Origin: Gemmata palustris
GTDB lineage: Bacteria > Planctomycetota > Planctomycetia > Gemmatales > Gemmataceae
Length of the DNA stretch: 64,000 nucleotides
Direction of reading: 5' to 3'
NCBI RefSeq assembly: GCF_017939745.1
Contig: NZ_JAGKQQ010000001.1
Coordinates: 3,906,001-3,970,000 of the forward strand
In this document: piece after piece, positions 1 to 64,000 of the stretch
Layout: each line of letters starts with the position of its first letter
Position numbering within the stretch: the first letter of the stretch is position 1
Translations under genes and position numbers: made by a program
The notes under the pieces: model-generated
The model's input: only the letters and a program-made list of their open reading frames with translations
Database searches by the model: none
Told to the model about the DNA's origin: nothing

Positions 1-456
1 CTCCACCGAGGCAAGCGCGAGCGCCACGGCCGGTACATCGAGCATCAGATTGACGGCCGGAAGTACCGCGGGCGAGAGCATTAACAGCGGAAGTGCAAAA
101 TGCTCTGTTCCGCGCGCGAAACGAACCAGCAACGATCGCATCGCCCAGGCGAGTAGCAGAATGAAGGGAAATAACCAGAGTTTCAGCAGCCCGACGTGTT
201 CGCCGAACAGCTTCACGCCCAGCGCGAGCCAGTACGGAACGACCGGCGGGCACAGCACTTCCATTGCCGGCTCCGGTTGGTTCCACCAGAAAATCGAGAA
301 GCCGTAAGGGTCCGTGGGATCGGACGCGATGTGGCGCGCGAAGAGGAGGTACGCGGTATCGTCCACCGTGACCGGTTTGGCGACGTTTGCCAACGTGACC
401 AGCGCGGCCAGCGCGAACGGCCCGGCGAGAAAAGAACGGGGCACCAGCGACTCCAT
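1..456 (-). CDS. Membrane glycosyltransferase, GT39/ArnT-like, N-terminal part (cut by left edge)
   Basis: A 152-codon frame is open from an ATG at 456 to the window edge, so the C-terminus is missing. The start is fixed by an in-frame TGA a few codons upstream and a GGGAGG ribosome site. The protein opens with a membrane segment (about residues 8-26), followed by DDTAYLLFARHIASDP, which resembles the first periplasmic loop of GT-C lipid-linked sugar transferases where the acidic pair is catalytic. Further hydrophobic segments lie around residues 72-90, 97-108 and 120-150. By family, such enzymes transfer a sugar from a polyprenyl phosphate donor to protein or glycolipid on the outer face of the inner membrane. 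The acceptor cannot be told. It is transcribed divergently from lipB. Confidence 0.72.
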   Translation of the reverse strand, partial: MESLVPRSFLAGPFALAALVTLANVAKPVTVDDTAYLLFARHIASDPTDPYGFSIFWWNQPEPAMEVLCPPVVPYWLALGVKLFGEHVGLLKLWLFPFILLLAWAMRSLLVRFARGTEHFALPLLMLSPAVLPAVNLMLDVPAVALALASVE

Positions 457-564
457 CGGAAAGTCGCGTGCCTCCCGCTCTCACTTCATCTGGGTGAAGG
501 CACGTCCGTGTGGTAAACTACCAGTGTCGGAGGTGTTTTCCACACGTGACACGAGACGTTCGCG

Positions 565-1308
565 GTGACCGAGCGGCCGGAACAACCCGATTTCGCCCCC
601 GAGCGCGTCCTCTCGGCATACCTACTCGGTGCCCTGGAGTTCGACGCCCTGACCGCGCTCCAGCGCCGGCTGGTCTACGACGTCAGCGGCGACCGCGACA
701 CCGCGGCCCTGGTCCTCTGCGAGCACCCGCCCGGAATCACGATCGGGCGCGAAGGGAGTGCGGCCCACATCCGCCCCAACGTGAACGCGCTCGCCGCCCG
801 GCGCTGGCCGGTTCGGTGGGTGAGTCGCGGCGGCGGGGTGATGCTCCACCAACCGGGGCAGGTCGCGTGCTACCTCATATTCCCACTCGACGCGCTTAAC
901 ATTTCGGCCGGGCGTTTCGTTACCGAACTGCAAGCGGTCGCGGTTGATCTGTGTCGCGAGTTCGGCGTCGAAGCCCTCCCCGACCCGGCCCACCCCGGCG
1001 CGAGCGCAAACGGTCGGCGCATTGCCCACGTCGGCGTCGCGGTCCGCAGTTGGGTCAGCTCCTTCGGACTGATTGTGAACGCGAACCCGGACCTCGAACC
1101 GTTCCGGGACGTGCGGTGCGACGGCGCCCCCGCACCCATGACCTCGCTCCAGCGCGAAAGTCCGCTCCGGGTGCGCGTCGCCGGTGTGCGCCAGCGCCTC
1201 CTCGAGTTGATCGCGGCCCGCTTCGGTTTCGCCCGTGTTTCGGTCTTCCACAACCACCCCGCGGACCTTCCGCGCCCGACACGACATGCGCTCCCTCACG
1301 CTTCTTGA
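565..1308 (+). CDS. lipB: Octanoyl-[ACP]:protein octanoyltransferase LipB (divergent active site)
   Basis: The 247-residue protein matches the LipB fold: the substrate loop SRGGGVMLHQPGQ (about 88-99), the NANPDLEPF segment and the catalytic cysteine in VRCDG (Cys185). LipB moves octanoate from acyl carrier protein to a lysine of lipoyl domains. LipA then inserts sulfur, which fits the overlapping lipA downstream. The start is GTG. The catalytic lysine of the E. coli GAKI motif is replaced by arginine (GRRI, Arg152), and the usual histidine of SFHGL is absent (SSFGL). This is either a divergent but active planctomycete form or a changed activity. The family call is strong and the activity less certain. 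Confidence 0.85.
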   Translation: MTERPEQPDFAPERVLSAYLLGALEFDALTALQRRLVYDVSGDRDTAALVLCEHPPGITIGREGSAAHIRPNVNALAARRWPVRWVSRGGGVMLHQPGQVACYLIFPLDALNISAGRFVTELQAVAVDLCREFGVEALPDPAHPGASANGRRIAHVGVAVRSWVSSFGLIVNANPDLEPFRDVRCDGAPAPMTSLQRESPLRVRVAGVRQRLLELIAARFGFARVSVFHNHPADLPRPTRHALPHAS

Positions 1309-2227
1309 TAAACCTGAACAGCCTGCTCCACCGCCGCGAACGGGCAACCGGCTCCCGGCATGGCTGAAGCGCCCACTCCCGACCGGGAACGGGAACAACT
1401 TCACCGCGCACCTAATCGAAGACCTCAAACTCGAAACGGTGTGCGAGAGCGCGAAGTGCCCGAACCGGCCGGAGTGCTGGTCGCGCCGCACGGCCACGTT
1501 CATGATTATGGGCAACCTCTGCACGCGGACGTGCAGCTTCTGCTCCGTGCCCAAAGGCGCGCCCGAGCACCTCGAGGTCGACGAGCCCTCGCGCCTCGCC
1601 GAAGCCGCCGTTCGTTTGGGTTTGAAGCACGTCGTGATTACGTCCGTCACGCGCGACGACCTCCCGGACGGCGGGGCCACACACTTCGCGGACTGCATTG
1701 CGGCTGTACGCGCGCGAATGCCCTCGGCCGCTGTCGAAGTCCTCACGCCGGACTTCCTCGGTGACCCCGTCGCCATCGACACCGTGACCGATGCGAACCC
1801 CGAGGTGTTCAACCACAACCTCGAAACGGTTCCGCGCCTGCACCGCACCGTTCGCGGGCGGGCGCTGTACCATCGGAGCCTCGGGTTACTCGAGCGCGTG
1901 AAGCGCCGGGCGCCGCACATCGTCACGAAGGCCGGGCTGATGCTCGGCATCGGCGAAACGATTGATGAACTCTTCGACGTGCTGGCCGACCTCCGCGCGA
2001 TCAAGTGCGATGTGCTCACACTCGGGCAGTACCTCGCCCCGACCGTGAAGCACATGCCGGTGGCTCGATTCGTGCCGCCGGGCGAGTTCGATACCCTGGC
2101 CGCGACCGCACGGCTCATGGGGTTCAAGCAAGTTGTTGCGGGGCCGTATGTGCGGTCCAGCTACCACGCGGACGACATGGTACCCACCCGTGAAGGAATC
2201 CCCGCGAGTACCGATCACGGCGCCTGA
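1286..2227 (+). CDS. lipA: Lipoyl synthase LipA
   Basis: The 313-residue protein has both iron-sulfur motifs of lipoyl synthases: the auxiliary-cluster cysteines CESAKCPNRPEC and the radical-SAM motif CTRTCSFC. It ends with the conserved RSSYHAD region that supplies the serine ligand of the auxiliary cluster. The enzyme inserts two sulfur atoms into protein-bound octanoyl groups to make lipoamide for 2-oxoacid dehydrogenases and the glycine cleavage system. I chose the ATG giving MRSLTLLDKPEQP, because the 17 codons before it lie deep in lipB and look non-homologous. The gene overlaps lipB by 23 bases, so the two are probably translated together. Confidence 0.95.
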   Translation: MRSLTLLDKPEQPAPPPRTGNRLPAWLKRPLPTGNGNNFTAHLIEDLKLETVCESAKCPNRPECWSRRTATFMIMGNLCTRTCSFCSVPKGAPEHLEVDEPSRLAEAAVRLGLKHVVITSVTRDDLPDGGATHFADCIAAVRARMPSAAVEVLTPDFLGDPVAIDTVTDANPEVFNHNLETVPRLHRTVRGRALYHRSLGLLERVKRRAPHIVTKAGLMLGIGETIDELFDVLADLRAIKCDVLTLGQYLAPTVKHMPVARFVPPGEFDTLAATARLMGFKQVVAGPYVRSSYHADDMVPTREGIPASTDHGA

Positions 2228-2450
2228 CCTCGGTGCGCAGCGCGTCACGTTCAGCTTGTGGCACGTCCGCGTCGGCGACCGCGTGACCGAGGGGGATCGC
2301 GTCGCGGAGGTGCTGATTCCCGGCGCGATCTTCGACGTGCCCGCCCCCGCGACCGGCACACTCGTTGAGCGCGCCGTGCTCCCCAACGATCCGCTCACGC
2401 CCGGCACCGTGCTCGGGGTGATCGAAGAGCCGGGCGAACGGCCGGTGTGA
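2190..2450 (+). CDS. Biotinyl/lipoyl-domain-like protein without the acceptor lysine
   Basis: From a GTG at 2190 the frame gives 86 residues, nearly all one lipoyl/biotinyl beta-barrel: VPITAPDLG, then LWHVRVGDRVTEGDRVAEV, a turn, then FDVPAPATGTLVERAV and GTVLGVIE. The family's hairpin normally reads like ETDKA with the modified lysine. Here it reads VLIPGAIFDV, with no lysine at the turn. The gene overlaps the 3' end of lipA in another frame, so it belongs to the lipoate operon. A role as a dehydrogenase E2 domain is unlikely without the lysine; a structural or regulatory role is possible. The last four residues and stop codon lie inside a genomic repeat. Confidence 0.7.
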   Translation: MKESPRVPITAPDLGAQRVTFSLWHVRVGDRVTEGDRVAEVLIPGAIFDVPAPATGTLVERAVLPNDPLTPGTVLGVIEEPGERPV

Positions 2451-2461
2451 GCCGGCCGGTG
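2433..2461 (+). repeat. REP-like unit, single copy
   Basis: This 29-base unit (core GAACGGCCGG, then GAGCCGGC) matches the left arm of the paired copy at 12438-12466 at 27 of 29 positions. It forms an imperfect GCCGG hairpin. It supplies the last codons and the stop of the lipoyl-like gene. The 200 bases from here to tmk hold no other gene that I can support. Confidence 0.7.
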
Positions 2462-2664
2462 ATCGATTTCAGAATCCCTGGCGGTTCGGTAACGAGCCGC
2501 GACCGCAAGGGAGCGGGGCAGTGATTCCCGGTGTGGTGATCGTGGGCACCGAGAACGTGTTGTGCCTCCCGCCCCCTAGCAGTCGCGCTCGTTATCGGAC
2601 CGGTGCCGTTGAATGTTCGTGTGTTCCCCGACCGGTTCACACCGGTCGGCCGTCGAGGTGGTTC

Positions 2665-3306
2665 ATGCCGCGCCCCGTGTTCCTGTCGCTCGACGGTCTG
2701 GACGGCACCGGCAAATCGACACAGTGCCGGTTGCTAGTCGAGTGGCTGAGTGCGCAGAAGATTCCGGTCACCCAATGCGCCGACCCCGGTGGTACACCAC
2801 TCGGCCAGGAACTGCGGAAGCTGCTACTCTTCGGGCGCGAGCACACCATCGCGACCACCACGGAAGCTTTGCTATTCATGGCGTCGCGGGCGCAACTCGT
2901 GGAAGAAGTGATCCGCCCGGCGCTCGAGCGCGGTGAAGTGGTGATTTCGGACCGGTTCCTCCTCGCGAACGTGGTTTATCAGGGGCACGCGGGCGGGCTC
3001 AGTGCGGATGCCTTGTGGCAGGTCGGCGCGTTCGCTACCGGCGGACTCGAACCCGACCTCACACTCGTCTTCGATCTCCCTCCCGACATCGCGGTCACGC
3101 GCCGGAACCGCGAAGCTGATCGCATGGAGGAGCGCGGGGCGGATTATTACGCGCGTGTGAGCACGGGCTTCAAATACGAAGCCGGGATGCGCCCCGCAAA
3201 ATACCGCCTCATCGACGCGACCCCGGACGCCGACGCGGTGCAGAAGGTCGCGCGCCGCGAGGTGAGCCGGCTCTTGAGCGATCACGGGTGGAACGTACAA
3301 GAATAG
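2665..3306 (+). CDS. tmk: Thymidylate kinase
   Basis: The 213-residue protein phosphorylates dTMP to dTDP. The P-loop LDGLDGTGKSTQ is near residue 8, the DR motif appears in ISDRFLLANVVYQG (about 95-107), and the C-terminal part holds the mobile lid region with NREADRMEERG. The ATG at 2665 follows a GAGGTGG ribosome site and places the P-loop where the family has it; a longer upstream frame lacks homology. holB begins 15 bases downstream, a gene order common in bacteria that links nucleotide supply with the replisome loader. Confidence 0.94.
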   Translation: MPRPVFLSLDGLDGTGKSTQCRLLVEWLSAQKIPVTQCADPGGTPLGQELRKLLLFGREHTIATTTEALLFMASRAQLVEEVIRPALERGEVVISDRFLLANVVYQGHAGGLSADALWQVGAFATGGLEPDLTLVFDLPPDIAVTRRNREADRMEERGADYYARVSTGFKYEAGMRPAKYRLIDATPDADAVQKVARREVSRLLSDHGWNVQE

Positions 3307-3321
3307 GCGAAGGAAGCTCGC

Positions 3322-4335
3322 ATGTCGTGGGACCGCATTCGCGGGCAAGGCAGCGCTCGGAACACGTTCTTCGCCGCGCACGAGGCCGGGCGGCTCGCGC
3401 ACTCGTACCTGCTGGTCGGGCCGGACGGGATCGGTAAGCGCCTGTTCGCGCGCGAACTCGCGAAGGCGTTTCTGTGCGAGAAACCGCCCGCGGACCTGAC
3501 CGCGTGCGACCGGTGCCCCGCGTGCGCGCAGGTCGAAGCGGGCACGCACCCGGACCTGCTCTTCCTCCGCACGCCGGAAGACAAGCACGAGCTGCCGGTC
3601 GATGACATGCGGGAATTCTGTTCGCACGTGGCGCTCAAGCCCACGCGCGGCCCACGCAAGATCGGCATCGTTGAAGACGCGGACGACTTCAACGCATCAT
3701 CGGCCAATTCGTTCCTCAAGACGCTCGAAGAACCGCCGCCCGGCGCGCTCCTGTTACTCATCGCGACCACGACCGACCGGCAACTCCCCACGATCCTGTC
3801 GCGGTGCCAAGTGGTGCGGTTCGCGCCGCTCAACGCGACCGATCTGAAAGCGGTCCTCGAAGATCGGGGCGTCGAAGACCCCGCCAAGCGCGACCGCCTC
3901 GCGCGGCTCGGGAACGGGAGCGTGTCCCGCGCGCTCGCCCTCGACGACGACTCGATCTGGCAGGTGCGACAGAAGTTGATCGAAGGATTAACGTCCCCGC
4001 GCCCGCAATTTCAGCCGCTCGCGGAGACGTGGAGCAAGTTCAACGAGGACGCCGGGAAGGAAACCGCGGCCCAACGAATGCGCGCGTCGCTCGTGCTCCA
4101 GTTCCTGATCGAAGCCGTTCAGCACGCACTGAAACTATCGCTCGGCGCAACAGTGCCCGACCTCGACCCAACCGAAGCGCCGCGATTGAAGGCGTTCGCC
4201 GATCGCGTGGGCACGGGCGTCCTCATGGAACTGCTCGACAAGCTGGTGGAAGCAGACTTTTTCGTCGAGCGTCGCGTGCAACTCATCCTGATCGTGGAAT
4301 CGATTCTGTCCAAGTTCCCGCGCGAAAAGGGATAG
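3322..4335 (+). CDS. holB: DNA polymerase III subunit delta' (clamp loader)
   Basis: The 337-residue AAA+ protein begins like HolB/DnaX (MSWDRIRGQGSARN). It has a Walker A-like GPDGIGKR (about 34-41), a zinc-module set CDRCPACAQVEAGTHPD (about 60-76), a region like the HolB LKTLEEPP motif (LKTLEEPPPG), and a SRCQ segment near the sensor position. In the clamp loader, delta' is the rigid stator that helps load the beta clamp. The C-terminal part is variable, as usual. It follows tmk in one transcription unit. Confidence 0.92.
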   Translation: MSWDRIRGQGSARNTFFAAHEAGRLAHSYLLVGPDGIGKRLFARELAKAFLCEKPPADLTACDRCPACAQVEAGTHPDLLFLRTPEDKHELPVDDMREFCSHVALKPTRGPRKIGIVEDADDFNASSANSFLKTLEEPPPGALLLLIATTTDRQLPTILSRCQVVRFAPLNATDLKAVLEDRGVEDPAKRDRLARLGNGSVSRALALDDDSIWQVRQKLIEGLTSPRPQFQPLAETWSKFNEDAGKETAAQRMRASLVLQFLIEAVQHALKLSLGATVPDLDPTEAPRLKAFADRVGTGVLMELLDKLVEADFFVERRVQLILIVESILSKFPREKG

Positions 4336-4398
4336 CCGGTTCACGATACTGTGAGCGACTCGTGATCGCTGGAAATGTTCGGCTCTGCCAACGCTGGG

Positions 4399-5049
4399 CT
4401 ATTGCTTCTCTAGTACCAGGTCCACGACCCAGCACCCGCGCACGTGGACCTGACTGGTACTTCGGCAGTGGTTTAGCACGTCTTCGTTATCACAACCCGC
4501 ATCTTGAAGTGCGTCCGCGAGGATCGGCATCGTGGTAAAGTCACGCGATTCGTACATTCCGCGGCTCAGCAATACTACCGTGCCCGTGCGCCATTCGGCC
4601 GCGAACACGACCGACCGAAACGGGCAACCGAAGATATCACGCAAGAGAGCTGACTGCGCCCGGAACTCCTCGCGCCGCTCTTTCTTCCGAACCACTCGCC
4701 GCACACTTTTGGGGATTCTGGAAAACCTGCCGCCCGCGCGTGAGGTGATGAAGAGGTACCTCAGTGGGTCCAATGGGTTCGCGTGGCCTGGAAGCCTTCC
4801 CATGTGGCGGTGATAGGGCGAGAACGTCAGGTACTCGGCCCACACCTCTTCCGCGGATACCGCCCCTTCTGCGAACCGCTCCGCGACGTCGAGTATCCGA
4901 ACCGCAATGGGCCATTCGGCCAACCGATGACTGAGACGCCGACAACATGCGACGTCCAGGAGTTGGTGCTTCCGCTCAGTGGGCGCGACGCGGTACTCAC
5001 GCACCAGCATCTCGGGGATCTCACACGCCAGCCACTCCAGTTCGTTCAT
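4399..5049 (-). CDS. Gemmata-lineage conserved protein of unknown function
   Basis: The 216-residue soluble protein has no catalytic motif that I recognise. Its C-terminal part reads LRDIFGCPFRSV, then RTGTVVLLSRGMYE, MPILADALQDAGCDNEDVLNHC and HVRGCWVVDLVLEK. From memory, this sequence style recurs as a large paralogous family in Gemmata, often near TIGR02996 proteins. The DAGCD...HCR...RGCW cysteine/histidine arrangement could bind metal; that is inference. The start is 4 bases after the nadD stop, so the two share a transcript. Codon use is a little less GC-rich than its neighbours. Confidence 0.75.
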   Translation of the reverse strand: MNELEWLACEIPEMLVREYRVAPTERKHQLLDVACCRRLSHRLAEWPIAVRILDVAERFAEGAVSAEEVWAEYLTFSPYHRHMGRLPGHANPLDPLRYLFITSRAGGRFSRIPKSVRRVVRKKERREEFRAQSALLRDIFGCPFRSVVFAAEWRTGTVVLLSRGMYESRDFTTMPILADALQDAGCDNEDVLNHCRSTSQVHVRGCWVVDLVLEKQ

Positions 5050-5053
5050 CGCG

Positions 5054-5662
5054 TCACCCCGTGGTGTAGAGCTTGCGCTCGCGCACGTACTCCTCCACCG
5101 CCCGCGGGACCATGTACCGGATACTCATCCCGTCCGCGATCGCGCGCCGGAGTTCCCGACTCGCGATCTCGATCATCGGGCACGCGACGAACTGTAATCG
5201 CACCGTTTCCTCGATCGTGCCCAGCGCCTTCGCGAGCCGGTCCGCGGTCCAGAGCATAACACCCGGGCGCGGCACCACCACCAAACCGGCACGTTCGATC
5301 ACGAGGCGCGGTTCGTACCACCCCGGCAGGTCCGGCACGCAGTCCGAACCCATCAGCAGGAAGAACTCGTTCCCGGGGTGCCGCGCGTGCAACTCGCCCA
5401 AAGTGCGAGCCGTGAAGCTCGGCTCCGGCAGCTCCTTTTCGATGCGGTTCACCTGGAACGCGGAGTGCCCGGCGATGGCGAGTTCGATCATGTCGCACCG
5501 CGACTCGAACCGCGTCACGCCCTTCTCGGACTTGTGGGGTGGCTGGTAACTCGGCACGAACCACACTTCGTCCAATCTCGCTTGCGAACGGCACTGTTCG
5601 GCAAGGATCAGGTGCCCCATGTGAATCGGGTCAAACGTGCCGCCAAAAATGCCGATGCGCAT
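5054..5662 (-). CDS. nadD: Nicotinate-nucleotide adenylyltransferase
   Basis: The 202-residue enzyme joins nicotinate mononucleotide and ATP to give deamido-NAD, the penultimate step of NAD synthesis. The nucleotidyltransferase motif GIFGGTFDPIHMGHL is at residues 4-18, with the HxGH catalytic histidines. The FVPSYQPPHKS phosphate loop follows, and the C-terminal motif S-x-x-x-R is present as ASRELRRAI with SIRYMVP. The start is set by MRIGIFGG; a longer upstream frame runs through a tRNA fragment and is not coding. It lies upstream of the unknown protein at 4399. Confidence 0.94.
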   Translation of the reverse strand: MRIGIFGGTFDPIHMGHLILAEQCRSQARLDEVWFVPSYQPPHKSEKGVTRFESRCDMIELAIAGHSAFQVNRIEKELPEPSFTARTLGELHARHPGNEFFLLMGSDCVPDLPGWYEPRLVIERAGLVVVPRPGVMLWTADRLAKALGTIEETVRLQFVACPMIEIASRELRRAIADGMSIRYMVPRAVEEYVRERKLYTTG

Positions 5663-5710
5663 AACGTGTTCCAGCCGAATCCCGCCCGCAAAGGCGTTGG
5701 GTGTAGTGCC

Positions 5711-5751
5711 AACTCGAACCCACGACCTCTTGCACCCCAAACAAGCGCTAC
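5711..5751 (-). pseudogene. tRNA-Pro(GGG) fragment
   Basis: Read on the minus strand, the segment contains an anticodon arm with a 5-bp stem (CTTGT/GCAAG), a 7-base loop TTGGGGT giving anticodon GGG, a variable-loop-like GAGGT, and the start of a T arm GTGGGTTCGAGT. The 3' half of the T stem is replaced by TGGCAC, which cannot pair, and no acceptor stem is found. It is therefore a remnant, not a working tRNA. It lies in the gap between nadD and galT and could be an old integration scar. Confidence 0.6.
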
Positions 5752-5769
5752 TCGCTTTCAGCCTACCGG

Positions 5770-6948
5770 TCACGCAACGTCCGGCAACACGGTGCGCAAC
5801 TCGCTCGCCGCCTGTTCCGGGGCGATGGTCGTGATGTGGCACCCGAACCCCCACTCCAGACCGGCCGGGCGCGCCGTGCGCGGGAGCACTTCGAGGTGCC
5901 AGTGGTAGTGCTCCGGTGCGCCCGCGTGCAGCGGCGTCGTGTGAAGGAACCAGTTGTAAGCGGGCGCGTTCAGCACCGCGTCGAGGGCACGCAGAACGCG
6001 CTTCAGGAGCGCGGCGAGTTCCGTCGATTCGGCGTCGGTGAGCGACTCGTACCGCGGCCGGTGCGAGACCGGTATAACCCACATTTCGTAAGCGAACCGC
6101 GGTGCGAACGTGGTCACCACGGCGAAATTCGCAGAGCGCGCCACCAAGCGCGAGCCGTCGGCCAGTTCCTGCTCAACGATGTCGCAGAACGCGCACCGCC
6201 CCGTGCGCGTGTGGTAGACCTCCGCGCCGACCAGTTCCGCGCGCGCCAGTTCCGGGACGATGGGCGTGGCAATGATCTGCGAGTGCGTGTGTGCGAGCGA
6301 CGCGCCCGCTTCTGCCCCAACATTTTTGAACACCGCAACGTGTGCCAGGCGCGGATCGGCCGCGAGAGCACGCATCCGCACGCGGTACGCCCGGAACACC
6401 TCGGCGAACTGGTCGTCGGTAAGCTGCGTGGGGTCGTCGACGTGTTCCGCGCACTCGATCAGGACTTCTGCGACACCCGTCGCGGGAACAGAGGCGAAGA
6501 GACCTACCCCCCCAGCCCCCTTCCCTAAGAAGGAAGGGGGAGCAGAACCAATCACATCAGGTATCGCGCTATCAGTACCGGTTTTAGCCCCTCCCTTCTT
6601 AGAGGAGGGGCTTAACACCGAAGACGGTTCTGTTCCCCCTTCCTTCTTAGGGAAGGGGGTTAGGGGGTTAGGTTCTTCTGTCGGTCTCACGGCCGGGTAC
6701 ATGTTCGGCACGATGCGGAGCTGCCAGCCCGGGCCGTTCGGTTCCGTTCCGGCCCCGCGGAGGGCGTAGACCTCGTTCGGCGTCTCGCTCTCCTGACCGG
6801 GGCAAAACGGGCACGGCCGGCTCTCACCGTTCGTGCGGTGGCGCGGCGCGTGCCCGCTCAACGCGATCGGGCGCCGGGCACGTTCCGGGGCGATAACGAC
6901 CCACCGCCCGGTCACGGGATCGCAACGGAATTCGGGATCGACATTCAT
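5770..6948 (-). CDS. galT: Galactose-1-phosphate uridylyltransferase with a repeat-derived insert
   Basis: The 392-residue protein exchanges UMP between UDP-glucose and galactose-1-phosphate in the Leloir pathway. Visible features are the N-terminal RCDPVTGRWVVIAPER, zinc-type cysteines (PCPFCPGQE, CAFCDI), SLAHTHSQIIATPI and the HxH-type EHYHWHLEVLPR. Homologues are near 330-350 residues. The excess is residues about 92-150, encoded by a palindromic element (next entry). The insert keeps the frame and adds a Pro/Lys/Gly-rich stretch (PPSFLGKGAGG) between PNMYPAVRP and the GVAEVLIE strand. The fold could tolerate this as a surface loop. The start is ATG. Confidence 0.92.
   Translation of the reverse strand: MNVDPEFRCDPVTGRWVVIAPERARRPIALSGHAPRHRTNGESRPCPFCPGQESETPNEVYALRGAGTEPNGPGWQLRIVPNMYPAVRPTEEPNPLTPFPKKEGGTEPSSVLSPSSKKGGAKTGTDSAIPDVIGSAPPSFLGKGAGGVGLFASVPATGVAEVLIECAEHVDDPTQLTDDQFAEVFRAYRVRMRALAADPRLAHVAVFKNVGAEAGASLAHTHSQIIATPIVPELARAELVGAEVYHTRTGRCAFCDIVEQELADGSRLVARSANFAVVTTFAPRFAYEMWVIPVSHRPRYESLTDAESTELAALLKRVLRALDAVLNAPAYNWFLHTTPLHAGAPEHYHWHLEVLPRTARPAGLEWGFGCHITTIAPEQAASELRTVLPDVA
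6501..6675. mobile_element. MITE-like palindromic element inserted inside galT
   Basis: Two inverted arms of about 48 bases face each other (6501-6550 and 6626-6675). Each holds the core CCCCCTTCCCTAAGAAGG or its complement, and a smaller hairpin sits between them at 6586-6612 (AGCCCCTCC/GGAGGGGCT). No transposase is encoded, so movement would need one in trans. The element has no stop in the galT frame and is translated. Exact ends are uncertain because the flanks also pair weakly. Confidence 0.8.
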
Positions 6949-6989
6949 GCTGGTAACGTAGAGCGCGACCGCGCCCGTTACTTGAAGCG

Positions 6990-7511
6990 TCAGTGATCGC
7001 AGTCAGCCCCGCCCGCGGGTTGGACCGGGTTCCGGTTGAATACCGAGAGCGGCCCGCCGGCCCCGGTTCCGCCCGCCTGTTGCACGCCCGCCGACGGGTA
7101 TTGCGTCTGGACCGTGGTGCCGGGCGCGCCCGGGTTCGGGTCGGACCCGAGCTTGCGGTACGTGATCCGGTACTCGGTGCCTTCTTGCTGCGTGGCAGTC
7201 GCGCTAATCGGTCGCTTGGCCGGGTACGCTTGGTTCCGCGGGTTCAGCGCTTCGTTGGTATCGGGTAGCGAGTTACGAGCCGTGCGCCCCGTTGAAACCG
7301 TGCGCTCGTCGAGGATCTCGAAGTTCGGCCCGACGTGTTTCTGGATCAGATCGAGTGCCGCGCGGCGATTGTTGTTCGGCCAGGCGTCGGTCTCGTCCGG
7401 CACCGCAACGATACCCGAATCGGCCTTCTTTTCGATGAACTTGGCGTGCGATGCGCACCCACTCGTTGCGGCGGCAACCGCCAATAACGCGAAAACGCAG
7501 GACCGCCCCAT
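6990..7511 (-). CDS. Lipoprotein of unknown function
   Basis: The 173-residue protein starts with a lipoprotein signal peptide, MGRSCVFALLAVAAATSGC, whose lipobox ends at Cys19. The mature part has no family that I recognise. A short conserved-looking stretch, NNNRRAALDLIQKHVGPNFEILDE (quoted in part), precedes a Pro/Gly-rich C-terminal tail that is probably disordered. It would be anchored to the outer or inner membrane facing the periplasm. It stands alone on the minus strand behind galT and is divergent from rplU. Confidence 0.75.
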   Translation of the reverse strand: MGRSCVFALLAVAAATSGCASHAKFIEKKADSGIVAVPDETDAWPNNNRRAALDLIQKHVGPNFEILDERTVSTGRTARNSLPDTNEALNPRNQAYPAKRPISATATQQEGTEYRITYRKLGSDPNPGAPGTTVQTQYPSAGVQQAGGTGAGGPLSVFNRNPVQPAGGADCDH

Positions 7512-7697
7512 AACTGCTTCCCCCAGGGCGATTCGCGCGCGGCTTCCCCCGAAGTCGCCGGAATCTGCCGGGGTATAACAAGCGGAACGCCCGTGTCGAG
7601 GCGAGTTTCGCTAAAGACTGTGTGGTCGCGCGGGCCACGGCCCCCTATCATAAAATTCTTCGCTTGTGCGTTCCGTATTCCGCTTTAGGTTGAGCAA

Positions 7698-8042
7698 ATG
7701 TACGCGATTTTTGAAGACGGGTCGCGGCAGTACCGCGTCGAAGCCGGGGCCACGGTCGTGATCGACCACCGCGACATCGAACTCGGTCAGCGCCTCGAAC
7801 TGAACAAGGTGCTGCTGCTTTCGAGCGGGACCGACACGCTGATCGGGCGCCCGCTCGTTGAAGGCGCGCGCGTTCTGGCCGAAGTTGTGGACTTCCCGCG
7901 GGTCAAGACGATCACCCAGAAGTTCCGCCGGCGCAAGGCGTCGCGGCGGCTCAAGGGCCACACGCAGCCGCACGTGCGCGTGAAGATCACGCACATCCTG
8001 AAGGCCGGCGAGACCGCGCCCGAAGCACCGGCCGCGAGCTAA
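7698..8042 (+). CDS. rplU: 50S ribosomal protein L21 (bL21)
   Basis: The 114-residue protein matches bL21 throughout: MYAIFEDGSRQYRVEAG at the start, GARVLAEVV in the middle, then the basic signature KFRRRKASRRLKGHTQPHVRVKI, quoted here only by its ends. It binds 23S rRNA domain II/III. The usual partner rpmA (L27) and obgE do not follow; the next gene is a secreted protein 110 bases away. Confidence 0.96.
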   Translation: MYAIFEDGSRQYRVEAGATVVIDHRDIELGQRLELNKVLLLSSGTDTLIGRPLVEGARVLAEVVDFPRVKTITQKFRRRKASRRLKGHTQPHVRVKITHILKAGETAPEAPAAS

Positions 8043-8155
8043 TCGCGAGCCAACAGCGTCCACCAACTGCGCCGCCGTCACGTTCGCATTGCGTGCCGGC
8101 GGCGAGTTCGTTTACAGTGCCGCTCCGATCGCTTCGCAGCCACGGAGGGCACAAC

Positions 8156-9568
8156 ATGCGGCGGGTACTTTTCGCGTCCGGGATTCTCGTTCTGCTCGTC
8201 GTGGTCGTGGTTACCGCGCAGCCCCCTGTCGCGCCACCCCTAACGCCACCCGCACCTTCGGTCGCGCCCCCGGGCTTTCCCCCATCGGTCGTTCCTCCCG
8301 GCGCTCAAGGCGACCCGGTGCCGCCCGCGCCCCCAAAGCCGTTCCCGGGTGTGCCGGGTGCGCCAAGTGCCCCGATGGGCACCCCGAGCGTTTCGGCCCC
8401 CGTTGCAGCCGCAGAAGCGCCGCTCAGCAAATTCACGCACATTGAGACGTTCCCCCAAAACACGCAGTTCGCGGTGCGCGGATCGTTGATGGCGGCGGAA
8501 TGGCTGGCCAAGATGGGCCAACCACACGGCCGGTTCCTCCAGGGTTACTTGCCGGCGCTCCGCCAACCCATGAGCGGCGACCACGATCTACGACAGGCCC
8601 AGGCCGCGCTCGCGATGGCTCAGGCCGCCAAATTCAGCGGCGACCAGAAGCACGCGGCCATCGCGAGCCAGGCGGTCCTCGCGCTGCTCGCGTCCACGAA
8701 GGTCGATGCGAACGACCCGAATAGCCGCGCCCCGGTGCAGATGTCGTTCGTGTGCAACCGCGTCGGGTTCGCCGCCCTCGTCGCGCTCGCAATCGTTGAA
8801 CTCCCGAACCCGAGCGACAAGCTCCTCGACGACGCCGAGCGCCTGTGCGCGTTCCTCCGCACGCAGCTCCGCGCGGACGGCTCGGTTCATTACGCAGACA
8901 ACCCCGCGGACGACCCCACGAAGTTTGATCCGGCCGGCTTCAACGAGTACCCGGGCCTCGCCTTACACGCTCTCGCGGCTAGCAACCGCGTGCGCCCGGC
9001 AGATTGGAAGAAGGACGCGGTGAAAAAGGGCGTCGCGTATTACCACACCGCGTTCCGGGCGAAGCCGCACCCCGCCCTAGTCGCAACGGTAACTCCGGCC
9101 GCGACCGAACTCTACCTTCAAACGAAGTCGAACGAGGCCGCGACCGCGGTGTTCGAGATGAACGACTGGCTCTGTGCGCTGCAAATTACGGGTAACGACC
9201 AGCGCACGCCGCAGTGGGCCGGCGGGTTCCGTACCGTGGCGGATGGCCGCACCACAGACGCCCCGCCCTCTGCGACCGACACCGGGCGCTACATCCAGAG
9301 TCTGGCGTGCGCGTACCACCTCACCCGCGTAACGGGCGACCTGACGCACGAGGAGAAGTACCGCCCCGCCCTCACGTTCGCGGTGCAGTTCCTCTACGGG
9401 CTCCAGTTCCTCGAAACGAACACGCGGCACTTCGAGGACAATTTCCGCGCGAAGATGCTGATGGGGGCGTTCCACCTGTCGCCGACCGATGGCAACCTCC
9501 GCATTGACGCATCGGCCAGCGCCATTACCGGCCTGTTGCGGTTCCTCTCGTGCGGCGCGGAGCGGTAA
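8156..9568 (+). CDS. Secreted alpha/alpha-barrel-like protein of unknown function
   Basis: The 470-residue protein begins with a signal peptide or anchor (MRRVLFASGILVLLVVVVVTA) and a Pro-rich linker to about residue 80. The rest is helical, with repeated pairs such as RQAQAALAMAQAAKFSGD, DDAERLCAFLRTQLRADGS and ATDTGRYIQSLACAYHLTR. This resembles six-hairpin (alpha/alpha) folds of glycosidases and terpenoid-cyclase-like planctomycete proteins. No catalytic residues can be assigned. I preferred the ATG at 8156 over an in-frame start 63 bases upstream because it begins a proper signal peptide. Confidence 0.78.
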   Translation: MRRVLFASGILVLLVVVVVTAQPPVAPPLTPPAPSVAPPGFPPSVVPPGAQGDPVPPAPPKPFPGVPGAPSAPMGTPSVSAPVAAAEAPLSKFTHIETFPQNTQFAVRGSLMAAEWLAKMGQPHGRFLQGYLPALRQPMSGDHDLRQAQAALAMAQAAKFSGDQKHAAIASQAVLALLASTKVDANDPNSRAPVQMSFVCNRVGFAALVALAIVELPNPSDKLLDDAERLCAFLRTQLRADGSVHYADNPADDPTKFDPAGFNEYPGLALHALAASNRVRPADWKKDAVKKGVAYYHTAFRAKPHPALVATVTPAATELYLQTKSNEAATAVFEMNDWLCALQITGNDQRTPQWAGGFRTVADGRTTDAPPSATDTGRYIQSLACAYHLTRVTGDLTHEEKYRPALTFAVQFLYGLQFLETNTRHFEDNFRAKMLMGAFHLSPTDGNLRIDASASAITGLLRFLSCGAER

Positions 9569-9604
9569 CTCCCGGTACCCGTGGCACGTTGAACGCGCCC
9601 CGTG

Positions 9605-9656
9605 GCTCGGTAACTTGTGGGAAGAATGTTCGTTCTTCTCACGCAAGTTACCGAGC
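9605..9656. repeat. Large hairpin in the gap before fabH
   Basis: GCTCGGTAACTTG at 9605 pairs perfectly with CAAGTTACCGAGC ending at 9656, and an inner GAAGAA/TTCTTC pair extends the stem. There is no T-run on either side, so a simple intrinsic terminator is not proven. A REP-like role or mRNA 3'-end protection is possible. The rest of 9569-9832 holds no gene that I can see. Confidence 0.65.
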
Positions 9657-9832
9657 ACGCGGTCCTTATATTCCTTGCTCCCGCTCCGCTTGCCACTGCT
9701 CCCCACAACTCTCCGATTGACTCGCCGCGAAACACTCGGGAACTCTGGGACCGTGGAGCCGGGCGGTTCCTATAATCCCTACTTACGGCTTGTGGGCACC
9801 ACGGCCCTGGCCTCCGCGCGGATTCCGAACCG

Positions 9833-10852
9833 ATGAGCAGCGAGCGAGCTATAACGCGACCGAAGTGCCGGTCACTGATGGGCGTCCGCGTCGTCGGCAC
9901 GGGCAAGTACGTCCCGGACATGGTCGTCGGTAACGATCACCTCCACGCCCGCCTCGGGTTCGATTCCGATTGGATCGTGAAGCGCACCGGCATCCTCGAG
10001 CGCCGGCACGCGGCGCCGAACCAGGCCACCTCCGATTTGTGCGTGGAGGCCGCGACCGACCTGTTCGCCAAGACCGGGCGCACGGCCAAAGAGTGCGACC
10101 TGCTGGTGCTCGGCACGTTCACCCCGGACATGTCGTTCCCCTCAACCGCGTGCCTCGTACAAGACCGCCTCGGACTGGTCGGCCCCGCGATCGAAGTGGA
10201 AGCCGCGTGCGCCGGGTTCATGTACGCGCTCATGACCGCCGCGGCGTATGTGAAAGCGGGTCTGAGCGACCGCGCTCTGGTAATCGGGGGAGACACGAAC
10301 AGCCGCGTGCTGAACCCGACCGACATTAAGACGTACCCACTGTTCGGCGACGGGGCCGGCGCCGTGTTCGTCGAGCCCGCCGGACCGGAGTACGGGGTTC
10401 TGGCTTACAGCATGGGGTCCGAGGGCTCGGGCGGGCCGCTCCTGAAGCGCGAGGCGTGTGGCAGCCGCACCCCGATCACGCCGGAGCTGCTCGCCGAGGG
10501 CAAGCACTTCATGTACATGGACGGCTACGCGGTGTTCAAGTGGGCCGTGAACATCCTCTGCGACACGATCCGCGAAGTGCTCACCGCGGCGAAGCTCACG
10601 GTCGAGGACATCGGGCTGTTCGTAGTGCATCAGGCGAACATCCGCATCATCAACGCGGCCATCGACTCACTCAACATCCCCCGCGCGAAGGTCTACAACA
10701 ACCTCGAGCGCTACGGGAACACGTCGGCCGGTAGCATTCCCATCGCCCTCGACGAAGCCGCCGCAGAAGGGCGTCTGAAAACCGGCGACCTCGTCGTGCT
10801 GAGCGGCTTCGGCGCCGGCCTCGCCTGGGGTACCGCCGTCATTCGGTGGTGA
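9833..10852 (+). CDS. fabH: 3-oxoacyl-ACP synthase III (KAS III)
   Basis: The 339-residue thiolase-fold enzyme has the KAS III triad: Cys in EAACAGFMYAL, His in VVHQANIRI and Asn in ERYGNTSAGSIP. The family's DWIVKRTGILERR (active-site entry) and FGDGAGAVFVEP are also present. FabH starts fatty acid synthesis by condensing acetyl-CoA with malonyl-ACP. A later ATG at 9878 (MGVRVVGTGKYVPD) matches the usual N-terminus better, so the first 15 residues may not be translated. It stands outside any fab cluster. Confidence 0.93.
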   Translation: MSSERAITRPKCRSLMGVRVVGTGKYVPDMVVGNDHLHARLGFDSDWIVKRTGILERRHAAPNQATSDLCVEAATDLFAKTGRTAKECDLLVLGTFTPDMSFPSTACLVQDRLGLVGPAIEVEAACAGFMYALMTAAAYVKAGLSDRALVIGGDTNSRVLNPTDIKTYPLFGDGAGAVFVEPAGPEYGVLAYSMGSEGSGGPLLKREACGSRTPITPELLAEGKHFMYMDGYAVFKWAVNILCDTIREVLTAAKLTVEDIGLFVVHQANIRIINAAIDSLNIPRAKVYNNLERYGNTSAGSIPIALDEAAAEGRLKTGDLVVLSGFGAGLAWGTAVIRW

Positions 10853-10953
10853 GTTACCCTTTTTCGCCCGAGCAACCTCAATCGCAACAAGTTCCCCGAG
10901 GAACTTGCCAAGCCGTTCGCTTTCGGCTCTGATGGGACGAAGGGACGAGACGA

Positions 10954-11985
10954 TTGAGGGGGCACGTCATGCAGAAGCACCCCGACGCCGATGCGTTCGT
11001 TCGCGAGTACCTGACCCGGCCCACGAGCGCGACCACGCGGCTCGTGTTCGCGGACTGGCTCGAAGAAACCGGCGTCCCGCACAACGCAGCGTGGGCGTAC
11101 TTCATTCGCCTGCGCAACGAGGCCGAGCGCTACGGCACCGACAGTGACGAGCGCCTCGAACTGCTCCGGCAAGCCGACGAATACGCTCCGAAAATTCGCG
11201 CGCAGCTCACAATCGCAGCGAGCCTCTTCGTCGGCTACCCCAAATCGCTGCTTCAACTGCTCCCCGCGTCGAACATCACCGTGCGCCTCGCGAACTTCGA
11301 GGTTCCACCGCCCGCGTTTGAACTGATGCCGGAATCCGTGGCACGCGAGAACTTGGTTCTGCCGCTCGACGAGCAACAGCAGACACTTCTCGTCGCAACA
11401 CCCCACCCACACAACTACGACACCGTACAGAAGCTCAGTTTCATACTGAACCGCGACATTATTCAAGTTGCTGCAGACGAGAGCGACGTGCTGGCCGCGA
11501 TCAACCGCGCGTTCGGGGACCACGAGTACGAGAACTTCGATTCGGCCCCGCTCATCACCGGGTTCACCGACCCACCGATGATTCGCCGGCACGATGTGGC
11601 GGCCGAATACGAGTCGGTTAGTGACCCCGTCGTTCGGTTCGTAAACCTGCTCGCGGCCGAAGCGATCGGTGCGCGAGCGGACCGAATTCTTCTTTACCCG
11701 GACATTCACTTCCTCGGCGTTCGCTACCGGATCGACGGCGAGTGGGTCGAAGAGGAGCAGGTGCCGCTCCGCGTGCTCCGCGGGGTCACGACCCGTCTCG
11801 CGATCATGGGCCAGATCGACCCCGACCGCGTTTTCGCCCAACCCTTCGGAATGGAACTCTTAACGGGCGAGTTCGTGATCCGCGTTCACGAGCGCCGATT
11901 CCGCCTGCGCGTGACGATTCAACCGTCCCCGGACGGCCCGGCTACGCAACTCGACATCGCCCGCGAGCCGACCGAGAATTCGTAG
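10954..11985 (+). CDS. TIGR02996 domain fused to GspE/PilB N-terminal domains, no ATPase
   Basis: The 343-residue protein opens with a TIGR02996-type repeat-companion domain (TRLVFADWLEETGVP...YFIRLRNEAE). It continues with an MshEN-like/GspE N1 domain (PESVARENLVLPLDEQQQTLLVATP...ILNRDIIQVAA) and the GspE N2 domain (VVRFVNLLAAEAIGARADRILLYP...RYRIDGEW). It stops where a secretion or pilus ATPase would begin its Walker A domain. No P-loop is present. By family, such N-domains bind the GspL/PilM-type platform or cyclic-di-GMP. An adaptor or decoy of a type II/IV machine is plausible. An in-frame ATG at 10969 is an alternative start. Confidence 0.85.
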   Translation: MRGHVMQKHPDADAFVREYLTRPTSATTRLVFADWLEETGVPHNAAWAYFIRLRNEAERYGTDSDERLELLRQADEYAPKIRAQLTIAASLFVGYPKSLLQLLPASNITVRLANFEVPPPAFELMPESVARENLVLPLDEQQQTLLVATPHPHNYDTVQKLSFILNRDIIQVAADESDVLAAINRAFGDHEYENFDSAPLITGFTDPPMIRRHDVAAEYESVSDPVVRFVNLLAAEAIGARADRILLYPDIHFLGVRYRIDGEWVEEEQVPLRVLRGVTTRLAIMGQIDPDRVFAQPFGMELLTGEFVIRVHERRFRLRVTIQPSPDGPATQLDIAREPTENS

Positions 11986-12027
11986 GTTCCGAACCCCCGC
12001 CCTTCCCCGCGTGTCCGTCAACCGCCG

Positions 12028-12438
12028 ATGCACGAGCTATTTGAACACACTGCCGATCTCGGACTGCGGGCGACCGCACCGACCCCCGACGCGCTGTTCG
12101 CGGAGATGGCCGCGTGCCTCGTTTCCGCGATGATCGAAGACCCGACGCGGGTGCGACCGGCGCAGGAGTTGCAGATTGAAATCGCGGGTACCGATCGCGA
12201 ATTTCTGCTCTTTGACTGGCTCAAAGAACTCCTGCTCCGGTTCGAGACCGACCGAATGCTGTTCGCATCGTTCGATGTGCGTCTCAGCGCAGCGGGCCTA
12301 ACTGCAACCGTGCGTGGCGAGCCATTCGACACCGAGCGCCACACGTTCGCGCACGAAGTGAAGGCGATCACTTATCACGAGTTGAAGGTGGTCGAAGTTG
12401 ATGGTGCGTGGCTCGCGGAAGTCATTGTCGATATTTAG
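12028..12438 (+). CDS. Archease, RtcB activator
   Basis: The 136-residue protein has the archease features: FEHTADLGLRATAPT near the N-terminus, a central FDWLKELLLRFET, and the conserved GEPFDTERHTF...EVKAITYHELKV and a C-terminal VDI, which provide the acidic metal site. Archease speeds RtcB guanylylation and turnover. The rtcB gene starts 118 bases downstream on the same strand, so the two probably act together in RNA ligation. Confidence 0.93.
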   Translation: MHELFEHTADLGLRATAPTPDALFAEMAACLVSAMIEDPTRVRPAQELQIEIAGTDREFLLFDWLKELLLRFETDRMLFASFDVRLSAAGLTATVRGEPFDTERHTFAHEVKAITYHELKVVEVDGAWLAEVIVDI

Positions 12439-12549
12439 GCGAACGGCCGGCGTGAGCCGGCTGGTGTGAGACTCGCGTTCGCGCCGCGAATCTCTCATGC
12501 CGTCACCGCGCGTTGCTATCACCAGCCGGCTCACGCCGGCCGTTCGCCG
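12438..12549. repeat. REP pair flanking the archease-rtcB gap
   Basis: A 29-base unit at 12438-12466 (core GAACGGCCGGCGTGAGCCGG) is repeated in inverted orientation at 12520-12549, with 53 bases between. Each unit can form its own GCCGG hairpin, and the pair can form one long stem. The left unit starts at the archease stop codon. This is the typical bacterial interspersed mosaic arrangement. It may separate or stabilise the two messages. Confidence 0.8.
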
Positions 12550-12556
12550 AAAAATC

Positions 12557-14017
12557 ATGAAGAGCGAATTTACCGGCCCGTTGGAACGTATCGGCTGTTG
12601 CTGCCACCGCATCCCGAAGAGCTACAAGGCGGGGATGCGCGTGGACGGGCACATCTACGCGAACGACAAGCTCCTGGAAGCCATCCGCAAGGACCAGGCG
12701 CCGGACCAGGTCGCGAACGTGGCGATGCTCCCGGGCATCCAGGTCGCGAGCATCGCGATGCCGGACATCCACTGGGGCTACGGGTTCTGCATTGGGGGCG
12801 TCTGCGCGACCGACCCGGAAGAAGGCGGCGTCATTTCGCCCGGGGGCGTCGGGTACGACATCAACTGCGGCGTCCGGTTCATCAAGACCAACCTCTATCT
12901 CGATGACGTCAAGCACCACATGAAGGAACTGGTGAAGGCGCTGTTCTACACCGTTCCGAGCGGGGCCGGGCGCACCGGGCGCTACAAGTTCGACGCCACC
13001 GAGACGCGCCGGCTGATGGGCGAAGGCCCGCGCTTCGTGATCGACCGCGGACTGGGCGTGGCGCGCGACCTCGATCACACCGAGGCGAACGGCCGCATTG
13101 ATGACGCGGACCCGCACCAAGTCTCCGACCACGCGGTGAAGCGCGGCGCGGAACAGTGCGGCACGCTCGGCAGCGGGAACCACTTCCTCGAAGTGCAGGT
13201 CGTCGACAGCGTCTTCGACGCCGACGTCGCGAAGGTCTTCGGACTGGAGCTGAACCAAATCTGCGTGATGATTCACTCGGGGAGCCGCGGGTTGGGCTAC
13301 CAAGTGTGCGACGACTCGCTCGCCGCGTTCCGCAACTGCCCGACGAAGTACGGCTTCGAGCTGCCGGACCGACAGCTCGCGTGCGCCCCGGTCGATTCGC
13401 CCGAGGGCCGCAAGTACATCGCCGCGATGCGGGCCGCCGCGAACTACGGGTTCTGCAACCGGCAGCTCCTCATGCAGCAGGCGCGCGAGGTGTTCGCGGG
13501 CGTCTTCGGCCGGTCGTGGGAAGACCTCGGCATGGAGCAGCTCTACGACGTCGCGCATAACATCGCGAAACTCGAAGAGCACACGGTGGACGGGAAGAAA
13601 AAGAAGGTCTGGGTCCACCGCAAGGGCGCGACGCGGGCGTTCCCGGCCGGGCACCCGGAGGTGCCCGAGAAGTACCGCGCGGTCGGGCAGCCGGTGATTA
13701 TCCCGGGCGACATGGGCCGCGCGTCGTGGGTGCTGGTCGGCGCGCCGGGCGCGATGGAGAAGACCTTCGGCACCACCTGCCACGGCGCCGGGCGCGCGAT
13801 GAGCCGCACCGCGGCGCTGAAAGACGGCGCCGGGCGCAGGATCGACCGCGAGCTCGAACACAAGGGCGTGATCGCGATGGCGAGCAGTCGCAACGGGCTC
13901 GCGGAGGAGCAGCCGAAGGCGTACAAGAACGTGGACGACGTGGTGGACGTCGTCCACGAGGCCGATTTGTCGCGCCGCGTCGCACGGATGCGGCCGCTTG
14001 GTGTGATTAAGGGCTGA
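12557..14017 (+). CDS. rtcB: RNA-splicing ligase RtcB
   Basis: The 486-residue protein joins 2',3'-cyclic phosphate or 3'-phosphate RNA ends to 5'-OH ends using GTP and manganese. Seen are the metal-site motif GGVGYDINCGVR, GSGNHFLEVQ, the metal-binding IHSGSRGLGYQV, and the guanylylated histidine in TTCHGAGRAMSR. The start is the ATG giving MKSEFTGPLERIG, just after the repeat; the preceding 20 codons lie inside that repeat. With archease upstream it forms an RNA repair or tRNA-splicing module. Confidence 0.95.
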   Translation: MKSEFTGPLERIGCCCHRIPKSYKAGMRVDGHIYANDKLLEAIRKDQAPDQVANVAMLPGIQVASIAMPDIHWGYGFCIGGVCATDPEEGGVISPGGVGYDINCGVRFIKTNLYLDDVKHHMKELVKALFYTVPSGAGRTGRYKFDATETRRLMGEGPRFVIDRGLGVARDLDHTEANGRIDDADPHQVSDHAVKRGAEQCGTLGSGNHFLEVQVVDSVFDADVAKVFGLELNQICVMIHSGSRGLGYQVCDDSLAAFRNCPTKYGFELPDRQLACAPVDSPEGRKYIAAMRAAANYGFCNRQLLMQQAREVFAGVFGRSWEDLGMEQLYDVAHNIAKLEEHTVDGKKKKVWVHRKGATRAFPAGHPEVPEKYRAVGQPVIIPGDMGRASWVLVGAPGAMEKTFGTTCHGAGRAMSRTAALKDGAGRRIDRELEHKGVIAMASSRNGLAEEQPKAYKNVDDVVDVVHEADLSRRVARMRPLGVIKG

Positions 14018-14063
14018 AACTGACGTGTGAAGGGCACAGCAAACAGCGGGCGCCATTCACACG

Positions 14064-14705
14064 TCAGCTCTTCGGGATGGTGACCTCGACCACTTCCTCG
14101 CTCGTGGTATTCGCCAGCGTGGACTGCTTCATGACCTGCTTGACGATCCGTCCGGGCATCTCCTCGCTCAGCCAGAGCTTCACTTCGAGCGGCCCGGCCT
14201 CGGTCGAGTCGCTCCACGAGTAGATCGTCGTTTTGTACTTCTTCCCCAGCACGGTCACGTCCTCCTCGCCGGCCACCTTGGCCTTGCGCGAGGGCTTGTT
14301 GAAATCGTCCGCGGTCATCCCGTTCGGGATCGCGAACTGGCGCGCGAAGCGGTTGGTCTCGCCGGAGTTCACAGTCGGCGGGGTGCCGTCCCCGCGGTCC
14401 GTCGTGTTCTGGCGCGTCACCTCGATGCCGTCGCTGCCGAGCGTGCGGAGCGTGTAGGTGTTCACGCTCGTGACCTTGTTCGTGGACCGTTCCGTGGAGG
14501 TGACCAGCTTCCGCTTGACCGTGGTTCCCACCGGGAACCGCTTCCAGTTCGCGTACTCGAGCGTATCGAACATCGGCCCGGAGGGGGCCGCGCTCGGTTC
14601 AACGGCCACGGCCCCGGCGCCTGGGGCCGGTTGACCGGAGCACCCGCCGCACCCGGCAACGAGTGCGGTCGCGAGCAGCAGGGGAATAGAAGCGAAGGCG
14701 CGCAT
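14064..14705 (-). CDS. Lipoprotein of unknown function, partner of the DUF1559 gene
   Basis: The 213-residue protein has a lipoprotein signal peptide with lipobox VAGC (Cys about 20) and a low-complexity Ala/Pro/Gly stretch. A mature domain follows, rich in beta strands (FPVGTTVKRKLVTSTERST...YTLRTLGSDGIEVTR). It resembles a generic planctomycete periplasmic domain; no enzyme motif is visible. It is the last gene of a unit that reads DUF1559 protein, 65-residue lipoprotein, then this gene. A strong hairpin sits just upstream, so expression may be partly uncoupled. Confidence 0.75.
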   Translation of the reverse strand: MRAFASIPLLLATALVAGCGGCSGQPAPGAGAVAVEPSAAPSGPMFDTLEYANWKRFPVGTTVKRKLVTSTERSTNKVTSVNTYTLRTLGSDGIEVTRQNTTDRGDGTPPTVNSGETNRFARQFAIPNGMTADDFNKPSRKAKVAGEEDVTVLGKKYKTTIYSWSDSTEAGPLEVKLWLSEEMPGRIVKQVMKQSTLANTTSEEVVEVTIPKS

Positions 14706-14741
14706 GAAAAACACCTCGGATAAATGGGATCGGTAAGTGGA

Positions 14742-14771
14742 GACGGACGGAGCCCCAGGGCTCCGTCCGTC
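14742..14771 (-). terminator. Strong hairpin between two lipoprotein genes
   Basis: GACGGACGGAGCCC (14742-14755) pairs perfectly with GGGCTCCGTCCGTC (14758-14771), a 14-bp GC-rich stem with a minimal loop. No clear T-run follows, so it may attenuate transcription or protect RNA ends rather than terminate fully. Confidence 0.55.
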
Positions 14772-14790
14772 GTCGTACAGATGGGATGGC

Positions 14791-14988
14791 TTATCTCTTG
14801 CCGGCCTTCTTGGGCGGCACCTTGCCCGCGGTGCCGTTGCTCTCTTCGTCGGCGATCCGCTTGTCGTCCTCGGCCACCTGCTTCTTCTGCTCGTCGGAGA
14901 GCGGGGTCGTGTTGATCGTCGTCTTCGCCCCGCACCCACCGAGGCCCACGACGGCCACCACGAGCGCGATCAGAAAGTAGTTCCGCAC
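14791..14988 (-). CDS. Small lipoprotein
   Basis: The 65-residue product starts with GTG behind a GAGGG ribosome site. It has a signal peptide, MRNYFLIALVVAVVGLGGC, with Cys19 as the lipid site. The mature peptide is charged (DEQKKQVAEDDKRIADEES) and ends in a basic tail, PPKKAGKR. Its stop-to-start spacing of 23 bases from the DUF1559 gene upstream shows a shared message. No function is known; small lipoproteins beside DUF1559 genes are usual in this lineage. Confidence 0.75.
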   Translation of the reverse strand: MRNYFLIALVVAVVGLGGCGAKTTINTTPLSDEQKKQVAEDDKRIADEESNGTAGKVPPKKAGKR

Positions 14989-15011
14989 GGTATCCCTCGC
15001 GGTTAGTGGGT

Positions 15012-16070
15012 TTAGAACTGGCTCCCATCAATGACCTGGCCGTCGTCGATCACGCACACCCGCATCCAGGAGATCGGGTCGACGTTGAACCGCACGAAGC
15101 GGACCGAGCCGTCGCCCATCACCGCGTTCAGGCCACCGGTGTGGGCCGAGCCGAAGTACCGGCGCCACGTGTTCGTGCCGTCCGGGTTCAGTTTGATGTT
15201 GGTCGGGTCGGTGTCGTGCTTCGGCGGGAAATGGTAGCGGATGACGCACTCGTCCCAACCGGCGTTGTTCCAGCGCTCGTTGTCCCCGCCGTCGGCCCCC
15301 TGGCGGCTCGGGGGCAGCGCCTTCTCCGCGGCGATCAGGCTGTTCGACAGGCCGTCGGTCGCGTCGGCGATCCGGCGCTTGGCCCCCTGCCCGGACCACA
15401 CGATCATGCCCTTGCGCCCGGGGTAGTCCCCGAAGTTTTCGGGGGTGCGCTCGTTGCGCCGCGGGGTCATGCCGATCGGCGGGTCGGGGATGTCCCCCTG
15501 GTTCTCGTGCATCTCGCCCTGGTAGAACCCGGCGCTCCCGGCGTAATCGCACCGGCCCAGGAGAGCGGCCCCGTAACCGGTCGGGGCGCGGCGGGACGGG
15601 CAGTAGTAGGTCTTGATGAGCGCGCGGGCGACGTCGTCTTCGCCGTTGTAGTTCGCCGGGCGCCCGCTGTGGATCGGCGGGAGGTCGAACTTGGCGAGCT
15701 TGTACACGTTGTCCTGCTCGATGTACGGCAGGATCTTGAACCAGTGGCTCCAGCCGTCCGGGTGGGCGGCGTTGCAGCACGTGGTGCCGCTCTCGTAGGC
15801 GCCGGCCGGCTCGTTGTAGACCATGCCCGGCAACCGGGGGTCGCCGTCGTAGGGGCCTTGCGGGAAGTGGCTGTTGGCGCTCTCGAAGTTGTGGAACGCG
15901 AGCCCGATCTGCTTCATGTTGTTGGAGCACTGCATCCGGGCCGCGGCCTCGCGGACCTTTTGCACCGCGGGCAGGAGGAGCCCGATGAGGATGGCGATGA
16001 TCGCGATCACAACGAGCAGTTCGATCAATGTGAATGCCGATCGAGAACGGTTCCGGGATCTGTGATCCAT
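15012..16070 (-). CDS. DUF1559 protein with type IV pilin-like N-terminus (copy 1)
   Basis: The 352-residue protein has a prepilin peptidase site and hydrophobic helix, [18 protein letters not shown], then the family signature [20 protein letters not shown]. Further DUF1559 motifs follow: [35 protein letters not shown], and a C-terminal [15 protein letters not shown]. The protein would be processed by PilD and assembled or anchored as a pseudopilin. Planctomycetes carry dozens of these. The actual role is unknown. It heads a unit with two lipoprotein genes. Confidence 0.92.
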
Positions 16071-16256
16071 CGAGAGACTCCGAAAGCGGGCGAGGAAGAA
16101 TGAACACCGCCAACGTGGGTTAACATTGGCGATCCCCGGCGCGTTCCTCCAGTGGCGCGCCCCAATATTCGCACAACTCTCAACATCTGCTCACGGGACG
16201 CGCGCGCCGCGCTCACAATTCCCTCACAACATTTAATCGCACACACAAATGACACG

Positions 16257-16294
16257 AAAAAAACACACGGGACCGGAAGAACCGGTCCCGTGTG
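16257..16294 (-). terminator. Rho-independent terminator of the 16.3-17.8 kb unit
   Basis: The 13-bp perfect stem CACACGGGACCGG (16264-16276) / CCGGTCCCGTGTG (16282-16294) is followed on the minus strand by seven T residues (A-run 16257-16263). This ends transcription from the lipoprotein gene at 16323-16820. The 16071-16256 stretch upstream of copy 1 must hold its promoter; I see no other gene there. Confidence 0.88.
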
Positions 16295-16322
16295 CGAGTT
16301 GCATTGAAGTATCACAGGGCTA

Positions 16323-16820
16323 TCAGTTCCGCCCCGGTATCCCCTGCACCGCACCCGCCGGGCGCGTGATTTTGGGGATGTTAATGGTCGGGATTTCGTT
16401 CGCTCCCGGCTTCACGCGGACACTGACCGGCGTGTGGGCAGCGTCGTACCATCCCATGAGCCGATCCATGTCCTTCGCCTCGTCCGAAGTTTCGCCCTTG
16501 GCGGCGAGTTCGGCCGGGTCATACGGCCACGTGAGTAACACTTGGTACCCACCCTCGGCCGCACCATCGCCCTCGCTGAAGGTCGTGATGGTGAAAGTAC
16601 CGTCGTCCTTCGTGACCCCGTTCGGGTTGTGGGGGATTCTAGGGACCATCGGCGCGTCGCTCGGAAGGAGGATCACGCTCACCCCCGCGGCCGGCTTTCC
16701 GTCGTAGATCACCCGCCCCGTGACGGGATGGGCCGTCACCGGCCCGTCATTGGTGCTCTCCCCGGCGCACCCGCTCGCGAGTGCGGCCGACAGCGATACG
16801 AGGGCTACTAAACGTCGCAT
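16323..16820 (-). CDS. Carboxypeptidase-regulatory-like lipoprotein
   Basis: The 165-residue lipoprotein has lipobox ALASGC (Cys about 18). Its mature part is a single beta-sandwich like transthyretin/carboxypeptidase regulatory domains: HPVTGRVIYDGKPAAGVSVILLP, then NGVTKDDGTFTITTFSEGDGAAEGGYQVLL (ends quoted). Such proteins are the standard downstream partners of DUF1559 genes in planctomycetes. The start is 14 bases after the DUF1559 stop. No enzymatic role is suggested. Confidence 0.85.
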   Translation of the reverse strand: MRRLVALVSLSAALASGCAGESTNDGPVTAHPVTGRVIYDGKPAAGVSVILLPSDAPMVPRIPHNPNGVTKDDGTFTITTFSEGDGAAEGGYQVLLTWPYDPAELAAKGETSDEAKDMDRLMGWYDAAHTPVSVRVKPGANEIPTINIPKITRPAGAVQGIPGRN

Positions 16821-16834
16821 GTACGGCCCTCCGG

Positions 16835-17782
16835 TTAGTAGTCCGACGGGGTGATGTCGCCCGCCCGACGGGTGATGAACTTCACGAACTGGCGGATGTC
16901 CATGTTCGCGCTGATGAAGTGAACGGACCCGTCCGCGAACACGTGGTTGGCCCCGCCCATGTGGAAGCTGTACACCTCGTTGCCGTTGTTGCAATTGGTG
17001 TGGCACGGCCCCGGGGCCGTGACCCCGTCCGACGCCAGCGCCCCGTGAACGATGTACTCGTTGTCCCGGTTCGCCCACCCGCCGTCCTGCCCGCCGCCCG
17101 CGGTCACCATCTTCCCCTTGACCCACCGGTCCGGGCGCCCGGCGCACTCGGACAGCATCAGGGTGTTCGAGGTGCCGTCGACGATCTCGGGAATGGTCCA
17201 CGACCGGTTCACTTGGAGGATGCCGGTGTAGTCGGCGACCACGTCGCAGAGGCCGGCGGTGGTCGCGAGGGGCGCCGAGTACGCATTGTTCGGCGCGTAG
17301 TCGCTCGGCGGGTTGTTCACCCCGCCCCCGGTACACACGCGCGTGCCGGCGCCCGGGGTCGAGGGGCACTGGAACGCGGGGATCACGTTAGCGATCGCGG
17401 CTTGGTTCGCCGCGTTGTTCCAGTTCACCGTAAACGAGTACTGCTTGTACACGTTGTCCTGTTCGATGTACGGCAACAGGAACGGGGACCAACTGTGGAT
17501 CACGCCCGACGTGGTGACCCCGGCCCGGCGCGCGGCCGAGAGCGAAACGTTGTCGGTCGCCCCCGACAACCCGCCCGGCGCGAAGCACCCGTAGGCGGAG
17601 TGGAAGTTGTTCATCCCCAGCCCGACCTGCTTCAAGTTGTTCTGGCACTTCATGCGCGCCGCGGACTCGCGCACCTTCTGCACCGCGGGGAGCAGGAGCC
17701 CGATCAGGATCGCGATGATGGCGATGACGACCAACAATTCAATCAGCGTGAACCCGCGCCGCGGGCTCGCGTGAACGGTCAT
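16835..17782 (-). CDS. DUF1559 protein with type IV pilin-like N-terminus (copy 2)
   Basis: The 315-residue protein has [19 protein letters not shown] and [20 protein letters not shown] at the N-terminus, the [14 protein letters not shown] motif, [17 protein letters not shown], and a variant C-terminus ([15 protein letters not shown]). Compared with copies 1 and 3 the middle part differs: it lacks the KTYYCPSRR line and has [10 protein letters not shown]. It is co-transcribed with the regulatory-like lipoprotein downstream and ends at the terminator at 16257. Confidence 0.92.
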
Positions 17783-17813
17783 ATTGAACCTCGGAGGCTA
17801 TTTTTGAAACGTG

Positions 17814-17834
17814 CCGCCGGCCCAGTGCCGGCGG
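17814..17834 (-). terminator. Hairpin downstream of DUF1559 copy 3
   Basis: CCGCCGGC (17814-17821) pairs with GCCGGCGG (17827-17834). A weak T-containing stretch follows on the minus strand. It lies in the 73-base gap between copies 3 and 2, so copy 2 could have its own promoter here or be reached by readthrough. Confidence 0.4.
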
Positions 17835-17855
17835 GGGACCATTGGCGGGCGGGGG

Positions 17856-18764
17856 CTAGTAGTCGGCGGAAATCACTTCGCCGTCGCTGATGAGGCACAG
17901 GCGCATCCAGTTCGCGGCGTCGATCCCGTACCGCATGAAGCGGACCGAGCCGTCGCCCATCACCGCGTTGAAGCCGCCCGGGTGCGAGCTGCCGAACCGC
18001 ACCGACCAGAATGAGGCCGACCGCGAGTCCGGGTGGTTGGCGTCGGAGTCGGGAACGGCCTCACCGAACCGCACGTGGTCCTGGTCCCAGCCGGAGTTGT
18101 TCCACACCTCGTTGTCCCCGCCGGAACTGCCCAACACGGTGGGGTGGCACTGCTTGTCGCCGGCCAGAACGGTGTTCGAGAGGCCGTCGCTCACGTCGGT
18201 GAGGGTCCGCGTCTGCTCGATGGGGGCGTTCACGGGCTTGGCGGTAAAGGTGGGTTTGAACTTCCACTGCCGAACGAGCATCCCCTCGCGCCCCTCACCG
18301 TCCATGTCCCGCCCGCCGTTCCCGGCGTAGTCCGCCCGGGCGCCGTTCGAGTACACGGTCGGGGGGCGACGGGACGGGCAGTAGTACGTCTTGATCGCGG
18401 TCATCGCAACGACCGTGTCGGTCGGGTTGTTGTAAACGTTGTCTTGCTCGATGTACGGGGTGATGTGGTAGAGCCACGTCCACCCCGGGCGGTACGAGCC
18501 CGCGTTGCAACACGGCGCAGTGCTCGGCGCGGTTCCACCGTTCGGGCCGTCGGACCCGGCGTTCGGGAACCGGTTCTGGGCGCCGTGGTAGTTGTGGAAG
18601 GCGAGCCCGATTTGCTTCATGTTGTTGGAGCAGCTCATGCGCGCCGCGGCCTCGCGCACCTTCTGAACGGCGGGCAGCAGCAGCCCGATCAAAATGGCGA
18701 TGATGGCGATCACCACCAGCAGCTCGATCAACGTAAACCCACGTGGCGCGTTGTGTCGCGTCAT
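17856..18764 (-). CDS. DUF1559 protein with type IV pilin-like N-terminus (copy 3)
   Basis: The 302-residue protein starts [16 protein letters not shown] and has the same pseudopilin helix and [22 protein letters not shown] signature. [39 protein letters not shown] and [16 protein letters not shown] follow, with [15 protein letters not shown] at the end. It is most like copy 1. A longer in-frame start upstream gives no signal or homology and was rejected. No lipoprotein gene follows directly, unlike copies 1 and 2. Confidence 0.92.
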
Positions 18765-19068
18765 CCGATTCGGCCTCAGAAGGATAAGGGCAGGCGGGGC
18801 GAGGGGCGGGAACAGGGAGCGAAGGCGGGAAAAACGGGCACCAGGGCAATGGCACACACGATCCCAACACACCCAATCTACCCGCGCCGAAGTGAATGAG
18901 GGGGCCTTCACATACTCTTCCGTGACATTCCACAATCGGAGAAGATTGCGAAACGACAAACCCTTACCCGACAGGCAATTACGACAGCAAGTGAAGAAGA
19001 AGTGAAGAAACGTTGTGGATAACACAGGCGGTGGCTGTGCGGGTCGTCTCCGAATCAGCGCCGACTGT
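18765..19068. other. Intergenic region upstream of DUF1559 copy 3
   Basis: About 300 bases without a supportable gene. It is less GC-rich than its surroundings, with a purine-rich strip (AAGGGCAGGCGGGGCGAGG) next to the start codon that includes a possible ribosome site. It probably contains the promoter of copy 3. I see no clear -10/-35 pair. Confidence 0.5.
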
Positions 19069-19114
19069 AAAAACGAGCCTCAAGTGAGCGGCCAAACCAA
19101 ATCATCACTTGAGG
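19069..19114 (-). terminator. Terminator of the fusion sigma-factor gene
   Basis: CCTCAAGTGA (19078-19087) pairs with TCACTTGAGG (19105-19114). On the minus strand the stem is followed by CTCGTTTTTA, a short T-run. It lies 30 bases beyond the stop codon of the sigma gene. Confidence 0.75.
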
Positions 19115-19143
19115 TTCACACTCCGAGTTTCGTTAGTGGCCGA

Positions 19144-21363
19144 TCACTTCTCGGCCTTCACCTGCACGAAGAGCTGGTCACCGGGCTTGAGCTGATAGTT
19201 GGTGTACGTCACGCCGTTTTTGATCGCGGGGAGTTCGACGGGCATGACCTCCTTGCCGCGGACCAGCCACACGTTCACGGTGCCCGTCATGATCGGGATG
19301 TCGTCGATCGCGTGGAGCAACCCGTCGAGGACGCATTCGTTGCCGGTCGCCTTCACCTTGATGACCTTCTCCGACGCGGTGAGCGTGCGGATGTGGACCG
19401 TGAACACCGCGCCGGTCGGCTCGGCCCCGCCCGGGGCGCCGACGGGCGCCTTCGTGCCCTTCGCCGCCCGTGCCTTCGCGTCCTCGTACTCGCGGACGGC
19501 CAGTTGCCACCGCTGGTTCGCCCCGGCCCACCGCGCTTCGGCGAGTTCGGCGGCCTTTTTCGTGATCTGGAGCTGCGCGGTCGCCTCCGCGAGTTCGAGC
19601 TTGGCGTGTTGCGAATCGAGTTGAGCGTTCTCGACAAGCGCGAAGAGCTGCGCGAGCGCGAGGTCGCTCACCCGCTCGTCGCCCGTTTTCTTCGCCAGTG
19701 CGTCCAGTTGTGCCCGGAGTTCGCGCGTCCGCTCGTCGTCGGCCGCCGTGGGCTTCGGGCCGGCGCGAACCATCTCGAACACGATCACCCCTTCGCCACC
19801 GAACTTCGTGGGGCGCTTGCCTTCGACCGTGAGCGCCAGTCGCAAACCGGCCGCGTGCATCACGGTCTTGTTCTTGAGTGCCGGTTCGCACACCCCGTTC
19901 TCGTTCGGGAACCGCCCGGTGACCAGGGTGCGCAAGTTGTTGTTCGTCTTGTGGCACTGCATGCAGGCGTTCAGCGGCGCGGTGACCTCGTAGATCCCGC
20001 GGCCCGTCGGTTCGTGCGGGGTGATCAGATCGATGGTGTTGCGGTGCGCGACGGCGTCGGGCTTCTGACGGGCGAACTCGACCGAGATCCCGTACCGGCG
20101 CTGCTTCCACGCCCCGGTCGCATCCCGGTACGGCATCTTCATCGTGCTCCCGCTGATCTCGATCACCCACGGGTCGCCCGGCTCGATATTCAATTTCTTG
20201 TTCCCGTCCGTCACGCTCGTGACGCGCCACGATCCCTGGAGCGGGTCGAGGTCGGCCCCGGGCTTCGCGGGCGGGTCCGCGGGCGCCGGCGCCTCGCCCG
20301 GGTCGAGTAGCCGACCGACCTCTTTGATCCGCGCCTGCAACCGGGCCAGTACGTCGGGGTCCACGTTCCGCTTGCCGGCCGCGGCCTTCAGTTCCTCGGC
20401 CAGAACCCGCAGTTCTTCTTGCGCGAGGCTCAACCGCGGGCCGCGTTGACCGGCTCCCGTCGCGGGCGGCTCGCCCGCCACCCCGCTTACGGTGGTCGCC
20501 GGAGCGCCCGGTTTCTGGCCCGGTTGCGTGCCGGCACCGTCGCCGCTGCCCGAACCGGAGGCCGCGAACGCGCCAAAACCGAGCGCGCAGGCCGCGAACA
20601 CGACCGCCGTCATCGCCTTGAGCTTGAAGAGCGCCATACTGGACACCACCCCTTCGGTTAGAGCCGCCACGGGAGCCGAAACGCCCGCGCCGGTTCCGAT
20701 CGCGAGATCGATTGTTGATTGAATCGCCGCGGCCGAGGCCCCCTCGGTGGCCGCACACGCCGCGACCAGCCCGCCCGCCGGGAGCGCGAGCCCGACGCGC
20801 CGGAGCCGCGTCGCGAGGAGTTCGCGTGCCCGGGCGAGCCGGCCGGAGAGCGTGCCCTCGCTCCACCCCAGGCGCTCGGCCGCTTCTTTCCGGCTCAGGC
20901 CCTGGAGGTCGCACGCCACGACCGCCGAACGATAGATTTCGGGCAACCGGCACACGACGCGGTGAACCACGTCCGCGAGGTCGGCGTCGGGCCGCGCCGG
21001 TTCGGGGGCCGCGACGTCTTCGAGCGCGTGCTCGCGCGCGGCCCGCCGGCCCCGCACCGCCCGCGCTTTGAGCGAAACCCGGTGCGCCACCCCGAACAAC
21101 CACGCCGCGACCGCCTCGCGCGGCCACACGTCCCCCGCCCGGCGCGCGAGCACGATGAACGTCGCCTGGAGCGCGTCCTCCGCGTCCTGCCGGTGGCGCA
21201 GGACGCGCCGGCACGTGGAGAAGACGAGCCCCGCGTGCCGGTGAACGAGCGCGGCGAACGCGCCCTGGTCGCCGGCGAGGAACGCCGTGAGCAGCGCGCC
21301 ATCCGAAGACGCGCCGGGGGTACTCGTCAGCCGGTTCAGCTTGGCCAGGGTCGCGTTCACCAT
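19144..21363 (-). CDS. ECF sigma factor fused to a membrane-spanning extracytoplasmic sensor-like region
   Basis: The first 190 residues of this 739-residue protein are an ECF sigma factor: region 2 DGALLTAFLAGDQGAFAALV...DAEDALQATFIVLAR and region 4 LPEIYRSAVVACDLQGLSRKEAAERLGWSEGT (ends quoted). A hydrophobic segment at about 250-270 (MTAVVFAACALGFGAFAA) would cross the membrane. Beyond it lie a Pro-rich linker, a TIGR03067-like domain (LQGSWRVTSVTDGNKK, about 375-535) containing one CMQCH motif (467-471), a coiled coil (about 544-635) and a C-terminal beta domain ending YQLKPGDQLFVQVKAEK that recalls SLBB/polysaccharide-export repeats. No separate anti-sigma gene adjoins it. A membrane-held sigma factor with a built-in sensor is inferred. 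The ATG at 21363 is preceded by a GAGG site. Confidence 0.85.
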   Translation of the reverse strand: MVNATLAKLNRLTSTPGASSDGALLTAFLAGDQGAFAALVHRHAGLVFSTCRRVLRHRQDAEDALQATFIVLARRAGDVWPREAVAAWLFGVAHRVSLKARAVRGRRAAREHALEDVAAPEPARPDADLADVVHRVVCRLPEIYRSAVVACDLQGLSRKEAAERLGWSEGTLSGRLARARELLATRLRRVGLALPAGGLVAACAATEGASAAAIQSTIDLAIGTGAGVSAPVAALTEGVVSSMALFKLKAMTAVVFAACALGFGAFAASGSGSGDGAGTQPGQKPGAPATTVSGVAGEPPATGAGQRGPRLSLAQEELRVLAEELKAAAGKRNVDPDVLARLQARIKEVGRLLDPGEAPAPADPPAKPGADLDPLQGSWRVTSVTDGNKKLNIEPGDPWVIEISGSTMKMPYRDATGAWKQRRYGISVEFARQKPDAVAHRNTIDLITPHEPTGRGIYEVTAPLNACMQCHKTNNNLRTLVTGRFPNENGVCEPALKNKTVMHAAGLRLALTVEGKRPTKFGGEGVIVFEMVRAGPKPTAADDERTRELRAQLDALAKKTGDERVSDLALAQLFALVENAQLDSQHAKLELAEATAQLQITKKAAELAEARWAGANQRWQLAVREYEDAKARAAKGTKAPVGAPGGAEPTGAVFTVHIRTLTASEKVIKVKATGNECVLDGLLHAIDDIPIMTGTVNVWLVRGKEVMPVELPAIKNGVTYTNYQLKPGDQLFVQVKAEK

Positions 21364-21617
21364 CGCTCCTCGGGTTCGCGTCTCTACCAGTGATTGCCCG
21401 TAACCCCGCGGGCGCGTACAGAAGAATCGCGCCGGACTCCTACCGCGTGCGAAAAAGCGCCCGGCGCGTCCTTTCGCCCCGTGCCACGTCCGCCGGCCGC
21501 CGCCGTTCCCCCGTCGGTTCCGATGCTTCACTCGGTGACCACCGGAGAAGTGGCGCGGGCCGCCAATGTAACATTTTCTTTGGACAAGTGGCCGGCTCGA
21601 CGCACTGGTGAGGTGAG

Positions 21618-22169
21618 ATGAGCGAGCCCGTACCGACCGATGCCGAGCTGGTTCGCCGGACCGTGGCGGGTGACCGCGACGCATTCGCCCGGCTGTACGA
21701 CCGGTACGCCCGGTTGGTCCGCGCGATCGCGGGCGACGCCGGGCCGGACCGCGCCGAGGACGTCACCCACGACGTGTTCCTGCGGGCGTACCGGTCCATC
21801 ACCGCACTACGGGACGCCGACCGGTTCGCCCCCTGGCTGGTCGGCATTGCCCGGCGCGTGGTCCAGGAAACCCGCCGGCGCCCCGTTCGAGAGCCCCTCT
21901 CGAGCGACGTCGCCGACGGGCGCCCGCCCGCGGAACACAGTATCGACGACGCGGACGAGCGCGCCCACGTGCTCGCGCTGGTGAGCCGGCTGCCCGAGGA
22001 AGAACGGCGGGCCGTCCAGTTCTTCTTCCTGAGCGGCCGGGACGGGACCGAAACGGCCCGGCTACTCGGCCGGTCCCGGTCGGGTACCTACGCGCTCATC
22101 AATCGTGCGGTCGGTATTCTCGCCCGGTGGATGGGGGCCGATCACACGGCCGGGGAGGTTCCGCGATGA
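21618..22169 (+). CDS. ECF RNA polymerase sigma factor
   Basis: The 183-residue protein has region 2 (DAELVRRTVAGDRDAFARLYDRYARLVRAIA...AEDVTHDVFLRAYRS) and region 4 (LPEEERRAVQFFFLSGRDGTETARLLGRSRSGTYALINRA), both quoted in part. It directs RNA polymerase to stress or envelope promoters. Its stop overlaps the start of the next gene (ATGA), the classic coupling to an anti-sigma factor. It diverges from the fusion sigma gene; the 254-base gap between them holds both promoters and may be autoregulated. Confidence 0.9.
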   Translation: MSEPVPTDAELVRRTVAGDRDAFARLYDRYARLVRAIAGDAGPDRAEDVTHDVFLRAYRSITALRDADRFAPWLVGIARRVVQETRRRPVREPLSSDVADGRPPAEHSIDDADERAHVLALVSRLPEEERRAVQFFFLSGRDGTETARLLGRSRSGTYALINRAVGILARWMGADHTAGEVPR

Positions 22170-23113
22170 GGTGCCCGACCGATGCCGAACTCGCGGCCCT
22201 CGCCGTTGGCGGGGCGCCCGCCACCGACCGAGAGCACGTCGCCGGGTGCCCCTCGTGCGCGGCCCGGCTCGCCGAGATCCGGTCCACCGTGGACCGGCTA
22301 GAAGCGGCCCACACCGTGCCCGAGCGCGGCCACGCGACCGGGCGGGCACGATTACTGGAGGCACTGGCCGCAGAGCCGGTGCCGGTTCACCCCACTTTTC
22401 TTTGGAGGGTTCTCATGGATCGGCGTACCTGGATTACGTCCGGAGCGCTTTCGGCCGCAGTGGTCGTCGCCGTGGTCCTCGGCTGGGGAGGGGCGCCATC
22501 CGTCGCCCTGGCCGACGGCCTCAAGCCGTTCAAGGAGGCAAAGGCGTTCTCGTGCGAGTACATTCCGCTCCACGGCGGGAAGCCGGACGCGGTCGCGAAG
22601 AACGTAACCATAAAGCTGACCTGGGCCGCCCCCGGATCTCTGCGGAACGAAGTATCCGCCGGCGGTAAATCGCAGGCCGCGGCCATCCTCCCGCACGGGA
22701 AAGCGGGGGTCGCCATCGACCACCGCGACAAGACGTTCCTCCCGATGGACGAAAAGCCCGGTCCGCAGGAGGCCGCCCTACTCAAACTCGTCCACGGACT
22801 GGCGGCGTACTCGGGCGGGGACCAGAAGCCGGCCGGGACCGACGAAATCAACGGAGTGAAGGCCCCGCGGTTCGATCTGGAAATCAAGGACGCGGAAGCG
22901 AAGGACGCGACCTGGCAGTACCGGGTCTGGGTCCACCCGGAGACGAAACGGCCCGTGCGGGTCGAATTCGCACTCCAGGCCGGGCAGGACCCGACGGCCA
23001 AGGACGTCGCCGGTGTTCGGCTCGAGAAGTTCGAGTGGGATGTGAAGACGGAAGGGCTCTTCGATACGAAACCGCCGGCCGGGTACAAATCCGCCATAGT
23101 GGAGAAGAAGTAG
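22166..23113 (+). CDS. Anti-sigma-like membrane protein with zinc finger and LolA/RseB-like domain
   Basis: The 315-residue protein starts at the ATG that overlaps the sigma stop. Residues 24-31 (HVAGCPSC) form the HxxxCxxC motif of zinc-binding anti-sigma domains. A membrane segment (WITSGALSAAVVVAVVLGW) is near residues 90-108. The periplasmic part, with ADGLKPFKEAKAFSCEY, PGSLRNEVSAGGKSQ and INGVKAPRFDLEI, resembles LolA/RseB-type lipoprotein-binding folds, as in planctomycete sigma-E regulators. It would hold the sigma factor at the membrane until the outer domain senses stress. A terminator follows at 23345. Confidence 0.85.
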   Translation: MRCPTDAELAALAVGGAPATDREHVAGCPSCAARLAEIRSTVDRLEAAHTVPERGHATGRARLLEALAAEPVPVHPTFLWRVLMDRRTWITSGALSAAVVVAVVLGWGGAPSVALADGLKPFKEAKAFSCEYIPLHGGKPDAVAKNVTIKLTWAAPGSLRNEVSAGGKSQAAAILPHGKAGVAIDHRDKTFLPMDEKPGPQEAALLKLVHGLAAYSGGDQKPAGTDEINGVKAPRFDLEIKDAEAKDATWQYRVWVHPETKRPVRVEFALQAGQDPTAKDVAGVRLEKFEWDVKTEGLFDTKPPAGYKSAIVEKK

Positions 23114-23344
23114 GACCGGACCACGTGTTCGGGCGCCCAGATTATGGTAACGCCTGGACCGGCGAATACCAGCGCCGAGCACCTGTTCTTTGCCCTCAAC
23201 GGTAAGACTCTGGCGACGGGCGAAGTCGAACCATCGCTCCCGGTAAGGGAACGGGGGGCGCAAGTCTCCCGATCAGAAGCCCAGGGCTACGAAAGACGGC
23301 CCCAGAGAGGCGAAGGCCAAAACCATCTGCCGCCGCCGGCGTTT
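23114..23344 (+). other. 3' region of the sigma/anti-sigma unit
   Basis: This 231-base stretch between the anti-sigma stop and the terminator holds no coding frame that I can support. It contains purine-rich strips such as GGTAAGGGAACGGGGGGC. A small RNA or a long untranslated region released by the terminator is possible but not shown. Confidence 0.35.
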
Positions 23345-23382
23345 AAGGCACAGGGCGCAAGCCCTGTGCCTTCTTTTCTTTC
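23345..23382 (+). terminator. Strong rho-independent terminator
   Basis: The perfect 12-bp stem AAGGCACAGGGC / GCCCTGTGCCTT with a GCAA tetraloop is followed by CTTTTCTTTC. It ends the sigma/anti-sigma transcript on the plus strand. From 23383 to the rny start at 23800 I see no gene; the rny promoter must be there. Confidence 0.92.
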
Positions 23383-23799
23383 ACCGGCGCAGACCGAACA
23401 CGAAAAACGGAACATCGGACACGAACGGCACGTTTCCGTTGCAGACCAACTTTGCTCTCGCCATAATACCGTCAAGCCTCGCGCGGTCACGGTCGATCGC
23501 GCGGGATTATCCCGGTCGCGGATGTACCGCCGCCGGTCTACCACGGACGGCTCGCGCTCCGTTTTACCTAAATAAAGACCCCGGTTCGCCCGTCGCACCT
23601 CGGACCCGCGCTAGAGGCGGGGCTTGACACCGACGAACGCGGCCGCGAGTGCTCGCGCCGCGACTGTCCGATCACGTGGGGTTCGGGACTCGATTCGTGA
23701 CTCGTGACGCCCGACCGCCCGGTCGGGCGCCGCGTGTGCCATTTGTCCCGGCCCCGCTGCCGAGCTTCGACGGGCCACCGGTTTGGAGTGGCCCTCATC

Positions 23800-25401
23800 A
23801 TGGAACCGCTGTTGGTCGGCGGGCTCGTCGTCGTCGCTGTCCTCACGGGCATCGGCGGCACGTACCTCGTCGTGCGCCGGTCGCCCCCGCCCGTCGTCCC
23901 CCGCGAGCCCGCGCCCCCCGACCCCGAAGTGATGCGCCGCGCCGAGGCGCGCGGCGACGAACTCGTCGAACAGTCCCGGCGCGACGCCGAGCGCATCGTC
24001 CGCGACGCCGAACTGAAGGCCCGCGACGAGGCCGTCCGGCGCCGCGAGGAGCTGAGCCGCGAACTCGACGTCGCCCGGACCGAGGTGCGCGACCTGGAGC
24101 GCCGGGTCGAGAAGCGCGAGGACGCCGTCGAGCAGCACCAGCGCGAGCTCGCCCGCAAGGAGAAGCACCTCGACGGACAGAAAGAGAAGTTCGCCGAGCG
24201 CGAGGAGGCGCTCGGTACGAAGGCCCGGCACCTCGACGAACTCATCGACAAGCAGACCCAACAGCTCCACGAACTCAGCGGGCTGTCGCGCGAGGCCGCA
24301 CAGAAGATGATCCTCGAGCGCCTGGAGCGCGAACTGTCCGACGAGATCGCGAAGAAGATCCGCCAGCACGACGAGCGCATGAAGCAGCAGGCCGAGGCCG
24401 CGGCGCGCGAGATCGTCACCATCGCCATTCAGCGCTACGCCGCGCACCAGACCGCCGGCACGACCGTGAGCACGGTGGACATCCCGTCGGACGACATGAA
24501 GGGGCGCATCATCGGGCGCGAGGGGCGGAACATCCGCACGTTCGAGAAGCTGACCGGCGTGGACGTGATCGTGGACGACACGCCCGGCGTGGTGATCGTG
24601 TCCGCGTTCGATAACGTGCGCCGGGAAACGGCCCGGCTCGCGCTCACGAAGCTCATCCAGGACGGGCGCATCCACCCGACGCGGATCGAGGAGGTCGTCG
24701 CCGAAACGCAGGCCGAGATGGAAAAACACATCCAGGAACTCGGCACAAAGGCGGTGCTGGACGCGGACGTGCAGATGCCGCACGAGAAGCTGGTGTACCT
24801 CCTGGGGCGGCTCCGGTTCCGCACGAGTTACAGCCAGAACGTGTTGGCCCACTCGGTCGAGGTCGCGCACCTGTGCGGGATCATGGCGTCCGAACTCGGG
24901 CTGAACGCGCAACTCGCGCGCCGGTGCGGGCTGCTCCACGACGTGGGCAAGGCCGCGGACCACGAGATGGAGGGCGGGCACCCGAAGGTGGGGGCGGAAC
25001 TCGCGAAGCGGTACGGCGAGACGAGCAAAGAAGTGCTGCACGCGATCGCCGGGCACCACGACGACATCACGATCGACAACATCTACACGGTGCTGGTGGC
25101 GTCGGCCGACGCGATCAGCGCGAGCCGCCCCGGGGCGCGGCGCGAGACCCTGGAAAAGTACGTGAAGCGCCTCGCGGACCTGGAAGCGGTCGCGTGCGGG
25201 TTCCCGGAAGTGGACCAAGCGTTCGCGATCCAGGCCGGGCGCGAGCTGCGCGTGATCGCGAACGCGCACCGCACCACCGACGCGGACGCGGTGCGCATCT
25301 GCCGCGACATCGCCCGCTCCATCGAGCAGCAGCTCGACTACCCCGGGGAGATCAAGGTCACGGTGATCCGCGAGAGCCGCGCGGTCGACACCGCGAAGTG
25401 A
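23800..25401 (+). CDS. rny: Ribonuclease Y
   Basis: The 533-residue protein has an N-terminal membrane anchor ([18 protein letters not shown]) and a long charged coiled coil (about 45-220). A KH domain follows with [20 protein letters not shown], and an HD domain has HSVEVAHL and [12 protein letters not shown] supplying the metal-binding histidines and aspartate. RNase Y starts bulk mRNA decay at the membrane. The ATG at 23800 has TTGGAGTGG before it and places the anchor first; a longer frame upstream was rejected. Confidence 0.95.
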
Positions 25402-25428
25402 GTTGGAACTAGCATTTGAGCGCCCGCC

Positions 25429-26259
25429 ATGTTTTGTGCCGTGTTCTGGAACATCGGTGGGCAACCTCCCCGGAGCGGCATCGTGCGCCTCGTCACCGCG
25501 CTGCAGCGCCAGGAGGACGCGGACGTTATCGTGTTGGCCGAGTGCTCGGACGGAGTAATCGGTTCGACCCTCCGAGCGCTCAACCCGTCCGGGCAGAGCC
25601 TCAACTTCGATCTGGTGCCCACGACTTCACGGGTGAAGGTGTTAACCCGCCGCACGGTCTCCCGAACGAGCGAAATTGATCGCCACGAATACTATTCGGT
25701 TCTGAAAGTGGTTCGTGGCGGTCAGCCGGATCTGCTCCTCACCGCGGTTCACATGGTCAGCCTGCTCGAGAAGGACGCGCCACACATCGACAAAGAACTT
25801 GAGAAACTGGCCGACGCGATCCGCAGCGCAGAAGAAGCTACGGGCCACGACCGAACCGTCGTTATCGGAGACCTGAACGCGCACCCATTTTCGGACGGTG
25901 TCGCGTCATCGGTCGGCCTACACGGAATCATGTCCCGGTCCGTGGCCGGGCGCGGCGAACGACAGGCGTCCCACCGTAGGTACCCGTTTTTCTTCAACCC
26001 GATGTGGCAGTTCTACGGGGACGCCACCGCGACCCCGGCGGGTACCTATTACCGCGAGCCCGGAGGCGCTCACACCGGGTACTACTGGCACCTGTTCGAC
26101 CAGGTACTCATTCGCCCGAGCCTCCGGCCCTACTACCGGGACGATTCGGTGTGTATCGTGACGAGTGTCGGGGGCACGACCCTGGCCGGCCCGGACCTCG
26201 TTCCGAACCGCCGGATCGGGTCCGATCACTACCCGATTCGGGTGCGCCTGACCGACTGA
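25429..26259 (+). CDS. Endonuclease/exonuclease/phosphatase (EEP) family protein
   Basis: The 276-residue protein has the EEP motif series: FWNIGG (Asn), VIVLAECS (metal-binding Glu), TAVHMV, GDLNAHPFSDG (Asp/Asn), and SDHYPIRVRL (Asp/His) at the end. The fold hydrolyses phosphodiester or phosphomonoester bonds. The substrate (DNA, RNA, lipid or nucleotide) cannot be told. There is no signal peptide, so it is cytoplasmic. A 144-residue protein gene starts 11 bases downstream, so the two form a gene pair. It is 27 bases from rny, and could also read through from it. Confidence 0.85.
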   Translation: MFCAVFWNIGGQPPRSGIVRLVTALQRQEDADVIVLAECSDGVIGSTLRALNPSGQSLNFDLVPTTSRVKVLTRRTVSRTSEIDRHEYYSVLKVVRGGQPDLLLTAVHMVSLLEKDAPHIDKELEKLADAIRSAEEATGHDRTVVIGDLNAHPFSDGVASSVGLHGIMSRSVAGRGERQASHRRYPFFFNPMWQFYGDATATPAGTYYREPGGAHTGYYWHLFDQVLIRPSLRPYYRDDSVCIVTSVGGTTLAGPDLVPNRRIGSDHYPIRVRLTD

Positions 26260-26270
26260 AGGGAGAAGCC

Positions 26271-26705
26271 ATGCCGACGATCGTGCCGGATTTGTGGCCG
26301 GCCGACATCTTCACAATGCCGAGCAGTACCCCGATCGCCGTCCTTCGCCAACAAGGTGAAGCGCTGGGCGCGCACACGCACAATTTCGTACACGGCGAAG
26401 TCGAAACGACCTCGACCCTTGATGGGAAGCAGTTCGCGCACACGCTCTATCTCTCGGCCCCGCTCCTGCGCTACCGGAAACCTCTGATCCGGGTCGACCA
26501 ACCACAACCCCAGCCGTACCCGGCAACGATCGTTGAAACCGACCTCACGAAGCAACACGACAAGAACTACTGGTCCAGCCCGGTCCGTGACGAGCAGGAA
26601 CTCCAGGACCGCCTCCGTGAGTTCTTCAACGAACTCCGGGTGAAAGAAATCTTGCGGGCGGTGTTCAACCTCAGTAACGACGTCGCACCCCCAGACGGGC
26701 CGTGA
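26271..26705 (+). CDS. Unknown partner of the EEP nuclease
   Basis: The 144-residue soluble protein starts at an ATG after GGGAGAAGCC, a good ribosome site. It has no family that I recognise. The N-terminal half (IAVLRQQGEALGAHTHNFVHGEVE) and a middle segment, LYLSAPLLRYRKPLIRVDQP, look like one alpha/beta domain. The C-terminus is helical (QDRLREFFNELRVKEILRAV). Tight linkage to the EEP gene suggests a regulator, inhibitor or substrate adaptor; that is inference. Confidence 0.75.
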   Translation: MPTIVPDLWPADIFTMPSSTPIAVLRQQGEALGAHTHNFVHGEVETTSTLDGKQFAHTLYLSAPLLRYRKPLIRVDQPQPQPYPATIVETDLTKQHDKNYWSSPVRDEQELQDRLREFFNELRVKEILRAVFNLSNDVAPPDGP

Positions 26706-26776
26706 CCTCCGATTGCCGTTCGCTCACTTTCGCGACAACTCCGCCCCCCACGCCCCTCCCCGCGCAGGAGCGCCCG

Positions 26777-28123
26777 ATGTCTCGAAGTTGGCCCTCCGCG
26801 GCCCTTGCAATTATCGCCGTAACCACAGCCCTGTCCGGCTGCAACGCAACGCCGGCACCTACCACGGCGCCAGCAAGCACGTCCCCTGCCCCGCCCGCGC
26901 CCACCACGGTGACAACGAGTGCCTCCCCCGCTCCGTTCGCAGGCGAAAGTGCCGCGAAGGTGTTCGAGGAGCGCATCGCGCCCATCTTCCAGTCGCCGGC
27001 CCCGTCGAGTTGCACCCGGTGCCACCTCGCGACCGTGGACATCAAGCAGTACATTCTGCCGTCCGCGAACGACACGTTTCTCGCGCTGCGCGAACAGGGA
27101 TTGATCGACCTCGACAAACCGGAGAACTCAAAAATCCTCGCGCTCATTAATCGCGGTGCGGACGATCCGAAAGCCGCGGGGCTGATCTCCGCGAAGCGCC
27201 AGAGGGCCGAATACGAGGCGTTCGCGGTGTGGATCAAGGCGTGTGCCGCCGATCCCGCGCTGCGCGGCGCCCCCAAGCCCGAAAAAGCTCCCGCGCTCGC
27301 GACGAAACCGGTCGAAGTCGTCCGGCACGCCCGCAAGGACCGAATGCTGGAATCGTTCGAGACGAACATCTGGTCGCTGCGGTTCCGGTGCATGAACTGC
27401 CACACCGAGGGCACGCCGCAGAACGACAAACTCGTAAAGGAGCACGGCGCGCGCGTCGCGTGGTTCCGAAAAGCCGGCCCCGAAGCCACGATGGACTACC
27501 TCCTCGCGAGCAAATTGATCGACCTCGACAAGCCGGAAAAGAGCCTGCTGCTGACCAAACCGCTCAACGAGGTGAAACACGGCGGTGGGGTGAAAGTCGT
27601 GGTCGGGGACCAGGGTTATAAGGCGATCCGCGCGTGGGCCGAAGACGTGGCCTCTATCAAGAAGGGCCGGTACACAAAAGCCGCCGACCTGCCCCCGAAG
27701 GACCAGGCACCCAAACAGTTCGGCACCGAAGCATGGTTCCGGCTGAACAACACGCCGGCCGCGTGGAACGGGAAGTTGCTCCAGGTGGACGTGTACGCCT
27801 GGGACGCGAAGAGCGGCGCTTGGGAAAAAGATCCGATCGCGACTTCGGACCGCGTGTGTGGTGATAACGGCTGGCAGCACACGGTCACGCTGCTCGCCGC
27901 GCCGGGTTCCGATCGGGCAAAATTGTGGGCGAAGGGTAAGCCTTCGCTCCCAGCGGGGAAATATCTTGTAAAGGCTTTCGTCGATTCCGCGAACAAAGCA
28001 CAGAAAGATTGGACGGCGCGGATCGGCGCGGGGGAGTTCGTCGGGGAGGCCGAGTTCCAGGGGCGCTGGGCGGAAGGTTACGGTTCCATGACCACTGTGG
28101 ACGCGGGCGGGATCAAGAAATGA
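26777..28123 (+). CDS. Cytochrome c-like lipoprotein with two heme-binding motifs
   Basis: The 448-residue protein begins with a lipoprotein signal peptide (ALAIIAVTTALSGC) and a Thr/Pro/Ala-rich linker. It has two similar modules, each with a CxxCH: SSCTRCHLA and RCMNCHTEG. Each is followed by a related IDLDKPE..S..L motif, so the halves arose by duplication. The C-terminal part (FGTEAWFRLNNTPAAWNGKLLQV...) is beta-rich and unassigned. Planctomycete cytochrome modules of this style occur in PSCyt-family proteins. Periplasmic electron transfer is likely, the partner unknown. Confidence 0.8.
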   Translation: MSRSWPSAALAIIAVTTALSGCNATPAPTTAPASTSPAPPAPTTVTTSASPAPFAGESAAKVFEERIAPIFQSPAPSSCTRCHLATVDIKQYILPSANDTFLALREQGLIDLDKPENSKILALINRGADDPKAAGLISAKRQRAEYEAFAVWIKACAADPALRGAPKPEKAPALATKPVEVVRHARKDRMLESFETNIWSLRFRCMNCHTEGTPQNDKLVKEHGARVAWFRKAGPEATMDYLLASKLIDLDKPEKSLLLTKPLNEVKHGGGVKVVVGDQGYKAIRAWAEDVASIKKGRYTKAADLPPKDQAPKQFGTEAWFRLNNTPAAWNGKLLQVDVYAWDAKSGAWEKDPIATSDRVCGDNGWQHTVTLLAAPGSDRAKLWAKGKPSLPAGKYLVKAFVDSANKAQKDWTARIGAGEFVGEAEFQGRWAEGYGSMTTVDAGGIKK

Positions 28124-28219
28124 GCGCTTGTACCGAGGTGATTTGGCATTTCGGCGCCCCCGTGCCAAAATAACGCTCATCGCTCCAATCAATCTGCGCC
28201 CCTCCCGATCGGTCGAAGA

Positions 28220-29623
28220 ATGCGAACGCTCTCGGACCTCGCGAACGTCCTGATCGGGTGCCGGATCGTCAGCCGCACGCGCTGGGAGCGCGCGGTGCGC
28301 GCCGGAGGGGACTACCCGGTCGCGGTTCTCGACGCCCTCACCGCCCACCCGCCCGAATGGTACACGGCGGGGGCCGGGGACACGGCCGAGGTGCCGCCCG
28401 GACTGACCGAGTACCAGCGCGGGGTCATTGATTTGTGGCTCGAAGGGGACGAAACCCCGATCGCCCGGCAACTGACCGTGAACCAGTTTTTACTGCTGGA
28501 CAAACTCGGCGAGGGCGGTCAGGGCGAGGTTTATCGCGGGCGCCAACTGAACCCGGCCCGGTTCGTCGCGGTGAAGACCCTCACGCGCGACACCGAGACG
28601 AGCCGGGCGCGGTTCGAGCAAGAGGCCCGCGCGATGATGAAGATCCAGCACCCCGGCGTCGCGCGGTTCTACCTGTACGAGCGCGTCCGCGACGAGGACA
28701 ACAAGCCGACCGACGAGTACCTCATCGCGATGGAACTCGTGGACGGAACCGACCTGCACCGGTTGGTCCGCTGGTCCGGTCCCGTGCCGTGGCCGTTCGC
28801 GGTGAAGTGGGCGATCGACCTGCTCGGCGGGCTCGCGGTCGTTCACCAGAACGGGTTCATTCACCGGGACGTGAAGCCCGCGAACGTGATCCCGCTCGGC
28901 CCGCCCCCGGAAGCCGGCACGCGCCCCAACGAGACCGCGGCCAAGTTACTCGACCTCGGCGCGGTCGGGACGGTCGAGGGGGCCACGGGGTCCAAAAGCG
29001 GCCGGCGCATCTTCGTCGGCACCCGCGAGTACGCCCCACCCGAGCAGTGGGCGGAGCGCGTCGTTCCCTCGTCCGACCTCTACGCACTCGGCGGGACGCT
29101 GTTCTACGCGCTCACGGGTCGGCCGCCCTACGAAGTCGAGGGCCGGGACGCGGTCGCGTTTATGAAGGCGCACTCCCGCGCGCCGATCCCGTCGGCGACC
29201 GACTTTAACTCGAACGTCCCACAGGAACTGAGCTGGCTCCTTCAGAGAATGATGGCGAAGCGCGCGGACGATCGCGGAACGGCAACGGAATTGATCGCGG
29301 AGTTCCGGGAACTGCTCCCGGCGGACGACGCGCCGGCACGATCCGCAAAACCGGTGCACAGGTCGAAATCCGCCCAAGCCGCCCCGATTCAGGCCCCGCG
29401 GCCCATCGCGTCGGCTGAAATGGAGTCGCGCGGACCGCTGGACCGCGTGTTCGGGCCGGTTCTCACGGTTTTTGAGCGCGTGTTTCTCCCCGCGCACCTG
29501 CGCCCGACGCCCGGACCCGCCCACCCGTTCGGCGAGCGGGTCGCTTCGCTGGTCCGGCGCCCGCTCGTTTTGCTCGTTTTTGCCCTGATTGTGGCCTTGT
29601 TCGTCTTCTGGATTGTGCGGTAA
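28220..29623 (+). CDS. Serine/threonine protein kinase, membrane-anchored
   Basis: The 467-residue protein has a 90-residue N-terminal extension, then a protein kinase domain: glycine loop KLGEGGQGEVYRG, VAVKTL (Lys), HRDVKPANV catalytic loop, DLG in place of DFG, GTREYAPPEQW, and DLYALGGTLFYALTGRPPYE. A linker and a C-terminal membrane segment, PLVLLVFALIVALFVFWIV, follow, so the kinase faces the cytoplasm. The next gene encodes tandem FHA domains, which read phosphothreonine, so the two probably form a signalling pair. Confidence 0.92.
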   Translation: MRTLSDLANVLIGCRIVSRTRWERAVRAGGDYPVAVLDALTAHPPEWYTAGAGDTAEVPPGLTEYQRGVIDLWLEGDETPIARQLTVNQFLLLDKLGEGGQGEVYRGRQLNPARFVAVKTLTRDTETSRARFEQEARAMMKIQHPGVARFYLYERVRDEDNKPTDEYLIAMELVDGTDLHRLVRWSGPVPWPFAVKWAIDLLGGLAVVHQNGFIHRDVKPANVIPLGPPPEAGTRPNETAAKLLDLGAVGTVEGATGSKSGRRIFVGTREYAPPEQWAERVVPSSDLYALGGTLFYALTGRPPYEVEGRDAVAFMKAHSRAPIPSATDFNSNVPQELSWLLQRMMAKRADDRGTATELIAEFRELLPADDAPARSAKPVHRSKSAQAAPIQAPRPIASAEMESRGPLDRVFGPVLTVFERVFLPAHLRPTPGPAHPFGERVASLVRRPLVLLVFALIVALFVFWIVR

Positions 29624-29742
29624 GAGTGAATTTTGCAAGCGCGGCCGGATGTGAGGTATACTAATCTGAGTCGTCTCACTTCGCCCCGACTAACTCCCGA
29701 CGACCGCGCGGATCATCCATTTCGCCCGACCGGACCGACGAG

Positions 29743-31038
29743 ATGGACTTTCACCTACAAAACGTGCGCACCGGGGAGATCGTCAAACTACCCCCGGAAC
29801 GTGCCCTGATCGGCGCGGCCGAACACGCCGATGTTTTGACGGACGACAGCCCGTACTTGGCCGCGCTCGCGGTGCGCTACCCGACCGGGTGGGCACTGTT
29901 CGGGCTGTCCGACGAGGGCGTTCGGTTCAACCGCCGGCCGCTGCGTGCGGCCCAGCGCGTAACCCCCCGGAAGGGGGATCTGCTCGCGATCGGCGAGAGC
30001 CGGTTCACGTTCCTCGCTCCCAACACGGCCCCCGACGACGAATCCGAGGCCGAAGAAGAGGGCGCGCCCCCCGATTGCTTCGCGTACATCACGAACCCGG
30101 ACGGCATGGAAGAGTGCCGGGCGGTCGATCACGACCTCCTGTTCGGCCGGCTCGAAGGGTGCCACGTCCAGTTGTCCGATACGCGGCTCTCGCGCCTGGG
30201 CGCGCTTTTGGCTTCGCACGCGGGCACCTGGTACATTCACACCCTCTCGAAGAAGGCCCTCGGCCGGAACCGCAAGGCGGTGAACCACTTCGCCCGCGTG
30301 ACGGACGGCGACGAGTTGCTCATCGGGCCGCTCGTGGTGCGCATTGAGATCCGCCCCCCCACGGCCGAACGCGCGGCGCTCCCGGCCCTCACCGGCTCGC
30401 GCGAGCGCCCGCCACTGAGCGAGTCGTCGATACTCACGGACCTGCCCGCCTCGACCGACGGGTTGGGGGGAGCACCCGATCCGGGTTCCAGCCTCGATAT
30501 CCTCGCGCTCCACGCGCGCGGCCAGCAGCTCGAAAACTGGCTGAAGAAGCAACCGCTCCCGGTGCAGGAGCCGAAGAGCGGCCTCGGCGGGTGGCTCGGC
30601 GCGCAGCGCGACCGGCTCCGCCGGTTCTGGCTCGACACGCCCGAAACGACGAGCGCCCGGAGCCTGCGCACCGCGGGGCGCCTGGACGATGCGTTCACGG
30701 TCCTCGATCGCGCGATCCGCACCCGACCGGACGGCCCCGAGCTGCTGCGCGAGCTCTACCGGCTCTACGAAGCGGTCGCGCTCCTCGACCTGTGCTACCG
30801 CCCGCTGCGCCAAATCGAGAAACTGGCACAGGCACGCGGCACGTCCGACCCGTGGGTGTTCGAGACCCTGGCCCGGTTGTGCGAGCGATTGGGGCGCGAG
30901 CGCCCCGAAATGTACGACCGCGCCATCGGGTACTGGAACAAGCTGGAATCCGCGACCGGGCAGAGTTGCAACCACCAGAAGAACGACGTGATGGCCCGGC
31001 GCGCACTTCACGAGGGCGGCTACGCGGGCGGGGGATAG
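29743..31038 (+). CDS. Tandem FHA-domain protein with TPR-like tail
   Basis: The 431-residue protein has two FHA-like beta sandwiches. The first (about 1-95) reads ALIGAAEHADVLTDDSPYLAALAVRY and ends in KGDLLAIGESRFTFL. The second (about 110-205) reads LLFGRLEGCHVQLSDTRLSRLGALL with DELLIGPLVVRIEI. A linker leads to a C-terminal helical repeat region (SARSLRTAGRLDDAFTVLDRAI). FHA domains bind phosphothreonine peptides. It lies 119 bases after the kinase gene. The canonical GR..S..H motif is partly degenerate, so one or both sites may not bind phosphate. Confidence 0.82.
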   Translation: MDFHLQNVRTGEIVKLPPERALIGAAEHADVLTDDSPYLAALAVRYPTGWALFGLSDEGVRFNRRPLRAAQRVTPRKGDLLAIGESRFTFLAPNTAPDDESEAEEEGAPPDCFAYITNPDGMEECRAVDHDLLFGRLEGCHVQLSDTRLSRLGALLASHAGTWYIHTLSKKALGRNRKAVNHFARVTDGDELLIGPLVVRIEIRPPTAERAALPALTGSRERPPLSESSILTDLPASTDGLGGAPDPGSSLDILALHARGQQLENWLKKQPLPVQEPKSGLGGWLGAQRDRLRRFWLDTPETTSARSLRTAGRLDDAFTVLDRAIRTRPDGPELLRELYRLYEAVALLDLCYRPLRQIEKLAQARGTSDPWVFETLARLCERLGRERPEMYDRAIGYWNKLESATGQSCNHQKNDVMARRALHEGGYAGGG

Positions 31039-31076
31039 AATGCCACCCCACCCCCGAATCCCCGTGAGTTTCGCAC

Positions 31077-32162
31077 ATGCGACCGATGATCGACGCCCAC
31101 CTCGACCTCGCCCTCAACGCTCTCAATTACAACCGCAACCTGTTCCTGACCGTTGACGAACTGCGTGAAGTCGAAAAGAACTTCACCGACATCAAGGGCC
31201 GCGGGCGCGGAACGGTTACGTTCCCCGAACTCAAGCGGTGCCGCGTGCCCGTCTGCGTCGCGACGGTTCTGGCCCGCAGCGGCCCGGACGCCGCGACCCG
31301 CTGGGGCTTCAAGCGCGGCGACATCGACTACGCCACGCAGCACATCGCGTACTCCCACGCCTTCGGCTCGCTCGGCTATTACCGGCTCCTGGAAGCGCAG
31401 GGGCACCTGAAGTTCATTCACACCCGCGGCGAACTTGCCGCGCACTGGAAGGCATGGGAAGCGGACCCAAATAACACCCCGCTCGGGATCATCCTGAGCA
31501 TGGAGGGCGCGGACCCGATCGTAGCGCCGGAGCAAGTGGCGCACTGGTTCGGGCTGGGGTTGCGTGCGGTCGGCCCCGCGCACTACGGGTTGGGGCAGTA
31601 CGCCTTCGGCACGGCCGTCGATGGGCCGATGACGCCCGCGGGCGTGAAGCTCCTGAAGGAGTTCATGAAGGTCGGGATGATTCTCGACGTGACGCACCTC
31701 TCGGACCAGTCGTTCTGGACCGCGATGGACGTGTACGACGGGCCGATGCTCGCGAGCCACCACAACTTGCGGGCACTCGTTCCCGGCGACCGGCAACTGA
31801 CCGACGAGCAGGTGAAGGAACTCATCAAGCGTAACGCGGTGATCGGTTCGGCCTTCGATGCGTGGATGATGTACCCGAATTGGGTCCGCGGGGAAACGCA
31901 GCCCGCGGTGGTGGGGCTGGAAGCGATCGTCGATCACATGGACCGGATCTGTCAGTTCGCGGGTAACGCGCGCCACATCGCTCTCGGTACCGACCTCGAC
32001 GGCGGGTTCGGCACCGAGCAGACCCCGCGCGACCTCGACACGATCACCGACGTTCACAAGCTGGAAGACATCCTCGCGCGCCGCGGGTACAGTTCGGCCG
32101 ACATCGACGGCATCTTCTACGGCAACTGGCTCCGGTTCTTCGGCTCGGCGCTGCCGGCGTAA
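31077..32162 (+). CDS. Membrane dipeptidase-like protein (peptidase M19)
   Basis: The 361-residue amidohydrolase-fold enzyme has M19 motifs: MIDAHLDLAL (metal-binding HxD), ILSMEGADPI (bridging Glu), ILDVTHLSD, LASHHNLRA, and LGTDLDGGFG near the end. M19 enzymes cleave dipeptides, often with D-amino acids, using two zincs. There is no signal peptide, so it is cytoplasmic or has another export path. It lies 38 bases after the FHA gene; a functional link is not evident. Confidence 0.9.
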   Translation: MRPMIDAHLDLALNALNYNRNLFLTVDELREVEKNFTDIKGRGRGTVTFPELKRCRVPVCVATVLARSGPDAATRWGFKRGDIDYATQHIAYSHAFGSLGYYRLLEAQGHLKFIHTRGELAAHWKAWEADPNNTPLGIILSMEGADPIVAPEQVAHWFGLGLRAVGPAHYGLGQYAFGTAVDGPMTPAGVKLLKEFMKVGMILDVTHLSDQSFWTAMDVYDGPMLASHHNLRALVPGDRQLTDEQVKELIKRNAVIGSAFDAWMMYPNWVRGETQPAVVGLEAIVDHMDRICQFAGNARHIALGTDLDGGFGTEQTPRDLDTITDVHKLEDILARRGYSSADIDGIFYGNWLRFFGSALPA

Positions 32163-32299
32163 AGCGAAAGAACGCGCCGCCCTCCGCGGCGGAAGCCCTT
32201 GCTTTCGCTCCGGATGGGCCGACTTTCGTAGCACCGGGCGGGAGCCCTGTGCGCTCTCACCCACATCCACACTTTCAACGGCCCTGACGCGCGGGAGAG

Positions 32300-32336
32300 C
32301 GCATTAAAAGAATGAAGGCACACAAAGTGTGCCTTC
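32300..32336 (-). terminator. Terminator of the flagellar flgF-L operon
   Basis: GAAGGCACAC (32314-32323) and GTGTGCCTTC (32327-32336) form a perfect 10-bp stem. On the minus strand it is followed by ATTCTTTTAA. It ends the flagellar operon, and the stem can also act on the converging M19 gene transcript. Confidence 0.8.
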
Positions 32337-32362
32337 GAGCGCCGGGCGGGTCGATTCCGAGG

Positions 32363-33304
32363 TTACCGGCCAATGAAGTCGAGGAGCCCCGGGTCGGCGA
32401 GCTGCGCGGTCACGGCGTAGATCGCGTCGAGCGCGGTCTTCTGCTCCTGGATTTTCACGATCGCCATCGGGAAGTCCGTGACGACCAGTTCGTTGACGCG
32501 CGAGTCCGAGTCCAGTTTCGCGTTGCTGACGACCGTGCCCTGCGATTCGAGGGTCGCGAGGTTCGAGGCCTGCTCCCCGGTCGTTTGGCCGATCGCGGTG
32601 CGGGCCGCGTCGAGGTCCGTGAGCCGCTGGTTCATGGCCTGGGAGTAGGCCGGCCCGGTGGACGGGTTGTTGCGCAGTTCGTCCCGCAGCGCGATGAGGG
32701 ACGCGAACGTGTCCGCCCCGGGCTGCTGGAACACTTCGCTCCCGACGTAGCGGGTGTCCGTGGTCGTGTTGCGGCCGGTGATCGTGCGCGCCCGGTCGGT
32801 CGAGCCGTCGTAGGCGATCGTCGCGGGGCGCCCGGCGGCGTCCGTGGTGGCGACGCGGAACGGGGCCGTGTCGGTCGCGGTGCCGGCGAACAGGGTCTGC
32901 CCGTCGGGGCGGGCGTTCAAGGTCTGGAGCGCCCGGTTAATGAGCCCGTCCACCTGGGTCGCCAGGGCCTCGCGGTTCGCCGGCTCGCCCGCGGTGTCGG
33001 CGCTGGCGCCCTCGATCGCGATCTGCCGGGCCTGCGTCAGCACGTCGGTCACGTCCTGCAGGGCGCTGACGCCGGCGTTGAGCGTGGCGGTGGAAGCGGA
33101 AATACTCTGGGAGTAGGAGTCCAGGCGGGCCGAGGCGGACTTCGCCCGGGCCAGTTGCGGGTACGCGCCGGGGTCGTCGGAGGCGCGCTTGATCCGCACG
33201 CCGGACGAGACCTGGTCCTGGAACTTGGCGAGCTCGGCGCTCCGCGTGCGGATGTTCGCGATCGCGTCGCCGGTCCGGGATTGTGCTGTTACGCGGAGGT
33301 TCAT
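32363..33304 (-). CDS. flgL: Flagellar hook-filament junction protein FlgL
   Basis: The 313-residue protein starts with a flagellin-like N-terminal helix (MNLRVTAQSRTGDAIANIRTRSAELAKFQDQVSSG, ends quoted) and ends with FPMAIVKIQEQKTALDAIYAVTAQLADPGLLDFI, the coiled-coil partner. FlgL (HAP3) joins the hook-associated FlgK ring to the filament. It is the last gene of the operon, 19 bases after flgK. Confidence 0.9.
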   Translation of the reverse strand: MNLRVTAQSRTGDAIANIRTRSAELAKFQDQVSSGVRIKRASDDPGAYPQLARAKSASARLDSYSQSISASTATLNAGVSALQDVTDVLTQARQIAIEGASADTAGEPANREALATQVDGLINRALQTLNARPDGQTLFAGTATDTAPFRVATTDAAGRPATIAYDGSTDRARTITGRNTTTDTRYVGSEVFQQPGADTFASLIALRDELRNNPSTGPAYSQAMNQRLTDLDAARTAIGQTTGEQASNLATLESQGTVVSNAKLDSDSRVNELVVTDFPMAIVKIQEQKTALDAIYAVTAQLADPGLLDFIGR

Positions 33305-33323
33305 GGGGGTGCTACCTTAATTA

Positions 33324-35015
33324 TTACGGGAGGATCGCGAGGAGCGAGTCCAGAGCGGTGTTGACGACCGACAGGTATTTCGACGCGCCCTGGATCTGGC
33401 GCTGGAAGTCGAGCAGGTGCAGCAGCTCTTCGTTCGTGTCCACGCCCGTGACGGACAGTTCCTGGTTGTTCAAGTTCTGGAGCGTGCCGGACTGGGCCGT
33501 CTGCTGGTCGCTGATGTTGTTGATGTCGGTGCCGAGCGTGGCGGCGATGTCGGCGAACTCTTCCGTCAGGGTGCGGGTGCCGAACGCCTGCTGGTCCCGG
33601 ATCGCCCCGAGGCGCTCCAGGTTGGTGCCGTCGCCCGGCAGCCCGGTGCGGGACGCCGCGAGCAGGCCGGGGTTGCTCGAGACCGCCGGGTTCACCGCGA
33701 TGCCGGCCGCGTTCGACCCGACGAACAGCCCGTTCACGCCGAGCGCGGACAGCAGGTTCGAGGTGTCCGAGTTGGCCACCGTACCGGACCCGGCCGGGAC
33801 GGAATCGCGCCCGGCGAAGTCGAAGGTGAAGCCCGCCTGCCCCTGGATCTGGAGCGTGTTTGTCGTGGGATCGACCGACGCCTGGAGCCCCGGGACGGCG
33901 CCGAGCGCGGTCGCGATGTCGTTCAGGCTCTGGGTCGCCGGGTTGATCGCGATCGCCGTGTTCGTGCGGGTACTGGGGATCACGTTACTGTTGGTCACGC
34001 TCACGGTCAGCGTTCCGGCCTGGACCGCGAACGGGAGGGCCGCCGTGTTGAGGGGCACCGTGGGGTCCGAGACCGCGTTCGTGCCGCTCGTCGAGGCGAG
34101 CGGGCCGCTCGAGCCCAGGCCCGTCGCCTGTACCTGGTTCGCCCGTTGGATCAGTTGCCCGGCGACCCCGTCGAGGCGGGCGCGGATCGCGGGGATGGTG
34201 GTGTTGTGGTCCTGCACCAGGGCGCCCAGGGTGCCCGATTTGAACGTGACCGGTTGCGCCACCCCCTGCTGGGTGATGACGACGTTGCCCGTCGCGTCGT
34301 TCGCCGCCTGGAACTTGTTGGCGTACTGGCCGACGACGATCGCCGCCCCGGACGCGAGCACGTTGATCTCGCCGGACGGCTGCTCGACGGTCTTGATGTC
34401 GACCCGCTTCGAGAGCTCGTCGATGAGCTGGTCGCGCTGGTCGCGGAGGTCGTTGGTCGGGTTCCCGCGGTTCTCGGTCGTCAGGATGCGGTTGTTCAGG
34501 TCCGCGATCTTGGTGGCGTAGTCGTTCACCTCGGTCACGGTCGCGGTGACCTGCTTGTTGATGTCCGCGCGGAGCCGGTCGATGTCGCCCGCCGTGGAGT
34601 TCAGTTGCTGCGCGACCGAGCCCGCGGCCGTGATGATCGCCCGGCGCGACGCCAGGCTGTCGGGCTGGGAGGTCAGTTGTTCGACCTGGTTGAACAGGCT
34701 GTCGAGCCGGTCGCCGACGCCGCTCTCGCCGCCGGCGAGGGTCGTTTCGATCTGCCGGCGCGTCGCGAGCTGGGCCGCGTAGTACCCGTCGTTCGCGTTC
34801 CCGCTCACGATCGCCGTGCGGACCGGGGCCGCGGTGTAGCGCGTGATGGACGCGATGTCCACGCCCGAGCCCTGTGCGCCCGTCACGCTGTTGGTGAAGT
34901 TGACCGACTGCCGGTGGTACCCGGGGGTCGTGGCGTTGGCGATGTTCTGGCCCACCAGGGCCATCGCCTTTTGCGCCGTCTGGAGCGCCGAGGTACCGAT
35001 GCTGAGAGCGTTCAT
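33324..35015 (-). CDS. flgK: Flagellar hook-associated protein FlgK
   Basis: The 563-residue HAP1 has the flagellar rod/hook N-terminus ALVGQNIANATTPGYHRQSV and coiled-coil ends (LLHLLDFQRQIQGASKYLSVVNTALDSLLAIL). Between are the domains DLRDQRDQLIDELSKRVDIKTVEQPSGEINV and AGFTFDFAGRDS, typical of HAP1 (both quoted in part). It caps the hook for filament growth. Its ATG overlaps the flgN stop by 4 bases (ATGA), so chaperone and substrate are translationally coupled. Confidence 0.93.
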   Translation of the reverse strand: MNALSIGTSALQTAQKAMALVGQNIANATTPGYHRQSVNFTNSVTGAQGSGVDIASITRYTAAPVRTAIVSGNANDGYYAAQLATRRQIETTLAGGESGVGDRLDSLFNQVEQLTSQPDSLASRRAIITAAGSVAQQLNSTAGDIDRLRADINKQVTATVTEVNDYATKIADLNNRILTTENRGNPTNDLRDQRDQLIDELSKRVDIKTVEQPSGEINVLASGAAIVVGQYANKFQAANDATGNVVITQQGVAQPVTFKSGTLGALVQDHNTTIPAIRARLDGVAGQLIQRANQVQATGLGSSGPLASTSGTNAVSDPTVPLNTAALPFAVQAGTLTVSVTNSNVIPSTRTNTAIAINPATQSLNDIATALGAVPGLQASVDPTTNTLQIQGQAGFTFDFAGRDSVPAGSGTVANSDTSNLLSALGVNGLFVGSNAAGIAVNPAVSSNPGLLAASRTGLPGDGTNLERLGAIRDQQAFGTRTLTEEFADIAATLGTDINNISDQQTAQSGTLQNLNNQELSVTGVDTNEELLHLLDFQRQIQGASKYLSVVNTALDSLLAILP

Positions 35016-35536
35016 TGAGGGTATCCGGGTGTCAAGAGCGCTGAGCCGGCGGACGGGGCCAGCCAGTTACCAGAGGGGCCGTAACGCGCCGGAGTGTCGT
35101 CCGCCGTGAGGTCGGCCAACACGTCTCGAAAAAAAGATCGAAGGTGCCCGAGAAGATTTGCGTTCCGCGTCTGAACCGCCGTGAGGTCGGTGGTCACCGC
35201 GGTGAGCCGGTCCCGCGCCGCGCCGACTTCGGCGCCGAGCGGGTCGGGCAGGCTCTCAACAAGGGCCGAGAGTTTCAGGTCTTTTGTGGGGAGGCCGAGG
35301 GCCCGGGCGAGGTGCTCGGCGACCGCGGCCCGCTGTGCGGACGCGGCCCGCAGCCCGGCGGCGTCCGCGTTCAGTTGCGTGGTTATTTCGGTCGCGGCCG
35401 CCAGGTCGCCCCGGCGCAGGGCCGCGTACACGTCGTTCGCCTTGGCCAGTACGTCCGCGAGGAACTGCTCCTCAACCCGCAGGTGCTGGAGGAACGTCGC
35501 GGTGGTGGTCGAAAGCTGTTGGGGCACGGTGTGCAT
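35012..35536 (-). CDS. flgN: FlgN-like flagellar export chaperone
   Basis: The 174-residue protein is almost wholly helical, with a coiled-coil pattern (VEEQFLADVLAKANDVYAALR, QRAAVAEHLARALGLP, ARDRLTAVTTDLTAVQTRNANLLGHL; quoted in part). It resembles FlgN in size, context and the NxxL/LxxH C-terminal helix. FlgN keeps FlgK and FlgL unfolded for export; both follow it here. It overlaps the flgJ gene by 65 bases in a different frame. Confidence 0.78.
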   Translation of the reverse strand: MHTVPQQLSTTTATFLQHLRVEEQFLADVLAKANDVYAALRRGDLAAATEITTQLNADAAGLRAASAQRAAVAEHLARALGLPTKDLKLSALVESLPDPLGAEVGAARDRLTAVTTDLTAVQTRNANLLGHLRSFFRDVLADLTADDTPARYGPSGNWLAPSAGSALLTPGYPQ

Positions 35537-35879
35537 CAGTTGGGGTTACCGGCTTCGGCACGGCGCCGGCGGTTTGCATCTGTCGGACCAGCGTCGCCGC
35601 CAGCCCGATTCCCCCGCCATCGGCGAGGTGCCGACCCAAGTACAGATCGAACAAACCGCCCTGCACGTCACCGGAGTCGCCGGGGAACATGCCGCCCCCC
35701 TCATCGGGGTCGAGCGTCTGGCGCATCTCCTTCAACAGCATCGAGAGGAAGGTGGCCTCCATCTCGCCGGCCATGTTCTTGAGACGCGCTTCTTCCTTGC
35801 TCTGAACCGTAGCACCATACTTGGCCGCGTAGGGGTCTGAAATTGTGGTCATAGACGCAATACTTTCCGTCCCGATCAT
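35472..35879 (-). CDS. flgJ: Rod-binding protein, FlgJ N-terminal type
   Basis: The 135-residue protein contains the rod-binding domain core, KNMAGEMEATFLSMLLKEMRQTLDP, then GGGMFPGDSGDVQGGLFDLYLGRHLADGGGIGLA (both quoted in part). There is no muramidase domain, as in many non-enteric bacteria, so wall opening must be done by another enzyme. The ATG at 35879 follows an AGGAGGGG ribosome site. A second in-frame ATG (MTTISDPYAAK) lies nine codons downstream. Confidence 0.82.
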   Translation of the reverse strand: MIGTESIASMTTISDPYAAKYGATVQSKEEARLKNMAGEMEATFLSMLLKEMRQTLDPDEGGGMFPGDSGDVQGGLFDLYLGRHLADGGGIGLAATLVRQMQTAGAVPKPVTPTDAHRAPTAFDHHRDVPPAPAG

Positions 35880-35917
35880 AATTTTCCCCTCCTGTTTGAA
35901 AATTGGTTTCAAAGGCC

Positions 35918-36025
35918 GAGTTCCAAGTTTCCCGTTCCAGAGTTCCAAGACCAAATCCCAACGCGGCGGTTCTCGCCATCGCTTGGTATTCAACTTGGAA
36001 CGTGGAACCCGGAAACTTGGAACTC
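35918..36025. repeat. Inverted repeat between flgI and flgJ
   Basis: GAGTTCCAAGTTTCC (35918-35932) is repeated in inverted form at 36011-36025. The 78-base spacer holds several more GGAAC/TTCCA pieces. It can form a long hairpin in the operon message, which may set relative levels of flgI and the downstream genes. Confidence 0.6.
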
Positions 36026-36030
36026 CCGAC

Positions 36031-37137
36031 TCACTCGATCAGCAGTTCCGCGTGGAGCGCCCCGGCCTTCTTCATGGCCTGGAAGATGGCGATCAGGTCG
36101 CGCGGGCTGACCCCAAGGGCGTTCATGGCCCGCGCGACGTCCGCGACCGTGGCGGCCTTCGGGAGCGGGATGAGCCGCGCCTGCTGCTCGCTACTGGCGG
36201 TCTGCACGCGCGGTACAACGGTGGTCACCCCACCGGAAAACGGCGCCGGTTGCGACACGAGCGGGTTGATCGAGATCCCGATGTACAGGTTCCCGTGTGC
36301 CACCGCTGTGGGGGAGATGGAGACGTGCTCCCCGGCCACCACGGTGCCCGTGCGCTCGTTAATGACGACCCGGGCCGGCGCGTCCGGGCGCACCTCCAGG
36401 AGCCCGACCTCCGCGATGAACTGGGTCGCCGACTTGCTCAGGTCGGTCGGCTGGCACAGCACCACCGCGCCGGGGTCGGCCGCGCTCGCGGTTCCGGGGT
36501 AGCGCTCGTTGATCGTCTTCGCGATCAAGCGCGACGTGTTGAAGTCGGGGTCCTTCAGGAGCAGCGTGGCCTTCCCGTCGCGGACCAGTTCGCCGGGCAC
36601 TTCCTTCTCGATGAACGCGCCGCCCGGGATGCGCCCGACGTTCACGTGGTTCTTCTGCACGCCGCCGCCCCCCACGGTCACCGAGAAGCCGCCGATGGAC
36701 AGCGGCCCCTGGGCCAGCGCGTACACGTTGCCGTCGGCCCCGCGCAGGGGCGTGAAGATCAGCGTGCCGCCCTGGAGACTGCGGGCGTCGTCCATCGCGG
36801 ACACGGTCACGTCCAGCTTCCCGCCCTTCCGCGCGAACGGCCCGATCTCGGCCGTCACCATGACCGCCGAGATGCTCGTGGAGCGGAGGACCGATTCGGC
36901 CGGGAGCTGACTGAAGATCTGCGTCGTCGTGCCCATGCGCTGGAGCATGTCCACCGCGATCTGCTGCGTGAACGTGCTGCGGCTCCCGGTGCCGTCCAGC
37001 CCGACCACCAGCCCGAACCCGAACAACTGGTTCCCGCGCGCGCCCGACACGTCGGTGACGTCCTTGATCCGCACCTGTGCGGGCGCCTGGGACGTCACCG
37101 CGAGCACGGCGGCGGCGGCGATCAACAGCCGGTACAT
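36031..37137 (-). CDS. flgI: Flagellar P-ring protein FlgI
   Basis: The 368-residue protein has a Sec signal peptide (MYRLLIAAAAVLAVTSQAPAQ) and typical FlgI motifs: RIKDVTDVSGARGNQLFGFGLVVGLDGTG, SAMDDARSLQGGTLIFTPLRGADG, and GVSPRDLIAIFQAMKKAGAL (parts quoted). FlgI forms the P ring in the peptidoglycan around the distal rod. It lies between flgH and flgJ, the classical order. Confidence 0.95.
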   Translation of the reverse strand: MYRLLIAAAAVLAVTSQAPAQVRIKDVTDVSGARGNQLFGFGLVVGLDGTGSRSTFTQQIAVDMLQRMGTTTQIFSQLPAESVLRSTSISAVMVTAEIGPFARKGGKLDVTVSAMDDARSLQGGTLIFTPLRGADGNVYALAQGPLSIGGFSVTVGGGGVQKNHVNVGRIPGGAFIEKEVPGELVRDGKATLLLKDPDFNTSRLIAKTINERYPGTASAADPGAVVLCQPTDLSKSATQFIAEVGLLEVRPDAPARVVINERTGTVVAGEHVSISPTAVAHGNLYIGISINPLVSQPAPFSGGVTTVVPRVQTASSEQQARLIPLPKAATVADVARAMNALGVSPRDLIAIFQAMKKAGALHAELLIE

Positions 37138-37208
37138 GTTTTCCCCCTTGTGGGAACGACCGACGGGCCAGTGACCCGCCGGTCATAAGTGATCTTCCAC
37201 GGGTCCGA

Positions 37209-37847
37209 CTACGGGCGCAGCAGGTTGCCGAGGCGCCCGAGGTAGCCCTGTTTCGTCGTCCGCGTCGTCGGCCCGCGGCCCAAGTAACTGATGCGGAAGT
37301 TCGCGACCGAGCCGGACGTGATGACGTTCCCCACCCCGATGTCGGCCGGGCGCACGACGCCGGTGATGCGCAGCACGCGCTCCTCGCCCTGAACGACGCG
37401 GCTCCGGTACCCCTCGACGACCAGGTTCCCGTTGGGCATCACGTCCACCACCGTTACGGCCATGCGGTCCGTAAACACACGATTGACCGTGTTTTGCGCG
37501 TTGCCGTTGAACGCCATGTTGCTGCTCTGGTTCGGGTACACGAACCCGACCCCCGGCGCGGTCACGGTGCCGGTCCCGCCCGCGGTGCCGGCACCGACCG
37601 GCCCGCCCCCGAACACCTGCACCTGACCGCTGGAAGTGGTCGTGCGGGTCAGGGCCTTCTGGTCCTGCTCGTTCGCGACGGTCGCCTCGGTGATGGTCAC
37701 CGTGAGCACGTCGCCGATGTTACGGGCGCGGTTGTCCTGGAACAGGAACCCGTACCGCGGGTCGCGCCGCTCCCAGAGCGAATCGGCCCGCCCGGTCGTG
37801 ACGGCCGCGGCGATCAGGCCGACGGAAGCTAACATCCAGCGCCTCAT
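37209..37847 (-). CDS. flgH: Flagellar L-ring protein FlgH without lipobox
   Basis: The 212-residue protein has FlgH motifs (SLWERRDPRYGFLFQDNRARNIGDVLTVTI, MAVTVVDVMPNGNLVVEGYR, ITGVVRPADIGVGNVITS; parts quoted). FlgH forms the outer-membrane L ring. Family members are lipoproteins, but this one has a plain Sec signal (AAAVTTGRADS) and no cysteine anywhere, so lipid anchoring is impossible. Its ATG overlaps the flgA stop by 4 bases. Confidence 0.93.
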   Translation of the reverse strand: MRRWMLASVGLIAAAVTTGRADSLWERRDPRYGFLFQDNRARNIGDVLTVTITEATVANEQDQKALTRTTTSSGQVQVFGGGPVGAGTAGGTGTVTAPGVGFVYPNQSSNMAFNGNAQNTVNRVFTDRMAVTVVDVMPNGNLVVEGYRSRVVQGEERVLRITGVVRPADIGVGNVITSGSVANFRISYLGRGPTTRTTKQGYLGRLGNLLRP

Positions 37848-38743
37848 GGCGATTGCCCTCCGAGTTCGACTTCGAGCTTGCCGGGTCCGGCGACCTTCGC
37901 GGGGATCAGCTTCTTCGAGTCGGGGTTCTGCACGAAGATGGTCTGACCGAGGCGCCCGTCCTGCTGGGCTTCGCCGACCATCACGATCTTCAGTTCGCCG
38001 CTCTGGATCAGCACTTCCACCCGCTGCCGGGCGCGAACGAGGACCTCGTTCCGGGCGCCCGCCCCGGGCGCGGGCAGCATCGCGGCACCGGGCATGGACG
38101 AGACGCTCGTAATCGCTCCTCCGGCGGGGGTCACCGCGGCCGGGGCGGGGCGCGTGCTCGACTTCACGTCGAGCTGAATGGCGAAGGCGAGTAGTGTTTC
38201 GCCGCCGCTGGCGATGGTCATGTCCATTTGCACGCGGCCGGTCGCGCCCGGCCGGGCGCGCGGCTTCGCGATAATCGAGACGCGCTCGTTCGCCGGCACT
38301 TCAGGGAGCTTCACCACGAGCGGTTGCGCGAGGTCGATCGTGAGACCGGGCGTATCTGCCGAGTGGCGAAAGAGTTCCGCCCGCGCCACCGCCACGACTT
38401 CTTCGGTCGTAACCGACCGGCGCGCCACCGCGACCGTCGAGCGCTCGGCCCCGACGACCCGCACGGCGTCGATCCCGGCCAACTGAATTCGGTACTCGAC
38501 GGACCGGCGCCCGAGGACAATGTTCTGGTCGCGCGGCTTGAGGTCCGCGAGGTCGAGTCGGGCCACACGGGCGCGGAGGTCGGCGTCCCCGCCGGACACG
38601 ACCGCGACGTCGCCGACCGTGACCAGCGCGGTCCCGACGGTCGCGCGCTCCGTGAGTTCCACCGTGACTGGGTCGCCCGCTCGCACCCCTGTGGTAACGA
38701 GCCCGGCGCCCACGAGGGCGAGCAGGAACCGAGAAATTCGCAT
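37844..38743 (-). CDS. flgA: Flagellar P-ring assembly chaperone FlgA
   Basis: The 299-residue exported protein (signal MRISRFLLALVGAGLVTTGVRA, quoted in part) has a C-terminal SAF-domain region (VLVRARQRVEVLIQSGELKI...GRLGQTIFVQNPDSKKLIPAKVAGPGKLEVEL, ends only). FlgA helps FlgI polymerise around the rod. The ATG at 38743 gives the signal peptide; a longer frame was rejected. It precedes flgH and flgI in the same operon. Confidence 0.88.
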   Translation of the reverse strand: MRISRFLLALVGAGLVTTGVRAGDPVTVELTERATVGTALVTVGDVAVVSGGDADLRARVARLDLADLKPRDQNIVLGRRSVEYRIQLAGIDAVRVVGAERSTVAVARRSVTTEEVVAVARAELFRHSADTPGLTIDLAQPLVVKLPEVPANERVSIIAKPRARPGATGRVQMDMTIASGGETLLAFAIQLDVKSSTRPAPAAVTPAGGAITSVSSMPGAAMLPAPGAGARNEVLVRARQRVEVLIQSGELKIVMVGEAQQDGRLGQTIFVQNPDSKKLIPAKVAGPGKLEVELGGQSP

Positions 38744-38873
38744 CCGTGCGCTCCCCATTGGGATCGGGTGTTCGCTCGCCCCGCGAGCGGTTCCGGTCTT
38801 GCGGCACGAGTCCCCCGACCCGCGCCGCAACGAAAGAGAAAGCACCACTCGCCCGAAAGCGAGTCAGAGCTTC

Positions 38874-39665
38874 TTATCGGATCAGGTCCGTGGTCGAGGC
38901 CAGCATGTTATCGGCGGTTCGCACGGCGCGCGTGTTGAACTCGTAGGCGCGCTGCGCGAGGATCAGGTTGACGAGTTCGGTCACCACGTCCACGTTGGAC
39001 CGCTCCAGGAACCCCTGGCGCGTCAGCCCGACGCCGTTCTGACCGGGCGTCGCGATGAGCGGCGCGCCGGAGGACGCCGTTTCCGCGAACAGGTTCCGCC
39101 CCTCGGCACTGAGGCCGGCCGGGTTCTGGAACCGCACGAGCGTGAGCTGCCCCAGCACGGTCGAAGCGTTGAGCGCCCCGGCGTTCTGCACCGAGATGGT
39201 GCCGTCGGACCCGACCGAAACGGCCACCGCGGACGTCGGGATCGTGATTTGCGGTGAGATCAGGAACCCGTCGCTCGTGACGAGACTCCCCTGTGCGTTC
39301 AGGCGCAGCGCCCCGTCGCGCGTGTACCGCAGTTCGCCGCTGGGCAGCGTGACCTGGAAGAACCCTTCGCCCTCCACGGCCACGTCGAACGGGTTCTGCG
39401 TGTTGACCAGCGCGCCTTCGGTGAACACCTTCGTGATGCCCGCCACCCGCGCCCCGCTCCCGATCTGCAGACCGGTGGGCACCTGGAGCCCCTGGGCCGC
39501 GTCCGAGCCCGGGGCGCGCTGGGTCACGTAGATGAGGTCCTGGAAGTCCGCTTGCCCCTTCTTGAACCCGTTGGTGTTCACGTTGGCGATGTTGTTCGAC
39601 GTGTTGTCGATCGCCGTGGTCTGGACGTTCATACCAGTCGCGCTGGTGAACAGGGCCTTAATCAC
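38874..39665 (-). CDS. flgG: Flagellar distal rod protein FlgG
   Basis: The 263-residue protein starts with GTG after a GGAGGG ribosome site, giving the FlgG N-terminus IKALFTSATGMNVQTTAIDN, then NNIANVNTNGFKKGQADFQDL (quoted in part). The C-terminus reads SNVDVVTELVNLILAQRAYEFNTRAVRTADNML, the usual rod/hook signature. FlgG forms the distal rod. It is the best-conserved gene of this operon. Confidence 0.95.
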   Translation of the reverse strand: MIKALFTSATGMNVQTTAIDNTSNNIANVNTNGFKKGQADFQDLIYVTQRAPGSDAAQGLQVPTGLQIGSGARVAGITKVFTEGALVNTQNPFDVAVEGEGFFQVTLPSGELRYTRDGALRLNAQGSLVTSDGFLISPQITIPTSAVAVSVGSDGTISVQNAGALNASTVLGQLTLVRFQNPAGLSAEGRNLFAETASSGAPLIATPGQNGVGLTRQGFLERSNVDVVTELVNLILAQRAYEFNTRAVRTADNMLASTTDLIR

Positions 39666-39773
39666 GGGGAACCCTCCGGTTAAATGCGAAACGCGCGGTC
39701 CGAAAAGTCGTGCGCCGCGGGAACGCGGGAAGCCCACCTAAAGTGTTCCACCCGCCCACGTTAGATCTTCGAG

Positions 39774-40502
39774 CTAGGAGTTCTGCGGGCGCGTGTTCAG
39801 TTGAATCGTTTCGGCGAGCGAGCGGAGCGCGCGCTGCGCGGCATCGTAGTAGCGGGCGCCGATGATGAGCCGCACCATCGCGTCGGCCGGTTGCACGTTG
39901 GAGCCCTCGCGGAACCCCTGCATCACCTGCGTGGGCGCGGCCTGGAGCCCGGCCCCGGGCGGCGCGGTGTAGAGCGTCGGCCCCGTGGCCGTGAGTTGTT
40001 GCGGGTTGGCGAAGCGCACCACGCGGAGCTGCCCGAGCGGTTGCCCGTCGGCCGTGATGCTCCCGTCGGACGCGATGACGACCCGGTTCGCGTTCGGGGG
40101 GATCGTGACCGCCCCGTTTTCGCTCTGGAGGGCGTACCCGCCCTGGCTGACGAGCTGGCCCCCGGGGGTCGGGAAGAAGCACCCGTTGCGGGTGTAGAGC
40201 GGCCCGTTCGGGCCGTTGAGCACGAAGAAGCGGTCGGGGTCGCCGAGCGCGAGGTCGTAGGGGTGATTGGTTTGTTGGAGCGCGCCGGGGCGGAAGTCGT
40301 TGTAGGCCTGAACGGTGCGCACGCCGGTGATGTCACCGGTCGGTTCGGTCGCGCGCCCGAGGGCGCGGTCGAAGGTCTCGAACACCAGCCCGCGCTCGCG
40401 GTACCCGGGTGTCGTCGCGTGGGCCAGATTGTGGGCGGTAACCTCTTGCTGTTCCGAGGCGACCACGAGCGCGGAGGCCGCGCTATACATTCCGCGGATC
40501 AT
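39774..40502 (-). CDS. flgF: Flagellar rod/hook protein FlgF-like
   Basis: The 242-residue protein has the flagellar basal-body N-motif (MIRGMYSAASALVVASEQQEVTAHNLAHATTPGYRERG, ends quoted), a central DLALGDPDRFFVLNGPNGPLYTRNG and the C-terminal SNVQPADAMVRLIIGARYYDAAQRAL. FlgF is the proximal rod subunit. It heads the operon. On the minus strand a CGATAAG box is present 35-40 bases upstream, but it lacks a matched -35. Confidence 0.88.
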   Translation of the reverse strand: MIRGMYSAASALVVASEQQEVTAHNLAHATTPGYRERGLVFETFDRALGRATEPTGDITGVRTVQAYNDFRPGALQQTNHPYDLALGDPDRFFVLNGPNGPLYTRNGCFFPTPGGQLVSQGGYALQSENGAVTIPPNANRVVIASDGSITADGQPLGQLRVVRFANPQQLTATGPTLYTAPPGAGLQAAPTQVMQGFREGSNVQPADAMVRLIIGARYYDAAQRALRSLAETIQLNTRPQNS

Positions 40503-40620
40503 GGTAGATCGTTCCGGTGGATCGGGTCCACGGAACTTATCGACCCCGCACGATCGGCGCGTTCACTTCTTTTGCGCGATCTCACCCGGTCGGCAAAATC
40601 GCCACACTTTTACAGTTGAC

Positions 40621-41043
40621 TCAGGCGGTCGCGGCGACCAACTGGCCGCTCTGCATCGCCGCAACCTTACCGGCACGTTCCAGTTCGTTCGCTTCGACCC
40701 GGACCGCCTCGAACCCCTCGCGGAGCGTGCGGAGGATCTTCCGCGCGCTCGCGACGCTCTCAACGGTCGGCTTGCTCAGGGTGGTCACCGCGAACTCGTA
40801 GAGCCGCAGGATGTTGGTGTTGACTTCGGGGTTCACCTCGACCCGGACCCCGTCCGCCAGGGCCATGATAATGTGCTGCGTCTTGCTCACGCGCGCCACC
40901 GCCCCGGACGTGTCCCCCGCGCCGAGCGCGGCCTCGGCCCGGTCGAGGTGCTCCAGCGCCTTGTCGTACAGGGCGAGGAGCAGGTCCATGCGGGTCCATC
41001 CGGTGTCCGGTTGCGTCTGCTGGTAACGGCGGTAGGCGTTCAT
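40621..41043 (-). CDS. fliS: Flagellar export chaperone FliS
   Basis: The 140-residue helical protein has the FliS pattern: AYRRYQQTQ at the start, MDLLLALYDKALEHLDRAEAAL, then VARVSKTQHIIMALADGVRVEVNPEVNTNILRLYEF (quoted in part). FliS binds the C-terminus of flagellin and prevents early assembly. It lies 30 bases after fliD, the usual partner. Confidence 0.9.
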   Translation of the reverse strand: MNAYRRYQQTQPDTGWTRMDLLLALYDKALEHLDRAEAALGAGDTSGAVARVSKTQHIIMALADGVRVEVNPEVNTNILRLYEFAVTTLSKPTVESVASARKILRTLREGFEAVRVEANELERAGKVAAMQSGQLVAATA

Positions 41044-41073
41044 GGGGGAGGTCCGTATCGGGTTACTGGGGCG

Positions 41074-43077
41074 TTACTTGGAACTCGTGGCGCTCGAGGT
41101 CAGGGACGAGAGCTGGGTCTGAATCCCCTTCAGGTTGTTCACCGCAGTCTCCATCGCAGCGAACTGCGACTGGAGTTGAGCGGCCTTGGAGTCAACGAGT
41201 GCTTGCTGCTTGGCAACGTTCTTGTCGATATCCGATGTCTGCTTCGTGAACACCTCGTTGATCTGCTTGAACCGGCCGTTCACGGGGTCGAGGTACTTGT
41301 TGAGCACCGAGCCGAGCCGACTGGCCAGCCCCTGGGTGACGGTTACGTTCGCAGAACCGGCGGAGGAGAGCGTCGAGGTCACCTGGAGCCCGTCGGTGCT
41401 GGCGTTCCCCGAGGAACCGGTGAGGATCTGGCCGGACCCGGTCGCGGCTTCGGTTACGCCATTCACCACGAAGTTCCCGGCGACGTCCGTGCCGGTGCCG
41501 GTCTCGGTACCGGCGAACCCGAGCGCGTTGAGCACGTCGGCCGACCCGCCGGTGATCGCGATGGTGGCCCCGGACCCGTACTTCTGGGTCGTGATCTGGG
41601 CCTTCCCGTCCCCGTTGATCGTGGCGGTGACGAGGTTCCCGTTCAAACCCGAGGCCGAGTTGATCGCCTTCTGGACCGCGGCGATCAGCTCCTCCGGGGT
41701 GCTGTACGTCCCGCCCGGCAGGGTCACTCCGACCGCGGTCAGGCCGTTCAGTTTGACCTGAAGGGCGTTATTGGGCGGGGTGAGCATCACCGCGCCCGGG
41801 GCACCGGACGCGACCACGACGGCGCGCGTCGCCGGGGCCGTCACGTTGACCTTGTACGGCGTGCCGGCCGTGGGCTTGGTCTTGTTCGTGCCGATGAGGA
41901 AATCGACCCCGCTGGCGTCCGACTTACCCGAGAGCGAGAACAGGCGCTTGAAATCGGCCTGGGCGGTGTCGCTGGTGGCCAGCGCGGTGGTGAACTTCGC
42001 GGAGTCGAACGCCAGCTTCCCCTCGTCGGTGAACGAGAGGCCGACCGTGGAGAGGCGGTTCGAGCTGGTGGTCAGCCCGGGGATCGTGGCCGAGAGAGCG
42101 CCCGAGAGCTCGTTGGCCAGCGCGGACACGTCGCCGTTCCCGAGCAGCGCCCCGGCCGTCGAACTGTCGGCGTCGAACTGGGTTTGCTCGGTGATGAAGT
42201 CGCGCACCGCGTTGTACGAGGTGACGAAATCCTGGACCGACTTGACGGTGGCGTCGGTGTCGGCCTTGACCGTCACGGTGATGGTCTTGGCCGCGTCCGC
42301 CTGGAGCACGTTCAGGCTGACGCCCGTAATCAGGTTGTTCACCTGATTGGTCGCGCTGGTCACGGTGATCGCCCCGGCCCCGCTCCCGACCTTCACCTGG
42401 GCGTCCGTCGCGGCCTGGACCACGGTGGCACCCGGATCGATCGCGGCGCCGGTGCCGGTGCTCAGGTTGTTCGTAACGGTGATGGCGTTGGCCGACCCCG
42501 TCTTGGCGGACGTGAGGAGCAACCGGTAGGGGGTGACACCCGTGCCGTCGTTGACCACGGAGGCCCGGAGGTCGCCCCCGGCCGTGTTGATCGAGTCGGC
42601 CAGGCCCTGGAGCGTGTTGTTGCGACTGTCGACCGTCACGGTCGTCGCGGTCCCGCTGCCGACCTGAAGGGTCAGCGTCCCCTCCTTGATCTGAGCGTTG
42701 GGGTCGGCGAACCCGGCGGACGAGGTCTGCGCGGCCTTCGCGAGGCTCACGACGGACAGCGAGTACGTGCCCGCGACCGCGGCCGTTCCTGCGGTCGCGG
42801 TCAGGGACGTGCTGTCGGACGTGGTCGCGGTGCGCCCGTCGAACGCCCCGCCACCCGATCGGGCCAGGGCATTGGTTTTGGATTGTAAGTCGAACAGTTT
42901 GCCCTGCAGCGTGGCAAACGTGGCTTGTTTGCTGATGACTTCGGTCTTCTGGACCTTGAACCGGTCGATCCGCTGTTGGCTGATCGAGTTCAATCCTTCG
43001 ATGATCTTGGCGGTATCGATACCGGTGGCCAGGCCGGCGAAGTTGAGTCCGTTGGAGTTAACGCCACTGATGGCCAT
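41074..43077 (-). CDS. fliD: Flagellar filament cap protein FliD
   Basis: The 667-residue HAP2 begins with NGLNFAGLATGIDTAKIIEGL and ends with a coiled coil (NVAKQQALVDSKAAQLQSQFAAMETAVNNLKGIQTQL, ends quoted). Its middle contains repeated beta segments (STALTLTG-like, GDVSALANELSGALSATIPGL). The ATG at 43077 was chosen because it gives the family N-terminus; upstream codons are not homologous. It caps the growing filament. It sits between fliC and fliS. Confidence 0.92.
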   Translation of the reverse strand: MAISGVNSNGLNFAGLATGIDTAKIIEGLNSISQQRIDRFKVQKTEVISKQATFATLQGKLFDLQSKTNALARSGGGAFDGRTATTSDSTSLTATAGTAAVAGTYSLSVVSLAKAAQTSSAGFADPNAQIKEGTLTLQVGSGTATTVTVDSRNNTLQGLADSINTAGGDLRASVVNDGTGVTPYRLLLTSAKTGSANAITVTNNLSTGTGAAIDPGATVVQAATDAQVKVGSGAGAITVTSATNQVNNLITGVSLNVLQADAAKTITVTVKADTDATVKSVQDFVTSYNAVRDFITEQTQFDADSSTAGALLGNGDVSALANELSGALSATIPGLTTSSNRLSTVGLSFTDEGKLAFDSAKFTTALATSDTAQADFKRLFSLSGKSDASGVDFLIGTNKTKPTAGTPYKVNVTAPATRAVVVASGAPGAVMLTPPNNALQVKLNGLTAVGVTLPGGTYSTPEELIAAVQKAINSASGLNGNLVTATINGDGKAQITTQKYGSGATIAITGGSADVLNALGFAGTETGTGTDVAGNFVVNGVTEAATGSGQILTGSSGNASTDGLQVTSTLSSAGSANVTVTQGLASRLGSVLNKYLDPVNGRFKQINEVFTKQTSDIDKNVAKQQALVDSKAAQLQSQFAAMETAVNNLKGIQTQLSSLTSSATSSK

Positions 43078-43145
43078 GAGAAACCTCGGGGTAGTTATGT
43101 GGGGCGCGAAAAGCGCGGGACGCGACAACCATAGTGTGCGGAACG

Positions 43146-43179
43146 GGACGCGGGGCGAAGTTTCCTCCGCTCCGCGTCC
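43146..43179 (-). terminator. Hairpin downstream of fliC
   Basis: GGACGCGG (43146-43153) pairs with CCGCGTCC (43172-43179), with further GGCG/CGCT pairing inside. It lacks a T-run, so it could reduce rather than stop readthrough from fliC into fliD-fliS. Confidence 0.4.
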
Positions 43180-43212
43180 ATTGGGTATCACTTTTCAACT
43201 AGTCCCGATCGC

Positions 43213-45414
43213 TTAGCCCCGGAGGAGCTGGGCGACGAGGGCCGTCGTCTGGTTGGCGTTGCCGAGCACCGTCGCACCGGCCTGTTGCTGCGTCTGGAGG
43301 CGGGTGAAGTTCGCGATTTCGGACGCGAAGTCCGTGTCGCGGATGACCGACTGGGCCGCGGTCGTGTTCTCCAGGGTGTTCCGCAGGCTGTTGGTGTTGG
43401 ACTCGAGGCTGTTCGTCTGGAAGGCCCCGAGCTTCGCACGGATCGTGGACACGTCGGTGATCGCCTGGTCGATGATCTTGATCGCGTCCTGGGCCCCGTT
43501 CGAGGTCGTGACGTCGATCAAGCTCAGGTCGGTCGTGGCGATGTTGTTCAGGCCGCTCACCCCGGTGCCGAGGCGGTCCGCGGTCACCTTGTCGATCGAG
43601 ATCTTCGAGAACTCACCCGCGTTCGCACCGATCTGGAAGCTCAGCGAGTTGTCGGTCACGTTCACCGTGTTGCTGCCCGCGGTCGCCTTCCCGCCGGCCA
43701 CCCCGACGTTGAACGTCAGGCCGGTGGTCGCGTCGCCCAGGGTCACCGCGTTGCCCAACCCTTGCGAGCCGGTCGAGACGGTGCCTTCCGTCGCCCCGAC
43801 GAACACCCGGAGGGCGTTCCCGGCGATACCGACGTCGGCCGAGCCGTTGCTCACGCCGGTCACCGCGGCGGTCGCGGCGGAGTCGGACTGGATGCTGATC
43901 GCGGCCGAGCCGAGCACGTTGCTCTGGATCGTCAGCTTGCCGCCGACGGAGCCGCTGACCGTGAACTTGCCCGAGCCGCCGCCGTTGGCGGAAGCGTTGT
44001 CCAGGGCCGCCTGCACCTTGCTCACGATGGTCGCGGAGCTGTCGCCGGTGGCCAGGGAGACCACGATCGAGGCGCTGTTGGTCAGGCTACCACCAGAGAG
44101 GGTCAAGGTGCCCGAGCCCGTGAGGGCGGCGCTGGTGATGTTGTTCGCCCCGGTGCCGCGGCCGCCGGTCGCGGTCCCGTTGGTCACCGTCGTGCTGCTC
44201 ACGCTCGCACCCGTGGTGCCGACCTGGGCGGTGGTGGCGATCCCTGTCGCCGTCGCCGGGGCCGTCGTGGTCGAGGTGTTCGCGGCCCCGGCCACGGCCG
44301 TGATCGCGGTGCTGCTGAGCTTGCTGGTGATGACCAGCGGGGCACCGGTGCTACCGCTCACCGTGAAGTTGCCCGACCCGGCGGCCGCATCAAGGGCGGC
44401 CTGGACCGTGGACACGACCGTGGCCCCGGTGCTGGTCGCGGACAGATCCACGACGACGCCGGCGCTGGCCAGCCCGCCGCCCGTGAGGGTCAGGGTCGCG
44501 GTCCCGGCCGCACCGGTGAACGGCGTCGAGGCGGCGAACCCGAGGGCGGTCGCCACGGACGCGGCGCCCGCGCCACCGAACGTGACGGTGACCGCCTGGT
44601 TGCTGTCCTCGGCGATGATCTGGAACTGGGTCGCACCGCCACCGGTGTTGTTCACCGTAAAGCTGCTGCCCAGGGCCCCGCCGACGGCTGCTGCGATGGC
44701 CGCCGCGTTGTCACCGTTTTGGATGTTGGCGACGACCGAGCCGCTCAGCCCGCCACCACTGATGGTGATGGTCGCGGCCCCAGCCGCCGTGCCCGCCGTC
44801 ACGTTACCGCCGGACGCCAGCACCGAGCCGTCCAGTGCCACGTTCGCCAGGTTACCCGCACCGGTGATCGAACCGCCACCGGCCGCACCCACCGCGATCG
44901 TCTGGTTGCCGGTCGGGGCCGTCGCACCGGCCTTGATCTGGCCCAGGGTGCTGGGGTTGGTGATGGAGGTCGCCAGAACCCCGGCCTGGCCGTTGAGCAG
45001 CAACTTGTTGCTACCGAACTTGGTCGTGTTCGCGATGTTGTTGATGGTGCTGAGGGCGTTCGTGATTTCGGACTGGTTCGCGGCGAGGGCCGCGGAGTCC
45101 TGCACGCCGCTGTTAGCGGAGTCGAGGGCCAACCCGCGGGCCTTCGTGAGCAGGGTGTTGAGTTCGTTCAGCGCGCCTTCGGCGGTCTGCACCAGCGAGA
45201 CGGCCTTGTTCGAGTTGTCGATGGCGGTCGTGAGGCCGGCGATCTGGGCCCGTTGTTGTTCCGAGATCACGAGGCCGGCGGGGCCGTCCGCACCGCGGTT
45301 GATCTTGAGGCCGGTCGAGAGCCGTTCCAGCGACTTGGACAGCGCGGTGCTGGTCCGGTTCAGGTTCTGCTGTGCGTTGAGCGACGCGTTGTTGTTGACG
45401 ACTGACAGGGCCAT
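43213..45414 (-). CDS. fliC: Flagellin with a large repeated hypervariable region
   Basis: The 733-residue flagellin has canonical ends: MALSVVNNNASLNAQQNLNRTSTALSKSLERLSTGLKINRG at the N-terminus and LGAFQTNSLESNTNSLRNTLENTTAAQSVIRDTDFASEIANF...QLLRG at the C-terminus (parts quoted). The surface-exposed middle (about 160-590) has at least three related repeats of 90-110 residues, each containing T(L/I)T(L/I)(S/T)GG(G/S)L, a run of Val/Ala strand residues, VQAALD and a VSGS-type turn. Enteric flagellins have no such repeats. A sigma-28-like promoter sits 60 bases upstream. Confidence 0.96.
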   Translation of the reverse strand: MALSVVNNNASLNAQQNLNRTSTALSKSLERLSTGLKINRGADGPAGLVISEQQRAQIAGLTTAIDNSNKAVSLVQTAEGALNELNTLLTKARGLALDSANSGVQDSAALAANQSEITNALSTINNIANTTKFGSNKLLLNGQAGVLATSITNPSTLGQIKAGATAPTGNQTIAVGAAGGGSITGAGNLANVALDGSVLASGGNVTAGTAAGAATITISGGGLSGSVVANIQNGDNAAAIAAAVGGALGSSFTVNNTGGGATQFQIIAEDSNQAVTVTFGGAGAASVATALGFAASTPFTGAAGTATLTLTGGGLASAGVVVDLSATSTGATVVSTVQAALDAAAGSGNFTVSGSTGAPLVITSKLSSTAITAVAGAANTSTTTAPATATGIATTAQVGTTGASVSSTTVTNGTATGGRGTGANNITSAALTGSGTLTLSGGSLTNSASIVVSLATGDSSATIVSKVQAALDNASANGGGSGKFTVSGSVGGKLTIQSNVLGSAAISIQSDSAATAAVTGVSNGSADVGIAGNALRVFVGATEGTVSTGSQGLGNAVTLGDATTGLTFNVGVAGGKATAGSNTVNVTDNSLSFQIGANAGEFSKISIDKVTADRLGTGVSGLNNIATTDLSLIDVTTSNGAQDAIKIIDQAITDVSTIRAKLGAFQTNSLESNTNSLRNTLENTTAAQSVIRDTDFASEIANFTRLQTQQQAGATVLGNANQTTALVAQLLRG

Positions 45415-45472
45415 TGCAGGGCACTCCGAGTTGGATGTTTTTTGCGGGCCGGTGAGTCCGTCCCGTCTGCAT

Positions 45473-45504
45473 GAGTTATCGAAGTCGGCACTCGAAATTT
45501 GCCC
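45473..45504 (-). promoter_or_regulatory. Candidate sigma-28 promoter of fliC
   Basis: On the minus strand, GGGCAAATTT is followed after 13 bases by CGATAACT (-10-like box at 45476-45481, -35-like at 45495-45501). The enteric consensus is TAAAGTTT, 11 bases, then GCCGATAA. The same pair with the same spacing lies before flgM. The predicted start gives a leader of about 50 bases. Confidence 0.7.
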
Positions 45505-45568
45505 CCGATTTTTTCGTCACCCCGCCCCGACGTGTGACACACTGTGTCCCGAAATCCGGCGCCCAAAA

Positions 45569-45614
45569 CGCCGACGGCCCCGGAGAGCAGATTGCTCTCC
45601 GGGGCCGCGGCGTT
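45569..45614. terminator. Bidirectional hairpin between fliC and flgM
   Basis: CGGCCCCGGAGAGCA (45575-45589) pairs perfectly with TGCTCTCCGGGGCCG (45593-45607), and ACGCCG/CGGCGT extend the stem across a small bulge. T-runs lie outside both arms (CGTTTT on the minus strand, CGTTTA on the plus strand). It separates flgM transcription from the fliC promoter. Confidence 0.85.
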
Positions 45615-45638
45615 TATGTCGTTTTGTCGGTCCGCGAA

Positions 45639-45962
45639 CTACTCGACGTCGGGGGCCGGGAGCACGCCCGCACTCACCATAGACCGGGCGGCGGCGGCGG
45701 CGGCTTCGGGTGTATTGAAGTCACCGGCCGCGAGCCGGGCCGCGGCGACCGCGACGACGTCGGGGCGCACTTCCGGGCTCTGGCGGACGGCGGCCAGCAG
45801 CGTGGCCAGCTTGCCGGTCAGCGCGAACTCTTTCGTGCTACCGGGTTGGGTCGCCGGTTGCGGCGCTGCGACCGGGGCCGCATCGGACGTGCGGTTAGCG
45901 GACCGGACAGCGGGGGTTTGTTGGGGGGCGGTTTGTTGGGCTCCAGATGGTTCGATTCTCAT
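45639..45962 (-). CDS. flgM: FlgM-like anti-sigma-28 factor
   Basis: The 107-residue protein has a disordered, Gln/Pro/Ala-rich N-terminal half and a helical C-terminal half: KLATLLAAVRQSPEVRPD, then VVAVAAARLAAGDFNTPEAAAAAARSMV (quoted in part). This matches the sigma-binding segment of FlgM (VRxxKVxxLRxxIxxGxYxxxxxxxAxxLL). FlgM holds FliA until hook completion, then is exported. It lies upstream of the flagellin gene and has the same sigma-28-like promoter, giving the usual feedback loop. Start at ATG 45962. Confidence 0.82.
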   Translation of the reverse strand: MRIEPSGAQQTAPQQTPAVRSANRTSDAAPVAAPQPATQPGSTKEFALTGKLATLLAAVRQSPEVRPDVVAVAAARLAAGDFNTPEAAAAAARSMVSAGVLPAPDVE

Positions 45963-46017
45963 GGCTCGACTCGCGGTTTCAGGTGTGGGTGCCGGTGTTC
46001 GCGGCCTACAGAAATAG

Positions 46018-46043
46018 TTATCGAGTGGGGTTGGGAAAATTTG
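46018..46043 (-). promoter_or_regulatory. Candidate sigma-28 promoter of flgM
   Basis: On the minus strand, CAAATTT (46037-46043) and CGATAACT (core 46018-46023) are separated by 13 bases, the same as before fliC. It sits in the 169-base gap shared with the divergent TPR gene. Confidence 0.68.
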
Positions 46044-46131
46044 CCCCAAATTACTGGCAATAATCCCGAACGCATGTTTTCGATCATACCTTTGGTGCAA
46101 CCCCCGTACAACTTCAACCGGTTTACCCGCC

Positions 46132-48384
46132 ATGAGCGACACATTCACTCCACCTCCCCCGTCCGCAGAAGCGCTCGCGGCGTGGGCCGCGGCCGAGGCC
46201 GAAGCCGAGCGCGAACTCGCCGAAGCGGACGCCGCGGCCGCCGCAGAAGCCGCGGCCGCTGCAGCCAAGGGTAGCAGCGCCCCCGCGGCCCCGAGCGCCC
46301 CAGTACACGGTCGCCGCCCCCCACTATTCGCCCGCGTGCTCGGGACCGCGGGGCGGTTCGCGGGCGCAGCCCTCTTTCTGGTATGCGTGGGTGGCGGAGT
46401 GGCCGGGGGAATCGCGTACACGAACAAAATGAAGCACGCGGCAGCCGAAGCCGCCGCGGCCGAAGCTGAGGAACACGCGGCCGCGCACCCGGAAGGCGCG
46501 CACGCTCATACTAAGGGCGGACCGGGGCACGGACCGGCGGACACGTCCCTCGCGACCCGCATCGACACGCTGATTCGCTCGGCCTCCTTCCCCGAAGCGC
46601 TGGAGCTGGTCCGCAGCGCCCCGCGCAACACGTTCGGCCCCGACGCGGGTCCGCTCGCGTACCGCGAGGCGCTGTGCCTCGAGGGGCTCGGGAAGTGGAA
46701 GGACGCGAACGCGGCGTTCAAGAAGGCCGAGGCCGATACGAATGTGGCCGCGTCGGCGCGGGCGCTGCTCGGCCGGGCGCGCTGCGCGATCGCGACGGAC
46801 GCGCCGCAAGAGGCACGCGCGATCGCGGACCGCGTGCTGCTCCGCTCCGGGCACCCGGAGTGCCGGGGATCAAAGGTTTACGAGGACGCGCTCCACCTGC
46901 GGGCGCAGATCGCGGTGCGGGAAATCGGCGGCGGGCGCGCGATCGACGCGCTCAACGCGGACGCGCTCGCGTGGCCGGCCATGCACGTGACCGCGGACAA
47001 GTGCCTCGAGTGGCTCCCGACGGAAGCCGCGCCCGTGAGCCCGGTCCCGGACGCCGGGCGCGACCTGGTCGAGTTCCGCCGCAACGCGGAAGCCCAGGGC
47101 GCGCCGGAAGTGACCGTCCGATTGTCGGTGCGCCCCGCGATCCAGGTCGTGCGGGCCGTCGCAAAAGCGGCGGGACTGACGGTACGGGCCGAAAACGATG
47201 TCGTCACGGCCCTGACCGCGACCGTCGGGCCGGTCGAAGTGGAGCGCCTGCCGCTCGGCGAGGTGCTCTCGGCGGTGACCGAGCGGGCCGGGGTCGTGTG
47301 GGACATTCGGGGCGAAACGCTGGTCCTCACGCGCGGCACCCGCGCCACCGACGCGGACGCCACGGCCGACGCGCTTCGGCGCATCGTCGCGCTCGCTCCG
47401 GAGCACCCGGCGATCGGGGCGACGCGGGTCACGCTCGCGAACGTGGATCTCCGCGCCGGCCGGTTCCGGGCCGCGACGCTCGGGTACAAGCAGGTGCTAG
47501 AAAACGCGGGGACCACCCCGGAAGTGACGCACGCGGCCTATAACCTGGGCCTGCTCGAACTCAAGGACGGGAACCGCATCGGCGCCCGGGCCCGGTTCCT
47601 GGAAGTCATCGACCGCGCGCCGGGTACCTACTGGGCGGACACCGGCTGGTACTGGATCGGGCGCACGCACCTCGACGGCGACGCCCCGGAACTGGCGCGG
47701 CGCGCGTACCTCACCGCGCTCGACGGCGGCACGAAAGACACGACCTCGGCCGCCGCACTCAGCATCATCGTGTGCGACCTGCTCGCCGGCAACGACGAGG
47801 GCGCCACGGAGCGGCTCCGCGACACCCGGTTCAGCACCCGGGAATCGCACGCGAACGTGGTCGCATTCTTCGAGGCGCTCGTGCAGTACCGTATTGCCCC
47901 GACCGAGAGCCGGCGCGAGCGCCTCCTCGCCGCGATCCGCAGCGCGGATGAGGCGCGCGGGCTCGGGCCGGCGGGCGCGTACTTCATGGGCCGGGTGTAC
48001 CTCGAGCTCGGGATGGCGCAGCAGATGAGCGACCTGTACGACGCGACCATCGAAACCGCCCGCGGGCCGATCGCGCTGCGGATGCTGTTCGACACGGCCG
48101 AGCGGTTCGACCGGCTCAACGATCGCAAACTGGCCCGGTCGCGGTACCTGGCGATCGCGGCCGCGGACCCCGAAGGGTTGGGAGCACTGGCGGAACTGCG
48201 CCTGGCGGCGATGGCCGCGCGTGAAGGTCAGGGCGCGGACGCCGTGCGCCGGTGCCAGGCCATTGTGAACCGCCCGGGCGTCCCGCGCGCGGAACTGCTG
48301 ACCGTCATGGGCCGCGGGTACGAGCTCCAGCGCAAGCACGGGCTGGCCGCGGAGTGCTTCGCGGGCCGCGTTCCCAGCGAGTGA
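46132..48384 (+). CDS. Membrane TPR protein with STN-like domain
   Basis: The 750-residue protein has an Ala/Glu-rich cytoplasmic N-terminus and one membrane segment (FAGAALFLVCVGGGVAGGIAYT, about 80-100). A long outside region follows: TPR-like helices (FPEALELVRSAP, KWKDANAAFKKAEAD), then a domain at about 325-405 (VTVRLSVRPAIQVVRAVAKAAGLTV...PLGEVLSAVTERAGVVWDIRGETLVL, ends quoted) resembling the STN/secretin N0 fold, then more TPRs. Such a fold may bind another envelope machine. It is divergent from flgM and shares its promoter gap; whether it acts in motility is unknown. Confidence 0.82.
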   Translation: MSDTFTPPPPSAEALAAWAAAEAEAERELAEADAAAAAEAAAAAAKGSSAPAAPSAPVHGRRPPLFARVLGTAGRFAGAALFLVCVGGGVAGGIAYTNKMKHAAAEAAAAEAEEHAAAHPEGAHAHTKGGPGHGPADTSLATRIDTLIRSASFPEALELVRSAPRNTFGPDAGPLAYREALCLEGLGKWKDANAAFKKAEADTNVAASARALLGRARCAIATDAPQEARAIADRVLLRSGHPECRGSKVYEDALHLRAQIAVREIGGGRAIDALNADALAWPAMHVTADKCLEWLPTEAAPVSPVPDAGRDLVEFRRNAEAQGAPEVTVRLSVRPAIQVVRAVAKAAGLTVRAENDVVTALTATVGPVEVERLPLGEVLSAVTERAGVVWDIRGETLVLTRGTRATDADATADALRRIVALAPEHPAIGATRVTLANVDLRAGRFRAATLGYKQVLENAGTTPEVTHAAYNLGLLELKDGNRIGARARFLEVIDRAPGTYWADTGWYWIGRTHLDGDAPELARRAYLTALDGGTKDTTSAAALSIIVCDLLAGNDEGATERLRDTRFSTRESHANVVAFFEALVQYRIAPTESRRERLLAAIRSADEARGLGPAGAYFMGRVYLELGMAQQMSDLYDATIETARGPIALRMLFDTAERFDRLNDRKLARSRYLAIAAADPEGLGALAELRLAAMAAREGQGADAVRRCQAIVNRPGVPRAELLTVMGRGYELQRKHGLAAECFAGRVPSE

Positions 48385-48399
48385 CATAGCCCTCCCCTT

Positions 48400-48421
48400 C
48401 CCCGCGGCCCGGGCCGCGGGG
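48400..48421 (+). terminator. GC-rich palindrome after the TPR gene
   Basis: CCCCGCGGCCC/GGGCCGCGGGG is a perfect 22-base palindrome 16 bases after the stop codon. No T-run follows, so termination efficiency is uncertain. The next gene starts 175 bases later. Confidence 0.45.
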
Positions 48422-48596
48422 ATCGGTCCGCATCATTTCAACACTTCGCACACCACTTCACCTCTTGAATCGCTCCCGTTCGCGTGGGTCCGTGCTTGTC
48501 GCCCCTCGCGCGCACTTCAACTGCGCCTGCCACACCCGGCGCGCGTTCGTATTTCGTACTTCGGGCCTCTGCCGCGTTTCCGAACGGGAGGAACAA

Positions 48597-49766
48597 GTGC
48601 GCGTCATCATTATTGGATCGGGCATCGCGGGCCTGTCCGCCGCGATCGCGCTCCGAAAAATCGGCGCGGAAGTCGCCGTCTACGAGCGCGCGCCGGAACT
48701 GCGGGAAGTCGGCGCAGGAATCAGCCTGTGGGCCAACGCCCTCCGCGCGCTCGACCACCTCGGGGCCGGTGATTCCGTGCGCGCGGTTTCCCTGCGCATG
48801 GTTCGCTCCGAGGTGCGGGGGCGCAGCGGGCGGAAGGTGCAGCTCGGGACGCGCGCCGACGATCTCGAGCGCACGTTCGGCGTACCGGAGTTCGTTCGCA
48901 TGATCCACCGCGCGGATCTCGTCTCGGCGCTCGCTGCGCACGTGCCGCCGGGCGCGGCGCGGTACGGTCAGGAGTGCGTCGCGGTCGAGGGCGGTGGGGC
49001 CGGCGCAAAGGTCCGATTCGCAACGGGCCACAGCGACGAAGCCGATGTCGTAATCGGCGCCGACGGGATTCATTCCGTCGTGCGGACCGCGATTCTCGGT
49101 CCCGAAGCGCCGCGGTTCGCCGGGTACACCTGCTGGCGCGGCATTTGCCCGCGCCCGGAGGGCGTGGAACCGGGGTACGTCGGTGAGTGGTGGGGGCGCG
49201 GGAAGCGGGTCGGCATCACCACGCTGCCGGGGGACCGCGTGTACTGGTGGGCAACGAAAAACGCCCCGCCGAACGGCCACGAAGCGGACGAACGCGCGTT
49301 CCTCGCGTCCGAGTTCCGCGACTGGGCCGAACCCGCGCCCGCGCTGTTCGCGACCACCCCTCCGGACCGCATCTTTCGTAACGACATCATCGACCGCCCG
49401 CCGGTGCGCGTGTGGTCGAAGGGCCGCGTCGGTGTGATCGGCGACGCCGCGCACCCGACCACGCCCAACTTCGGTCAGGGCGGGTGCATGGCGCTCGAAG
49501 ACGCCGTCGCGCTCGCACGGTGTTTGGCAACGGCCCCCGACCCGGCCCGCGGATTGGAAGCGTTCGCCGCGGAGCGGTACCCGCGCACAACGGCCATCAC
49601 GCGCGAGTCGCGGCGGTTCGGGGCGCTCGGGCAGCGAGAAGGGCGGCTGTTGTGCTGGGTCCGCGATCTGGCGGTCGGCGCGCTCGCGCCACTCGTCGCG
49701 ACGAAGGGGTTCCTCAAATACGCGAGATTCGATGTCGGTCCGCTCCCGGCGCCGGCCACGGCGTGA
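48597..49766 (+). CDS. FAD-dependent monooxygenase
   Basis: The 389-residue protein has the nucleotide-binding GSGIAGLSAAIALRKIG at the N-terminus, a DG motif (VVIGADGIHSVVR), and GRVGVIGDAAHPTTPNFGQGGCMALEDA, the GD and FAD-ribityl site of class A flavoprotein monooxygenases. Substrates of close families include salicylate, urate, zeaxanthin and kynurenine; none can be chosen. It starts with GTG after GGGAGG. It stands alone. Confidence 0.9.
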   Translation: MRVIIIGSGIAGLSAAIALRKIGAEVAVYERAPELREVGAGISLWANALRALDHLGAGDSVRAVSLRMVRSEVRGRSGRKVQLGTRADDLERTFGVPEFVRMIHRADLVSALAAHVPPGAARYGQECVAVEGGGAGAKVRFATGHSDEADVVIGADGIHSVVRTAILGPEAPRFAGYTCWRGICPRPEGVEPGYVGEWWGRGKRVGITTLPGDRVYWWATKNAPPNGHEADERAFLASEFRDWAEPAPALFATTPPDRIFRNDIIDRPPVRVWSKGRVGVIGDAAHPTTPNFGQGGCMALEDAVALARCLATAPDPARGLEAFAAERYPRTTAITRESRRFGALGQREGRLLCWVRDLAVGALAPLVATKGFLKYARFDVGPLPAPATA

Positions 49767-49769
49767 CCG

Positions 49770-50243
49770 TCACTTGATCTTTCCGAGAGCGGCCACGACC
49801 AGGATCGTCACGAAAATGGCGCTGAAAAGCCCCCCCATCACGATGGCGAAGATCGCGCGCACCTTCCCGTCGAGTTTCGGGTTCTTCTTCAAATGCACGA
49901 GCGCCAGGATACCGAGTAGCAGCGCGAACGGGGCCGGGAGGCACAGCACGGAGATCAGCCCGACGTAGCCCGCGATGATGGCGAGAGCCGAGGTGTTGAG
50001 GGGCACGACCATCTTCAGCGCCGGGTCGTACTCGTCCTCGCGGGGGCGCCGGCGCGGGCGCGGGTAATCGTCGTCGCCCTCGTCATCGTCCTCACGGGAG
50101 CGCCGGCGCCGCGGGCGCTCGTCGGGTTCGTCACCATCGGCGCCCCGGCCGGCCCGGTCGCGCGGGGGTTGCGGACCTTCGGGGCGCGGCGGTTTCCGAT
50201 CCCGCGGGCGGTCCTCGGGCAGAGGGGTGTCGTCGTCGGGCAC
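49770..50243 (-). CDS. DUF4190-like two-TM membrane protein with acidic/basic head
   Basis: The 157-residue protein has a strongly charged, Arg/Asp/Pro-rich N-terminal half (RPRRRRSREDDDEGDDDYPR) and two membrane segments near 85-110 and 130-155 (LLLGILALVHLKKNPKLDGKVRAIFAIVMGGL between them, quoted in part). Such small proteins of unknown function are common in planctomycetes. The charged head faces the cytoplasm if the positive-inside rule holds. It converges on the FAD monooxygenase. Confidence 0.78.
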   Translation of the reverse strand: MPDDDTPLPEDRPRDRKPPRPEGPQPPRDRAGRGADGDEPDERPRRRRSREDDDEGDDDYPRPRRRPREDEYDPALKMVVPLNTSALAIIAGYVGLISVLCLPAPFALLLGILALVHLKKNPKLDGKVRAIFAIVMGGLFSAIFVTILVVAALGKIK

Positions 50244-50296
50244 GGCGGCTCCTGGTTAGTTGGTGAAAGCGCGTGCGGAATTGGTGAAACGACGGA

Positions 50297-50320
50297 GCCC
50301 GCCCGGTTCACCGGACGGGC
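50297..50320 (-). terminator. Hairpin upstream of the membrane protein
   Basis: GCCCGCCCGGT (50297-50307) pairs with ACCGGACGGGC (50310-50320) with one mismatch. It lies just downstream of the LTXXQ-type gene on the minus strand, so it may end that transcript. No strong T-run is present. Confidence 0.5.
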
Positions 50321-50350
50321 CTATCGTCTACTCAGTAACCGGCGCCGGGG

Positions 50351-51112
50351 TCAATCCTTCTTCGGGAACGTCGGGCGCAGTTTGGCCGTGTCGAACGGCT
50401 CGCCCACGAGCCCCTTCCACGCGGTCTTCTGGGTGCCGTCGAGGGCCTCTTCGATCTTGGCCCACGTCTCCTTGCGGAGCTTGTCGACCTTCTTGTTCGC
50501 GGCCTCAAACTTCTCCGGGTCGATTTGCTTGCCCTTGCCACCGCCGCCGGCTTCCGCGAAGAGTTCACGGCTCTCCTTGTTGAACTCGTCGACGAGCCCC
50601 TTCACGGTGCTCTTCTGCGCGTCGCTCAGTTTGAGGGCCTCGGCAACGTCCTTCATGACCGCCTTCTGCGCTTCGGTCGTGCCACCGAAGCCCTTACCCT
50701 TGCCCTTGGCTTCCGGGTCGTTAAACACGGTGAAGTTCATCACCTGGATCGAGATCTGCTTCAGCCGCTTCTTCTGATCCGCGGTCAGCGTCTCGTCCAC
50801 GACCTTCTTGACCTCTTCGGACACCTTCGTCCGCTTCTCGTTGAGCTCGGTGAACTTGTCCTTGTCGAAGCCGCCCTTGAACGCGCCCGCGAATTCCTTG
50901 TTCATCTCGGTCTGCTTTTCGACCGCCGGCTTGAACTTCTCCTTCTGCGCGTCGGTTACCTTGATCTCTTCCTGGAGGGCCGCGTTGGTCAGCACCAGGG
51001 TGGTCACGTCTTGACCGCCGAACCCGCCGCCACCCCGTCCCGGTTGGGCCGCAACAACAGTGACGATACCCGCGGCCAGCACGGCCGCCACCAAACACCG
51101 AATTGCTCGCAT
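50351..51112 (-). CDS. Exported Spy/LTXXQ-like periplasmic protein
   Basis: The 253-residue protein has a signal peptide (MRAIRCLVAAVLAAGIVTVVAA) and a mature region that is almost entirely helical and rich in Lys/Glu. It contains LTADQKKRLKQISIQ, the LTxxQ motif of Spy/CpxP-type periplasmic proteins, and KLSDAQKSTVKGL later. Spy-like proteins act as ATP-independent chaperones or sense metals. Its GGGG-rich spacers are probably loops. The start ATG at 51112 is supported by the signal peptide and a nearby purine-rich site. Confidence 0.75.
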   Translation of the reverse strand: MRAIRCLVAAVLAAGIVTVVAAQPGRGGGGFGGQDVTTLVLTNAALQEEIKVTDAQKEKFKPAVEKQTEMNKEFAGAFKGGFDKDKFTELNEKRTKVSEEVKKVVDETLTADQKKRLKQISIQVMNFTVFNDPEAKGKGKGFGGTTEAQKAVMKDVAEALKLSDAQKSTVKGLVDEFNKESRELFAEAGGGGKGKQIDPEKFEAANKKVDKLRKETWAKIEEALDGTQKTAWKGLVGEPFDTAKLRPTFPKKD

Positions 51113-51230
51113 GACGTCCCCTTGGGAGTAGAGGTGAATCGTTCGCCGGCGCAAGGTACGAGTCCCCGTCGGCTGCCCACATCGTTACGCCGAGAGGGTG
51201 AAAGGGGAATGAGAAAGTAGCAAAATGAGC

Positions 51231-51258
51231 GAAGCCCGCGACCTCGGTCACGGGCTTC
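51231..51258 (-). terminator. Terminator of the TIGR03009 gene
   Basis: GAAGCCCGCGAC pairs with GTCACGGGCTTC (one mismatch) around a CTCG loop. On the minus strand it is followed by GCTCATTTTGC. It separates the two exported-protein genes. Confidence 0.65.
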
Positions 51259-51283
51259 TCACAAATACGATCCGCGGGGAGCG

Positions 51284-52117
51284 TTACGGTTTGCCCGGGC
51301 GCACCGCACCGCCGGCCGGGACCGTACCGCTGTTGCCCACGGGCGCCGGCGGGGCCTCCAGAACCTTCCACCCCTTGATGTCAACGAACTGGAAGTGTTT
51401 CGCCTCCACGCCCGGGATGTCCACCTGCGTGTTGGCGAACTTCCACACTTCGACGTCGTCGTTCGGCTTGAGCATGTACACCTGGGCCGGCAGGTACGCG
51501 AACTTCGCGGTGTTCGCCCCCGGCCCGTAGAGGGCCAGGCGCAGGTGCTTGAACTCGCGCTGGTCCTTGCCCAACAGCGGCTTGATGTCCAGGTAGATGT
51601 AGTTCTCGTCGGTCTTGAAGAGCGCGATGTCGAACCGCTCCTTCACGTCCTTCGCCTTCATCCCGGAGAGGAAGTCGATCATCAGGTTGTCCACCCCGGC
51701 CCCGGCCTTCGGGATCTTGAACGCGGTGATCGTTTTGGCGACGCCGTTGTAGGCGTACACGGCCTTGCCGTCGCAGATGTACGCCTCGTAGTCGGTCTTC
51801 GTCGGGTCGCCGGTGTTATTGAGCCGGAGCACCGCGTAGTTGGGCTTCATGCACAGCACGACGGAATCCGGCCCGCCGAAGGTGGTCGTCTTTTTGAACA
51901 CCGCGTCGGTGCGCGCCAGTGTCACTTCCGTCCGGAAGTTAATCACGCCCGCCATCTTCTTTTCCCACTCGAGGAGGTACGCATCGAGTTTGGGATCGGC
52001 CTTCGGTTGCGCCGCCGGGGGCGGGGCAACGGGTGCGCCGGGCACCGCGGGCGGCTGTGCCCACCCCGCTGAGCCGGCGACCAACAGAGCAGTTAGGGTG
52101 AAGCCAGCGGATCGCAT
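51284..52117 (-). CDS. TIGR03009 family exported protein
   Basis: The 277-residue protein has a signal peptide (MRSAGFTLTALLVAGSAGWA), a Pro/Ala-rich linker and a mature domain starting LDAYLLEWEKKMAGVINFRTEV, typical of planctomycete TIGR03009 proteins. Their beta-rich fold recalls LolA-type lipid carriers. The ATG at 52117 follows AGGAGGTGC. It ends at the hairpin at 51231. The gene begins 82 bases from the insertion sequence, which therefore landed in its promoter region. Confidence 0.85.
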   Translation of the reverse strand: MRSAGFTLTALLVAGSAGWAQPPAVPGAPVAPPPAAQPKADPKLDAYLLEWEKKMAGVINFRTEVTLARTDAVFKKTTTFGGPDSVVLCMKPNYAVLRLNNTGDPTKTDYEAYICDGKAVYAYNGVAKTITAFKIPKAGAGVDNLMIDFLSGMKAKDVKERFDIALFKTDENYIYLDIKPLLGKDQREFKHLRLALYGPGANTAKFAYLPAQVYMLKPNDDVEVWKFANTQVDIPGVEAKHFQFVDIKGWKVLEAPPAPVGNSGTVPAGGAVRPGKP

Positions 52118-52233
52118 CGGAAGCACCTCCTCATTCGGTACGGGCGGACAAACCGCCGGAGCCTTATAGCTTCCCACCCGCGCCGGGAAAAGGCCGGACC
52201 GGGAAGGGGTGTCCCTGTAGATTTTGGCAACGC

Positions 52234-53271
52234 TCAAGCGGCGGTCCAGAAGTCGTGCCAGTCTGGGGTCTCGATGACGGCCGCCAGTTCCACCAGCGGC
52301 CCGACGTGTTCCACGCGCCACCGCGCGCCGGTTAGTTTCATCCGGCGATTCACCAACTGCTTCACCGAACCCTCGATTAACCCGCTGCCGATACTCCGAC
52401 CATTTGCCAGCCGTTGCGCGTAGCCCAACCGCGTCGGGTGCGAGCCGAGGTAACGCGCCAACGCCCGCAACACGTCTCCGTTGGATTCCGACGGCAACGC
52501 GCCGAACGTATCGGCGATCCACCGCTCGATCCCGGCTTTCCCATCCGTCACCACGGCCAACAAGGCGCTCTGCCGACGAGCGGTCGCCTCCGCCGTCTCA
52601 CCCCAGATCGCCTTCACCGCAGTCCCGATGTGCTCGATCGCGTGATACACGTCCAATACACCGGCGGCCTGGGGCAACACATCGGCCGCCAGATTCCAGA
52701 TCCACTCCGCGCCGTCACCCAATACCGTCACGTCGCTGGCGGTGGTCACCTTCAGGCGATCCGCCTCCGCTCGCACGCGCTCCGCGAAAATGCTCGCGCC
52801 CTCGACGTTGGCCACCACGGTCCGAATCGTTGGGGGCGGCAACACGCGGTCGCTCCACTTTTCGGGCGTCGCGGACTTCCCCCGCTCTCGCTTGCAAACC
52901 ACGCCCAACTTGATGTCCCGCCATCCGGTCGTGGTGTTCACCTTCCCGGCGTCGATTTGCACCTCGACGACTCCCCCGGCCGTTGCGAATCGTTCGGCGT
53001 CGGCGCGATGCTCGCGGGAGGCCCTCAGACTCTTCGCGGCGGCGTGTGTGAGTTGGCGAATCACCTCGTCGTCTAACTCCCAACCGGCCAACTCACGCAG
53101 CGTTACTTCCGCACGCGCAAAGGAATCCCTCGCACCGGCCAGAACCGCCATCCGCTGTGCGGCGGTCGTTACATACCCCTCGGCTCCCAGAACGGCATCG
53201 GCCGGGAACGCTCCGCCATCGGCGCGGATGGCGTACTGACGGCGGAGGCGGATGCGCCCGAGTGCCGTCAA
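52234..53271 (-). CDS. ISKra4 transposase, catalytic part
   Basis: The 345-residue frame (TTG if started independently) has the ISKra4 pattern: ALGRIRLRRQYAIRADGG, VVEVQIDAGKVNTTTGWRDIKLGVV (first DDE Asp region), VTVLGDGAEWIWNLA (Asp), VYHAIEHIG and IGSGLIEGSVKQLVNRRMK (Glu), quoted in part. It catalyses cut-and-paste movement of the element. The peptide encoded just upstream in this frame, with GRRPRWLLTALGRIRLRR, continues the domain, so the protein is most likely made by frameshift from the gene at 53268. Confidence 0.92.
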   Translation of the reverse strand: MTALGRIRLRRQYAIRADGGAFPADAVLGAEGYVTTAAQRMAVLAGARDSFARAEVTLRELAGWELDDEVIRQLTHAAAKSLRASREHRADAERFATAGGVVEVQIDAGKVNTTTGWRDIKLGVVCKRERGKSATPEKWSDRVLPPPTIRTVVANVEGASIFAERVRAEADRLKVTTASDVTVLGDGAEWIWNLAADVLPQAAGVLDVYHAIEHIGTAVKAIWGETAEATARRQSALLAVVTDGKAGIERWIADTFGALPSESNGDVLRALARYLGSHPTRLGYAQRLANGRSIGSGLIEGSVKQLVNRRMKLTGARWRVEHVGPLVELAAVIETPDWHDFWTAA

Positions 53272-53537
53272 GAGCCAGCGGGGGCGTCGTCCTTTGAGCC
53301 TGCTGCCCGACTTTTTTGGGAAGCATCGGTGGTGTCGGCGCGACTCTGGACGGCGGAAGCCAACGTGTCGCGGACGAGTTCGCGTCCGGAGTCGAGGGCG
53401 ACTCGTTCACAAGCGGCCAGTACCGTACCATCGGGAGCGGTGGCACCGACGTGTCGCATCTGAGCGAAAAACGCCAGCGCCTGCTCCAAAATCAGTCGTT
53501 CCGCGTCGGTCTGGTACTCGATGGTTAGCGTCGGCAT
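53268..53537 (-). CDS. ISKra4 transposase, N-terminal part (frameshift donor)
   Basis: The 89-residue frame begins MPTLTIEYQTDAERLILEQALAFFAQMRHVG, an ISKra4 N-terminal helix region. It ends 4 bases inside the catalytic frame. Near its 3' end CAAAAAAG (T-run 53312-53317 on the plus strand) is a good -1 slippery site. Slippage there joins the two parts. The unslipped product would be a truncated protein that may regulate transposition. Confidence 0.85.
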   Translation of the reverse strand: MPTLTIEYQTDAERLILEQALAFFAQMRHVGATAPDGTVLAACERVALDSGRELVRDTLASAVQSRADTTDASQKSRAAGSKDDAPAGS

Positions 53538-53614
53538 CCGTGCCTCCCAGAGTCAAAAAGTGCAAGGACCAACAGCCTAACCACTACCGCCTGCCAAAAT
53601 CTACAGGGACACCC

Positions 53615-53826
53615 CCGGGAAGTGACGATTTCCCGCGAAACTGATCCAAATCGAGCCCCCGCAATAACATCTTTCGCGCCGGTCACTTCCGGCCCCAACT
53701 CGGAATCCGGGGCCGGAACTTGGAACTTCCTGGGGCGGGTGGACTTGTAGCGGGTGTGTCGGGTGCGGATAGTGATTTGATGGGGAGTTAGCGAACTCGC
53801 CCCGCAGTCACCGTGTCCAAACAACT
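53615..53826. other. Gap between insertion sequence and rsmD
   Basis: After the target duplication this 212-base stretch shows inverted fragments (GAAGTGAC/GTCACTTC) and a CCGGAACTTGGAACTTCC piece that resembles the repeat between flgI and flgJ. It includes the rsmD promoter. I see no gene in it. Confidence 0.5.
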
Positions 53827-54435
53827 ATGCTTGAAAAAACACAGGTTCGGATCGTCGCCGGGTCGCTCCGCGGCCGGAAGCTCACCGTCGTGGTTCACGA
53901 CGGGATGAGACCCACCCCACAAATGGTGCGCGAGGCGCTCTTCAGTATTCTCGGCAACGCGGTGCCGGACCGCGCGTTCTTCGACATCTTCGCGGGGACC
54001 GGCGTCGTCGGCCTGGAAGCGGTGAGCCGGGGGGCGGCGTCCGCCCGCCTCATCGAAAAAGACCCGCGGCAGAGCACCGACATCCAGAAGTACGCGGAAG
54101 AGTTCGGCATCGCCGACAAGGTGCAGGTGCTGAAAGCCGATGCGTACCGCTGGGCCGAGCGCTGGCTCCCGCCCAAGGACGCGGTGAACCTGTTCCTCAG
54201 CCCGCCGTTCCCGGACCTGAGCGAAAAGGCAGAGGAGTTCCTCGCACTGGTGAACGTGCTTCTCGCCAAAGCCCCGGCCGAGTCCGTGCTGACGATCCAG
54301 GCCGAAGAGGGCTTCCCCCTCGAGCGCCTGCCCGACCCGCCGGCGTGGGACATTCGGAGTTACGGCCGCAACATGCTCCTCTTTTATGTCGTTCCCCCGC
54401 CCGGCGCGCCCGCCAATCCATCGGCTCCCGCCTGA
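53827..54435 (+). CDS. rsmD: 16S rRNA (guanine966-N2)-methyltransferase
   Basis: The 202-residue methyltransferase has the RsmD motifs IVAGSLRGRKLTVV and MRPTPQMVREALFSILGNAV, then FFDIFAGTGVVGLEAVSRGA (SAM site). The target-base motif that usually reads DPPY or DPPF is here LFLSPPF, so the Asp is Ser. The enzyme methylates G966 of 16S rRNA. The start is ATG. A very stable hairpin follows the stop codon. Confidence 0.9.
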   Translation: MLEKTQVRIVAGSLRGRKLTVVVHDGMRPTPQMVREALFSILGNAVPDRAFFDIFAGTGVVGLEAVSRGAASARLIEKDPRQSTDIQKYAEEFGIADKVQVLKADAYRWAERWLPPKDAVNLFLSPPFPDLSEKAEEFLALVNVLLAKAPAESVLTIQAEEGFPLERLPDPPAWDIRSYGRNMLLFYVVPPPGAPANPSAPA

Positions 54436-54455
54436 CGATCCACGGGGGTTTGGCA

Positions 54456-54530
54456 CCACCCGCGTTGGCGCTCGTGATTCGCCGGAGCCTCTTGGCGAAT
54501 CACGAGCGCCAACGCGGGTGGACTTTTCCA
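54456..54530 (+). terminator. 28-bp perfect hairpin after rsmD
   Basis: CCACCCGCGTTGGCGCTCGT and the next eight bases (54456-54483) pair without mismatch with 54494-54521, around a 10-base loop. GACTTTTCC follows. The stem is much longer than needed for termination, so it may be a genomic palindromic repeat used as a terminator. Confidence 0.8.
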
Positions 54531-54583
54531 GCCCCGAGAACGAAACGATCCTACTGCGGCTATCGAATCAGAGCGGGAGAGAG

Positions 54584-54925
54584 ATGAACTTTGCGAACAG
54601 CCTGCGCGCCTACGGCACGTCCGAATTCCGCGCCGCCGTAATCGATCAACTGGAGAAGAACTATAGCGCGTTCCCCCTGGGCTCCGCCTGTAGCCGCGGC
54701 GGGTACCCTCAAACGGGCGCAGAAATCACGATTCGAGAGGTCAGTGTCAGTAACGAGCGCATCGCCGTGGAATTCACGGTCCGCTTTAACGAGGCCTTCA
54801 GTTCGGGGTGCTCCGAGGCACCTTGTGAAGTCGCGCGGTGGATCGATTGCCGCGCTTTCATTCGGAAGGACGACGGCTCCGCCACTATTGAAGCCGTCGA
54901 ACCCGAGCGCCCGGAAGAGTTTTGA
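54584..54925 (+). CDS. Small protein of unknown function
   Basis: The 113-residue soluble protein starts at an ATG behind GAGCGGGAGAGAG. An N-terminal helix (NFANSLRAYGTSEFRAAVIDQLE) precedes beta strands (AEITIREVSVSNERIAVEFTVRF) and a Cys-containing segment, SSGCSEAPCEVARWIDCRAF. No family is recognised. A longer upstream frame would read through the palindrome, so I rejected it. Confidence 0.6.
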   Translation: MNFANSLRAYGTSEFRAAVIDQLEKNYSAFPLGSACSRGGYPQTGAEITIREVSVSNERIAVEFTVRFNEAFSSGCSEAPCEVARWIDCRAFIRKDDGSATIEAVEPERPEEF

Positions 54926-54940
54926 TCCGCGACCGCCGGC

Positions 54941-56422
54941 CTATTCCTGCACCCAAACCGAGACCGATCCGCCCGGACACCGGAACTCACCGAACCCGTC
55001 GTCATTGACCACAACCGGCTCCGCAATGTGACCGGTGACATCGCGGAACGTTGTTCCCCCCGGGCGCCCCGTCCCCATCCACTTCGTGCCCTCGGACTTA
55101 TCGCTCAAGAGCACCGCCATCGCCTTCGGGTGCGCCTCGTCGCCCATCCGCACCCACCCGATCCGGTTCCAGTGGTCGAGGTAATCGACCTGCTCGCCGT
55201 ATGCGCACTCCTTGCGCGCCTTCAGGAAAACGTCGATCAGCACCCGGTGCGAGGGCAGCACGACTTTGTGCCGGTTCCCGTCGCGCCCGAAATCCTCGTA
55301 CTCGGCGCCGTAATAGTCCGGGTAGAACAGGCACGGGTACCCGTCGCGGCGCAAAAGAATGGCGGCATACGCGAGCGGGACGAACCACGGCTCGATCACC
55401 GATTCGAGCGACTGGAGCGGCTGCGAGTCGTGGTTGGTCACGAACGTGACCGCCTGCAGCGGGCGCTCCTTCACGAGCGACCCGTCGAACAGTTGGCGCA
55501 TGTCGTAGTTCCCGTTCGACCGGCTCGCCGCGTGGAAGTTGTAGTGCAGCGGTACGTCGAACGCGGTGAACAGCGGCCCGGCCTCGTCCAGGAACCAGTG
55601 CAGTTCGGCCAGGTTCCCGGACCAGTATTCCGCGACCGTGAACAGCTCCTTCCCGGTGTGCTGGCGCATGTGCTCGAGCCACGCCGGGAAGATCGGGGCC
55701 GAGATGTGCTTGACCGCGTCGAACCGGAACCCGTCCACGCCGGTCGTGTCCACGAACCACCGGCCCCACCGGTTCAGTTCGTCGTTCACCTCTTGCGACT
55801 CGAAGTCCAGGTCGGCGCCCATCAGGAACGCGTAGTTCCCGAACTCGAGCGACGTTTGGTCGTCCCACGCCTTGCCCTCGAACAGGTACACGGTGCCCCG
55901 GTCCTCGGGCTTGTTGTGGTCGTAGTCGCACCCGTCGAAGTGGGTCCAGTTCCACGCGAAATCGGAGTGCGCCTTCGCGCGCCCGGGGAACGTGAACGAG
56001 GTCGCGGCTCGGATCTCGACCGGCTCGCCCTTCGGGGTGCGGCGATCGTCGGCCGGGAACGGGGTCGCCCTCACCGTCTCGAACCCGTCGGCCCCGAGGC
56101 GGTGGTTCAGGACGATGTCGGCGTACACGCGGACCCCTGCCCCCTGGAGGGCCTTAATCGCCGCGAGGTACTGAGCGCGGGTTCCGTACTTGGTGCGCAC
56201 GGTCCCCTTCTGGTCGAACTCGCCGAGGTCGTACAGGTCGTACACGCCGTAGCCGACGTCCGTAGCACCGTTAGTCCCCTTCGAGGCGGGCGGGAGCCAG
56301 AGGGCGTCGACCCCGGCCGCGGCCAGTTCGGGAGCTTTTTGAGTCACCTCGTCCCAAAACGCACCGTCCTCGCGCGTGTACCAGTGAAAGAACTGCATCA
56401 TGACGGCGTTGTGCTCGCTCAT
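54941..56422 (-). CDS. Alpha-amylase, cytoplasmic GH13
   Basis: The 493-residue protein has GH13 motifs: ADIVLNHRLGADG (region I), GFRFDAVKHI (catalytic nucleophile Asp), FTVAEYW (acid/base Glu) and VTNHDSQP (Asp). Between regions I and II is the long domain B with a CDYDHNKPEDRG loop, typical of the AmyA/liquefying subfamily. There is no signal peptide, so it hydrolyses internal glycogen or maltodextrin. The ATG at 56422 gives MSEHNAVMMQFFHWY, the usual beginning. Confidence 0.93.
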   Translation of the reverse strand: MSEHNAVMMQFFHWYTREDGAFWDEVTQKAPELAAAGVDALWLPPASKGTNGATDVGYGVYDLYDLGEFDQKGTVRTKYGTRAQYLAAIKALQGAGVRVYADIVLNHRLGADGFETVRATPFPADDRRTPKGEPVEIRAATSFTFPGRAKAHSDFAWNWTHFDGCDYDHNKPEDRGTVYLFEGKAWDDQTSLEFGNYAFLMGADLDFESQEVNDELNRWGRWFVDTTGVDGFRFDAVKHISAPIFPAWLEHMRQHTGKELFTVAEYWSGNLAELHWFLDEAGPLFTAFDVPLHYNFHAASRSNGNYDMRQLFDGSLVKERPLQAVTFVTNHDSQPLQSLESVIEPWFVPLAYAAILLRRDGYPCLFYPDYYGAEYEDFGRDGNRHKVVLPSHRVLIDVFLKARKECAYGEQVDYLDHWNRIGWVRMGDEAHPKAMAVLLSDKSEGTKWMGTGRPGGTTFRDVTGHIAEPVVVNDDGFGEFRCPGGSVSVWVQE

Positions 56423-56484
56423 CGGCGCTCGATTTGTGAAAACGTGACCAACGGGCAACCTGCTCGGCGTCGGTCGAACTCGGA

Positions 56485-56745
56485 TTAATGGGAATAAATC
56501 AAGCGGCCCCGGTAATCGCACACCGGGGCCGCTTCGAGAATCGGCTTACAGCACGCGGCGTGCCGAAATTCGCCCTCGACGTTCTGTGCGACACGTTCGC
56601 TGCAGAATTTCTGAAGGAACGCGAGCCGAGCACACTCACACAAAAAGCGAGAACTTGAGTTCCCGCCGGGGTCGTTGGGACTCGCGGATGCGAGGTACCT
56701 CTGCACACCAAACAGTCCCGACGACGCGCGGGTTGCAGTTGACAC
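56485..56745 (-). CDS. Possible small cysteine-rich protein
   Basis: An 86-residue frame starting at GTG ends ...HAACCKPILEAAPVCDYRGRLIYSH and contains RFLCECARLAFLQKFCSERV. The spaced Cys residues suggest a metal-binding mini-protein. Evidence is weak: the start lacks a convincing ribosome site, and it lies in a 405-base gap (56423-56827) with no other candidate. Confidence 0.35.
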   Translation of the reverse strand: MSTATRASSGLFGVQRYLASASPNDPGGNSSSRFLCECARLAFLQKFCSERVAQNVEGEFRHAACCKPILEAAPVCDYRGRLIYSH

Positions 56746-56827
56746 GATTTCCGAGTTTCCCTAAAGCCCCGGCTCGCGCCGGTCTACCGACGCAGATGTC
56801 GCCCCACCTTGACGGAAAGAATCCCCC

Positions 56828-57403
56828 ATGTTCCGCATCAGCCGGATCGCCCTGGTCCTCGCCGCGGCACTCGCGACCACTCCCGCTTACGCGGGGCTCG
56901 TCCCAACCACCGTCACCGTTACGCCCGAGGGCGCGGGTTTCCGGTGGACGTATGCAGTGGTCCTGCCCAGTGACATGAAGCTCCAGGCGGGAGATTACTT
57001 CGGTATCTACAACTTCCACGGGCTGATCGATGGCTCCGGGGGCGCGCCCGACGGCTGGACCCTCTCGACCCCCGCGGTGAGCCCGCTCCCGCCGAACGTG
57101 AACATCTTCGACGACCCGACCGCCCCGAACCTGATCTGGACCTACAACGGGCCGACGATCCCGACCGGTCAAATCGGGCTGGGAAACTTCTGGGCGTCTT
57201 CGCAGTACGGGTCCGGTGAGTTGAGCCTGTTCGTCGGGCGCAACGCCCGCTCCGGCGACGGGACGTATGACACGAACATCACCGAGGTGACGGTCCCGAC
57301 CGGCAGCGCCCCGCCGGGCGTACCGGAGCCCGCGACGATCGCACTCGTCGCGCTCGGTTTACCGCTGGTCGGGCTCGGCCGCTGGCGCTTCGGCCGGAAA
57401 TAA
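56828..57403 (+). CDS. PEP-CTERM sorted exported protein
   Basis: The 191-residue protein has a signal peptide (MFRISRIALVLAAALATTPAYA, quoted in part), a beta-rich body (GDYFGIYNFHGLIDGSGG) and the C-terminal sorting signal VPEPATIALVALGLPLVGLG then RWRFGRK. PEP-CTERM proteins are processed by exosortase and sent to the surface or extracellular polysaccharide. No exosortase gene is in the window. Confidence 0.88.
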   Translation: MFRISRIALVLAAALATTPAYAGLVPTTVTVTPEGAGFRWTYAVVLPSDMKLQAGDYFGIYNFHGLIDGSGGAPDGWTLSTPAVSPLPPNVNIFDDPTAPNLIWTYNGPTIPTGQIGLGNFWASSQYGSGELSLFVGRNARSGDGTYDTNITEVTVPTGSAPPGVPEPATIALVALGLPLVGLGRWRFGRK

Positions 57404-57501
57404 TAGCTCGATCACCAAACGACACGGGCCGGGAATACCCGGCCCGCCGTTCCCGCTCGGACGGGTCCACCCGCCCGACGCTCACGCGGTACAATAGCCG
57501 C

Positions 57502-58311
57502 ATGCTGTTCTCCTGGCTCCGCACCCGCCGCCGGCGCAAACTGCTCGCCGAACCGTTCCCGCTCCGGTGGACCGGGTTCCTCGAGCGGAACGTCGGGCAC
57601 TACACGCGACTCTCCCCCTCCGATCAAGCACAACTCCGGGACGCGACCCGCGTGCTCATTGCTGAAAAACTGTGGCTCGGGCGCGGCGGGCTGTTCATCA
57701 CCGAAGAGATGCGCGTCACCATCGCGGCGCAAGCGGCCCTCTTGCTCCTCGGCCCCGATCGCGGTTATTACCCGTGGGTGCGCGAGGTCGTGGTGTTCCC
57801 CACCGAGTTCCGCACCCCGGTCGCGGGCGACGACTGGGAAGACGACCTGCTGTCCGATCAACCCCTGGCCGGGCAAGCGGTCGATCGGGGGCCGGTGCTG
57901 CTCGCGTGGGACGAGGTGCTGGCCGAGGGGCGCACCCCGGACGCCGGGTACAACGTCGTCGTCCACGAGTTCGCCCACCAGCTCGATTTCCGCCACGGGG
58001 TCACCGCGGGCGCCCCCGACCTCGGCGACCGCGCGCTCGAAACGCGGTGGCGGTACGTGATGACCGTCGCACTCGAGGATCACCGCCGGGCGCTTCGTGA
58101 GAACAACTCCGGTACGCTCTTTACCCCCCACGCGGCCGATAATGAGATGGAGTTTTTCGCCGACGCGACCGAAGCCTTTTACTGCCGCTCGGCGGCCCTG
58201 AAGCGGTTGCACCCGGAAATGTACTCGCTCCTCGCGGCGTACTACGGCATCGACCCGATCACCCGGTTCGGGACCGGGAAACGGGAAGATAAATTCAAGA
58301 TTAACCCCTGA
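57502..58311 (+). CDS. MtfA-like zinc peptidase
   Basis: The 269-residue protein has the catalytic VVHEFAHQLDFRHG (HExxH) and EMEFFADATEAFY with the third ligand, plus VREVVVFPTEFRTP, as in MtfA. In enterics MtfA cleaves peptides and inactivates the repressor Mlc (DgsA). No signal peptide is present. The MTLIF-like start gives MLFSWLRTRRRRK. Planctomycete partners are unknown. Confidence 0.9.
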   Translation: MLFSWLRTRRRRKLLAEPFPLRWTGFLERNVGHYTRLSPSDQAQLRDATRVLIAEKLWLGRGGLFITEEMRVTIAAQAALLLLGPDRGYYPWVREVVVFPTEFRTPVAGDDWEDDLLSDQPLAGQAVDRGPVLLAWDEVLAEGRTPDAGYNVVVHEFAHQLDFRHGVTAGAPDLGDRALETRWRYVMTVALEDHRRALRENNSGTLFTPHAADNEMEFFADATEAFYCRSAALKRLHPEMYSLLAAYYGIDPITRFGTGKREDKFKINP

Positions 58312-58460
58312 CCCGTCCCCGAGCCGAAACCAATCCTGACTGGCGCTTCCCGCCTTTTTTGTTGCGTTCCGCGGTGTCAATAGATATTGCACCGGGTCTG
58401 ATACGCGGAGTCGTACCGGCCGCGGTTCGGGGAACGCCAGTTCGACTGAGGGAGCCGTTC

Positions 58461-59018
58461 GTGGACATACCACCACACGTTGGGGCGCGCGGGTACGAGC
58501 GGGACGCGCCGCACGCGCCACACGAGCCACACGAGCCACTGTTCGGGCGGTACATCCGCATCGACCTGACCGGGCGCCCGGACCTCGAACCGACGTTCGA
58601 CGCCGTCGCCCACTTGGTCGCGTGCGGCCTGCAGGCGGCCGAAGTGGTGCCGTTCTCCCGGGTCGCGTGGGCGGTCCTGGTCTTCGGTGTCGAACCGAAC
58701 GAGCGCGAGCGCATCACCGAGGTGCAGCACCAGTACGCCGCCATGTGGGAGCGCGCCCCCAATTTGTGGCCGAAACTGCGCCAGCGCGAGAGCGTGTTCA
58801 GCGTGTGGTTCATGGACCGCACCGCGCGCCCGTTTCTCGGCTGCGTGTGCGAAGAATCGCCGTGGGACGTCTGGGTTTCCGGGCGCGACGTGCGCGAGGA
58901 GCGGTCCTTTCGGAAGCTGCTCGCCAGCGGGGAACCGCCCATCCTGATGGCCCTGAACGCGGTTCACCCTGCGGAATTCAAGGGCGCATGGGGCACGGGG
59001 CTCGCGCGGGCCGCGTAG
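58461..59018 (+). CDS. Protein of unknown function
   Basis: The 185-residue product (if started at the GTG at 58461 after GAGGGAG) has a short HAPHEPHEP repeat, and a soluble domain with VAHLVACGLQAAEVVPFSRVAWAVLVFGVEP, then SVFSVWFMDRTARPFLGCVCEESPWDVWVSGRD (quoted in part). No family is recognised. A TTG start at 58359 is possible but has no ribosome site. Confidence 0.6.
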   Translation: MDIPPHVGARGYERDAPHAPHEPHEPLFGRYIRIDLTGRPDLEPTFDAVAHLVACGLQAAEVVPFSRVAWAVLVFGVEPNERERITEVQHQYAAMWERAPNLWPKLRQRESVFSVWFMDRTARPFLGCVCEESPWDVWVSGRDVREERSFRKLLASGEPPILMALNAVHPAEFKGAWGTGLARAA

Positions 59019-59216
59019 CGGGGCTCTCGGGAGTCCGCGCGGCGTTCGCTCGAGCCAGAATATCTCCTACATTCGGACCGTCGTTCACGGTTGTGTGACC
59101 GGGCACGTGCCCAGCGCCGCATAAAACCAGGCGGATGGTCTGTTGCGCCCGGACGAAAACGGTACCATCAGCGTAGCGGTTATCCGACCGCTCTCGATCT
59201 CGAACAGGGGCGTGTG

Positions 59217-59318
59217 ATGGCGAAGGGCAACAACTCTCAGGGTAAGGAAAAAAAGAAACCGAAGAAGGACGCGAAAAGTGCGCCCGCGAAGGCCGCTCCG
59301 CCACCGAAGAAAAAGTGA
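59217..59318 (+). CDS. Small Lys-rich protein
   Basis: The 33-residue product MAKGNNSQGKEKKKPKK followed by an Ala/Pro/Lys tail matches a widespread, uncharacterised class of tiny basic proteins. An in-frame GTG lies just before the ATG. It would be highly basic and could bind nucleic acid; that is inference. A CGGGTCGGC/GCCGACCCG hairpin (59360-59385) follows. Confidence 0.6.
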   Translation: MAKGNNSQGKEKKKPKKDAKSAPAKAAPPPKKK

Positions 59319-59657
59319 CCGCACGGCGAAGGCTCCACACAATAGCCGGGCACCACACGCGGGTCGGCAACGGAAAGCCGACCCGGTGGGCGTGTCTTCC
59401 GGCTCGCTAAACGGGCCGCCCCCTCCAAAATCCATCTAAAACTTAAGTCAGTGTGCAGATCAGGCGACGCCCCTTTTGCGGCAAGGCCCCTGCCCCAGCG
59501 CCCAAACAAGTTACTGGCAACGAACTACGATCGCGGCGGTCGGGTGCCCGCCCCAGCCGAGTCGGGATGATTTTCGGCTCCCCCTTGCCCATCCCGCGCG
59601 GTTCCGCCATCCTGCTCATCAACCCTGCCGCGTGCTTATTGTTTGGACTACCACCCC
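59319..59657 (+). other. Gap before the MFS gene, with terminator hairpin
   Basis: CGGGTCGGC (59360-59368) pairs with GCCGACCCG (59377-59385), a likely terminator of the small Lys-rich gene. No other gene is seen. The MFS promoter should lie in the last 200 bases. Confidence 0.55.
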
Positions 59658-61169
59658 ATGAGCCTGCCCGCTGCCACGTCCCGCGGTCGCAACCTCGCGC
59701 TCCTCGCCGCGCTGCTCGGCTGGATGTTCGACGGGATGGAAATGGGCCTGTTCCCGCTCGTCGGGCGCGACGCGCTCGGCGAATGGCTCCGCGACCCGCT
59801 CGACCCGTCGCGCGCTGATAAGGACAGCGTGAGCAAGTGGTACGGCATCATCATGGCGTGCTTTCTTGTGGGCGCCGCGACCGGCGGGGTCGTGTTCGGG
59901 TGGCTCGGCGACAAGATCGGGCGCGTCCGCGCGATGACCGTGAGCGTCCTCCTGTACTCGATCTGTAGCGGGCTCTCGGCGCTGTCGCAGGGGCCGGAAC
60001 AGCTCGCGGTCCTGCGGTTCCTCGGCGCGCTCGGTATGGGCGGCGAGTGGGCGCTCGGGGTCGCGCTCGTCATGGAGGTTTGGCCGAACGCTTCGCGCGC
60101 GTGGTTGGCCGGCTGGATCGGCGCGTTCGGGAACCTCGGGTACACGGTCTGTGGCGGGATCGCACTGGCGCTCGGGCGCGTGAAGGCCGATCTCCCACGG
60201 TGGATCGAATCCGTCGGCGTCCCGCACGATTTGGCCGCAGCGCTCACCGCGAACGGGAACTGGCGCCTGCTACTGCTCGTCGGCACGGTACCCGCGCTCC
60301 TCACGCTGTTCATCCGACTGCTGGTACCCGAGTCGGAGAAGTGGACGAAGGAGAAAGAAGCGGGGAAGGCGTCGCACTGGGCCGGGCGCGACCTCATCGG
60401 CGTCCTCGTCGGGGCGGCTGCCGCGCTGGGAATCATCGCGCTGTGGGCGGTAAGTGGGCTCGATCTCTGGGTCCGCGTGTCCGGCTCACTGGTCGGGCTC
60501 GCGGTCGTGGTCTTCGGCTACCTGACGCCGGCGCGGGGTTACCTGTCGCGGTGCGATCTGGCACCGGCCGCGAAGCGCCAGACGCTCGAGCGGATGCTCC
60601 TCGCGGCCGGACTGAGCGGCGTTCCCCTATTGGCGACCTGGGCCGGGCTGATGTGGATGTACATGTGGGTGAACGACCTCCCGGGCGAGAACGTTCCGGC
60701 CGAGGTGCGGCGGGCGTGGCTCCAGATTTCGTCGTCGATCGGGGCCGCAATCGGGTGCGTGGTCGCGGCGGTTGTGGGCGGAGCGCTCGGGCGCCGACCG
60801 GTCTACGCGGCGCTGTGCGTGCTCTCCCTGATTACGATGGTCGGCTTCTACAAACTGAACACCGAATACGGCCCTGCGTTCGTGCTGTCGGCGGGGTTGC
60901 TGGGCACGATCTCGGCGGCGTTCTACGGGTGGCTCCCGCTTTACCTGCCCGAACTGTTCCGCACCTCGGTGCGCGCAACCGGCCAGGGCTTCGGGTTCAA
61001 CTTCGGGCGCATCATCGCGGCCGTCGGGCAGCTCCAAATGGCGAACCTGCTCGCGTACTTCGACAAGGACTACTCGCAGGCCTGCGCCGTGGTCGCCGGC
61101 GTTTATGTTGTGGGATTGGTGCTCATCGCGATCGCGCCCGAAACGAAGGGGCAACCGCTGCCCGAGTGA
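59658..61169 (+). CDS. MFS transporter, sugar/organic acid porter type
   Basis: The 503-residue protein has about 12 membrane segments. Its MFS loop 2-3 motif is GWLGDKIGRVRAMTVSVLLY, and a repeated one is GGALGRRPVYAAL in the second half. The first segment starts LAALLGWMFDGMEMGLFPLV. RFLGALGMGGEWALGVALVMEVW is typical of sugar porters or aromatic acid:H+ symporters. The substrate is unknown. A helix-rich insert between halves contains EKWTKEKEAGKASHW. The ATG at 59658 is preferred to a TTG five codons upstream. Confidence 0.88.
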   Translation: MSLPAATSRGRNLALLAALLGWMFDGMEMGLFPLVGRDALGEWLRDPLDPSRADKDSVSKWYGIIMACFLVGAATGGVVFGWLGDKIGRVRAMTVSVLLYSICSGLSALSQGPEQLAVLRFLGALGMGGEWALGVALVMEVWPNASRAWLAGWIGAFGNLGYTVCGGIALALGRVKADLPRWIESVGVPHDLAAALTANGNWRLLLLVGTVPALLTLFIRLLVPESEKWTKEKEAGKASHWAGRDLIGVLVGAAAALGIIALWAVSGLDLWVRVSGSLVGLAVVVFGYLTPARGYLSRCDLAPAAKRQTLERMLLAAGLSGVPLLATWAGLMWMYMWVNDLPGENVPAEVRRAWLQISSSIGAAIGCVVAAVVGGALGRRPVYAALCVLSLITMVGFYKLNTEYGPAFVLSAGLLGTISAAFYGWLPLYLPELFRTSVRATGQGFGFNFGRIIAAVGQLQMANLLAYFDKDYSQACAVVAGVYVVGLVLIAIAPETKGQPLPE

Positions 61170-61694
61170 CAGGGAGTTGGGAAGAGCAATCCGCCGCGGA
61201 TGAACGCCGATAACACGGATCAATACCGAAGACGGGATAGCCACAAAGGACACAAAAAAGAGAGGACAGAGGACAGAGGACAGAAGAAGTCAGGAGACCC
61301 GATACAAAGACCGGACGTGTTGGTTTTTGTAGCCCCGGATGGGGCGACCGATCGTAGCCAGGGGTGAAGCGCAGCGCAACCCTTGGCCGACTCCCGCGAA
61401 CCCCCACGAATGGACCGGGGGACGAACGCGAAGACGAAGCCAGCCCCGTAGGGGCGACAGAGCCTCTGATTGGGCTGTCGCCCCTACGGGGCTGGCTTCA
61501 TCTTGTGCTGGTCTACCAGGGGTTGCGCTCCGTAGCTCGCTTCACCCCTGGCTACGATCGGTCGCCCCATCCGGGCTACAAAAACCAACCCAAACCTCTG
61601 TCTTCTTCTGTCTTCTGACCTCTGTCCTCTCTTTTTTGTGCCCTTTGTGCGTTTTTGTGGCCATTCTGACTTTCCCGATCTGTATTCACTCCGC
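61170..61694. repeat. Nested palindromic element
   Basis: Three concentric inverted repeats fill the 525-base gap. The outer arms (about 61237-61290 and 61602-61650) hold GAGAGGACAGAGGACAG-type tracts. The middle arms (about 61320-61382 and 61520-61588) hold TTGGTTTTTGTAGCC and CGACCGATCGTAGCCAGGGG. The central arms (61439-61460 and 61475-61496) hold GCCAGCCCCGTAGGGGCGAC. No gene is inside. It may be a MITE or a composite of several, each inserted into the last. Confidence 0.8.
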
Positions 61695-62129
61695 TCAGAT
61701 GAGCACTTTGCCGGCGCGCTGGCACCCGCAGGCAGCGCACACGGGGCACACGCGCCACTTGTACGCCTTTTCGCTGCACGACGGGCACTCGTCGTTGAAC
61801 CGCTCGTCCACGGGGGTCTTGCACCGCCAGCAGTGGTCGAGCTTGTCGCCCTTCCGCTTCGCCTTCTTGGTGTGGGACGCCTTCGGCTCGTGTGCCGCGA
61901 GCCGCTCCCCCAGGTAACCGCGGAGCACGTTCGCGTACCGCACGTCCTCGGGCGTGAAAGCGTCCTTGATTTCGGCGTACAGCGCGTTCAGCTGTTCGAT
62001 GGCTTGAGCCGCTTCGTCCGCGACGTCGGACGACCCCCGTGACTTGACGACGACCACGCGAAGCTGCTCGATCGCGGCCTCGACGCGGCGCTGTTGCTTT
62101 TCGGCCGCCGGGAGGGTGGCATTTGGCAT
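61695..62129 (-). CDS. Zinc-ribbon protein
   Basis: The 144-residue protein has a helical N-terminal part and a basic hinge, HTKKAKRKGDKLD. Two zinc-ribbon-type sets follow: CWRCKTPVDERFNDECPSC and VCPVCAACGCQRAG. Such ribbons bind DNA, RNA or partner proteins. The ATG at 62129 begins MPNATLPAAEKQQRRVEAAI. The function is unknown. Its end lies next to the outer arm of the palindromic element. Confidence 0.75.
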   Translation of the reverse strand: MPNATLPAAEKQQRRVEAAIEQLRVVVVKSRGSSDVADEAAQAIEQLNALYAEIKDAFTPEDVRYANVLRGYLGERLAAHEPKASHTKKAKRKGDKLDHCWRCKTPVDERFNDECPSCSEKAYKWRVCPVCAACGCQRAGKVLI

Positions 62130-62341
62130 TGGGTACTCGGGTTGGTTCGTCGATCGGTGGCGTAACGCACTCTCATTATACCTAAAATGCGCGACCATTT
62201 CGCCCCAAGTCTGCGGAAACGACCCGCGCACCTTTGAATGCGAACGCGCGGCGCAATTGAAAATCTGGTGCCGCGCCCCCGCGCCGACCCAATGCACAGG
62301 CACCCGGTACGCGCGCGACACCTGCCGGGAATCGCGTGATT

Positions 62342-64000
62342 TCAGAACGAGTGTTGGACGCCGAACCAGAATTGCAGCGGCGTTCCGCCGTTGAGAGACT
62401 TGCCCACATCGAAGCGCAGCGTCGCGCGTTCGATGAAACTGAACACCGCGACGTCGACCCGGAGCCCCGCACCGACCGCGTGGGCCACGTTTCCACCGAC
62501 GGCCCGACCGTTAGCGTACACCGCACCGACGTCGTAAAAGGTGGCGAGCCAGACGTTTCGCGCGCCGACACTGTGATCGAGCGCGTCCCAGGTCACGTTC
62601 CGCGCCAGCGGCCAGCGCATCTCCAAATTCCCGACCCACAGGGCACTACCCTGGCGCTCGGCGAGATCGAACCCGCGGAACAGCGTGCCGCCGCCCAGTG
62701 CGAAGAACTGCCCGCGGTCCGGGGTCGCGAACTGGCCCACCACGCGCCCCGCGATCCGCGCGACCCGGAACGGCCCGGTCCACTCCGGCAGCGTGTGGAC
62801 CGCGGCGAGCTCCGCGCGGGCCTGCGCCATCGGCTTCCAACCGTCCGCAAAATCGGCCTGTCCGCCGGCCGCCATCGCATCGGCCCAGAGGCCGCACTCG
62901 GGGTCCCAGTACGGCGTGTACAGGTTCAATCGCACGTGCCAGCCGGCCATCCACAGGCGGTCCCAGCGATCGCCCCCGGGCCGGCGGGCGAACGGCAGGA
63001 AGTTGTCCTGGTAGGTCGCGAACGCCTCGTCGTAAAACATCGGCGGGAGGTAGAGGCTCGCCGATTCCTTGTGAATGTTCCGCGCGTAGATCGATCCGCG
63101 CTGGGCACCGCTCGCACCGTCCAGGCCGCCCCACGGCCCGCCGATGCGCGTTTCCCAGTTCGCGCCGATCTCGCGGTGCTCGAACAGCAACTTGCCGTCG
63201 ACACCCACGATCGCGTCGCGGTAGTCCGAGCGGATCGCGGTGTACGCGCCCGTCGCGTAGCGCTCGGTGCGGAACCCGCCGGCCCGTAGGCCGAGCATCG
63301 TCGAGCGCGTGTACCACGGGTCTTGTGCGGCCGGCCCCCACACCCACGGCCCGGCGAGGAAATTCCAGCGGTTGTAATCGGCCGTCAACCCGGTCTCGTC
63401 GAGCATCGTGTACAGCGGCGTGACGTGCGTCTTGATCGACGGTTTCCACCGGTTGTTGTTGGGGTTCGCGTCGAGCAAAACACCGTCGGGATCGACCGTC
63501 ACTTGCTCGGGTTCAAAGGGCAACTCGAGGTCCACGCGCCAGCGGTTGTCGCCGATCGGCGTCGCGGTCGCGTTGTGCTGCTCGAACTTTACGGTTTCCG
63601 GGAACGGACCGACCGGAACGCGGACCGTGGTGGCGCCGCGCGTGAATTCGAGCAGCGTCGGTTCGGTGAACTCGCGGCTCTGCTTCACGGTGACGGAAAC
63701 TGCGTACCCGGTCCGCGAACGCGGGCCGCCGAGTGCCTCGACCCGCACGCGCTCGACCGACCAGTCCGTCAGCCCCTTACCGAACACCCAGCGCTGGAAG
63801 AATTCGCCCCAATCGCGCCCCGTATACGCTTCGAGTTCCGCACGCAGCAGTTCCGATGAGAGGATGTTCCACGAATACTTTTTCACCACGCCGCGAATAA
63901 AGTCGAGGAACGCGGCTTCGCCGAGCCGGTCCTCGATCATCGCGAACACCTTCGACCCGCGGTCGTAGGCGCCCGTGAACAACCCGAACAGGTGCTTGTA
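62342..64000 (-). CDS. M1-type aminopeptidase fused to an outer-membrane beta-barrel, C-terminal part (cut by right edge)
   Basis: The visible 552 residues start inside the C-terminal part of an M1 (gluzincin) peptidase: LFTGAYDRGSKVFAMIEDRLGEAAFLDFIRGVVKKYSWN, with WGEFFQRWVFGKGLTDW (quoted in part). The HExxH region is outside the window. From about residue 270 it turns into alternating aromatic beta strands (GFRTERYATGAYTAIRSDYRD...), ending in WFGVQHSF, a C-terminal Phe typical of outer-membrane barrels assembled by BAM. The gene is open at 64000. A peptidase tethered to a barrel is inferred. Confidence 0.8.
   Translation of the reverse strand, partial: YKHLFGLFTGAYDRGSKVFAMIEDRLGEAAFLDFIRGVVKKYSWNILSSELLRAELEAYTGRDWGEFFQRWVFGKGLTDWSVERVRVEALGGPRSRTGYAVSVTVKQSREFTEPTLLEFTRGATTVRVPVGPFPETVKFEQHNATATPIGDNRWRVDLELPFEPEQVTVDPDGVLLDANPNNNRWKPSIKTHVTPLYTMLDETGLTADYNRWNFLAGPWVWGPAAQDPWYTRSTMLGLRAGGFRTERYATGAYTAIRSDYRDAIVGVDGKLLFEHREIGANWETRIGGPWGGLDGASGAQRGSIYARNIHKESASLYLPPMFYDEAFATYQDNFLPFARRPGGDRWDRLWMAGWHVRLNLYTPYWDPECGLWADAMAAGGQADFADGWKPMAQARAELAAVHTLPEWTGPFRVARIAGRVVGQFATPDRGQFFALGGGTLFRGFDLAERQGSALWVGNLEMRWPLARNVTWDALDHSVGARNVWLATFYDVGAVYANGRAVGGNVAHAVGAGLRVDVAVFSFIERATLRFDVGKSLNGGTPLQFWFGVQHSF

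Follow-up and report, generated by a model that had tools for sequence, protein, structure and literature searches.

ECF sigma factors bearing a C-terminal, membrane-crossing fusion have been described in several bacteria. According to the account in PMC8999054, IutY (ECF243) of Pseudomonas putida combines an ECF with an anti-sigma part bound to the membrane, from which Prc and RseP free it, and activation by proteolysis is expected for the actinobacterial groups ECF48, ECF52 and ECF53, whose anti-sigma part is of the zinc-finger type. The protein considered here, from Gemmata palustris, is likewise an ECF sigma factor with such a fusion, but it lacks the HxxxCxxC motif in its linker and carries an outer module with a CxxCH motif. 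In the same bacterial family, Gemmataceae, ECFs with a long extra part have been described (PMC8567305, PMC11032199), in which a WD40 propeller occupies the place taken here by a TIGR03067-like domain, a coil and an SLBB-like end; in Tuwongella, some ECFs are reported in Triton or SDS fractions (PMC8567305). OrbS, by its description in PMC9023288, also unites a sigma factor and a sensor, an on-board iron sensor, in one protein. With regard to sensor domains, a 2026 preprint (PMC12889525) describes Cache domains that acquired a CXXCH-bearing insertion and hold a c-type haem; according to it, fused forms show properties of NO sensors, and the haem of Tll0287 is ligated by Cys and His. These sCache_heme/DUF3365-Tll0287 domains resemble the present one as extracytoplasmic sensor domains with a CXXCH insert, but their outputs are kinase, MCP and GGDEF/EAL domains, whereas here the output is a sigma factor and the haem is predicted.

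The gene lies on the minus strand of the window, the whole 64,000-nucleotide stretch of DNA analysed, and runs from an ATG at 21363 to a stop at 19144 (19144–21363, stop included; 739 aa). The open frame extends upstream of this ATG; its relatives can be aligned from the next codon on, a GTG in six of them, and a GGAG-like site precedes this start region. As the preliminary description had proposed, a single frame encodes regions 2 and 4 of an ECF sigma factor, a predicted transmembrane helix, a TIGR03067-like domain with a single CMQCH, a coil-like stretch and, last, a part resembling SLBB; to these can be added a linker before the helix and a Pro/Gly-rich stalk behind it. Pfam places region 2, which includes QDAED, at residues 39–105 (21049–21249) and region 4 at residues 133–183 (20815–20967). 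Both exceed their cut-offs (Sigma70_r2, 34.4 bits against 24; Sigma70 r4_2, 46.7 bits against 25.7) and region 3 is not among the Pfam matches of the protein, a combination that defines ECF sigma factors; the best 25 of the 70 NCBIfam families listed for the full protein are all sigma families. The DAED stretch of region 2, to which PMC8103513 ascribes a functional role, is intact. The cytoplasmic linker, whose boundaries are our own (residues 193–249; 20617–20787), includes the juxtamembrane stretch APVAALTEGVVSSMALFKLK and leads into the single hydrophobic segment behind region 4, predicted from hydropathy to be a membrane helix (residues 250–270; 20554–20616). Next comes the stalk (residues 271–368; 20260–20553), delimited by alignment, with a helix-like stretch that is absent from three relatives (L085–L087).

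Beyond the stalk, the outer domain (residues 369–534; 19762–20259) matches TIGR03067 with 22 bits (E 1.3e-4). This score is under the curated cut-off of 40.15, but every one of the seven full-length proteins of this type matches within an E of 1, the best reaching 6e-11, so that the term TIGR03067-like is apt without full membership. The domain contains Met410 (20134–20136), the CMQCH motif (residues 467–471; 19951–19965), which a by-eye alignment shows as an insert relative to ordinary TIGR03067 domains, and Cys492 (19888–19890). It is followed by a coil-like helical stretch (residues 546–645; 19429–19728), read from the sequence and from weak matches to coil-type families, and by the SLBB-like end (residues 652–739; 19147–19410). 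The latter designation was also borne out: although Pfam SLBB_2 matches only two of the seven proteins weakly, below the SLBB cut-off (best E 0.0071), about 70–85 of the last 88 residues are homologous to the part that follows the Poly_export domain in polysaccharide-export proteins. The best single-sequence match has an E of 1.4e-7, and a profile of the SLBB-like end matches the five such proteins scanned at E 5e-10 to 1e-13. All five contain the Poly_export domain, which is not in the window protein. The same profile gave no match among solved structures.

A model of residues 15–285, built from 20 sequences (mean pLDDT 82, pTM 0.58), shows the helices of both sigma regions, a short helix in the linker, and a long one running from the juxtamembrane stretch through the membrane segment. 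By their titles, all 21 structures that it matches in the PDB at E up to 0.001 are sigma-factor or transcription-complex entries (best 9m9e_F, E 6.3e-6). Among these, anti-sigma-bound sigma chains superpose with an rmsd of 7.6–13.8 and polymerase-complex chains with 16.7–23.1; at a pTM of 0.58, the lower values are a hint from the model and no evidence for self-inhibition. The model of the outer domain, made from two input sequences, has a mean pLDDT of 32.

That the outer module lies outside the membrane, as the preliminary description assumed, is probable. In the organism's own genome, 9 of the 38 TIGR03067 matches are inside sigma frames and 29 are outside them; in a check of 20 of these 29, every one had an N-terminal stretch resembling a signal peptide (mean hydropathy over 12 residues at or above 2, judged by eye). 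Together with a paralogue of the outer module in a related genome (G019) that stands alone and begins with a similar stretch, these exported matches point to an outside location. The SLBB-like end, being common to polysaccharide-export proteins, and the envelope proteins in which the other members of this sigma family end, argue indirectly for the same side. The positive-inside bias is weak: among 74 sigma frames with a hydrophobic segment, K+R residues before the helix are more numerous in 43, equal in 18 and fewer in 13. The conserved CxxCH would then stand on the outer face, as in a c-type haem protein.

The plan of a sigma factor followed by one membrane segment is shared by many proteins of this genome. 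In its 9.23 Mb, 150 of 192 candidates were scored, giving at least 135 Pfam Sigma70_r2 matches, and the 94 of these 135 with an open frame of 300 aa or more were analysed. Behind region 4, 74 of the 94 have a hydrophobic segment (mean hydropathy over 19 residues of 1.6 or more), always 190–240 aa after the start of region 2, which amounts to 74 of the 79 frames reaching that far; no second segment beyond 260 aa was found in these 79 frames (603 bins). A chance origin of the segment, considered as an alternative, is ruled out by its occurrence once per protein at one place. One protein (L188) was dropped since its stretch looks like part of a soluble helical domain, and another frame (L151), with a visible segment slightly under the threshold, was not counted. 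There remain 73 proteins (loci within L114–L193) built of sigma regions 2 and 4, a linker, one hydrophobic segment and a large C-terminal part. Behind the helix, the best 25 of 114 Pfam families include PD40 (18 of 73) and WD40 (14 of 73), and the best 25 of 74 NCBIfam families include TolB-type propellers (13), TIGR03067 (6), GspD (5), PilQ (3), RND adaptors (2; best E 2.4e-60), TlpA (2) and ResA (2). The RND-adaptor matches exceed their cut-off within two sigma frames (C1:5182723, full length, and C1:294571-295698), and partial GspD matches, below the cut-off, lie within five. The adaptors belong to L193 and L162, and the secretin pieces to L114, L117, L147, L190 and L191. None of the 73 linkers, that of the window protein included, contains the HxxxCxxC anti-sigma motif, and the zinc-finger-type anti-sigma domain that marks ECF48/52/53 was not found before the helix. 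By prediction, the tethered plan is common in this genome, and the window protein is its CxxCH variant. The design proposed in the preliminary description, a sigma factor and a sensor in one protein, stands, with a membrane helix behind region 4 in the same chain read from hydropathy alone; its apparent singularity does not, as 73 proteins share the plan and fused, proteolysis-activated ECFs are already described in PMC8999054.

Using the outer 377 residues as a query against 95 genomes of the family, 19 of them in one genus, seven full-length genes were found, that of the window included, all within this genus. The identities in the search were 79% (G009), 76% (G010), 50% (G017), 44% (G026), 43% (G019) and 40% (G016); the G009 protein (L001) is the same as that of Gemmata sp. 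IIL30 (HG799464.1) and was counted once. Relative to the window protein, the six relatives are 59–100% identical in the helix, 69–85% in the sigma part and 40–78% in the outer domain. A lack of conservation of CxxCH among homologues, which would have spoken against the preliminary description, is not what is seen: the motif is present in all seven distinct proteins (CMQCH in three, and CQSCH, CISCH, CLQCH and CLKCH), four of whose outer domains are just 40–51% identical to that of the window protein. Such conservation rules out its occurrence by chance. Behind the helix, the only Cys, His or Met residues invariant in the seven-protein alignment are Met410, Cys467, Cys470, His471 and Cys492. 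Each outer domain has exactly three Cys, two proteins having one extra Cys in the SLBB-like end.

A profile of the outer domain matched 16 of the 95 genomes at E up to 1e-4, and among these matches the full Met/Cys/Cys/His/Cys set is confined to the seven full-length proteins. Partial motifs were noticed in some others, namely the last Cys-His in L222, the first Cys and the His in L226 and L227, and the first Cys only in L219 and one L220 protein. A Met in the Met410 column without CxxCH occurs in 1 of the 13 other distinct outer-domain matches, and two relatives with the whole outer module but without the insert have Leu or Ala there, so that the association of Met410 with CxxCH appears strong, albeit imperfect. 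In a weak phylum-wide profile search, with about nine candidates scored per genome, 1 of 392 sampled genomes matched, namely the organism's own. Among solved structures, the outer-domain profile matched three at E up to 10, none better than E 0.18; cytochrome families matched the outer domain at chance level (NapB, E 0.18 and 0.11; cytochrome c3, E 4), and sCache_heme (DUF3365) gave no Pfam match at E up to 1 among the matches listed.

The motif is not a trait of the TIGR03067 family. Within the own genome, CxxCH is found in 1 of the 38 TIGR03067 matches, each taken with up to 30 residues behind it, and in 1 of the 94 long sigma frames, in both cases the window protein, to which the insert is hence specific. 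By-eye alignment places the CxxCH...C segment where ordinary domains have a short turn after 'GIYE' and before a stretch ending in 'RPT.F'. The two relatives that have the whole outer module (TIGR03067-like, coil and SLBB-like parts) but no CxxCH insert, with Leu or Ala in place of Met410, are stand-alone paralogues whose N-terminus resembles a signal peptide. One is in G019 (L210, 6081–7370), where its gene adjoins the sigma gene, and the other in G014 (L088, 1492–2760), behind a relic of the sigma gene. In G090, a single frame (L089, 604–2775) combines an ECF sigma factor, an SLBB-like part and a weak match to a PPIC-type prolyl isomerase (E 3.8e-5).

Upstream of the gene, a promoter-like bipartite motif, GTACGCGCC-N12-GGCAAT, lies 29 nt before the ATG (21393–21419, minus strand). 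In six of the seven genomes with the full gene, it stands 29–34 nt before the start codon, exact at all 15 fixed positions and flanked by poorly aligned sequence; it is absent from G016. It also precedes the G014 relic, where it is found directly before the last SLBB-like codons, so that the sigma gene looks like a remnant of a deletion; in this assembly of about 230 contigs, an error is a possible cause. A hairpin was rejected by eye, as the 12 intervening bases are not complementary in every genome; a constant distance between the halves, with no complementarity preserved, is more in keeping with a promoter. The motif is a candidate for the sigma gene's own promoter. The own genome contains one exact copy, as expected for a private promoter. 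With up to two mismatches, 51 sites were found in this genome against 19 for the reversed control, and no regulon was called; the single one-mismatch site falls inside open frames on both strands. In the window, six sites with up to three mismatches compare with 3.7 expected.

Taken together, we tentatively propose, at somewhat short of an even chance, a one-chain sigma/sensor whose CxxCH carries covalent haem and whose sigma part is freed by site-2 proteolysis. The helix would hold the ECF sigma part at the inner face of the membrane, while the CxxCH insert of the TIGR03067-like beta domain would most likely bind a c-type haem outside, His471 being one ligand and either Met410 or Cys492 a candidate for the second. 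The coil and the SLBB-like domain probably serve to anchor the protein in the envelope, either close to the exopolysaccharide-export machinery or in its manner. A change at the haem, in redox state or through a gas such as NO, could open the outer part to a first protease, whereupon cleavage of the helix by a site-2 M50 protease would release the sigma factor. The latter may then transcribe its own gene from the putative promoter, along with further genes. Six M50 matches are present in five open frames of the genome, including an 820-aa frame with a split, RseP-like match.

Several points of this proposal can be read otherwise. In the same tethered protein, CxxCH and Cys492 could form a zinc or copper site, or a thiol/disulfide switch, with no haem involved. 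Three Cys invariant in all seven outer domains and His471 are enough for a Cys3His site, and CorE, as described in PMC8999054, provides an example of a metal-sensing, Cys-rich ECF extension. On the other hand, a His immediately behind the second Cys is the signature of haem c, Met410 does not vary either, and the genome encodes cytochrome-c-assembly matches, Cytochrom_C_asm being matched in two frames, one of 1267 and one of 365 aa. Since three Cys and one His would suit zinc equally well, we give the haem an even chance or slightly better, and regard the metal or thiol site as a real possibility, if not a probable one.

Tethering implies that the sigma part is either freed or active at the membrane. 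CadC and ToxR act while membrane-bound, and the window protein could do so uncleaved, the helix relaying a shape change to the linker helices. The near-fixed linker length before the helix across the sigma family, the strong conservation of the helix, and the linker helix and second, membrane-continuous helix of the model would agree with such a relay, but a sigma factor normally must join and leave RNA polymerase, and IutY, the studied fused case, is cleaved (PMC8999054); we consider action without cleavage unlikely. Cleavage could also be of another kind. An A-x-A or V-x-A at the end of the helix in all seven proteins, and the RND adaptors or secretin pieces behind the sigma part of other family members, would be in keeping with a mainly envelope protein cut there by signal peptidase into separately working parts. 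We deem this very improbable, given that the sigma part and the helix are the best-conserved regions and that such short motifs are probably common in alanine-rich helices.

Returning to the proposed haem-bearing, proteolytically released sigma factor, the sigma–helix–outside design is known, and it is the outer module that is unusual. No paper on a sigma factor with a covalent-haem-type domain was among the matches listed by a literature search, outside which lay the main ECF classification and planctomycete papers, so that no novelty is claimed at the level of an ECF group. It is rather doubtful, though conceivable, that this is the first sigma factor to carry a covalent haem sensor within its own chain, and that it belongs to a set of about 73 sigma-headed envelope proteins of this genome, reporting redox state or a gas through a self-promoting tethered sigma part, its TIGR03067-type domain having independently gained CxxCH and Met/Cys ligands. 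If so, detection, membrane crossing and promoter choice would reside in a single polypeptide whose cofactor is coloured and easy to assay, offering a direct way to test the switching of the many sigma factors of this genome, most of the long ones being membrane-tethered by prediction. The acquisition of haem by a sensor domain through a short CxxCH insert would then have a second, independent example, and envelope machines (RND adaptors, secretins, thioredoxin-like proteins) would report directly to transcription.

With regard to the neighbourhood, rny (RNase Y, 642 bits; 23704–25401) is divergent from the sigma/sensor gene, as in all five other genomes with enough flank, the stand-alone paralogue lying in between in G019. 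In the window, the space between the two genes is occupied by a separate pair (21618–23113) coding for an ECF and a membrane anti-sigma factor with an HVAGCPSC sequence (HxxxCxxC), overlapping at ATGA; in a search of seven neighbour loci from six genomes, this anti-sigma gene had no match at E up to 1e-8. Downstream, three pseudopilin-like genes are present (15012–19025), one recognised by scan (N_methyl and DUF1559) and the others by similarity. Pseudopilin-like genes also adjoin the sigma/sensor gene in G009/IIL30 and, in part, in G010 and G019.
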